Origin: an uncultured Candidatus Hydrogenedens sp.
GTDB lineage: Bacteria > Myxococcota > UBA4151
Length of the DNA stretch: 32,224 nucleotides
Direction: 5' to 3'
NCBI GenBank assembly: GCA_902574205.1
Contig: CACGMS010000014.1
Span: 1 to 32,224, forward strand
The position numbers and the translations under genes are program-made. Shown in pieces: positions 1-32,224 of this stretch (positions are counted from its first letter, which is position 1; every line of letters starts with the position of its first letter). The notes beneath the pieces are model-generated. The model worked only from the letters and a program-made list of their open reading frames with translations. It made no database searches and was not told the DNA's origin.

Positions 1-511
1 CGGTGATGGTTTTGTCCGTGAAGACCTCAATGAAGGTGATGAGGGTTATGAAGCTTGCGATGATAGGAATCAAGTTGACGGCGATGGATGTTCCTCAAGT
101 TGTCAAGCAGAGACACCTGCGCACCTCCGTGACCTAGGCGTTGTTGGCGTCGATATGAATGGTACTCCGATAGTCCCCATTGCCTTTTGTGGCTTTGGGC
201 AAGGCCGTGCTGGTCGAAATGCCCCGTTAGAGCGTGTTGGAATTTATAACTCGAATCGTACGCCGCGTCAGCGACATTTGGGGCACGCAAACTGGGATAG
301 CTTTTGCGTAGCAAATGGTTGGCGAGCTTCAAATACCGGGGGCGGTAATTGGAACCGCGATTGTACTTGGGTCATGCAAAACTGGAGTGGAAGCAATGTC
401 GGCATTGGTGGGGGGCCGATCGAGGCGATCCAGCATCCGCCCAACAGGCAAAATAGACCTCCAAGCCCCATTACACACGTTTATATGACCTGTATTGGTG
501 GTCAAAACTGA
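1..511 (+). CDS. C-terminal part of a disulfide-repeat (DUF4215/Myxo_disulf_rpt) protein, 5' truncated by window edge
   Basis: The frame is open from base 2 to the TGA at 509-511, so the 118-aa ORF starting at 155 is only the tail of a longer protein. The first visible residues are one complete repeat of the GDG...EACDD.NQVDGDGCSSSC type, the same unit that fills the next gene and the 1424-aa protein downstream. After the repeat comes a cap of about 130 residues, rich in Gly, Asn and Trp with scattered Cys (NWDSFCVANGW, NWNRDCTWVMQNW, VYMTCIGGQN), which I do not recognise. By analogy with its neighbours this is an exported, probably surface-attached protein in which disulfide-bonded repeats form a stalk. 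The secretion signal and the number of repeats lie outside the window. The cap shows no obvious similarity to the caps of the two related genes. Confidence 0.85.
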   Translation, partial: GDGFVREDLNEGDEGYEACDDRNQVDGDGCSSSCQAETPAHLRDLGVVGVDMNGTPIVPIAFCGFGQGRAGRNAPLERVGIYNSNRTPRQRHLGHANWDSFCVANGWRASNTGGGNWNRDCTWVMQNWSGSNVGIGGGPIEAIQHPPNRQNRPPSPITHVYMTCIGGQN

Positions 512-562
512 GTGTGTGAACCATGCTAGGCGCATTCAACCGCAGACTGTTTGGGGATTAAG

Positions 563-2107
563 ATGCGTTGGCTGTTGCTTGCTTTCGCATGGTTCTCTGG
601 GTTGGCTTGTTTCTCCCTGCAGACGAGCTCCGTTGTGCGGTGCGGCGATTCGCGTGTGGCTTCATTCGAAGCGTGCGATGATGGCAATGTCTTTGATGAT
701 GATGCGTGCACAAGCAACTGTCTTGAAGCCTTTTGCGGTGATGGCATTGTCCGCAGTGATCTCGCTGAGGGGGTCGTTGGCGCTGAAGCCTGCGATGACG
801 GCAATGAATTTGATGGTGATGCGTGTCTGACGGATTGCGTGAAGGCGATTTGTGGTGATGGGGTGCTCCGAACCGATCTTGGTGTCGATGAGGAGGGTTA
901 TGAAGCCTGTGACGACGGCAACGACGATAATTGGGATGGATGCACGAATTCTTGCGAAATTGTCGGCTGCGGCGACGGTGTTATTCAGACTGAATTGGGC
1001 GAAACTTGCGATGATGGGAATGCGATCGATACCGATGATTGCACCAATCGTTGTCGCCCAGCAGTGTGCGGTGATGGCTCGCTTTGGGAAGGTAATGAAG
1101 CGTGCGATGATGGTAACCGCAACGACGTTGATGCGTGCTTGAATAGGTGCACAATTGCGCGCTGCGGCGATGGTGCGGCGCGTATGGACTTGAGCGAAGG
1201 CGAAGAGGGCTATGAAGCGTGCGATGACGGCAACAGTGATTCGGATGATGCGTGTTTGACTGATTGCAGCGCGGCGCGCTGTGGTGATGGTATGTATCGA
1301 CGCGATTTGAATCCTTCAGACCCTGGCTACGAGCAGTGTGATGATGGCAACGCCTCGGACGATGATGGGTGTTCAACCGAATGCATCTCTTTGGGCTGCG
1401 GTAACGGTTTCCTCAACGAGGGGGAAGCTTGCGACGATGGTAACAGTGATGATGCTGATGCGTGTCGTAACGATTGCACCTTGGCTGCGTGTGGGGATGG
1501 AGTCACTCGTCGGGATCTGATGGTTGGTGAACCCAATTCTGAAAGCTGCGATGACGCCAACCTGATCGATACCGATGCATGTACGAATAGCTGTATATTA
1601 GCTGCTTGCGGTGATGGTGTCGTGCGGCTCGATATTGCTGAAGGTGACCCGGGTTTTGAGGTTTGTGATGATGGCAATATCGATGATCATGATGCCTGTA
1701 ACGATTGCCAGCCGGCTCGTTGCGGCGACGGCGTGGCTCGCGTGGATATTGCCGAGGGACAGCCAGGGCATGAAGCCTGTGATGATGGGAACCAAGTCGA
1801 TGAAGATGGCTGCTTAGCCAGTTGTGAGTTTGGGATCTGTCAACGCCTCGGGTGGAAGTTCGGGAACGCCAATTGGAACTGTCCGCAAGGTTGGCGGATG
1901 CCAACCCGTAACGAATGGACTCGGGTGTCTCACTGCGTGATGCCAGAGGATTACGGCCGCTTTGGATACTACCGTGATGTGGCGCTCAGCGTAGGTGGTT
2001 GCAATTGTAAGTGGAACGCGAATTGGTGCGCTCGATCGAGCATCGAGACGATTCGCCAGGGACGAGCTTGCGGTGATTATGATCAGCTGCATATTTGCGT
2101 GCGATAG
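563..2107 (+). CDS. Secreted Cys-rich protein: 11 DUF4215 disulfide repeats plus DUF1566/Lcl-like C-terminal cap
   Basis: The track begins at a TTG (551), but the ATG at 563 sits behind GGGG and gives a clean export signal, MRWLLLAFAWFSGLAC. The Cys could be a lipid-attachment site, although Gly at -3 is a poor lipobox fit. Eleven repeats follow, each about 30-40 residues, of the form CGDG.xR.DL..GE.GYEACDDGN..D.DAC...C. They come in a short version and a long version with the extra R.DL.EG..G segment. The last ~90 residues form a different module (NCPQGWRMPTRNEW ... HICVR) that resembles the DUF1566/Lcl C-terminal fold often found on surface proteins. The repeats probably make a rigid, Asp-rich, disulfide-locked stalk that presents the cap outside the cell. 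There is no MYXO-CTERM sorting tail. Ligand and role are unknown. It lies 51 bp after the truncated sister gene and may be co-transcribed with it. Confidence 0.85.
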   Translation: MRWLLLAFAWFSGLACFSLQTSSVVRCGDSRVASFEACDDGNVFDDDACTSNCLEAFCGDGIVRSDLAEGVVGAEACDDGNEFDGDACLTDCVKAICGDGVLRTDLGVDEEGYEACDDGNDDNWDGCTNSCEIVGCGDGVIQTELGETCDDGNAIDTDDCTNRCRPAVCGDGSLWEGNEACDDGNRNDVDACLNRCTIARCGDGAARMDLSEGEEGYEACDDGNSDSDDACLTDCSAARCGDGMYRRDLNPSDPGYEQCDDGNASDDDGCSTECISLGCGNGFLNEGEACDDGNSDDADACRNDCTLAACGDGVTRRDLMVGEPNSESCDDANLIDTDACTNSCILAACGDGVVRLDIAEGDPGFEVCDDGNIDDHDACNDCQPARCGDGVARVDIAEGQPGHEACDDGNQVDEDGCLASCEFGICQRLGWKFGNANWNCPQGWRMPTRNEWTRVSHCVMPEDYGRFGYYRDVALSVGGCNCKWNANWCARSSIETIRQGRACGDYDQLHICVR

Positions 2108-2219
2108 TCATGCGGTTTGTGATAAGGGAATCGAGACAGTATCTGAGTCATCAAAAATTGGTTTGGTACCCTGTTGAAACGGCGTCCCAATGGGGCGGAA
2201 TCATGCGTGAAACCGCTTG

Positions 2220-2248
2220 TTGTCAGGCGCTCGCCCCATGGATATGAT
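2220..2248 (+). promoter_or_regulatory. Sigma-70-type promoter for the dienelactone-hydrolase-like gene
   Basis: TTGTCA (2220-2225) and TATGAT (2243-2248) are separated by exactly 17 bp, each matching five of six consensus bases. The expected transcription start, near 2255, lies just before an AGGAG Shine-Dalgarno at 2263-2267 and the TTG at 2273. This supports the TTG start and argues against the upstream starts in the ORF track. Confidence 0.6.
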
Positions 2249-2272
2249 ATGTATTCGCAGGCAGGAGTAAGT

Positions 2273-3370
2273 TTGAGATTTATGGTCGCTTGTGTCGGCT
2301 TATCAGTCTGCGTTCTTGGTTGTGACCTACCGACAGACAAGGGGTGTGATGATGCCGTCTTTGTCAAAAGAACGGGTGACGATGCGGTGAGCGTTCCTGC
2401 TGGCGTTCGCCGCTTTGATCGCTATGGTATGAACGTTGAGGTTTGGTATCCTGCCGTGCCTGGGAGCGCAGAGGGTAAAACACCTTACAAATACGATCTT
2501 AGGCACTACCTCGCGCCTGAAGAGCGAATCAAAGTCAGCGATGAGCAAAACCCCTGGCAGGTTTGCAATTGCTATGAAGATTTACCGATGGACACCAAAC
2601 GCGGGCCGTATCCGGTTGTTGTATTTATTCATGGGACCGCTGGCTATGCAGCGCAGAGTGCTCAGATTACGGCTTATTGGGCGACTCAAGGGTTTGTGGT
2701 TATCGCCATGGATCACCCTGGGATTTATCTAACCGATTTATTGGCTCTGAATATGGCACCAAGGCAGACCGAAGACGTACGCGAATTATTAGAAGAGTTG
2801 CGTGCTTTTCGCGGTGGGTTTGCCGACTTAGAAGGTGTCGTGGACCTTGGTCGTATCGCCATCGCTGGTCACAGCGCTGGAGGGTCTGCATTGGCTGAAC
2901 TTGGAGGTGAGCCAGGCGTTGAGATGCTGATTCCGATGGCGGCGGGTGGAACCCTGGCGAGCGATGCCTTTAGTTTGGTGATGGGCGCAGTCGATGATCA
3001 GGTGGTTGCCTACAGCGAGGCGAAAGAGGGTTATGCGCAAACACCGGGTGACAAGATGCTGCTCGGTTTAAAAAATGCAGGTCATTTAGCGTTTAGCGAT
3101 CTGTGCGCCATGGGTCGTGAGCGAGGCGGTCTGATCGCTATTTTGCAAGAGACGGGCGTGTCTTTGCCAGAGGCAGCCGGCGATCTAATTATTCGATTAG
3201 GGACCGATGGGTGCGCCGAGTCGCAGATGACGCCGGAACGTGGTTGGCAGATTACCAATGCGGTGAGCGGCAGTTATCTTCGTGCGCGCCTGCAGTGCCG
3301 AGGTCAGGGCATGAGCGCTCAGGAGATTAGCAACACCTTTGGTTCGGATGTTGAGGTCAGCGCGCCTTAA
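2273..3370 (+). CDS. Lipoprotein alpha/beta-hydrolase, dienelactone hydrolase / PAF-acetylhydrolase-like
   Basis: The product is about 365 aa with a TTG start at 2273, chosen because AGGAG lies 5 nt upstream, a promoter ends at 2248, and translation then begins with a compact lipoprotein signal (MRFMVACVGLSVCVLGC, Cys17). The fold is read from PVVVFIHGTAGY (oxyanion-hole region, about residue 119), the nucleophile elbow GHSAGG (Ser201) and GDKMLLGLKNAGHLAFSDLC, whose His is the likely catalytic one. A DDQV segment before it may supply the acid. The closest families are the dienelactone hydrolases and platelet-activating-factor-acetylhydrolase-like esterases, so an ester or lipid substrate at the outer or inner membrane is likely, but its identity cannot be read. 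The 3' end overlaps the convergent P450 gene by 14 bp. Confidence 0.8.
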   Translation: MRFMVACVGLSVCVLGCDLPTDKGCDDAVFVKRTGDDAVSVPAGVRRFDRYGMNVEVWYPAVPGSAEGKTPYKYDLRHYLAPEERIKVSDEQNPWQVCNCYEDLPMDTKRGPYPVVVFIHGTAGYAAQSAQITAYWATQGFVVIAMDHPGIYLTDLLALNMAPRQTEDVRELLEELRAFRGGFADLEGVVDLGRIAIAGHSAGGSALAELGGEPGVEMLIPMAAGGTLASDAFSLVMGAVDDQVVAYSEAKEGYAQTPGDKMLLGLKNAGHLAFSDLCAMGRERGGLIAILQETGVSLPEAAGDLIIRLGTDGCAESQMTPERGWQITNAVSGSYLRARLQCRGQGMSAQEISNTFGSDVEVSAP

Positions 3371-4562
3371 AGCGAATCGGCAGCGTCTTGATGCCGGCGA
3401 TAAAGTTGGATCGTAAACGCCGAACTTCTCCGGTGCATTCAATATCCGTCATGCGCTCAGCCATCGCCTCAAAGAGCAATCTGATTTCAAGGCGAGCGAG
3501 GCTTGATCCTAAGCAGAAATGCTCACCCACGCCAAAGGCGACGTGTTCATTGGGGCTGCGCGTAATATCGAACCGAAAAGGGTCTTCAAATCGATCCTCA
3601 TCTCGGTTGGCGCTCATGTAAAAGAGCGCCACCTTATCGTCCTCTTTCATGTCGATGCCATGAAAGTTGAGATCACGTGTGCAGGTGCGTCTCATGTAGA
3701 TCACTGGCGTTGACCAGCGTAAGATTTCTTCGGTTGCGCTGTGCGAAAGTGTTGGGTCATTTGCTAACCGCTGCCATTGATCGGGGTGTTCAAGCATCGC
3801 CAACAAGCCGCTTGAAATCGCATTGCGGGTGGTTTCGTTACCGGCCACGCTGAGCAGTAAAAAGAAGGCATTAAATTCGGCTTCAGTGATGGCTTCACCG
3901 TCAACCTCAGCATTGAGTAAGACATGAATGAGGTCATCGGCTCGCCGACCGCCACGTCCATCGACCAACTCTTGGGCGTATTGCCACAATTCCATGGCGG
4001 CGATGCGCGAGTCTTCAACCGAGGTTTGAAATTCGGGATCATCAAATCCGATCAGACGGTTGGACCAATCAAAGATCAACTGAAAGTCGCTGTCGGGGAT
4101 CCCCACTAAGCGGCAGATGACGCGTAAAGGCAATTCGGCAGCGACTGTGCGGACAAAATCGGTCTCTCCAAGAGGTAAAATCCGATGCATAATTTCATCG
4201 ATATCGTCGCGAATACGCGCCTCCATCAAACGCACCATACGGGGTGTAAATCCTCGACTGACGAGTTTACGAAACTTGGAATGCTGCGGCGGGTCCATAT
4301 TGAGCATGAGTTGGCGAATGGGAAACAGGTCTTCATCGCCATAATCCTCAAGGGTTGAACCGCCTCGCCACGAAGAAAAGTCTTTCGGATTTTTTGATAT
4401 TTCAGCGATGTGATCCGCTTTGGTGATCGCCCAAAAAGGACGCCCGTTGGGCATCTCATGATGAAAGATAGGTTGCTCACGCCGAAGCAGCGCAAGCTCA
4501 TCATGCAGGACGCGCTGAGCCCAGCCATCCAAATCGTATAAGTCGATATCGCTTAATTCCAA
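3357..4562 (-). CDS. Cytochrome P450, CYP125/CYP124-like (steroid or branched-lipid hydroxylase candidate)
   Basis: This is a soluble bacterial P450 of about 401 aa. It has the I-helix motif VAGNETTRN (about residue 239), the K-helix ExxR in EEILRWSTPV, and the haem loop FGVGEHFCLG with the Cys ligand near residue 349. The wording of the I-helix, RSNFIAGIK near the C-terminus, and YMSANRDEDRFEDPF resemble CYP125/CYP124, which hydroxylate the terminal methyl of cholesterol or methyl-branched lipids; this is by memory, not alignment. The track's start (GTG at 4670) would run through a KstR-like operator. A TTG at 4562, 8 nt after AAGGA, gives a normal length and leaves a 124-bp divergent promoter, so I chose it. 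It needs a ferredoxin and reductase, which are not in the window. The substrate is inferred from family and operator. Confidence 0.85.
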   Translation of the reverse strand: MELSDIDLYDLDGWAQRVLHDELALLRREQPIFHHEMPNGRPFWAITKADHIAEISKNPKDFSSWRGGSTLEDYGDEDLFPIRQLMLNMDPPQHSKFRKLVSRGFTPRMVRLMEARIRDDIDEIMHRILPLGETDFVRTVAAELPLRVICRLVGIPDSDFQLIFDWSNRLIGFDDPEFQTSVEDSRIAAMELWQYAQELVDGRGGRRADDLIHVLLNAEVDGEAITEAEFNAFFLLLSVAGNETTRNAISSGLLAMLEHPDQWQRLANDPTLSHSATEEILRWSTPVIYMRRTCTRDLNFHGIDMKEDDKVALFYMSANRDEDRFEDPFRFDITRSPNEHVAFGVGEHFCLGSSLARLEIRLLFEAMAERMTDIECTGEVRRLRSNFIAGIKTLPIRFKAR

Positions 4563-4637
4563 GCTGATTGTCCTTAGGTATGGATCCGTGAGTTTAATCG
4601 CTTCAGCCGAACTACCACAAGGGGTGAGGCGTACATT

Positions 4638-4665
4638 TTGAGAACAGATTGAAACGTGTTCTAAT
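4638..4665 (+). promoter_or_regulatory. Sigma-70-type promoter of the enoyl-CoA hydratase gene, overlapping the KstR-like operator
   Basis: TTGAGA (4638-4643) is followed after 16 bp by TCTAAT (4660-4665), each five of six against consensus. The predicted start near 4672 gives a short leader with GGGAG (4675-4679) before the ATG at 4687. The KstR-like operator covers the spacer and part of the -10, a typical repressor position. Confidence 0.5.
4650..4663. promoter_or_regulatory. KstR-like operator (TNNAACNNGTTNNA) between P450 and enoyl-CoA hydratase genes
   Basis: The 14-mer TGAAACGTGTTCTA fits TNNAACNNGTTNNA, the reported operator of the TetR-family cholesterol-catabolism repressor KstR of mycobacteria. 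Its reverse complement shares the 13-mer ATTAGAACACGTT with the second site at 11941. It lies in the divergent intergenic region once the P450 start is placed at 4562. That a KstR-like protein binds here is inference; no such regulator is encoded in the window. Confidence 0.6.
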
Positions 4666-4686
4666 CGCACGGTAGGGAGTGATTCA

Positions 4687-5574
4687 ATGGCCGATGAAAT
4701 TCTGTTTGAGCTCAGCGATCATATCGCTATCGTTACACTGAACCGTCCCGAGACCAGAAATGCGCTGAATTTAGCAGCACTTGCCGCTCTTGCTGATGCC
4801 TGGCAGCGCATCGACGATGATGATCAGATTCGAGTGGCAATCTTGACCGGCGCAGGTGGCCACTTTTGCTCGGGCAGTGACTTGAAAGAGATGCACGCTG
4901 ACCAAAGTGCAAATCCGGACCACAAGCGCTTTATTCCAAAAGACCAGCTCGTTGCCTCGGCTCTCGATGCAATCAACAGCGGTGATCACACGAAGGCGCA
5001 AGACTTATTAGAAGAACATCAACGTCGCGGGGAGGCGGTGCCGACGCACTGGCGATCTTTTTTGCGCGATCAACGCTTAGCTAAACCGCTGATCGCTGCG
5101 GTGGAAGGCTACGCTCTTGGTGGGGGTACCGAAGTATTGCAAGGCTGTGATTTGCGCGTCGCCGGGCGGTCAGCCCAATTTGGCCTCACCGAGGTCAAAT
5201 GGGGCTTGTTTCCTTTGGGTGGCTCGACGGCGCGATTGACCAAACAAATACCGTACACCCGGGCGATGGAATTGCTTCTGACCGGCGCTCGTATGAGCGC
5301 TGAAGAGGCCTACCATTGCGGTTTGATCGGTCGCGTGGTCGATGATGGTTTAGCGCTTGAATCAGCGAAACAGTGGGCAAAACTGATTGCTGCTAATGGC
5401 CCGTTTGCGGTGCAAAGTGTGCTCGCAAGTGTGCGCGCAGCAGAAGGACTTGCCGATACGCAAGCCGTGGCTACGGTCGATGGTTTTGGCAACCCTGTGC
5501 TCTACAGTAAAGATGCTCGAGAAGGAGCGCGAGCTTTTCGCGAGGGGCGTGACCCCGAGTTTAAGGGCGAATAA
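4687..5574 (+). CDS. Enoyl-CoA hydratase / crotonase family protein
   Basis: This crotonase-fold protein of 295 aa is somewhat longer than the usual ~260. Oxyanion-hole elements are HFCSGSDLKEM and GYALGGGTEVLQGCDLR. The two Glu positions used by true hydratases are present (GGGTE and FGLTEVKWGL), so hydration of a 2-enoyl-CoA is likely rather than a purely structural role. The additional length is an insertion of roughly 35 residues after the first oxyanion loop (around residues 75-115, SANPDHKRF...QRRGEAVPTHW), seen also in some crotonases of steroid/lipid catabolism clusters. The ATG is preceded by GGGAG. It is transcribed divergently from the CYP125-like P450 from a promoter overlapping a KstR-like site, which suggests a role in beta-oxidation of a sterol side chain or branched acyl chain. 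That role is inference. Confidence 0.85.
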   Translation: MADEILFELSDHIAIVTLNRPETRNALNLAALAALADAWQRIDDDDQIRVAILTGAGGHFCSGSDLKEMHADQSANPDHKRFIPKDQLVASALDAINSGDHTKAQDLLEEHQRRGEAVPTHWRSFLRDQRLAKPLIAAVEGYALGGGTEVLQGCDLRVAGRSAQFGLTEVKWGLFPLGGSTARLTKQIPYTRAMELLLTGARMSAEEAYHCGLIGRVVDDGLALESAKQWAKLIAANGPFAVQSVLASVRAAEGLADTQAVATVDGFGNPVLYSKDAREGARAFREGRDPEFKGE

Positions 5575-5600
5575 GCGATTAAATGACGTTGAGATGTCAC

Positions 5601-5628
5601 TAGCCTTCGGCTAACCTCTCGCCCGAGG
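5601..5628 (+). promoter_or_regulatory. Tandem small stem-loops in the leader of the 5637 gene; second can pair the Shine-Dalgarno
   Basis: TAGCC-TTC-GGCTA (5601-5613) is a perfect 5-bp stem. Next to it CCTC (5615-5618) can pair with GAGG (5625-5628), which is the ribosome-binding site for the ATG at 5637. No T-run follows, so this is a weak terminator candidate for the upstream hydratase gene. It may instead modulate translation. The stems are short and could be chance. Confidence 0.3.
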
Positions 5629-5636
5629 ATAAGCCG

Positions 5637-6413
5637 ATGCTCTTTTTGTTTGCTGCATTATTAGTCGCCGCACCAAATGCTAAACCCGATTTAGCCATGA
5701 TGGATATGAAGGCGGTTCATGGGGTTGAGGATTCGCTCGCTGCGGTGCTCAACGAGAGCTTTTTGGTCGCGCTGAAAAACAGCGGTCAGTTTGGCAGTGT
5801 TGTCGGTGGGTCGGACTTGCGAGCGATGCTCGACCTTGAACAACAAAAACAAGCGCTCGGCTGCGGTGATGATGGTTGTCTAGCCGAACTCGGTGGTGCC
5901 TTGGGCGTGCCCTATTTGTTTTACACCAGCCTAGCTAAAGTCGGCTCTCGATATGTCATGCACTACAAGGTGATGGCGGTTGAAGAAGCGAAGGTGGTGG
6001 TGCGTGGTATGAAGACTGCGGGTGATGCGGACGGCTTACTTGGTATGCCGCAGACGCTGGTGGATGAAGCGATGAAGTCGATGTTTAAAGCGACGCCGAA
6101 AGCTCAAGCCATCGCCCAAGTGCCAAGCGCAGCGAAGGCGCCTGCTCACCCCTCAAAGCCGATCAAGATGAGCCGATGGCTAGGTGTCGGTTTGACGGTT
6201 GCGGGCGGTGGTTTAGCGGCGTTTGGTTATTCGGGATACGATTCCGCTAAAGCCGAATGGGCGGCACGAAATGGGGATCCCGGAACTGACAACGCCCCAG
6301 ATAGTGCAGCCTACGCGAGCTATGAAGCGGCAGCGAGTAGCGCCAATTCGATGTGGCTTAGTGGGTTAGGCTTGGCGGTCGTTGGCGCCGGATTGGCGGT
6401 GGTCGCACCATGA
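5637..6413 (+). CDS. Exported/membrane protein with myxobacterial LEQQKQALGC...CLAELGGALGV motif
   Basis: The product has 258 aa and an N-terminal signal (MLFLFAALLVAAPNA). The middle carries LEQQKQALGCGDDGCLAELGGALGVPYLF, a motif I know from numerous uncharacterised myxobacterial envelope proteins related to the N-terminal domain of TolB/CsgG-like proteins, in which a short Cys pair sits between a helix and a strand. After an Ala/Pro/Lys linker (residues ~155-178) two hydrophobic Gly-rich segments (WLGVGLTVAGGGLAAFGY and MWLSGLGLAVVGAGLAVVAP) flank a soluble loop, suggesting two C-terminal membrane helices. The start is the ATG after GAGG. Its TGA overlaps the ATG of the 1424-aa gene (ATGA), so the two are translationally coupled and probably act together, for example in export or assembly of the giant protein. 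Function is not established. Confidence 0.75.
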   Translation: MLFLFAALLVAAPNAKPDLAMMDMKAVHGVEDSLAAVLNESFLVALKNSGQFGSVVGGSDLRAMLDLEQQKQALGCGDDGCLAELGGALGVPYLFYTSLAKVGSRYVMHYKVMAVEEAKVVVRGMKTAGDADGLLGMPQTLVDEAMKSMFKATPKAQAIAQVPSAAKAPAHPSKPIKMSRWLGVGLTVAGGGLAAFGYSGYDSAKAEWAARNGDPGTDNAPDSAAYASYEAAASSANSMWLSGLGLAVVGAGLAVVAP

Positions 6414-9400
6414 AGATGATCATCAAACTGATTCCGTTGGTTGCTTTGAGCGCGTGTTTGTCAGCAAGCCCGCTCGATAACCCAAAAGTCGCGCAGGCGC
6501 ACCAGGAAGCGGGTGATTCGGTGTGTACGGATGATACGGCCTGCGCTCGTGGCAAGGTCTGCGTTGCGGGGGTCTGCGTTTTGGGCGGCACCGATCGACC
6601 TGTCTGCGGAAATAAGAATCCAGATGATGGTGAAGAATGCGATGACGGCAATGAAGATGATAGGGATGACTGTACGAATGCCTGCCGCCATGCGGTTTGC
6701 GGTGATGGGATCACTCGAACTGATATCGAATCGGAAAACCAAGGATACGAAGCCTGTGATGACGGTAATCTAATCGATACCGACGCCTGCACCAGCGCCT
6801 GTGTTGCGGCGCGTTGCGGTGACGGTTTAGTGCGAACAGACCTCGCTGAAGGCGTGCCGGGTTTTGAGGCATGCGACGATGGTAACGATGGGGACGATGA
6901 CGCGTGCTTGAGCGGCTGTGTTGAGGCGCGTTGCGGTGACGGTGTGACCCGAGCCGACCTTGTCCAAGGTGAAGAAGGTTTTGAGGCTTGTGATGACGGG
7001 AACCAAGACGAGACCGATGTGTGTACCAATACGTGTGAAGAGGCTCGCTGCGGTGATGGTATTTTGGGTCCGGGGGAAGGCTGCGATGACGGCAACGATG
7101 ACCCCAGCGATGACTGCAACGCTTGCCAGCCAGCCAGTTGCGGTGATGGCGTAGTTCAAGATGGCGAGCAGTGTGATGACGGCAATGACGATGAAACCGA
7201 TGCGTGCCTGGTTACTTGTGCTTCGGCGAGTTGTGGTGATGGAGAGCAACGAGTTGATATCGACGCCGGCGAAGAGGGATTTGAAGCTTGCGATGACGGC
7301 AACGCAGATAATACCGATGGCTGCGTTGAGGGCTGTGTGTTCGCCGCTTGCGGCGATGGATTTCTGCAAGACGGCGTTGAGGAATGTGACGATGCCAATA
7401 CGGACCCAGGCGATGATTGCGATAGCCAGTGTCGTATTGAAGCGTGCGGAAATGGCCGCGTAGACGCCGGTGAAGAATGTGATGATGGAAACCAGGTTGA
7501 TCGAGATGATTGTCGGTTAAGTTGCCGGCGTAATCGCCTACCAACGCTCGTGTCTGTTGCCATCACTCCACCGGCGCTGACGTATGGTTCTTCCGCGACA
7601 TGTACGCCCTCGGGCGCTCAAGATGAAGAAGACGATCAGATCTCTTATGCCTTCCAATGGACGGTCAACGGTAATGAGCTGAGCACTGATCAGCAGATTA
7701 CAGTGACTCATGCGCCAGGTACGGTGTTGGTCTGTTTGGTGCGCCCGAACGATTATCAATGTGCATTGTCAAATAATTGTGCGCAATGGGTACCCTCGAG
7801 CCAGGTGGTCGTCGGTCATCGATGTGGCGATAATCACGTACACGACGGTGTAGAAGCATGTGATGACGGCAACCAAGTTCAAACGGATAACTGTCTCAAT
7901 GATTGTACCTCGGCGCGTTGCGGCGATGGTGTTCATCGTAACGATCTGGCTGCTGGCGAGCCTGGTTATGAAGCCTGCGATGATGGAAATGTAGACGAAG
8001 CGGATTCGTGTCGCAATGATTGCACCCTTGCCGCGTGCGGTGACGGTATCCATCGTAACGATCTAGCGGCCGGCGATCCTGGTTTTGAAGCCTGCGATGA
8101 TGGTAACCGCGACAATGCGGACGCCTGCACCAACGGTTGTGCGGTGGGGCGTTGCGGTGACGGGATTTTACGCGTCGACATGCTTGAGGGCGAGGACGGT
8201 TACGAAGCCTGCGACGATGGAGATCAGAGAGCTGGAGACGGATGCAGCCCCACATGTGAGGTTGAAGCGGCTTGCCGAAACGGTATTTTAGAACCTGGTG
8301 AAGACTGCGACGACGGCAACGACAACAACGAGGATACGTGCAGCAACAGTTGTCATTGGCAACCCGTAGGTACGCGCTGGATCCCGGCTGGTGAGTACAC
8401 CATCGGCCGCGCCAATTCCGGGAATGCATCGCCTGCACACACGGTTCGGCTAACACGGCCGTTTAGCATGATGGCACATGAGGTGACTAAGGCTGATTTT
8501 TGTGAGTTTGATGAGGGGTGCAACTCCGATCTCAGTGAGCCTGTTGCTGCCGTGACCTGGGTGCAAGCCACTCAGTATGCGAACTGGCTGAGCGAAGAAA
8601 AGGGACTGGACCCTTGTTATACTTACGCTGGCGCGACGGTTAATTTTGCTGGGTTGGATTGTACCGGATATCGCCTGCCGACCGAAGCCGAATGGGAGAG
8701 CGCAGCGCGTTCTCCAAATCTTGCAGATCGCTATGCGGGGCATGACGATCACACAGAAGTCGCCCAGTTTAACTGCGATATTGGGGGTACAACGGTTGGG
8801 AGGCTGGCGCCTAATGGGTATGGCTTGTTTGATATGAGCGGAAACGTGCGAGAATGGGTCTTTGATTCAATGGGTGATTATTCGAACACCGACAACGTTC
8901 GAGAGGATCCACTCGTTAATACCGGCACTCATCGCGTTCAGCGCGGTGGTGGTTGTGGTGATCGGCCGGATGTAGCCGGTGGAGACCGTCCCGTTTGGCA
9001 TCGAGAAGCGGGTGTCCAAGATAATGACTATGCTAACAATGGCTTTCGTTTGGTGATTAGCCGAGAGGGTTCGTGTGGAAATGGTCGCGTAGACACCGGC
9101 GAAGAGTGCGATGATGGTAACGCAGACACCCAAGACGCGTGCACCAATACTTGTGAAACGGCGAGCTGCGGTGATGGCATTGAGCGTGAAGACCTTGAAG
9201 ACAACGAGATCGGTTTTGAGGCTTGTGATGATGGGAACAGCAGCAACACCGACAGCTGCTTGACGAACTGTCAGGACGCTCGGTGCGGCGATAACCATCG
9301 ATGGCAGGGTGAGGAAGAATGCGATGATGGCAACACCAACGATCGTGATGGATGTGATCGAAATTGCGATATTGAAGAGTCGGACTCAGCGATGATCACT

Positions 9401-10684
9401 GCCGGTGATTTTCACACCTGCGTTGTGCGCGATCCAGACGAAGATGGTAGCGGGCACATCTGGTGTTGGGGTGAAAATACGCACAAACAGCTGGCAATCA
9501 ACGACAACGCTATTCATTTCCGTGCCCCGGCGGAACGGATCACAAGCCAAGAACAGCCTTGGGAGGCGTTGGGTGCGGGAGCCCGCTTCACACATGCTTC
9601 GCATGGTGCGGTGGTCTACACTTGGGGGTCATCCATGGTTGGAGCGAGCAACGGCTTGGGCTGGGGTGCGACTGAGTGGCAACGATCCGAGTTTGGTGCG
9701 ATGCCTCTTAATCAAAGATCATGGGGCACCGCCGATGTGGTGGAGATCGCTGGCGGTAATGCGATGTCCGCCTTTCGTACCGATTCGGCTGTCTATGTTG
9801 TGGGTTGTGCGATGCACAGAGACGATCAAAACAACAATGCTTGCCGTCCGGGTTTGAAGTGGTCAACGTCAGGGACGACGAACCGCGCACGATCCATTCA
9901 AATTAGTGTGGACGGTAACACTGAACATTTTGCCGCGGTCGACTTGATGATCGGCGACAGTTATCTGTGCGCTAAACAAGAAGACAACGCGGTGTATTGT
10001 TTAGGGTCGAACATGCCTGCCGTGGCGTTGGGACGTTATAATTTCCAAGGAAGTTCGACGTGGTGGCGGGGCGAGATTAATGTATCGCAAAACAACAATA
10101 ATGAGAATTGGATAGACGCCACCGTCACGGGTTTGGCGGCGGGAGCAAAGGGGCTCAATTGTGTCAATACCAACGATCGAATTCAATGCATTGGATTCCA
10201 TAACGGTAATGTTCAGACAAGAGTTTTGAGGTCATCGAATGGACAAAATGAGATGGTCTTCAACAACCCTCTGCGCGACTTAGCCGTTGCTGAGTCGGTG
10301 GGTTGCTTTGTTGATCATGGCGGTTGCGTTCAGTGCTTTGGTTCTAACCATGAAGGTCAGCGAGGTAACGGCTACAGGGACAACTGTGGACCTCAAGGAC
10401 AGGACGATTGCTATTTTGACCGTCCGACACCCATTTCTGCATTTTGCCGTCAGAACAATCCTCTAGGTGATGGAAACATCACCAATGTGGTGGTTGGAGC
10501 GACGCACGCTTGCGCGGCAACCGCGAATGGTGAAGATGTGTGGTGCTGGGGCAAAACCGATAAGGGCCAAGCGGGTTCGCAAGCGGCTGGTGTATCACAC
10601 TGTCTGTGTCCTGTTGAGGTTCAGTTTTCAACCGATGAAAATGCTCCTCAACAGGTATGTCCACAGAGCTGCAGGTCCAACTAA
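6410..10684 (+). CDS. Giant modular lipoprotein: 17 DUF4215 repeats, Ig/PKD-like insert, FGE-sulfatase fold domain, RCC1-like C-terminus
   Basis: The 1424-aa product starts with a good lipoprotein signal (MKMIIKLIPLVALSAC, Cys16), then a small CTDDTAC...CVAGVC knot. Nine disulfide repeats follow (to ~residue 373), an Ig/PKD-like domain with its own Cys (~374-469), five more repeats, a formylglycine-generating-enzyme (SUMF1) fold domain (~648-887: YRLPTEAEWESAAR, GLFDMSGNVREWV, RGGGCGDRP, NNGFRLV), three more repeats, and a C-terminal half with RCC1-propeller signatures (AGDFHTCVVRD...IWCWGEN; VGATHACAATANGEDVWCWGKTDKGQ). The FGE-like domain lacks the paired Cys expected near RGGS in active FGEs, so a structural or binding role is likelier than catalysis. 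The ORF is translationally coupled to the preceding gene. Surface location is inferred; no MYXO-CTERM tail is present. Confidence 0.88.
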   Translation: MKMIIKLIPLVALSACLSASPLDNPKVAQAHQEAGDSVCTDDTACARGKVCVAGVCVLGGTDRPVCGNKNPDDGEECDDGNEDDRDDCTNACRHAVCGDGITRTDIESENQGYEACDDGNLIDTDACTSACVAARCGDGLVRTDLAEGVPGFEACDDGNDGDDDACLSGCVEARCGDGVTRADLVQGEEGFEACDDGNQDETDVCTNTCEEARCGDGILGPGEGCDDGNDDPSDDCNACQPASCGDGVVQDGEQCDDGNDDETDACLVTCASASCGDGEQRVDIDAGEEGFEACDDGNADNTDGCVEGCVFAACGDGFLQDGVEECDDANTDPGDDCDSQCRIEACGNGRVDAGEECDDGNQVDRDDCRLSCRRNRLPTLVSVAITPPALTYGSSATCTPSGAQDEEDDQISYAFQWTVNGNELSTDQQITVTHAPGTVLVCLVRPNDYQCALSNNCAQWVPSSQVVVGHRCGDNHVHDGVEACDDGNQVQTDNCLNDCTSARCGDGVHRNDLAAGEPGYEACDDGNVDEADSCRNDCTLAACGDGIHRNDLAAGDPGFEACDDGNRDNADACTNGCAVGRCGDGILRVDMLEGEDGYEACDDGDQRAGDGCSPTCEVEAACRNGILEPGEDCDDGNDNNEDTCSNSCHWQPVGTRWIPAGEYTIGRANSGNASPAHTVRLTRPFSMMAHEVTKADFCEFDEGCNSDLSEPVAAVTWVQATQYANWLSEEKGLDPCYTYAGATVNFAGLDCTGYRLPTEAEWESAARSPNLADRYAGHDDHTEVAQFNCDIGGTTVGRLAPNGYGLFDMSGNVREWVFDSMGDYSNTDNVREDPLVNTGTHRVQRGGGCGDRPDVAGGDRPVWHREAGVQDNDYANNGFRLVISREGSCGNGRVDTGEECDDGNADTQDACTNTCETASCGDGIEREDLEDNEIGFEACDDGNSSNTDSCLTNCQDARCGDNHRWQGEEECDDGNTNDRDGCDRNCDIEESDSAMITAGDFHTCVVRDPDEDGSGHIWCWGENTHKQLAINDNAIHFRAPAERITSQEQPWEALGAGARFTHASHGAVVYTWGSSMVGASNGLGWGATEWQRSEFGAMPLNQRSWGTADVVEIAGGNAMSAFRTDSAVYVVGCAMHRDDQNNNACRPGLKWSTSGTTNRARSIQISVDGNTEHFAAVDLMIGDSYLCAKQEDNAVYCLGSNMPAVALGRYNFQGSSTWWRGEINVSQNNNNENWIDATVTGLAAGAKGLNCVNTNDRIQCIGFHNGNVQTRVLRSSNGQNEMVFNNPLRDLAVAESVGCFVDHGGCVQCFGSNHEGQRGNGYRDNCGPQGQDDCYFDRPTPISAFCRQNNPLGDGNITNVVVGATHACAATANGEDVWCWGKTDKGQAGSQAAGVSHCLCPVEVQFSTDENAPQQVCPQSCRSN

Positions 10685-10871
10685 ACGAACGTCCTTCGCC
10701 ATTAGCCCAGCAGCTCAAAAGCGGATCGCTGAAGCTCAATTCTGGGCGGTCACAGCCTGCGCTGGGAACAGCTTAAGGTACAGTAATAATGACGACCTTT
10801 GAGCGCTCGAGAGCTCATACAGCCTTGTCTCTTTGAGCGCTGTTGGAGCACCGAGTTGGTGTTCTCCTTAC

Positions 10872-10905
10872 GGTTATCAGCACCGCTCAAAGCGGTACTG
10901 ATACC
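10872..10905. terminator. Long stem-loop between convergent giant lipoprotein and Rieske genes
   Basis: TATCAG-C-ACCGCT-CAA-AGCGGT-A-CTGATA forms a 12-bp, near-perfect inverted repeat with one mismatch and a 3-nt loop, extended by GG/CC at the base. It touches the stop codon of the Rieske gene and lies 188 bp past the stop of the 1424-aa gene, so it may serve both strands. There is no T-run on either side, so it is not a textbook intrinsic terminator. It may instead be an mRNA 3'-end stabiliser. Confidence 0.5.
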
Positions 10906-11897
10906 TATGCGTCTAAGCCTTGCTCGATGCGCTCGTACTGAGACTGAGTGTAGAATTGCTTCACCCATTTACGAAAAATCCCGATCGGGCCATCGCCGTC
11001 GCAAAGAACCGGCGGAGCGATGTAAATTTTGTTTTCCCAAATGGGGATGTCTTGTTCGAGCTCACGAATCACTGCGGAGCGAAATTTCGATGAAACCATC
11101 TCGAGCATGGCGGGGTCTTCAATCAAAGAGCCCGCTAAGGTTTTACGCAGCATGAAGTTAAAGCGGACATGCACATGCTCGCCATCAATCGGCGTCGCCG
11201 ATGAGACCAAGCAGGTTTCAGCGATGCCAAAGAAACGGGTTTGCGTGTAACCAAAACCGTAGAGATCCGAGAGAATCTTTCCTTCAACTGGCATCCCTTT
11301 ATAGGTCATGGTCGCCGGGCTCTTCATATGCAGAATATGACCATTCCGTTCGGCTTCTGTCGCGGGGATATTTTGCGTGCCATGCAAGTAATGAAAGTGA
11401 GCAGAGTCTACCGCGTTCTCTGCCATTTCTTGGTTGTGTGAGCGTATCGTCCAGTCCTTGCGGGTATAGTCTGTCCACTCGGGATCACCATATTCGGGTG
11501 CCGCCGGTGGGTCCCAATGGGGTGGCTCGTCATCTGGGTGATACCAAGCCAGAATTAACCCACTTCGCTCGACAACGTGCCAAGCCTTGGTATCGGCACG
11601 TTTGGGTTGACGAGTGGCGTAAGGAACATCCGTGCATTTGCCGGTGCAATCAAACTGCCAGGCATGAAAGGGGCAGACGACAGAGTTGCCTTTAACTGTC
11701 CCTCCGTGACCGAGATGAGCGCCTAGGTGTGGACAATAGGCATGAAGCAGACCAAGCTTTTGATCCTCGCCACGAAAAAGAACCAGATGTTGACCAAAGT
11801 AATGAAGAGGAATGACATCGCCAACGTCGATATCCTCACTGTAGGCGATTTGAAACCATCCGACAGGAAATGAGGGCATGGGAAAACGGCGAGTCAT
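10905..11897 (-). CDS. Rieske non-haem iron oxygenase, KshA / DAF-36 (Neverland)-like
   Basis: In this 330-aa protein the Rieske [2Fe-2S] cluster is bound by CPH (Cys55, His57) and CPFH (Cys75, His78). The catalytic-domain iron ligands fit D164-x2-H167-x4-H172 in ENAVDSAHFHYLHG. Text such as ILAWYHPDDEPPHWDPP and PEYGDPEWTDY resembles 3-ketosteroid 9-alpha-hydroxylase KshA and the cholesterol 7,8-desaturase DAF-36/Neverland, and family memory places it near these rather than with aromatic dioxygenase alpha subunits. The bacterial sterol C-4 demethylase SdmA is a third possibility. A reductase partner is needed and none is nearby. The start ATG follows GGAG by 5 nt. It is divergent from a START-like protein across a KstR-like operator, which supports a sterol/steroid substrate; that is inference. 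Confidence 0.85.
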   Translation of the reverse strand: MTRRFPMPSFPVGWFQIAYSEDIDVGDVIPLHYFGQHLVLFRGEDQKLGLLHAYCPHLGAHLGHGGTVKGNSVVCPFHAWQFDCTGKCTDVPYATRQPKRADTKAWHVVERSGLILAWYHPDDEPPHWDPPAAPEYGDPEWTDYTRKDWTIRSHNQEMAENAVDSAHFHYLHGTQNIPATEAERNGHILHMKSPATMTYKGMPVEGKILSDLYGFGYTQTRFFGIAETCLVSSATPIDGEHVHVRFNFMLRKTLAGSLIEDPAMLEMVSSKFRSAVIRELEQDIPIWENKIYIAPPVLCDGDGPIGIFRKWVKQFYTQSQYERIEQGLDA

Positions 11898-11940
11898 AAC
11901 ATCTCCGCTCTGGGGCTGGTCACGGGCTCAGGCAGACTCA

Positions 11941-11970
11941 ATTAGAACACGTTCTAGTTGGTCGAGGCAA
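11941..11970 (-). promoter_or_regulatory. Candidate promoter of the Rieske oxygenase gene
   Basis: On the - strand TTGCCT (11965-11970) is followed after 18 bp by TCTAAT (11941-11946). The -10 is the same hexamer, in the same position relative to the operator half-site GTGTTCTAAT, as in the enoyl-CoA hydratase promoter. The -35 is a modest match. Confidence 0.4.
11943..11956. promoter_or_regulatory. KstR-like operator between Rieske oxygenase and START-like genes
   Basis: TAGAACACGTTCTA fits TNNAACNNGTTNNA and is palindromic except for its two central bases. It lies 46 bp upstream of the Rieske ATG and 23 bp upstream of the START-like ATG, so one bound repressor could control both. It shares the 13-mer ATTAGAACACGTT with the reverse complement of the site at 4650-4663. 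Confidence 0.65.
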
Positions 11971-11979
11971 GGGATCAAG

Positions 11980-12546
11980 ATGACTCGCACAGTGGCGGTG
12001 CTGTTTTGCATTTTCTGCGCAGGTTCAGTTTTTGCCGGTGATTCACTTCAAGCGCGGATGGAGCGACAAGAAAAGGTGATCAAGGTGCTGCCCGTCAAAG
12101 GCTATAAGGCACCCAAACTGACGATCGATCTCTTAGTTGATGTGCCGATCGCAAAAATCACCCATGTGGTGGGTGCTTGTGCAGATTATGTTGGCGTTAT
12201 TCCCCGCGTTCAAAAGGTGATTGTCCACAAAAAGGGGGTTCCAAATCACGTCTGTGAGTTGTTTTTAGATATGCCATTTCCCTTCGCGGATGTGCGTTCG
12301 ACCATCGCTTACTCGGGGACAGTAACGGCTAACGAAGTGGTGATGCGCTACGGCCAAATCCGAGGCGATTATCGCCTTCATCGTGGACTTTGGCGACTTC
12401 GAGCCCAAGGTAACAAGACCCACATTCACTACAGTTTACATATTGATTTGGGTAAACCCTTACCGAAATGGGTGATCAATATCTTTACCAAAGATGCGTT
12501 GCGCCAAACGGTAAGTGAGGTGACTCGCAGAGCCCAATCACTCTAG
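11980..12546 (+). CDS. Periplasmic START/SRPBCC-like lipid-binding protein
   Basis: The product has about 188 aa from the ATG at 11980, chosen because AAGGG precedes it and it opens with a signal peptide (MTRTVAVLFCIFCAGSVFA, cleavage before GD). The track start at 11878 would run through the Rieske promoter. The mature part reads like a START/SRPBCC helix-grip fold: IAKITHVVGACADYVGVIPRVQKVIVHKKG (helix plus strands), FPFADVRSTIAYSG, YRLHRGLWRLRAQGNKTHIHYSLHIDLGKPLPKWVINIFTKDALRQTVSEVTRRA (final strands and long C-terminal helix). Such domains bind hydrophobic ligands, including sterols. The signal peptide would put it in the periplasm, suiting delivery of a lipid or sterol. Divergent, operator-sharing placement next to the Rieske oxygenase fits, but the ligand is unknown. 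Confidence 0.75.
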   Translation: MTRTVAVLFCIFCAGSVFAGDSLQARMERQEKVIKVLPVKGYKAPKLTIDLLVDVPIAKITHVVGACADYVGVIPRVQKVIVHKKGVPNHVCELFLDMPFPFADVRSTIAYSGTVTANEVVMRYGQIRGDYRLHRGLWRLRAQGNKTHIHYSLHIDLGKPLPKWVINIFTKDALRQTVSEVTRRAQSL

Positions 12547-12555
12547 CTCTTATTG

Positions 12556-13485
12556 TTACGCTGGCACACTAAAGGGCGTGAGCATCGGTTGCATAAACTC
12601 GATTCGTCCGCGCACGCCTTCACTATAGAGTCGTTGAACTTGGGCGGTCAGCGGTCCTGGACGGCCGCTGCCAATGGCTCGGCGGTCGACTTCACGAACC
12701 GGTGTAATCTCGGCTGCCGTTCCGGTCATAAAGACTTCATCGGCGACGTAAAGGGCGTCACGACCAAACAAGGTTTCGTCAACCGTAACACCTAAGTGAT
12801 CCAAAATCTCAATCGCTGTTCGTCGCGTGATGCCCGCTAAAATATTGGTGACCGACGGTGTTTTGACGACACCGTTCTTGATCGCAAAGATATTTTCGCC
12901 GGTCCCTTCAGCAACCAGACCATGCGCATCGAGCATCACCGCTTCATCAAAACCGTTATCGTTCGCTTCATAGCGAGCCAATATGGAGTTGACGTAATGA
13001 CCGACCACTTTTGCGCGTTGCAGGGTTGAGCCTACGGCATGGCGAGCGAAGCTCGAGGTGCACGCACTGATCCCTTTTTCGATTCCTTCGGCTCCGAGGT
13101 AAGCGCCCCATTTCCAGACGGCGATTGCCACATGAACTTCATTACTACGTGCACCTAAACCCATGGCGCCAGAACCAAGAAAGACAAGCGGTCGAATATA
13201 GGCTTCGGTCATTCCATTTCGAGACAAGGTTTCAAGGCAGGCGGCGCGCACGGTCTCCTTGGTATGGGGGATCGTAATATGGCACATCTTTGCCGAGTCA
13301 TAGAGTCGATCCAAATGCTCATCGAGACGGAACACAGCGCCTTGACCATTGTCCTGTGTATAGGCGCGAATACCCTCAAAAAGACCCAATCCGTAATGCA
13401 GGGTATGCGACAGAACGTGAATATTGGCTTGGTCGAAAGGGACGAACTCGCCATCCATCCAGATTTCTTTAGAGCGAATTGACAC
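12556..13485 (-). CDS. ilvE: Branched-chain amino acid aminotransferase (class IV, PLP)
   Basis: This enzyme transfers the amino group between glutamate and Leu, Ile or Val, the last step of branched-chain amino acid synthesis, in the cytosol. The trimmed product is 309 aa, the usual IlvE length. It has the N-terminal IWMDGEFVPFDQANIHVLSHTLHYGLGLFEGIRAY typical of the family, the PLP lysine K159 in QRAKVVGHYVNSILA, the phosphate-binding GLVAEGTGENIF and ILAGITRRTAIEIL. The track's TTG at 13518 adds eleven unconserved residues; a GTG at 13485 follows GGAGG by 4 nt and is the better start. It is convergent with the START-like gene (9-bp gap) and divergent from the lipase-like gene, with no other ilv/leu gene near, so it looks like a single-gene unit. 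Confidence 0.95.
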   Translation of the reverse strand: MSIRSKEIWMDGEFVPFDQANIHVLSHTLHYGLGLFEGIRAYTQDNGQGAVFRLDEHLDRLYDSAKMCHITIPHTKETVRAACLETLSRNGMTEAYIRPLVFLGSGAMGLGARSNEVHVAIAVWKWGAYLGAEGIEKGISACTSSFARHAVGSTLQRAKVVGHYVNSILARYEANDNGFDEAVMLDAHGLVAEGTGENIFAIKNGVVKTPSVTNILAGITRRTAIEILDHLGVTVDETLFGRDALYVADEVFMTGTAAEITPVREVDRRAIGSGRPGPLTAQVQRLYSEGVRGRIEFMQPMLTPFSVPA

Positions 13486-13584
13486 AGCGCCTCCATTTGC
13501 GCACGCACACTCCGTCAAAGGGTCGATCTCGGCAAGGCCGAAGACGCGATAGTGTGGTATTGTTCATTCAAGAGGGGTTTAATT

Positions 13585-15588
13585 GTGGGGAGTAGCAACA
13601 GCATGAAACGCGTGGTCGTGATGATGGTCGCTGCGACAGCCTGTTCGAGCGGATCCGAACTCGAGCCACTAGTTATAGCCGATGGATGCCAGCCGTTTTA
13701 CTCGGGTGAGGAGTGCTTTATGCCCTATCCGAGTGATTTTTATTTGGTTGACGATTCAACGCTACCTTCAGGTAAGCGGGTGGCCATTTCTGGCGCAGCG
13801 CAAGTGTTCAGCGATCAATTTCAAAATGTCGATTCCGGCGTTTTTCGCCCACAAGACGGATTTTCGCGAAATCCAACGATTTTGTTTTCGTTGCTTGAGT
13901 CAGTCGATGGCGAGGGGCTGATTCGCCTCGATGGTGATTATGAATCCAGCCGTGAGCCGCAGACGAGTTCGACGGTTCTTATTGAAGCGGGTACTGGTCG
14001 GCGCATTGCGCACTTTGTCGATATTGACCCGATTCCAGCGGAAGGATCTCCGCGTGGACTGATGATTCGACCGCTTGAAGAACTGTTACCTCAAACGCGT
14101 TACATCGTGGGTGTTCATGGTCTCAAAGGTGATCAAGGAGTCGTTGCAGCACCTGAAGGATTCCGTCGTTTGCGTGACCGTCAAAGCAGTCAAGATGCTG
14201 TGCTCGATGCCTTACAAGATCGGTTCGATGCCGAGATTTTTACTCCACTCGTCGCCGCTGGCTTTGAGCGTTCGAACCTCCAACTTGCTTGGGACTTTAC
14301 CACGGCTAGTGATGAAAGCATCACCGCCGATATGTTGCGTGTGCGCGAGCTGACTTTAGCGTGGCTCCAGACCCAGACACCCGCGGTTCGTGTGACTGAA
14401 GTGCGTGAGTTCAGTAGCGAGTCGCGTGGGATTTGGCGTTATGTGTACGGCAAGATTACCGGGCCTCGCTTTCTTGAGTCCAATGAACTGGGCGCTTGGT
14501 TGCATAAACCGGCCGGTCAGGTGGAGCAAAACGGTGAGTTTGAGTACTCGTTCATCGTCGCGGTTCCCAACTCACTCAAAACCCATTTTGGACCAGGACG
14601 AGTCATTGGTTATGGTCATGGTTTCTTTGGTTCTTATCGTGAGGTTGAAGCCGGTTCCGTAGCCGGTATTGCTAATCACTTGAAGGCGGTCGTTGTCGGG
14701 ATTCCTTGGACAGGAATGACTGAGGTTGATGCGGCGGTCTTGGTTGGCGACATGGTCGATGAGCCCGGTCAAATGATTCGCTTTGGCGAGCGAGTGCACC
14801 AAGCTCAAGCCAATTGGTTGGTCACCACTCAGGTCGTCAAAAACCAGTTATTTAATCTGCCCGAGTTGCAACGACCCACCGAAGAAGACGGCGAGGGAGT
14901 CCTGGTCAATGAGCAAGGACAAAGCAATGCCGGAACACCGTTTTATGATCCGAGCTGGATCGGCTACATCGGGATTAGCCAGGGGCATATTTTGGGCGGT
15001 ACGCTTGCTGCGATGAATCCCGATTTTGATCGCATTGTCTTTAATGTCGGCGGATGTGCCTTTACGCATATGATGAGTCGGTCTTCCAACTTTAGTTACT
15101 ATTTAATGCTGATTGAAACGCTCACGCTTGCGGATCCCTTTGAACGTCAAAAGATGCTGGCGATGATGCAACCCATTTTCGATCGGTTCGATCCTGCGAT
15201 CTACGCCAAGTATGTGTTGCGCGAGCCCTTACCGGGAAGCCCAGCCGACCGTCGAGTCCTCATGCAAACGGGTTTTGCAGATCCGCAAGTCCCCGACTTC
15301 ACTGCTCAACTTCATGCTCGATTGCTCGGGATTCCGGTGCTTGAGCCAAGCCCTGACCCGATTTGGGGACTCGATACTGTGGAATCCCCTGCGCCGGGAA
15401 GCGCTTACACCTATTTCAAGTATCCGGTGGATGCATCCTTTCGTGCGATCGCTCGACCGACCGATGTGGGTAATGAGGTCCACGAAGGCATTCGCCGACT
15501 TGAGGTGACCAAGCAGCAACTTGATCGATTTTTGCGACCGGGTGGCATCATTGAGCATCCTTGTGATGGTCCGTGTGATCCGGATTGA
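13585..15588 (+). CDS. Large lipoprotein alpha/beta-hydrolase (bacterial lipase N-terminal / VolA-type organisation)
   Basis: The product has about 667 aa. The GTG at 13585 lies 7 nt after AGAGGGG; an ATG at 13603 gives the same lipoprotein signal (MKRVVVMMVAATAC). The first ~250 residues (CFMPYPSDFYLVDD, FRPQDGFSRNPTILF, LIEAGTGRRIAHFVDIDP, MIRPLEELLPQTRYIVGV) match the all-beta N-terminal region seen in bacterial surface lipases and numerous myxobacterial lipoproteins. The C-terminal half is an alpha/beta-hydrolase: VIGYGHGFFGSYRE (oxyanion region), IGISQGHILGG with Ser as likely nucleophile, MQTGFADPQVPD (acid) and GNEVHEGIRR (His). It probably cleaves lipid esters at the outer membrane; the substrate is unknown. 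It overlaps the region just upstream of the next lipoprotein gene, which starts 1 bp after its stop, so the two form an operon. Confidence 0.75.
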   Translation: MGSSNSMKRVVVMMVAATACSSGSELEPLVIADGCQPFYSGEECFMPYPSDFYLVDDSTLPSGKRVAISGAAQVFSDQFQNVDSGVFRPQDGFSRNPTILFSLLESVDGEGLIRLDGDYESSREPQTSSTVLIEAGTGRRIAHFVDIDPIPAEGSPRGLMIRPLEELLPQTRYIVGVHGLKGDQGVVAAPEGFRRLRDRQSSQDAVLDALQDRFDAEIFTPLVAAGFERSNLQLAWDFTTASDESITADMLRVRELTLAWLQTQTPAVRVTEVREFSSESRGIWRYVYGKITGPRFLESNELGAWLHKPAGQVEQNGEFEYSFIVAVPNSLKTHFGPGRVIGYGHGFFGSYREVEAGSVAGIANHLKAVVVGIPWTGMTEVDAAVLVGDMVDEPGQMIRFGERVHQAQANWLVTTQVVKNQLFNLPELQRPTEEDGEGVLVNEQGQSNAGTPFYDPSWIGYIGISQGHILGGTLAAMNPDFDRIVFNVGGCAFTHMMSRSSNFSYYLMLIETLTLADPFERQKMLAMMQPIFDRFDPAIYAKYVLREPLPGSPADRRVLMQTGFADPQVPDFTAQLHARLLGIPVLEPSPDPIWGLDTVESPAPGSAYTYFKYPVDASFRAIARPTDVGNEVHEGIRRLEVTKQQLDRFLRPGGIIEHPCDGPCDPD

Positions 15589-15589
15589 A

Positions 15590-16585
15590 ATGATGCGTAG
15601 GTCAGCGGTTGGGTTGGTGGCTTTTGTTGCGTGCTCTTTGGGCGTTGAAACCTTACCTGAGGCGACGGTTCCAGCGACCGATACTGCCGTTCTGGTTGTT
15701 GATGGAGGCAAACCCCAGACTCTACCGGATGCAGCGCCAGATGCAGGAAGGTTTGTGGATGCCGGGCAAGCTGAAGATGGGGGTCTAACTACCGACGCCG
15801 GGCTGAGCTGTTCGAGCATGGCTCCAGGTTATGCGAAACAGCTCTGTTTGAAGCCTTGGATTCAAGACCTGACTCGCAGGCAAGGTGCTGCTGAGGCGCT
15901 TTGCGCCGCTGAAGATTTACTCGAACAAGGCGAGGTCAGTGATTGTCATTTGTTGGCTCATTTTGTTGGCGAAGTGGTCTTTGAGCAGCAAGGTGGTGAT
16001 GCAGCTCAAAGTCTAATTGCTTGTCCTGCGACGTGTTTGTCAGGATGCGGACATCAAGTGATGCAAGAGGTGGTTGAAGTTCGCCAACTCAATACTATCT
16101 TTCGTGAGCAAGGTAGCGAAGCTGTCGATGCCGAGCTTCGTTTACTGGTTGGGCTTTGTCGAGATTATGAAGGTGATAACATCGATCAGTTTGCCTTGTG
16201 TATTCACGGAATTGGTCATGGTTTACTTAGCAGCGGTTTTCTTGGTCCGCTCGAAGCAGCGGATGTGTGTGAGTCGGAACTCGGCATCGAAGGTCTCCCT
16301 TGTGCAGCTGGCGTCTTCATGGAGCATACTGGGCGCTACATTCGTCTGGACGAAGAACAGTTGCTCGACAGTTTGCCAACGATTTGCGACTTTGGAGGTT
16401 CGCACTGGGAACATTTGTGTTGGCGCAATGTTGGCGAAGCTTTGATGTGGTTTTACGGTCATCGGCTCGAGCAAGCGACAGCGGTATGCAACCGGTTGAC
16501 TAACGATGATGTGGCGAAAGCGTGTCGCGAAGGCGCCGAAGCCGAAGCCGAAGTGGCTGATATGCAACGCAACAGTTGTCCCTAA
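15590..16585 (+). CDS. Cys/His-rich lipoprotein of unrecognised family (CHxxxH, GCGH, CxHGxGHG motifs)
   Basis: The product has about 331 aa. Start ATGs at 15590/15593 sit 1-4 bp past the preceding stop; the 69 bp upstream in the track belong to the end of the lipase gene. The signal MMRRSAVGLVAFVAC ends in a lipobox-like FVAC and is followed by a D-A-G tether (DAAPDAG, VDAG, TTDAG). From residue ~75 on, the protein has regularly spaced Cys and His motifs: DCHLLAHFVGE, CPATCLSGCGHQVMQE, ALCIHGIGHGLL, CAAGVFMEHTGRY and HWEHLCWRN. The pattern suggests an internally repeated helical fold with metal- or disulfide-linked motifs. I have seen HGxGH-type proteins without known function, but cannot name this family. 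It is probably co-transcribed with the lipase-like lipoprotein. Its stop overlaps the convergent oxidase by 4 bp. Confidence 0.75.
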   Translation: MMRRSAVGLVAFVACSLGVETLPEATVPATDTAVLVVDGGKPQTLPDAAPDAGRFVDAGQAEDGGLTTDAGLSCSSMAPGYAKQLCLKPWIQDLTRRQGAAEALCAAEDLLEQGEVSDCHLLAHFVGEVVFEQQGGDAAQSLIACPATCLSGCGHQVMQEVVEVRQLNTIFREQGSEAVDAELRLLVGLCRDYEGDNIDQFALCIHGIGHGLLSSGFLGPLEAADVCESELGIEGLPCAAGVFMEHTGRYIRLDEEQLLDSLPTICDFGGSHWEHLCWRNVGEALMWFYGHRLEQATAVCNRLTNDDVAKACREGAEAEAEVADMQRNSCP

Positions 16586-17715
16586 CCAAATCGGTTGGGG
16601 CTAAGCCAGTGGTGATGATTGTGGTCGGTGTGACCGAGGGCTTGCTGAGCTAACACTTCACCCAAAGCCGGTACTAACTTAAAGCCATGACCACTCAACC
16701 CAGCGCCCACAAAAAGATCGTGAAACCCATGAAGTTGACCGATCATGAAGTGTTCATCGGGCGTAACAGTGTACATGCATACGGCATGATCAACGCGTGT
16801 GTTGTGGTCCACACCGGTGATTCGTCGGGCTAGAAAATCATGGATTCGTCGTTCGTCATTGGGATCGACGAAGCGATCCAAATTCGACGGGTTTTTGACC
16901 GGCTGACCCCCTGAGTGCTCCGCAACTTTAAAGCCTTGGTCATCCAATTGTGGAAAGCCATAAAAAACACCATCAGGTTCTTCAAAAAGCCAGACAGGAA
17001 ACCCACTGCTTCGGTGTAATGACCGCTTTGAGTCGAACCAAAATAGCGATTTACGCTTAATTTGAAGATGCCGGATGAGGGCTTGAGGTAAAAGTTGTGA
17101 AGCCCATGCGCCAGGACATAGAATCAGGGTTTTAGAACGGTAATCGGCTTGGTTTGTGACGACGCGCCAATAGGTCCCCTCATGACTGTAACCCTGAACC
17201 TCAATGCCAATTTCGACATGCGCACCCCGGTGCTGAGCGAGATGTCCCCAGGCGCGTACACAGGCTTCGACTCGAAGCATTCCTCCATCGGGCTCAAAGA
17301 CGCCGAGCTCATCGTGATTGATGCTGCGGAGCTGAGGATAGAGTCGTTGGAGTTCGTGAGGACGAAACGTGCGAACGTCTAGTTGATGCTGCCTTGCTGC
17401 TCGCAAAACTCCTGGAACGACGATGCCATCTTTGGGTCCAATTTGTAGAACGCCGCATCGGTCAAGAAGGTTCTGTTGTGTCTGGACTTCAAGGTCGTGC
17501 CATCGATCATAACTACGACGCAGCAGGGGGACATAGTTGATGTGTTCAAAATAGGCTTTGCGGATCACTCGGGTGCGACCATGCGAACTACCAAACGCGT
17601 GACCTAAGGGATAGCGATCTAAGCCTAAAACTTGGGCACCAGAAGTGGCTAGATCATGGGCGACGACACTACCCAGTCCACCTAAACCAACCACGATAAA
17701 GTCGTACTGCGTCAT
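16582..17715 (-). CDS. solA: FAD-dependent N-methyl amino acid oxidase (monomeric sarcosine oxidase / SolA type)
   Basis: This 377-aa flavoenzyme matches monomeric sarcosine oxidase and N-methyltryptophan oxidase in length. It has the Rossmann motif GLGGLG (residues 10-15) with the acidic end of strand 2 (GLDRYPLGHAFGSSHGRTR), the MSOX-type GSSHG loop at 42-46, and CMYTVTPDEHF, where Cys313 corresponds to the Cys that covalently carries FAD in MSOX. GAGLSGHGFKLVPALGEVLA is the usual C-terminal FAD-contact segment. It oxidises a secondary amine (sarcosine, N-methyl amino acid or pipecolate-like) with O2, yielding H2O2 and an aldehyde or imine. Which substrate cannot be told, so the symbol is by family only. 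It stands alone, convergent with the Cys/His-rich lipoprotein gene and divergent from the LysM gene. Confidence 0.88.
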   Translation of the reverse strand: MTQYDFIVVGLGGLGSVVAHDLATSGAQVLGLDRYPLGHAFGSSHGRTRVIRKAYFEHINYVPLLRRSYDRWHDLEVQTQQNLLDRCGVLQIGPKDGIVVPGVLRAARQHQLDVRTFRPHELQRLYPQLRSINHDELGVFEPDGGMLRVEACVRAWGHLAQHRGAHVEIGIEVQGYSHEGTYWRVVTNQADYRSKTLILCPGAWASQLLPQALIRHLQIKRKSLFWFDSKRSLHRSSGFPVWLFEEPDGVFYGFPQLDDQGFKVAEHSGGQPVKNPSNLDRFVDPNDERRIHDFLARRITGVDHNTRVDHAVCMYTVTPDEHFMIGQLHGFHDLFVGAGLSGHGFKLVPALGEVLAQQALGHTDHNHHHWLSPNRFG

Positions 17716-17767
17716 GCTCCACAGCCTGCTCTAAAAGCGCGCCATCGTCCATCGAGACAAGCGACCC

Positions 17768-17797
17768 ATTTGAATTCGGGCGCCTCCTTATCGTCAA
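17768..17797 (-). promoter_or_regulatory. Weak promoter candidate for the sarcosine-oxidase-like gene
   Basis: On the - strand TTGACG (17792-17797) is followed after 18 bp by TCAAAT (17768-17773). The -35 is strong and the -10 four of six. The position, about 55-80 bp upstream of the ATG, is reasonable, but this is a by-eye match only. Confidence 0.25.
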
Positions 17798-17826
17798 TTG
17801 TTTCGAGGTGTTGCTCCGCGTTTAGG

Positions 17827-17856
17827 TTGACCACCTTGGATCCACGTTTTTGTGAT
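17827..17856 (+). promoter_or_regulatory. Weak promoter candidate for the LysM-hydrolase gene
   Basis: TTGACC (17827-17832) and TGTGAT (17851-17856) are 18 bp apart. The -10 is poor (four of six) and is embedded in the CRP-like palindrome, which would then cover the -10 and start point. The expected start is about 20 bp before the ATG at 17886. Confidence 0.3.
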
Positions 17857-17866
17857 TGTGATCACA
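17851..17866. promoter_or_regulatory. CRP/FNR-family consensus site (TGTGA-N6-TCACA)
   Basis: TGTGATTGTGATCACA is an exact match to the CRP half-sites TGTGA and TCACA at the canonical 6-bp spacing. It ends 19 bp upstream of the LysM gene's ATG and 3 bp or more before its AGGAGG. So close to the start, a bound regulator would be expected to repress the LysM gene. It may also act on the divergent oxidase gene. No CRP-like protein is encoded in the window. Confidence 0.55.
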
Positions 17867-17885
17867 GGAAATGCAGGAGGACGTT

Positions 17886-19241
17886 ATGCCGAGGATCAAC
17901 TCAACCGCTCATCGACCTAATCATCAATCGCACACGCCAAGCACACGAGTCCGCTCGGGCGATACCTTGACTGGGATTGCCTCGCGGCATGGTGTCAGCC
18001 TTAGTGACTTATTGGCTGCCAACCCTCAGATTCAAAATCCTAATCAGATTCGGGTGGGGCAGGAGGTCTTCCTCCCAAGAGGCGGGGTCGAGCATGCCAA
18101 TGACGCACCGAGTGATCGACCATCAGATCGAACCTACACGGTCCGGTCGCGCGATAATCTTCACCATATTGCGAATCGCCATGGTTGTAGCGTGGACGCG
18201 TTGCTTCGTGCCAACCCTCAAATTTCGAACCCGAGCCTGATTCGACCAGGTCAAGTGCTCAACTTACCACAAAGCGCGCAATCCGACCGGATGGCGAATA
18301 GCTGGTCTGATGCGGGTGCAGCGGGTACCCGGTGGCAGGAATTTAATGGTATCAATGATGGTCGCATACTGCGCCGCGGTCAGGCTGGTGATGATGTCCG
18401 TCAACTTCAAGAGGCTTTGGTTGCGACCGGACATATGAGTCGAGCACATGCTGCGAACGGGCCAGGAATTTTTGGTCCCTTGACTCAAAACAGCGTGCGC
18501 CGCTTTCAGGCTGACCATGGTTTAGATGTAGATGGTGTAGTTGGACCACAAACACGAGCCGCACTCGTTCGAGCTTTAGGACAAAATGGAGCTTCGAACC
18601 GACCGCCAGCTGCCAATGCTGTTGCACCGCAACCGCGCCCTGACCGTCCGTCAGTTCATCAACCTGAACCAGGCACGTATGACGGGAGAAACCCTGCTCC
18701 GGGAACGACCAATACTCGAGCATGGATTCCTGTCGATGCTCCGCTGCAAAACCAACCGGGTCAGCGCGACCCCCATCGTTATGACCAAGTCCTCAATCAG
18801 TTTGGTGTCGGATCGAACCCTCGGTACCGGCCGCGTGGCGGCAATACCTATTGCAATATTTTTGTTTGGGATGCGACGCGCTCCATGGGGGCTGAAATAC
18901 CTCATTGGGTCGATCAAAGTGGTCGACCGGCAGGCGTGGGAGCGGCAGGTGCTTGGGAGATGGATGCCAATGATACCAACCGTTGGCTCAACAACCAAGG
19001 TGCAGCCGCTGGCTGGCGAAAGGTCAGTGCAGCTGAAGCCCAGCGTCATGCGAACAGCGGGTCACCTGCCGTGGTGTCATGGAAAAACCCTGGAGGTATC
19101 GGTCATATCGGCATGGTCCGACCTGGCGAACTGACGACGAGGGGGCCAGCCATGGCGCAAGCGGGGTCACGCAACTTCAACAATGGACACGTCGCCGACG
19201 GCTTTGGCCGCCGACGTGTCGAGTATTGGATTCATGACTAG
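17886..19241 (+). CDS. Peptidoglycan-binding cysteine hydrolase: two LysM, PG_binding_1, C-terminal CHAP/NlpC-like domain
   Basis: The product is 451 aa from the ATG at 17886, 5 nt after a perfect AGGAGG; the track start at 17871 lies inside that site. LysM 1 spans about residues 21-64 (VRSGDTLTGIASRHGVSLSD), LysM 2 about 83-128, a PG_binding_1 helical domain about 158-232 (GDDVRQLQEAL, IFGPLTQNSVRRFQ, VDGVVGPQTRAAL). After a Pro/Ala-rich linker, a papain-like domain from ~300 shows NTYCNIFVWDAT (Cys nucleophile) and GHIGMVRPGE (His). It should bind and cut cell-wall peptidoglycan. There is no recognisable N-terminal signal peptide, which is odd for such an enzyme and hints at export by a contractile/T6SS-like route, lysis, or a non-classical signal. 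A CRP-type site lies just upstream. It converges on the next gene with a 9-bp gap. Confidence 0.8.
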   Translation: MPRINSTAHRPNHQSHTPSTRVRSGDTLTGIASRHGVSLSDLLAANPQIQNPNQIRVGQEVFLPRGGVEHANDAPSDRPSDRTYTVRSRDNLHHIANRHGCSVDALLRANPQISNPSLIRPGQVLNLPQSAQSDRMANSWSDAGAAGTRWQEFNGINDGRILRRGQAGDDVRQLQEALVATGHMSRAHAANGPGIFGPLTQNSVRRFQADHGLDVDGVVGPQTRAALVRALGQNGASNRPPAANAVAPQPRPDRPSVHQPEPGTYDGRNPAPGTTNTRAWIPVDAPLQNQPGQRDPHRYDQVLNQFGVGSNPRYRPRGGNTYCNIFVWDATRSMGAEIPHWVDQSGRPAGVGAAGAWEMDANDTNRWLNNQGAAAGWRKVSAAEAQRHANSGSPAVVSWKNPGGIGHIGMVRPGELTTRGPAMAQAGSRNFNNGHVADGFGRRRVEYWIHD

Positions 19242-19250
19242 TTCGTGAGC

Positions 19251-20732
19251 CTAGCGAGTGCAGGTCTCCCACAGGTTGACCGCACCGCATCCGGTTCGGT
19301 TCACGCATTCAGTCAGCGATTCCAGGTTGGTCAGCCCGCTGCGCACACCGCTAAGAGCACACCAGCCCTCAAGCACGACTGGGTTATAAAAGCGTGTTCC
19401 GGGACAGCGATCGGTCATGTGTTCTACATAACGACGACAGGTATCCGCTACTGTTGGCAGCGCAGGCGCTAAACAGGTCGTGGGTAAGAACTCACCACAT
19501 TGCTGGGCAGCCGATCGATTACGAATACAGGTATCGTAGGTCGCTACTTGTTCGCGACTCATCGAGTTCCGCATACGCGAGCAGTTGTGAATGCAATTTT
19601 CAGTGGGGTCTTCGCAAGCGATACACGCTTGACGACACAAAGGATGAACTTCGACCACATTGGGGTCCCAAATACCCACAATGCAGGCTCGGTTGTCGTC
19701 GCAACTATCGCCCGCATTCCGAAGGCATTCATGAATCCCTTCCAAGCCGGTTTGACCGACACCTCGAGTCAAACCATTCGCCATCATCTGGCAAAAGACA
19801 TTGAGCCCTTCGCAGCGCTCGGCACGACGACAGACTTCACTGACGGTATCGGCTAGTCCGGTTCGTTCTTGGCTTTGAAGCAGGCAACGATAGAAATCCT
19901 GCGGCGCACAAGTGGCATCGGATAAGCAGTTCACGAGCGTATTACCGCCCAAGCCCGATTGATCGTTTGGCGATCGCCAGCCTTCGCATTCCCAGGCCGC
20001 TGCCCAAGCTGAGCGATCGCGATCACGCTCGCACTGGACGAGAGTCGTCCCTCGATTAATACAGGCTTGTGTCGGCGGTGGGCCTAGGAAGTCTGTTGGA
20101 TCGCAGTTCACGCGGCGACGCTCGATACCGCATTGGTTGACCGAGCATTGCAGCCAGGCTTGCCGGGCGGGTGAGGACATCATCGCAAGCAGGCCTTCAC
20201 ATTCGTGACCACAGACGACGGGATCAGCATTCAATTCCACGCTACATTGCCGCAGGGATCGGTTGTCGCACACGTCTTGGCAGGCCTGCGAGATTTCACG
20301 GTCAGGTAAGCAGCGCCATGTTTCACACGACGTATCATGAATACACCGGAGGTACTCCTCACGCTCTTCAACAGGGACACCGGGCAGAGCTACCCGGCAC
20401 GCTGCTCGGCATTGGCGTCCGCAGGGCATGCCTAAGCACGCTTCTGCGCAAACGTCTTCTTCCGGCGGCGGATCTGGCGGATCTGGCGGAGTAAAGCCCG
20501 CATCGTATTCACCTGGATCCATCGTACCGACGTCTTGGCCTAAGACTTCGATATCCGTACTGCCCGCGTCAGCAAGCAAATCGGGACCGCTGTCCCAAGG
20601 TGGATCGATAGGGGTTCCCGTATCGATAACAACGGCAACGCCAGTGTCCGTTGCCAAGTCAGGTGCTTCAGGTTGCGCCGTGCACGCGCTCACAGCGCTT
20701 GCAAGGAGTACCAGGACCATCGAATAACGCAT
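19251..20732 (-). CDS. Cys-rich lipoprotein with D-x-G tether, repeat-containing, function unknown
   Basis: The product has 493 aa. MRYSMVLVLLASAVSAC has a proper lipobox (VSAC), followed by ~75 residues of Asp/Gly/Pro-rich tether (ATDTG, IDTG, WDSG, LADAG, YDAG, then PPDPPDPPPEED). The rest contains more than 30 Cys in irregularly repeated motifs of the form C...C....W..C or C..C......C (CAEACLGMPCGRQCRAAC, CIHDTSCETWRC, CRQACIACEDPTENCIHNC, CVNRTGC), consistent with repeated small disulfide-bonded helical units. I do not recognise a named domain. The Cys content implies folding outside the cytoplasm, and with the lipobox points to the outer membrane or cell surface. GGAGA lies 7 nt before the ATG. 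It is divergent from the hydrolase gene at 20807. Confidence 0.75.
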   Translation of the reverse strand: MRYSMVLVLLASAVSACTAQPEAPDLATDTGVAVVIDTGTPIDPPWDSGPDLLADAGSTDIEVLGQDVGTMDPGEYDAGFTPPDPPDPPPEEDVCAEACLGMPCGRQCRAACRVALPGVPVEEREEYLRCIHDTSCETWRCLPDREISQACQDVCDNRSLRQCSVELNADPVVCGHECEGLLAMMSSPARQAWLQCSVNQCGIERRRVNCDPTDFLGPPPTQACINRGTTLVQCERDRDRSAWAAAWECEGWRSPNDQSGLGGNTLVNCLSDATCAPQDFYRCLLQSQERTGLADTVSEVCRRAERCEGLNVFCQMMANGLTRGVGQTGLEGIHECLRNAGDSCDDNRACIVGIWDPNVVEVHPLCRQACIACEDPTENCIHNCSRMRNSMSREQVATYDTCIRNRSAAQQCGEFLPTTCLAPALPTVADTCRRYVEHMTDRCPGTRFYNPVVLEGWCALSGVRSGLTNLESLTECVNRTGCGAVNLWETCTR

Positions 20733-20806
20733 ACATTGTCTCCGCGGCTATGTTGTAGCTTTACAAACTCAAGTCGGCAACCAAGTCTGACCACTTCGAG
20801 GGAGTT

Positions 20807-21739
20807 ATGATGCAATTCTTGGCATGCTGGATGTTGCTCGGGTCGTTTTCGTTGATGGATTTGATCAAGAGCGACGCGAATTCTCAGCATAAGTTATGGA
20901 CTGAATACCGCCTACAATTTGATTTGGCGGAATATGCTGAGCGTCATCATATCGAACCGCTACCCTGGCAAGGTTCACGAGTCGTTGGCCAGCGCTTCGA
21001 GCCGGTACAGCCAGCAAAGGCCGTCGTTCATATTGTTCATGGGTATCTGGATCATACCGGCATTCAGGAGCCCTTGATCAAGGTCTTGACTGAGAACGGA
21101 TTTACCGTTCGGACGATCGATCTGCCTGGACATGGCGTTTCACAAGGCGCTCGTGCGGAAATCGCCAGTATGCAGGATTACTCCAGTGCACTGGATTTAT
21201 GGCTCAAAGGACAAAAAGAACCTCTGCGTATCGTGGGTCATTCGATGGGTGGCGCGGTGGTTATGGAAGGCATGCGTCGGGGGCGAATCAAGTCGAGTGA
21301 TCATGTGGTGTTGATTGCTCCGCTTGTGAGATGGAGCTCATGGCGTTTGAGCGCTGTTGGCGAATTCCTGCTGGGGTGGATGATCGATTCGGTTCCACGT
21401 GGTCGAAAGCGAACCTCTGACGATCTTGATTTTCAACGCCGTCGGGAACTCGATCCTTTGCGTCCTGAGCGTATACCCCTCAACTGGGTGCGTTCGATGC
21501 GTCGGTGGGCGCATCAGTTTGAGCAAGAAACAGCTCTTTATCATCGACCGACAGTTCTTCAGGGACGGCGCGATCGGGTGGTCGATTGGCAAGCGAATTA
21601 TCGATCGATTCAAAAGGTGTTTCCACAAGCGGCCTTTCATTTTTTCAAAAATGGACGGCATCATCTACAAGGCGAATCACCAACGCTGAGACAAAAGGTT
21701 TTTGCCATGATCCTTGAGCGTTTTGTAGAAGGGTATTGA
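20807..21739 (+). CDS. Alpha/beta-hydrolase, monoacylglycerol lipase / lysophospholipase-like
   Basis: In this 310-aa protein the serine-hydrolase core is unmistakable: VVHIVHGYLDHTG (oxyanion loop, residues ~73-85), DLPGHGVSQG (~105-114), nucleophile elbow GHSMGG (Ser146), a GRRDRVVDW acid segment and GRHHL with the catalytic His. The DLPGHGxSxG plus GHSMGG pairing is that of monoglyceride lipases and bacterial PldB-like lysophospholipases, so hydrolysis of a mono-acyl lipid is the best guess. The first ~20 residues (MMQFLACWMLLGSFSLMDLI) are hydrophobic and may be an uncleaved anchor or a signal, which would place it at the membrane. GAGGGAG precedes the ATG. Its TGA overlaps the ATG of the following lipoprotein gene by 1 bp (TGATG), so they are translationally coupled. 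Confidence 0.82.
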   Translation: MMQFLACWMLLGSFSLMDLIKSDANSQHKLWTEYRLQFDLAEYAERHHIEPLPWQGSRVVGQRFEPVQPAKAVVHIVHGYLDHTGIQEPLIKVLTENGFTVRTIDLPGHGVSQGARAEIASMQDYSSALDLWLKGQKEPLRIVGHSMGGAVVMEGMRRGRIKSSDHVVLIAPLVRWSSWRLSAVGEFLLGWMIDSVPRGRKRTSDDLDFQRRRELDPLRPERIPLNWVRSMRRWAHQFEQETALYHRPTVLQGRRDRVVDWQANYRSIQKVFPQAAFHFFKNGRHHLQGESPTLRQKVFAMILERFVEGY

Positions 21740-22404
21740 TGATGTCTATTCGACTGTTGATGTTGTGTTCGTTGATGGTGGCCTGTTCGGGTCGCAACGT
21801 GCCAAGTTTTGATGCGGCAGTACGCACAGATGTTGGCGCAGGCTTAGATGCGAGCGTTATTCCAGACGCGGCGGCGGTCCAAGACACAGGGTCGCCCTGT
21901 GTGTCCGCAGATCAAGCCTGCCGAGATGATCAAGCCGATAGCGTGCTCGAGCCTTGTCTACCTTATGAAGAGGAGTGCGAACGTCGACAGTTATGTTCGG
22001 ATGATTCTGTTCATTGGTGCCGACCTGGTGCCGGTTGTGCCGCATTTCCTGGTTGTCCTTTAGGTGCTCAGCAAACCGATTACCCTTGTGGTCTGAATGA
22101 GCCGAATTGCTCGATTGAAACCGAGTGCAACACATCGATCTTTTGCAGGCCGTTAGTCGACTGCGCCGAGACGCCGGTATGCGCCGATGGCGAGCAGAGC
22201 TCTTTGGTACCTTGCGGACTCGATGAGACCGATTGTAATCGCCAATCATCCTGCGGTTCAACCGTTTGGTGCAGGCCCTCGAATCCGTGCAATACGGCGG
22301 CTCGGTGTAACCGGGGACGGCCCACCAATTACCCGTGCGTTCAAGGTGAGGATTATTGCGAGCGGATCAGGGTTTGTGACACCACTGTTTTCTGCCGCTA
22401 TTAG
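21739..22404 (+). CDS. Small lipoprotein with four Cys-rich repeats (...PCGL.E..C......C....W/FCR)
   Basis: The product has about 221 aa; ATGs at 21739 and 21742 are both plausible and the TTG at 21736 in the track less so. The signal MSIRLLMLCSLMVAC is followed by a short D-A/V/T-G tether (FDAAVRTDVG, IPDAAAVQDTG). The rest is four tandem units of about 45 residues, each roughly C.xG...xxPCxxxExxCxxxxxCxxxxxWCRP, for example PCGLNEPNCSIETECNTSIFCRP and PCGLDETDCNRQSSCGSTVWCRP. Repeats end in FCRP/WCRP and then start again at CxxxPxC. I do not know this repeat. Coupling to the lipase-like gene upstream suggests partner or chaperone function. The stop overlaps the convergent MATE gene by 4 bp. 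Confidence 0.75.
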   Translation: MMSIRLLMLCSLMVACSGRNVPSFDAAVRTDVGAGLDASVIPDAAAVQDTGSPCVSADQACRDDQADSVLEPCLPYEEECERRQLCSDDSVHWCRPGAGCAAFPGCPLGAQQTDYPCGLNEPNCSIETECNTSIFCRPLVDCAETPVCADGEQSSLVPCGLDETDCNRQSSCGSTVWCRPSNPCNTAARCNRGRPTNYPCVQGEDYCERIRVCDTTVFCRY

Positions 22405-23747
22405 ACCTTGAGCGTTCGCCAACGGCCGCGGCGCCACATTACCGTGTATAACGCCGCTTGGATCAGTCTGTACGCTGCGTTGGCGATCCAGATCTCAAGC
22501 AGGCCGAATCCACCGAAGGTCACCAAGAGGTAGGCGGCAGGAAGAAACAGTCCCCACTGCGTCGTGACACTGACTATCAGGGTCTGACGGCTAGCGCCGG
22601 CGCCCAAGAGTGCGTTCATTAGGACCAGTCCTACGCTATCAAAAGCGATGATACCCCCGAATAATTGAAGGGGTAATACAGCGAGTTGGAGCGTGTCGGG
22701 ATCGCGCAAAAAGATACCGATCACAGGTTTAGCGAAGAGGATCCCCAGTAAACCGACGAGCCCCAAAGTCACCATTGCGAGGCGAGCGACGTCCCAGCCC
22801 CAACGCTCGGCATCGTCGGGGTCGCCTCGGCCGAGCGCCTGACCGACCAGTGTGGCTGCGGCTAGACCCATTCCGACGCCAGGTAAAATGGCGACCAGCA
22901 TGATGTTGACCAAGACGCTCGCTGCCGCCGTGGCTTGGGTGCTGACCAAACCAATAATCCAGAACATGACCGTCAGCCCTGCAGCAAAGAGAAATTGCTG
23001 GGCGCTTGCCGGTACGGAGAGACCGATCAGGGAACGCATGGAATTTCGCCCGGGCAAGCCACGCAGAAAACCTTTATCACGCGCCTCAAGCCAGGCCTGG
23101 AACCCGTAGATACACGCGGCGACGAAGGTCGCAATGGCGCTGCCAATGCCGGCACCGACGACACCGAGTTTAGGCGCGCCAAAGGCGCCAAAGATGAAGA
23201 TGTAATTGAGCGCGATGTTGACGATGTGAGTGATCATCAGGGTGCGCATGTAGACGATCGGACGACCGATGCCGTTAAAAAACCCACGAAAACCAAAGGC
23301 CATCCCGCCAAGTGCCAGCGTGGCTAATCGAAACTGAAGGTAGGGTATGCCTTGTTGATAGACCTCTGGATCGGCGTTGAGCATGGGAAAGAGCCATGGT
23401 GTCGCCCAAACAAGGGCGACAGTAAACGGGACGCCAAATAGAATTGCGAGAAGAAGAGCTCCGTTGAGCGGGATTGCTGCCTCTTCTGTTCGCCCTTCAC
23501 CGATCCGTCGTGCTGCCATCGCTTGAACGGCGGCGCTTAAGCCCATCATCGTAGCGATTGCCATAAAAAAGGCGAAGCCTCCGACTCCTGTGGCAGCGAG
23601 CGCAGAATCCCCGAGCGCCCCGACCATGGCAGTATCGACCAGATTGAGTAAGTTTTGCGACAGCATGCCACCAATGATCGGCAGCGCGAGGGTCAAAATA
23701 CGACGCCGACGCTCTCGTCGATCGCTTTGAGGTAGCTGTTCATCCAT
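22401..23747 (-). CDS. MATE-family multidrug/metabolite efflux transporter
   Basis: The product has 448 aa with about twelve hydrophobic segments arranged as two homologous halves. The N-terminal signature ILTLALPIIGGMLSQNLLNLVDTAMVGALGDSALAATGVGG is the classic MATE/DinF start (TM1-TM2, with the D in VDTAMVG), echoed in the second half by SVPASAQQFLFAAGLTVMFWIIG and GVGMGLAAATLVGQALGRGDP (the V-G-Q-x-x-G motif of TM8). It should export cationic drugs or metabolites in exchange for H+ or Na+. No Shine-Dalgarno is visible before the ATG. A strong terminator lies between this gene and the upstream Kazal-type gene, so it is probably transcribed on its own. It converges with, and overlaps by 4 bp, the repeat lipoprotein gene. 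Confidence 0.9.
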   Translation of the reverse strand: MDEQLPQSDRRERRRRILTLALPIIGGMLSQNLLNLVDTAMVGALGDSALAATGVGGFAFFMAIATMMGLSAAVQAMAARRIGEGRTEEAAIPLNGALLLAILFGVPFTVALVWATPWLFPMLNADPEVYQQGIPYLQFRLATLALGGMAFGFRGFFNGIGRPIVYMRTLMITHIVNIALNYIFIFGAFGAPKLGVVGAGIGSAIATFVAACIYGFQAWLEARDKGFLRGLPGRNSMRSLIGLSVPASAQQFLFAAGLTVMFWIIGLVSTQATAAASVLVNIMLVAILPGVGMGLAAATLVGQALGRGDPDDAERWGWDVARLAMVTLGLVGLLGILFAKPVIGIFLRDPDTLQLAVLPLQLFGGIIAFDSVGLVLMNALLGAGASRQTLIVSVTTQWGLFLPAAYLLVTFGGFGLLEIWIANAAYRLIQAALYTVMWRRGRWRTLKV

Positions 23748-23808
23748 GGTGGGGCTGTTTGGCCTGCGTGGCAGATAAGGGCAACGGTCAATGCGACGAA
23801 GAAGACGC

Positions 23809-23842
23809 TAAAAAAGAACAAAAGACTGACCTGAGTCAGTCT
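23809..23842 (-). terminator. Intrinsic (rho-independent) terminator after the Kazal-type gene
   Basis: On the - strand AGACTGAC-TCAG-GTCAGTCT is a perfect 8-bp stem with a 4-nt loop, followed directly by TTTGTTCTTTTTT. It sits 46 bp past the stop of the Kazal-type lipoprotein gene and upstream of the MATE gene. This is the clearest terminator in the window. Confidence 0.85.
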
Positions 23843-23888
23843 CGTGTCCCGGTACCGCTGGGGGACGGGCGATCCCGCCGCATACAGG

Positions 23889-24797
23889 CTAGCGACAGGG
23901 GCCCATATTACGAACGCTGGTACCGGCAGCATTCGCAAGACATGAATTGCTGTAGTCAACGTTATCGCAACCACAAACGGGTTCATCGATTTCAGCACAG
24001 GCTTGTGGACGAACTTGGCAGCTGCCACCAACACTTTCGTTCTCGCGTGGACAGCTTCCGTCTCGGCGATTGCAAAAGTGGGTTGGAGCGCACATCATTG
24101 GCGCATTGACGGGCCCACAAGCACCATCGCCTCGAGGCGGTGGCGGGGGGTCGCCTGCGCAAGCACCATCATTTTGTAGTTGCACACGAGCGTTGATCAA
24201 CTGGCATAGGTTCGGATACGTTCGATCATCACAGCCGCAGACCGGATCATAATTCCTTTGACAATCCTCTCTCACCTCTTCGCAGGTGCCGCCTTCAGGT
24301 CGTTGCTCGCCGCAGGCAAGTCCACGCTCCAAGCAAAATTCATCCTGTGCGCATTGGCGACCATTGGCTAATCCGCAGCCTGCTTCGCAACTGCCCCTAT
24401 GCGCAACGGAGACCCCTTGGCCGTGAGCCATGCACTCATTATCGTAGGTATTACCATCGCAACCACAAACGGGTGCGTACAGGCGATTGCATACTTCCGG
24501 AATCCAAGCGCAGGTACCACCCATGTCTGTACGTCCACACATGTGATCGATAGGGAACAAGCAGAAGGCACCCTCGCCGCAGTCAAGATTAACACCTCGC
24601 GTACCGCAGACCCCCTCTGGTAAACCCGCGTCTTGAGAGCCAGAACCCCCATCAACAACTGATGAACCGCCGGCGTCATCGCCGGGCGAGACACCGGAAT
24701 CAGGAGTCGGGTTCGACCCTGCATCGTTTGCAGGTTCAATCGGTTCCGGACAGGCCGTGACCATTCCAATAACACAAGTCAGGACTAGCAGACGCAT
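23889..24797 (-). CDS. Lipoprotein with three Kazal-like modules
   Basis: The product is about 302 aa from the ATG at 24797; the track start at 24830 adds eleven residues ahead of a good lipoprotein signal (MRLLVLTCVIGMVTAC, lipobox VTAC). A D-A/S-G tether follows (NDAG, PDSG, DDAG, VDGG, QDAG). Then come three tandem units of ~70 residues, each a small Cys knot (LDCGEGAFCLF...CG) plus a Kazal core: YAPVCGCDGNTYDNEC, YDPVCGCDDRTYPNLC and DEPVCGCDNVDYSNSC. Kazal domains are serine-protease inhibitors, and lipid-anchored versions could protect the cell against its own or foreign proteases; inhibitory activity is inference, and bacterial Kazal-like repeats are not always inhibitors. Units 2 and 3 are joined by a PPPPP linker. 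It is in the same direction as the PPC lipoprotein upstream and ends at a clear terminator. Confidence 0.85.
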   Translation of the reverse strand: MRLLVLTCVIGMVTACPEPIEPANDAGSNPTPDSGVSPGDDAGGSSVVDGGSGSQDAGLPEGVCGTRGVNLDCGEGAFCLFPIDHMCGRTDMGGTCAWIPEVCNRLYAPVCGCDGNTYDNECMAHGQGVSVAHRGSCEAGCGLANGRQCAQDEFCLERGLACGEQRPEGGTCEEVREDCQRNYDPVCGCDDRTYPNLCQLINARVQLQNDGACAGDPPPPPRGDGACGPVNAPMMCAPTHFCNRRDGSCPRENESVGGSCQVRPQACAEIDEPVCGCDNVDYSNSCLANAAGTSVRNMGPCR

Positions 24798-24876
24798 AGC
24801 GATTCTCTCACAGACGGGCGCGCAGACCATAGCGGCCTGTTTGGCTTATCGCCACTTTTGAGTGAAATACTTATGT

Positions 24877-26571
24877 TTATGGCTCTGTAAACTCTAAGAC
24901 TAAGTTCACCGCGCCGACGCTGCGTTCATAAAATCCATCGGCGACGATGGTGTAGGTTCCAGCAGCGAGTTCCACGTCGCTGATTCTGCTGAGTTTGTTC
25001 TCTTCGCCGATGTCATCATGACACGCTATTTCATCGAGACCGCCGCAACCACGCAGTAAATACACGACTGTATCATAGCTATCGCCTCGATCGGAGAAGC
25101 CGGTATAGGCAGTGAGTTGGGAGGGGTTATCAAGTGTGAAGACAAAGGCACGTTCACGCCCTTGGCCGCGTGATCGTTCGGCACAGGTGCGCGGCGCGTA
25201 CTGGCGCCTAGCGTTCTCGTTTTCGATCGGTATACTCAACCGTCCATTGTCAGGGATTTCGATCCGCTGTGCGGTGTCGCAGGTCGGTCCTGGGTCCGGT
25301 TCTTCGTAGGCCAACGTGACACGCAACTCAAAATCACCGCTCGTGGTCCGAAAGCCATCGGCGATGAGGTAATAGGTGCCAGCTTCCACTTGCTCTCGAA
25401 AGCGAGCATCCGTTCGTCTCATATCCTCACCGCCGCGATGGTCGTCGTTGCAGTTGAGTTCTGTTTCTACGTCAGCGCAGGTACTGCGAAGTGATAACAC
25501 CGGATCAAAGCCATCGGTTTGCGACACCATTTCGGCGACGAGGGTACCACCTCCTTCAGGGACAACGAGTGCATACACCGCATCAGCAGCAGCGCTGCGT
25601 GGTTCATTGTTGCGATGACCGCAGCTTGGCTCGTACGTGTTGTTGAGCCCGCGCGTCGATCCTTCGATCACTACCCTCTCGTTACGCACAAGTTCGATGG
25701 TTTCAGCTTGGTCGCAGCTGTTGTTTCCATCGACCTCTCGCTCGAGCAACAAGTCGTATGCGGTTTCCAGCGTCTCAGGCCCGCTGACCTTTAAGAAGTA
25801 GACACCTTCGCGCTCACTTCGATGCTCGAGGACTTGATCGCCATCTCGCTCTTGAGCTGTACTGATGACACGGTCACCACTGTCATCAAGTAATTCCAGA
25901 ACCAATTCTGTAGGACCATCGACGACGGCTCGGATGTCGCTGTCTGCTGGGGCACTGAAACGGTAATAGTCGACATCTCCGCAGAAGGTGAGATCGTTGT
26001 GCTCGCCGCCTGTAATTCGTTCCGCTCCACCTGCGCTGTTGTTGTTTTCATAGCGATCATTGCGGCAGCGGTTCATTTCGACTTCGACGCTTAGCGAGTA
26101 GTTGGACGCTCGTCGCGAGGCGTTGGTCACACGAACAAAAAGTTTGGTTTCATCATCGATCCACGCACTGGTGATGGAGCGACCTCTGCGTTCAACCGAG
26201 ACAGCAAATTCAGCTTCGTTGTTGAGGATCTGAAGGTCGATATCTCCGGCACCATCGTGCTGCAAAATGATCCGCTTGCGTTGGTTCTCGCCAATTTCAA
26301 TCCAGTACCAGTCCTCATTACCAGGACAGGCTATAAGTTCTTCATCTTCTGCGCGCTCGATCGGCGCAGAGGTGCCTTGGTCATCATTCGCCTCGAGCGA
26401 GTCATCGACGCAACCAGGGACATTCTGACCCCCATCGGTAGGCGCAACGCCTGCATCAGCGCCAGGATTATCAGTCATGCCAGAATCCGGGAGTAACGGG
26501 CTCGGTCCATCGGGCGCTGTGACACTGCAGGCGCCAAAGGTGATAAGCAAAAGAATGACGGTGATACGCAT
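24877..26571 (-). CDS. Lipoprotein with about four PPC (pre-peptidase C-terminal-like) beta-sandwich domains
   Basis: The product is 564 aa. The signal MRITVILLLITFGAC is followed by a D-A/S-G tether (PDSG, ADAG, TDGG). The rest reads as four PPC-type modules of ~110-130 residues with the usual DxYEPNN/DDSLEANDD start, DWYWIEIGENQ / DYYRFSAPAD strand, and a closing AGTYYLIADGF or GTYTIVADGF strand: roughly residues 53-167, 168-285, 286-425 and 428-564. The third and fourth contain disulfide-compatible Cys (CADVETELNCNDD, CGGLDEIACHDD) near acidic residues. PPC domains bind ligands or mediate secretion and are usually attached to proteases; here no catalytic domain is present, so a structural or binding role at the surface is likelier. 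AGAGG is 6 nt before the ATG. A 79-bp gap separates it from the Kazal-type gene; they may form an operon ending at 23809. Confidence 0.8.
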   Translation of the reverse strand: MRITVILLLITFGACSVTAPDGPSPLLPDSGMTDNPGADAGVAPTDGGQNVPGCVDDSLEANDDQGTSAPIERAEDEELIACPGNEDWYWIEIGENQRKRIILQHDGAGDIDLQILNNEAEFAVSVERRGRSITSAWIDDETKLFVRVTNASRRASNYSLSVEVEMNRCRNDRYENNNSAGGAERITGGEHNDLTFCGDVDYYRFSAPADSDIRAVVDGPTELVLELLDDSGDRVISTAQERDGDQVLEHRSEREGVYFLKVSGPETLETAYDLLLEREVDGNNSCDQAETIELVRNERVVIEGSTRGLNNTYEPSCGHRNNEPRSAAADAVYALVVPEGGGTLVAEMVSQTDGFDPVLSLRSTCADVETELNCNDDHRGGEDMRRTDARFREQVEAGTYYLIADGFRTTSGDFELRVTLAYEEPDPGPTCDTAQRIEIPDNGRLSIPIENENARRQYAPRTCAERSRGQGRERAFVFTLDNPSQLTAYTGFSDRGDSYDTVVYLLRGCGGLDEIACHDDIGEENKLSRISDVELAAGTYTIVADGFYERSVGAVNLVLEFTEP

Positions 26572-26628
26572 ACTGACCTCTTTTATCGTCGTCAGCTTAG
26601 CTTGCTCAGGTGGTTCATGCCAACGCCC

Positions 26629-26634
26629 TATAAT
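26629..26634 (+). promoter_or_regulatory. Isolated TATAAT hexamer upstream of the POT transporter gene
   Basis: A perfect TATAAT lies 117 bp upstream of the POT start, but I cannot see a -35 at 16-18 bp. It may work with an activator or be chance. Confidence 0.2.
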
Positions 26635-26713
26635 GAGTTCTTTTGATCGCCCGTCTTCGGCAAATCACCGCGCAAGAACAATGCTAGCGAATCCTTGCAT
26701 GAGTCGGTAGGGA

Positions 26714-26738
26714 TTCGGGCACGTTGGCTTAGCCCGAA
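26714..26738 (+). promoter_or_regulatory. Stem-loop immediately upstream of the POT gene's ribosome-binding site
   Basis: TTCGGGC (26714-26720) and GCCCGAA (26732-26738) form a perfect 7-bp stem with an 11-nt loop. GAGAG follows directly and the ATG is at 26751. The position suggests a 5'-UTR element affecting translation or mRNA stability. It resembles no riboswitch class I know. Confidence 0.4.
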
Positions 26739-26750
26739 GAGAGTACAAGG

Positions 26751-28535
26751 ATGAGTAAGACGAACTACCTAACAGCGCCATTAGCAACAACGAGTCTCCC
26801 AAAGGGGATCCCGTACATCATTGGTAATGAAGCAGCTGAGCGATTCAGTTTTTATGGCATGAAGGGTATTTTGACCATTTTCATGACCAAGTACCTCTTC
26901 TTGTTGTCGGATACAGCGGGTACTCCGATGGCGAAAGCTGAAGCGATTGCGCGCTATCACGATTTTACCTTCTGGGTGTATTTGACACCAGTACTCGGCG
27001 CTTTTCTCGCGGACTGGTTGTTGGGTAAATATCGCACGATTTTAAGTCTTTCGATCGTGTATTGTTTGGGACACTTTGCGCTGGCATTCATGGGGAGCGG
27101 CGGCTTGTCTGCCGAGAATTGGATGCTGACCGGTCTGTATCTGATTGCGTTAGGCTCCGGAGGCATTAAGCCCTGTGTTTCGGCTCACGTTGGTGATCAG
27201 TTCGGACAGACCAACAGCCATTGGCTAACCAAAGTGTTTGGTTGGTTTTATATCTCGATTAATGTTGGTGCAGCGTTGTCAACCTTGGCGACGCCGCTCT
27301 TGCTTGAATGGTACGGACCTCACTGGGCTTTTGGTGTGCCCGGTGTCTTGATGGCGTTGGCGACACTGGTGTTTTGGATGGGGCGAAAGGTATTTGTCCA
27401 TATTCCGCCTCGTGGAAACGAATTCATCAAAGAGGTCTTCTCGCCCGAAGGACATAAAGCGGTCGGTAAACTCTTTATCATCTTCTTGTTTGTCGCTGTC
27501 TTCTGGGCGCTCTTTGATCAAACGGGATCATCGTGGGTTTTGCAGGCTGAAGATCTGGATCGTAACTGGCTCGGTATTCATTGGTTGTCGTCTCAGATTC
27601 AAGCGATCAACCCGATTATGATCGTTACCTTGGTCCCCTTGTTCAGTTATATTGTTTATCCAGCGATCGATAAGGTGTTTCCGCTCACACCTTTGCGTAA
27701 AATTTCGATCGGTCTGTTCGTCATGGTTCCGGGTTTTGCCATTGTTTCGATCGTACAAAGCTGGATTGATGCAGGGCAAACGCCTTCCATCGCTTGGCAG
27801 CTGTTCGCCTATGCGATTTTGACGGCATCTGAAGTCATGGTCTCCATTACGTGTTTAGAGTTTGCGTATACTCAAGCGCCTAAGAACATGAAGTCGGTGA
27901 TTATGGCGGTGTTTTTGTTCTCGGTCTCCTTGGGCAACTTTTTCACGGCGGGTGTCAACAAGTTCATTCTGGTGGAAAAGGGCGATGCAAAGACCGTGAG
28001 TGAGACCTTTAAAGGTCAGCTTGCGAGTTTAGATGCCACGGTTCGAACTGCATTTACTCAAGCGGGTGAAGTCCTGCCTCGCACCGGTAAAGGCGGCGAG
28101 TTACTCAATCAAGCCAGGGATGAATGGGGTAGCCCGATTCAATACCGTATGATTAATCGCAACAACTTCAAGCTCACGTCTCTTGGTCCGGATCAAACGT
28201 TTATGACCAAGGATGATGTGGTGCATACCGTATCGATCGCCAGGCCATCGACGAATAAAGATGACGTCGAAAAACCGCTGAATTGGCGTGAGACTCGCTT
28301 GATCGAGTTGTTGGGCGATAAAGGCAAAGCGCAGGTCGATCGAGAGCGAGGTGGTGTACCCACAACGGAATTCACAGCGACCCTGAGTGTTGGCGGTGAG
28401 ACCAAGCTCGAGGGGGCTGCCTATTTCTGGTTCTGGACATGGACTATGCTGATTACGGCGATCCTCTTTGTTTTTGTTGCGCTTTGGTACAAGCCCAAGA
28501 TGTATCTTCAGGAGGAAGCCAGCGCGCAAGCATAG
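26751..28535 (+). CDS. POT-family (PTR2) proton-coupled oligopeptide transporter with a large periplasmic insertion
   Basis: The product has 594 aa, longer than the usual ~450-500. The family hallmark ExxERFxxYG is present at the N-terminus (NEAAERFSFYGMKGIL), where the two Glu and the Arg couple proton and peptide movement, and LGSGGIKPCVSAHVGDQFG is the second POT signature. Eleven hydrophobic segments run to SVSLGNFFTAGVNKFIL, then a soluble stretch of about 145 residues precedes the final helix YFWFWTWTMLITAILFVFVALWY. With inside N- and C-termini the insertion faces the periplasm. Inside it, DEWGSPIQYR ... NNFKLTSLGPDQTFMTKDDVV reads like the C-terminal half of a type II secretion major pseudopilin. 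It should import di-/tripeptides with H+. A stem-loop precedes its RBS. It is probably a single transcription unit. Confidence 0.9.
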   Translation: MSKTNYLTAPLATTSLPKGIPYIIGNEAAERFSFYGMKGILTIFMTKYLFLLSDTAGTPMAKAEAIARYHDFTFWVYLTPVLGAFLADWLLGKYRTILSLSIVYCLGHFALAFMGSGGLSAENWMLTGLYLIALGSGGIKPCVSAHVGDQFGQTNSHWLTKVFGWFYISINVGAALSTLATPLLLEWYGPHWAFGVPGVLMALATLVFWMGRKVFVHIPPRGNEFIKEVFSPEGHKAVGKLFIIFLFVAVFWALFDQTGSSWVLQAEDLDRNWLGIHWLSSQIQAINPIMIVTLVPLFSYIVYPAIDKVFPLTPLRKISIGLFVMVPGFAIVSIVQSWIDAGQTPSIAWQLFAYAILTASEVMVSITCLEFAYTQAPKNMKSVIMAVFLFSVSLGNFFTAGVNKFILVEKGDAKTVSETFKGQLASLDATVRTAFTQAGEVLPRTGKGGELLNQARDEWGSPIQYRMINRNNFKLTSLGPDQTFMTKDDVVHTVSIARPSTNKDDVEKPLNWRETRLIELLGDKGKAQVDRERGGVPTTEFTATLSVGGETKLEGAAYFWFWTWTMLITAILFVFVALWYKPKMYLQEEASAQA

Positions 28536-28572
28536 CCCGATCCAGTTGCTCGGATTTGCGTAAAGTGAATGC

Positions 28573-28586
28573 TCAGCGTAGGCTGA
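28573..28586 (+). other. Small hairpin between POT and MopE-like lipoprotein genes
   Basis: TCAGC-GTAG-GCTGA is a perfect 5-bp stem with a 4-nt loop, 38 bp after the POT stop and 26 bp before the next ATG. With no T-run it is at best a weak terminator or leader element. Confidence 0.25.
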
Positions 28587-28612
28587 CTGTACCTGAGGCA
28601 AGGACAGTTATC

Positions 28613-29338
28613 ATGCGTTGTGTCATCATCTCGTTGGTCATGGTTTTCGGTGTTTCTTTTGTCGGTTGCGGCGGCGGAGATGAAGGGAACAAGGGTACCG
28701 ATGCGGAAGAGATTTGTAATGATTCGATCGATAATGACGAAGATGGTCAGATCGATTGTGAAGACACCGAATGTTCGAACTTATTTGCATGCAAAAACCC
28801 ACCCATGGATGCGGGTCCACCGCCGGCCGATACAGGCGCATCGCAGCCAACGGATACCGGTTCAAGCAGCTCAATAGACGCTGGCTCGACCTCGACGGAG
28901 GACGGTGGCTCATCATCGCCTGGCGATGAAATCTGTGATGATGGGGTGGATAATGACGGTGATCTGATGACCGATTGCGCTGATGAGGACTGCTTTGGGG
29001 TTGGCGACTGTGCGCCTGGTCCCGAAGATTGTACTGATGGCATCGACAACAACAGCGATGGACGCGCCGATTGTGCCGATCCAATGTGCGAAGGCGATGA
29101 GGCCTGTGGCGGCGGCCAAGCGACCCTGCCGTGCGCCGACTTGGTTCTGTGTTTCGCGTCGTGTTCGGATCAGACATGCACCGATGAATGCCGAGCTCAA
29201 GGTTCGCCGCAGTCGCTGGCCCTAGCCCAAGCGTTGATGGCGTGTGACAGCGAAAATAGTTGTCAATCGAATCCGGATTGTTTGCTTGACCACTGTGCCA
29301 ACCAAGAAGAGGCGTGTCAGCGGGACATGATGCCCTAG
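28613..29338 (+). CDS. Lipoprotein with MopE-like acidic repeats (E-x-C-x-D-G-x-D-N-D-x-D) and Cys-rich C-terminus
   Basis: The product is about 241 aa from the ATG at 28613, 8 nt after AAGGA; the earlier track start lies inside the POT gene. The signal MRCVIISLVMVFGVSFVGC is followed by GGG, then the first repeat EICNDSIDNDEDGQIDCEDTEC. A D-[A/T]-G tether comes next (MDAG, ADTG, TDTG, IDAG), then two more repeats, EICDDGVDNDGDLMTDCADEDC and EDCTDGIDNNSDGRADCADPMC. These units belong with the MopE/putative-metal-binding repeats frequent in myxobacteria; the Asp/Asn ladder suggests Ca2+ or Cu binding, as proposed for MopE, but that is inference. The last ~75 residues are Cys-rich (CADLVLCFASCSDQTC, CDSENSCQSNPDC). 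Its stop overlaps the convergent acetyltransferase gene by 4 bp. Confidence 0.8.
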   Translation: MRCVIISLVMVFGVSFVGCGGGDEGNKGTDAEEICNDSIDNDEDGQIDCEDTECSNLFACKNPPMDAGPPPADTGASQPTDTGSSSSIDAGSTSTEDGGSSSPGDEICDDGVDNDGDLMTDCADEDCFGVGDCAPGPEDCTDGIDNNSDGRADCADPMCEGDEACGGGQATLPCADLVLCFASCSDQTCTDECRAQGSPQSLALAQALMACDSENSCQSNPDCLLDHCANQEEACQRDMMP

Positions 29339-29763
29339 AGTTCTTTCTCCATCATGTAGTGGACGATTCCGACCTCATCAAAGGGGTTGCCGACACATCG
29401 ATAGCCGAGCCGTTCATAGAAAGCGACCGCCACGTCTCTGGCGTGCAAATGCACGCGCTCAACTGCTCTTGATTTGAGTTCAGTTTCGAGATGTTGGACC
29501 AGTTGTGTTCCAAGACCTTGACCCTGTAAGGCGCCATGGACCGCCATTTGATACAAGCGCCCACCACCATGGTCATCAGGATGAAACAATACGCAACCCA
29601 TTACTCGAGCTTTATCGACAGCGACTAAATGCAGGCTCTGGTCTTCAAAGGTAAAGCGTACGTCATCGCGAGTATGACCGATCGGCTCACGAAGGATACG
29701 AAAGCGCAGATCGAGCTCGGACGCGTAAAACTTGTGTTTCGGGTCAATGAATACGAGGTTCAT
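29335..29763 (-). CDS. GNAT-family N-acetyltransferase
   Basis: The product has 142 aa, the normal size for a stand-alone GNAT. Motif A is LYQMAVHGALQGQGLGTQLVQHLE, with the acetyl-CoA pyrophosphate loop (QGQGLG). VHLHARDVAVAFYERLGYRCVGNPFDEVGIVHYMMEKEL is the motif B/C-terminal part of the ElaA/YjcF-like branch. It moves an acetyl group from acetyl-CoA to an amine; the acceptor cannot be told. AAGG lies a few bases before the ATG. It is divergent from hemE and convergent, with a 4-bp stop overlap, on the MopE-like lipoprotein gene. Confidence 0.88.
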   Translation of the reverse strand: MNLVFIDPKHKFYASELDLRFRILREPIGHTRDDVRFTFEDQSLHLVAVDKARVMGCVLFHPDDHGGGRLYQMAVHGALQGQGLGTQLVQHLETELKSRAVERVHLHARDVAVAFYERLGYRCVGNPFDEVGIVHYMMEKEL

Positions 29764-29817
29764 GCGCCTTCTTTGTCAGTCCTTTAGCGAACTTAGCAAG
29801 GGATGACGCAGTGATGA

Positions 29818-29832
29818 CAAAATTCGATTTTG
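29818..29832. promoter_or_regulatory. Inverted repeat in the hemE upstream region (possible operator)
   Basis: CAAAAT-TCG-ATTTTG is a perfect 15-bp inverted repeat with a 3-bp centre, ending 36 bp upstream of the hemE ATG in the GNAT/hemE divergent region. It is AT-rich and operator-like, but I cannot assign it to a regulator family. Confidence 0.35.
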
Positions 29833-29868
29833 GCCTGGCACAAGTCGACGGTCAAACAGGAGTGCACC

Positions 29869-30915
29869 ATGCACGGACGCGAACGTATGCTCTCAGTATT
29901 AGCCGGAAAATCGGTCGACCGACCACCGATTTGGATGATGCGCCAAGCGGGGCGTACTCTACCTGAATACCGAGCAATTCGGGCTGGTCGAACCTTTTTA
30001 GAGGTAATGCATGACCCGGCTTTGGCGAGCGAAGTGACGCTTCAGCCGGTTCGTCGCTTTGGTTTGGATGCGGCGATCATCTTTTGTGACATTTTGATTG
30101 TTCCGGCGGCCATGGGACTTGACCTCAATTTCATTAAGGGGACCGGCCCGGTTTTATCGCCAGTAGTCCGGACTGAAGCTGATGTTTTAGGATTGAAAAA
30201 ACCAGTAACCGACCGCGACTACAGTTATTTGCTTAAGGCTCTGGCGCGAACGAAGGAAGCGCTCGCAGGCGAGACGGCTTTACTCGGTTTCGCTGGGGCG
30301 CCGCTTACCTTGGCATCCTATATGATCGAAGGGGGTTCAACACGCACCTTTACTGAACTCAAGTCGTTTCTCTTTGGTCAGCCAGCGGTGGCGGCGCATT
30401 TGTTTGAGCAGCTCGCTGAAGCGGTTGGGGATTTGTTATTGGCTCAGCTCGAGGCTGGCGCTGATGCCGTGCAACTTTTTGATACCTGGGCTGGTGAGCT
30501 TAGCGCGGTTGATTATGAGCGTTTTGCGATGCCGTACAATCGTCAAATAATTAAGCGGGTCCGGGACGCAGGCGGTACGATCATGTTGTTTTTACGCAAT
30601 GGTGCCCATCTCATGGATGCGGCGGTTCATTCGGGGGCGAGCGGATTAGCGCTGGATTGGCGGATGGATGTTGATCGAGTGATTGAGCGGATCCATACAA
30701 TCGAAGGAGCAGTTGCACCGTCAATTATCCAAGGAAACTTAGACCCAGCAGCGTTGTTTGCTCCGCCCGCTGAAATCCGGCAGCAGGTTCAAGCGCTTCA
30801 TGACCGAGTCGGAGGACGCGTGCCTCATATCATGAATTTGGGTCATGGGTTGCATCCGAATACGCCACTTGATGGCATCTATGCATTCGTTAACGCCGTC
30901 AAGGAACTCGGTTAA
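29869..30915 (+). CDS. hemE: Uroporphyrinogen decarboxylase
   Basis: This enzyme removes the four acetate carboxyls of uroporphyrinogen III to give coproporphyrinogen III in haem synthesis, in the cytosol. The trimmed product is 348 aa, as expected. The start is the ATG at 29869, 6 nt after AGGAG; the ORF-track start adds an unconserved leader. Signature 1 is PPIWMMRQAGRTLPEYR (residues 19-35) with the substrate-binding Arg residues, and signature 2 is GFAGAPLTLASYMIEGG (~141). QLFDTWAGELS, IQGNLDPAALFAPP and NLGHGLHPNTP are further family blocks. It is first in an operon with hemG, the stop overlapping the next start by 1 bp (TAATG). A 15-bp inverted repeat upstream may be an operator. Confidence 0.97.
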   Translation: MHGRERMLSVLAGKSVDRPPIWMMRQAGRTLPEYRAIRAGRTFLEVMHDPALASEVTLQPVRRFGLDAAIIFCDILIVPAAMGLDLNFIKGTGPVLSPVVRTEADVLGLKKPVTDRDYSYLLKALARTKEALAGETALLGFAGAPLTLASYMIEGGSTRTFTELKSFLFGQPAVAAHLFEQLAEAVGDLLLAQLEAGADAVQLFDTWAGELSAVDYERFAMPYNRQIIKRVRDAGGTIMLFLRNGAHLMDAAVHSGASGLALDWRMDVDRVIERIHTIEGAVAPSIIQGNLDPAALFAPPAEIRQQVQALHDRVGGRVPHIMNLGHGLHPNTPLDGIYAFVNAVKELG

Positions 30916-32201
30916 TGATCGATGTTTTGATCATTGGCGGAGGTGTCTCAGGCCTTGAGGCAGCCCTTACGCTCAAGCAATGCGGTCGGTCTGTACTCTT
31001 GCTCGAAGGGTCAGGACGGCTCGGCGGCACTGTTGATACCCGCCATGTCGGTGGGTTTCGCTGTGAAGTCGGCGCATCGACGGTGCGCTCGGACGGCGCC
31101 ATTTTGAATGCGCGTTGTCAGGAGTTTGGTCTTCCGCTCAAGCCGGTTGGGCGCAGTGCTTCAAGGCGTAAGGGCGTTCTTACTGGATCTGGACTTTTGC
31201 ACGTAGCCGGTCCGGGTGATGTGTTACGCAGTGCGTTGATCAGCTGGCGGGCGAAGACCCGTTTGATCATCGAGCCATTAAAGCGTTCGAGCACAAATTC
31301 CGATGAAACCTTGCACGAGTTTTTGGTTCGACGCTTGGGACAGGGAGCGGGCGACATGCTGGCACCTTTGATGGCGAGAGGCGTGTATGCGGCGAGTTCA
31401 AAGGACTTGGCTGTACGCACAGCGTTCCCGCGTTTGTGGTCTATGGATCGAGATAAGGGTTTGTTGCGGTCGCTGGCGCAGCAGACGGGAGCGGGAATTG
31501 CTTCATTGCCCGAAGGCTTAGGGCAGTTGTCGATGGGTTATGGCAGGGCTTTAGACTCAGAGATTGTGCGTCAGCAACCCGTGAGAAACTTAGAATACAC
31601 AAACGAGACATGGATTGCGCACACCGACGACAACGCCTACAGCGCTCGTCAATTGGTGCTCGCTGTACCCGCTCAAGTTGCCTCTGATTTACTTGTGTCC
31701 ACTGATGAAGAGTTGAGCGCCTTGATTGGTTCGATTCGTCATAGTGAGATCACTAATGTTCAGCTCGGTTATCACGGTATCGAGGCGCCTCCAGGATTTG
31801 GTTTTTTAGTGCATCCGAACGCGGGTGGGGAAACGCTCGGATGTGTGTATGCCTCACAGGTCAGTCCGCCATGCGCGCCGTCAGGTTCGGCCTTGATCAG
31901 TTGTATGGTCGGGCCAAGCGCAGATCCTGTCGCTTCCGCTCGGCACACATTGGTCCAGGCACTGAGTTGGTCGGGTGAGCCCGATTTGGTGCATCTCACT
32001 CCTTATCCCTACGGCATACCGTTGTATGATGTGCAGCAGGATCGCTTACGCCAAGGGATCGAAAAGCGGCTTGGGGATGTCGAAGGTTTACAACTTGCAG
32101 GTAACTACCTCAGGGGTATCAGCGTTGAGTCGAGTCTTCAAAGCGGTCGCCGAGCAGCTGAGCTGACCTTGAAGTCGTCGGCGAGCAGGCAGGTCGCATG
32201 A
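30915..32201 (+). CDS. hemG: Protoporphyrinogen/coproporphyrinogen oxidase (oxygen-dependent, FAD)
   Basis: This 428-aa flavoenzyme oxidises protoporphyrinogen IX (or coproporphyrinogen III) at the cytoplasmic face of the membrane. FAD binding is shown by DVLIIGGGVSGLEAALTLKQCGRSVLLLEGSGRLGGTVDTR at residues 3-43, and by the C-terminal GNYLRGISVESSLQSGRRAA, the usual GNYLxGVSV block. LARGVYAASSKDLAVRTAFPRLW is the family's middle motif. At 428 aa it is slightly shorter than most (450-480), with no visible truncation. The symbol hemG follows Myxococcus usage; hemY is the Bacillus name for the same family. It is translationally coupled to hemE upstream (TAATG) and to the next gene (ATGA), which supports a haem operon. 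Confidence 0.93.
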   Translation: MIDVLIIGGGVSGLEAALTLKQCGRSVLLLEGSGRLGGTVDTRHVGGFRCEVGASTVRSDGAILNARCQEFGLPLKPVGRSASRRKGVLTGSGLLHVAGPGDVLRSALISWRAKTRLIIEPLKRSSTNSDETLHEFLVRRLGQGAGDMLAPLMARGVYAASSKDLAVRTAFPRLWSMDRDKGLLRSLAQQTGAGIASLPEGLGQLSMGYGRALDSEIVRQQPVRNLEYTNETWIAHTDDNAYSARQLVLAVPAQVASDLLVSTDEELSALIGSIRHSEITNVQLGYHGIEAPPGFGFLVHPNAGGETLGCVYASQVSPPCAPSGSALISCMVGPSADPVASARHTLVQALSWSGEPDLVHLTPYPYGIPLYDVQQDRLRQGIEKRLGDVEGLQLAGNYLRGISVESSLQSGRRAAELTLKSSASRQVA

Positions 32202-32224
32202 ATCATTTGCCTTTGGTTTTAGTG
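32198..32224 (+). CDS. First nine codons of the next gene in the haem operon (ferrochelatase possible)
   Basis: The ATG at 32198 overlaps the hemG stop (ATGA) and reads MNHLPLVLV to the window end. The overlap makes it a real, coupled start. Ferrochelatases commonly begin with a hydrophobic VLLVNLGTP strand, and hemH often sits with hemE/hemG, so hemH is a reasonable guess, but nine codons do not prove it. Confidence 0.45.

Follow-up and report, generated by a model that had tools for sequence, protein, structure and literature searches.

A predicted POT-family peptide symporter with a putative GspG-type ectodomain between its last two membrane helices

An uncultured bacterium's DNA of 32,224 nucleotides (the window, meaning the whole stretch analysed) encodes a peptide symporter of the POT family whose penultimate and last membrane helices are separated by a soluble domain most likely related to the GspG pseudopilins. 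Taking sequence, structural models and analogy with mammalian carriers together, we consider it fairly probable that this domain is an accessory ectodomain, stabilised by Ca2+, which docks periplasmic partners rather than serving as a part of a secretion machine. In the scenario that we propose, the globular T2SSG domain of a GspG-type protein would have been inserted, probably once, into the periplasmic TM11-TM12 loop of an ordinary proton-coupled peptide symporter, in the ancestor of a POT subfamily found today mainly in Verrucomicrobiota and Planctomycetota, and the window's lineage would probably have obtained its copy horizontally. The unchanged 12-helix core would perform transport, while the insert would be a rigid ectodomain anchored on the C-bundle, probably Ca2+-stabilised via a conserved S-x-G-x-D...D loop and most likely keeping a periplasmic partner (a peptidase, secreted-protein machinery or a peptide donor) near the mouth of the carrier, a role also proposed for the ectodomain, unrelated to this one, of mammalian PepT1 and PepT2.

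The carrier gene occupies positions 26751-28535 of the forward strand and encodes 594 amino acids. By family and fold its product is a POT/PTR2 proton-coupled oligopeptide symporter, for which transport of di- and tripeptides is predicted. The Pfam search placed PF00854 far over its curated cut-off (277.9 bits versus 27, E 1.6e-82) and the closest solved structure by sequence is PepTSo (2xut, E 2e-91), which bears out the identification as a POT peptide transporter made in a preliminary description of this DNA. The full-length AlphaFold (AF2) model, computed with a 66-sequence alignment as input (mean pLDDT 92.4, pTM 0.91), contains twelve long membrane helices and has the POT fold, as judged by its Foldseek match to PepTSo 4uvm (E 3e-23). 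TM1 carries the conserved POT proton/peptide motif E27-x-x-E30-R31 (EAAER; 26829-26843, forward strand), which is nearly invariant, with at least 90% conservation in the 66-member alignment A2. The last two helices of the model are TM11 (residues 378-406; 27882-27968) and TM12 (residues 555-579; 28413-28487). The products of two neighbouring genes on the reverse strand (23889-24830 and 24877-26571) are probably exported; one has three Kazal protease-inhibitor domains and the other a PPC domain.

Residues 407-554 (27969-28412), a stretch of about 145 residues missing in two relatives (L004 and L134), separate TM11 from TM12. From POT family topology we infer that this loop faces the periplasm, because POT N-termini are cytoplasmic. 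In the AF2 model it folds into a pair of helices and three strands, followed by three short helices and a last, fourth strand. The preliminary description had reported a soluble stretch of this length between the last two helices and quoted motifs from it; position and motifs (residues 457-466 and 474-491) were both correct. It had also considered that the segment might be disordered, and here the models agree with its expectation of a folded domain: pLDDT is mostly 91-97 within the full-length model and 85 for the domain modelled in isolation. Disorder or a frameshift artefact is ruled out by these values in the insert and by a reading frame that is conserved across phyla.

Within the insertion, the GspG-like T2SSG core (28002-28241), supported by the AF2 model, by hhalign against 40 GspGs and by PF08334 matches in 32 of 61 homologues, comprises alpha1-C (418-437), alpha2 (445-451), beta1 (464-469), beta2 (472-477), a Ca-loop-like segment and beta3 (490-497). 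Two short motifs mark it in the 61-member insert alignment and in alignment to GspG: D-E/P-W-G at residues 457-460 (28119-28130) and the putative Ca2+ loop S-L-G-P-D...D-D at residues 477-489 (28179-28217). They are followed by a C-terminal extension without a GspG counterpart (28257-28391), consisting of three short helices and beta4 (540-547), and by a conserved GG(Q/E)xxLxG linker (residues 548-555; 28392-28415) that leads to TM12. D457, G479, W512 and G548 are conserved in 61/61 members of the insert alignment, and D481, G549 and G555 (60/61 each), S477 and D489 (59/61 each) and R516 (56/61) are near-invariant. S477, D481 and D489 coincide with the position of the GspG calcium loop, which suggests that the beta2-beta3 loop of the insert binds Ca2+. 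W512, R516 and the linker, on the other hand, have no counterpart in GspG and may fix the insert to the transporter. Most longer inserts, together with L064, L071 and L080, possess a second Ca-loop-like motif, GxDGxxGTxDD, upstream of the GspG-like helix; it is missing from the window and from L002, L060 and L061.

The preliminary description had drawn attention to a likeness with GspG in the C-terminal beta-sheet and the Ca loop. This likeness is real, and the insert is most likely homologous, though divergent, to the globular T2SSG domain found in these pseudopilins. Searched alone, the window segment stays under the curated cut-offs of Pfam and NCBIfam (13.5 bits versus 21 for PF08334), with T2SSG (PF08334, E 0.075) and GspG (TIGR01710, E 0.04) as its top matches. 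Against whole genomes it matches a 113-aa gene (G020:C24; E 1.7e-4, 41% identity), whose identity as T2SSG is given by a PF08334 match at the same place. T2SSG is matched by 32 of the 61 insert homologues at E <= 0.1 (best E 4.2e-6) and is the only Pfam family with more than one matching member among them; PF08334 moreover exceeds its 21-bit cut-off within two insertion-bearing POT genes (23.7 bits in G197:C209 and 21.8 bits in a 722-aa frame of G202). When the insert profile was compared with all PDB sequences, the first five matches (3g20, 1t92, 5wda, 29jd and 2kep; E 0.008-0.06) were all GspG, and the insert profile A1, run on genomes, retrieved prepilin-bearing T2SSG genes (L216, L217) as well as free-standing T2SSG proteins. 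Profile-to-profile comparison by hhalign against the 40 GspGs gave 97.5% probability and a score of 72, while 200 column-permuted profiles reached a maximum of 23.4 and the reversed profile 9.4. Masking DPWGN lowered the probability to 91% and masking SxGPD too lowered it to 12%, which places the signal in the region from beta1 to the Ca loop.

This reliance of hhalign on two motifs is what one might expect if the likeness were convergent, a short beta-hairpin and a Ca-loop-like motif having arisen on an unrelated fold, and the extra helices and fourth strand of the insert point the same way, as does a Foldseek comparison with the PDB that returned nothing significant. Such an origin nevertheless appears very unlikely to us, given that the order and spacing of motifs agree with GspG across 53 columns (89 extended), that the structural elements follow in the same order, and that single inserts share 28-46% identity with GspGs over 38-104 residues, with E down to 1.7e-8 within the 40-sequence set. 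The AF2 order of residues 418-497 (alpha, alpha, beta, beta, loop, beta) is that published for PulG (PMC6692295), and insert and GspG present the same succession of preceding helix, LP.(T/S).EG segment, beta1, beta2, loop and beta3. In the Foldseek search of the isolated domain model, the best PDB match had an E of 0.63, and a single type IV pilin (5g2f, from Thermus) appeared at rank 47; the structural likeness to GspG may be obscured by the additional helices and strand at the C-terminal end. The structural comparison proposed in the preliminary description was therefore negative as far as a significant Foldseek match is concerned, and the fold finds its support in the order of elements; it is for this reason that we rested homology on sequence and regard a shared fold with GspG as probable.

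Homology to a pseudopilin does not make the insert one. We rejected the idea that it is a pseudopilin, and hence a part of the T2SS machine, since residues 407-554, which begin after TM11, contain neither a prepilin signal nor a hydrophobic alpha1-N, and since in the alignment to GspG little is left of the alpha2/beta1 loop and the C-terminal peptide of GspG is replaced. Hydrogen exchange has shown that alpha1, the alpha2/beta1 loop and the C-terminal peptide of PulG are protected in the pilus, whereas alpha2, the sheet and the sheet loops remain exposed (PMC6692295). With most of the former elements missing or replaced, the POT insert keeps mainly the face exposed on a pseudopilus, without most of the parts that build the pilus.

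A looser relation to secretion could still be imagined, in which the insert couples the transporter to the T2SS, through the pseudopilus, GspC or another part, and so sets peptide uptake beside protease secretion. Some genomic context speaks for such coupling: at nine Phycisphaerales loci, belonging to a divergent clade, a secretin gene lies downstream of the POT gene and convergent with it, and 13 of the 16 genomes searched have T2SSG genes. In G200 (L218:2101-17993) a T2SS operon, in which GspE, F, G, K and D were confirmed by Pfam and the others are probable, ends beside the POT gene, with an asparaginase gene just upstream of the latter on the same strand. However, this adjacency is limited to one Phycisphaerales clade and the genes are convergent, not co-transcribed; the parts that the insert has lost or altered are those buried in the PulG pilus (PMC6692295); and no T2SSG match was obtained in three of the 16 genomes, two of them insert carriers (G199 and G205), although these genomes may be incomplete. 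In the window, no T2SS gene occurs among the POT neighbours examined, so the gene does not sit within a T2SS operon. Among the flanking genes of 80 loci, no operon partner common to the carriers was found, only synteny at the level of clades, involving asparaginase, a DUF255 protein and T2SS in Phycisphaerales and other genes in Verrucomicrobiota. The Phycisphaerales adjacency is thus the only hint of a link with secretion, and the suggestion in the preliminary description that the insert contacts a secretion machine finds little support, as the insert lacks the elements that form the pilus and, that one clade excepted, the gene is unlinked to T2SS in most carriers. We regard coupling to the T2SS as improbable. 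As regards the layout of these loci, the POT gene stands end to end with T2SS genes at L218, L065, L069, L073, L092, L094, L104, L107, L124 and L129, and in Phycisphaerales the asparaginase gene, found at 10 loci altogether, and the DUF255 protein gene are immediately upstream of it.

What the insert contributes has to be read against a transport core that is complete and relatives that dispense with the insert, both of which suggest that it is accessory. We favour a docking ectodomain, because the ectodomain of mammalian PepT1 and PepT2 binds trypsin and is not required for transport (PMC4597091). By this analogy we conjecture that the insert docks a periplasmic partner, to which specific claim we would give a little less than an even chance. 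A more intimate role, the capture of substrate peptides or a change in the periplasmic gate in response to Ca2+, could be argued from the way in which the GG(Q/E)xxLxG linker ties the insert to the C-bundle, from the invariance of W512 and near-invariance of R516, and from a full-length model that is confident throughout (pTM 0.91). GspG, however, is not known to have a peptide-binding cleft, and the insert-free relatives retain the transport motifs. Uptake was also unaffected by removal of the PepT2 ectodomain (PMC4597091), and all in all we think capture or gating rather unlikely. Our order of preference is accordingly docking first, then peptide capture or gating, then contact with the T2SS.

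The survey of homologues called for in the preliminary description revealed that the insert is not unique to the window but carried by tens of Verrucomicrobiota and Planctomycetota genomes. Cultivated species are among the carriers, for example Roseibacillus persicicus (L068) and Haloferula luteola (L135). The 80 relative loci come from one scan of genome contigs and are nearly all titled as one of these two phyla; with the insert profile, a POT with a GspG-like insert was found in at least about 10 of 289 Verrucomicrobiota and at least about 14 of 294 Planctomycetota genomes, both counts being lower bounds from scoring part of the candidates. In the window's phylum, probably Myxococcota, the insert occurs only in the window and in G029 among 195 genomes. 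A tree of the transporter core, computed without the insert, unites the window, the G029 locus (L002) and two loci titled Verrucomicrobia in one clade (SH-aLRT 99), and this grouping suggests that horizontal transfer probably brought the copy into the window's lineage. Most genomes being drafts, an error of binning may be the alternative explanation; the L060 and L061 genomes, however, encode pseudopilins different from those found in relatives of the window, and the hosts therefore seem to differ.

Other occupants of the same loop add to this picture. L004 and L134, 59-63% identical in alignment, have no insert and keep the transport motifs; L003, from a genome of the window's own family (G002), has PKD domains in its TM11-TM12 loop (L003:2659-3381; PKD_4 33.9 bits versus a cut-off of 27); and L133 and L138 have inserts of other kinds there, without family assignment. 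The tree appears compatible with a single gain of the GspG-like insert, and no recent copy of a genome's own gspG was seen in the sample, the best matches being GspGs of unrelated genomes. One might go further and see in bacterial POTs a set of swappable TM11-TM12 ectodomains, GspG-like in PVC bacteria and the window's lineage, PKD in a sister lineage and none in others, which would be convergent with PepT1/2 and of which the GspG-like one, at least, would couple uptake to the T2SS or to cargo proteases; we hold this to be a long shot.

Ectodomains have been described as completely absent from bacterial POTs (PMC4597091), a statement that the insert-bearing subfamily contradicts, and PepT1/2 as the only known MFS transporters with an ectodomain between TM9 and TM10 (PMC8565842). 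Our literature searches, which covered few subscription journals and preprints, found no description of a POT-pseudopilin fusion. The POT lineages with GspG-like and PKD domains could offer a tractable bacterial model for the role of POT ectodomains, and the former illustrate how the globular domain of a pilin may be employed as a periplasmic module of general use, with no filament involved.

Compared with known systems, the window's carrier shares with POT/PTR2 symporters (PF00854; PepTSo 2xut/4uvm) the 12-helix core, the E-x-x-E-R motif and the invariant POT residues. In bacterial POTs of known structure there are extra helices HA-HB and no soluble domain (PMC8565842), whereas our model has no added membrane helices between TM6 and TM7 but contains a soluble domain inserted between TM11 and TM12. 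With GspG/PulG (PF08334; TIGR01710) the insert has in common the order alpha1-C, alpha2, beta1, beta2, Ca-loop, beta3 and the DPWG and SxGPD...D motifs; it differs in the absence of a prepilin signal, alpha1-N and a GspG-type C-terminal peptide, in its shortened alpha2/beta1 loop, in its extra helices and beta4, and in its location inside a transporter. Mammalian PepT1 and PepT2 (SLC15A1/2) likewise bear a soluble ectodomain in an outside-facing C-bundle loop of a POT carrier, but theirs is built of two immunoglobulin-like folds and placed between TM9 and TM10 (PMC4597091, PMC8565842), while that of the window's carrier is GspG-like, lies between TM11 and TM12 and is, in the AF2 model, of mixed helices and strands, not Ig-like. 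Finally, free-standing T2SSG proteins of Planctomycetota resemble the insert in using T2SSG outside a pseudopilus, although they are not transporters. One (L215:850-1536, reverse strand) is lipoprotein-like, lacks a prepilin helix and carries its T2SSG domain (54.9 bits) at the C-terminus; three planctomycete frames of 1061-1181 aa (L210, L211 and L212) combine an N-terminal membrane helix with three tandem T2SSG-like domains, and T2SSG exceeds its curated cut-off in L212 and L215. Such proteins suggest that the use of the GspG globular domain outside filaments is a recurring theme in these phyla.
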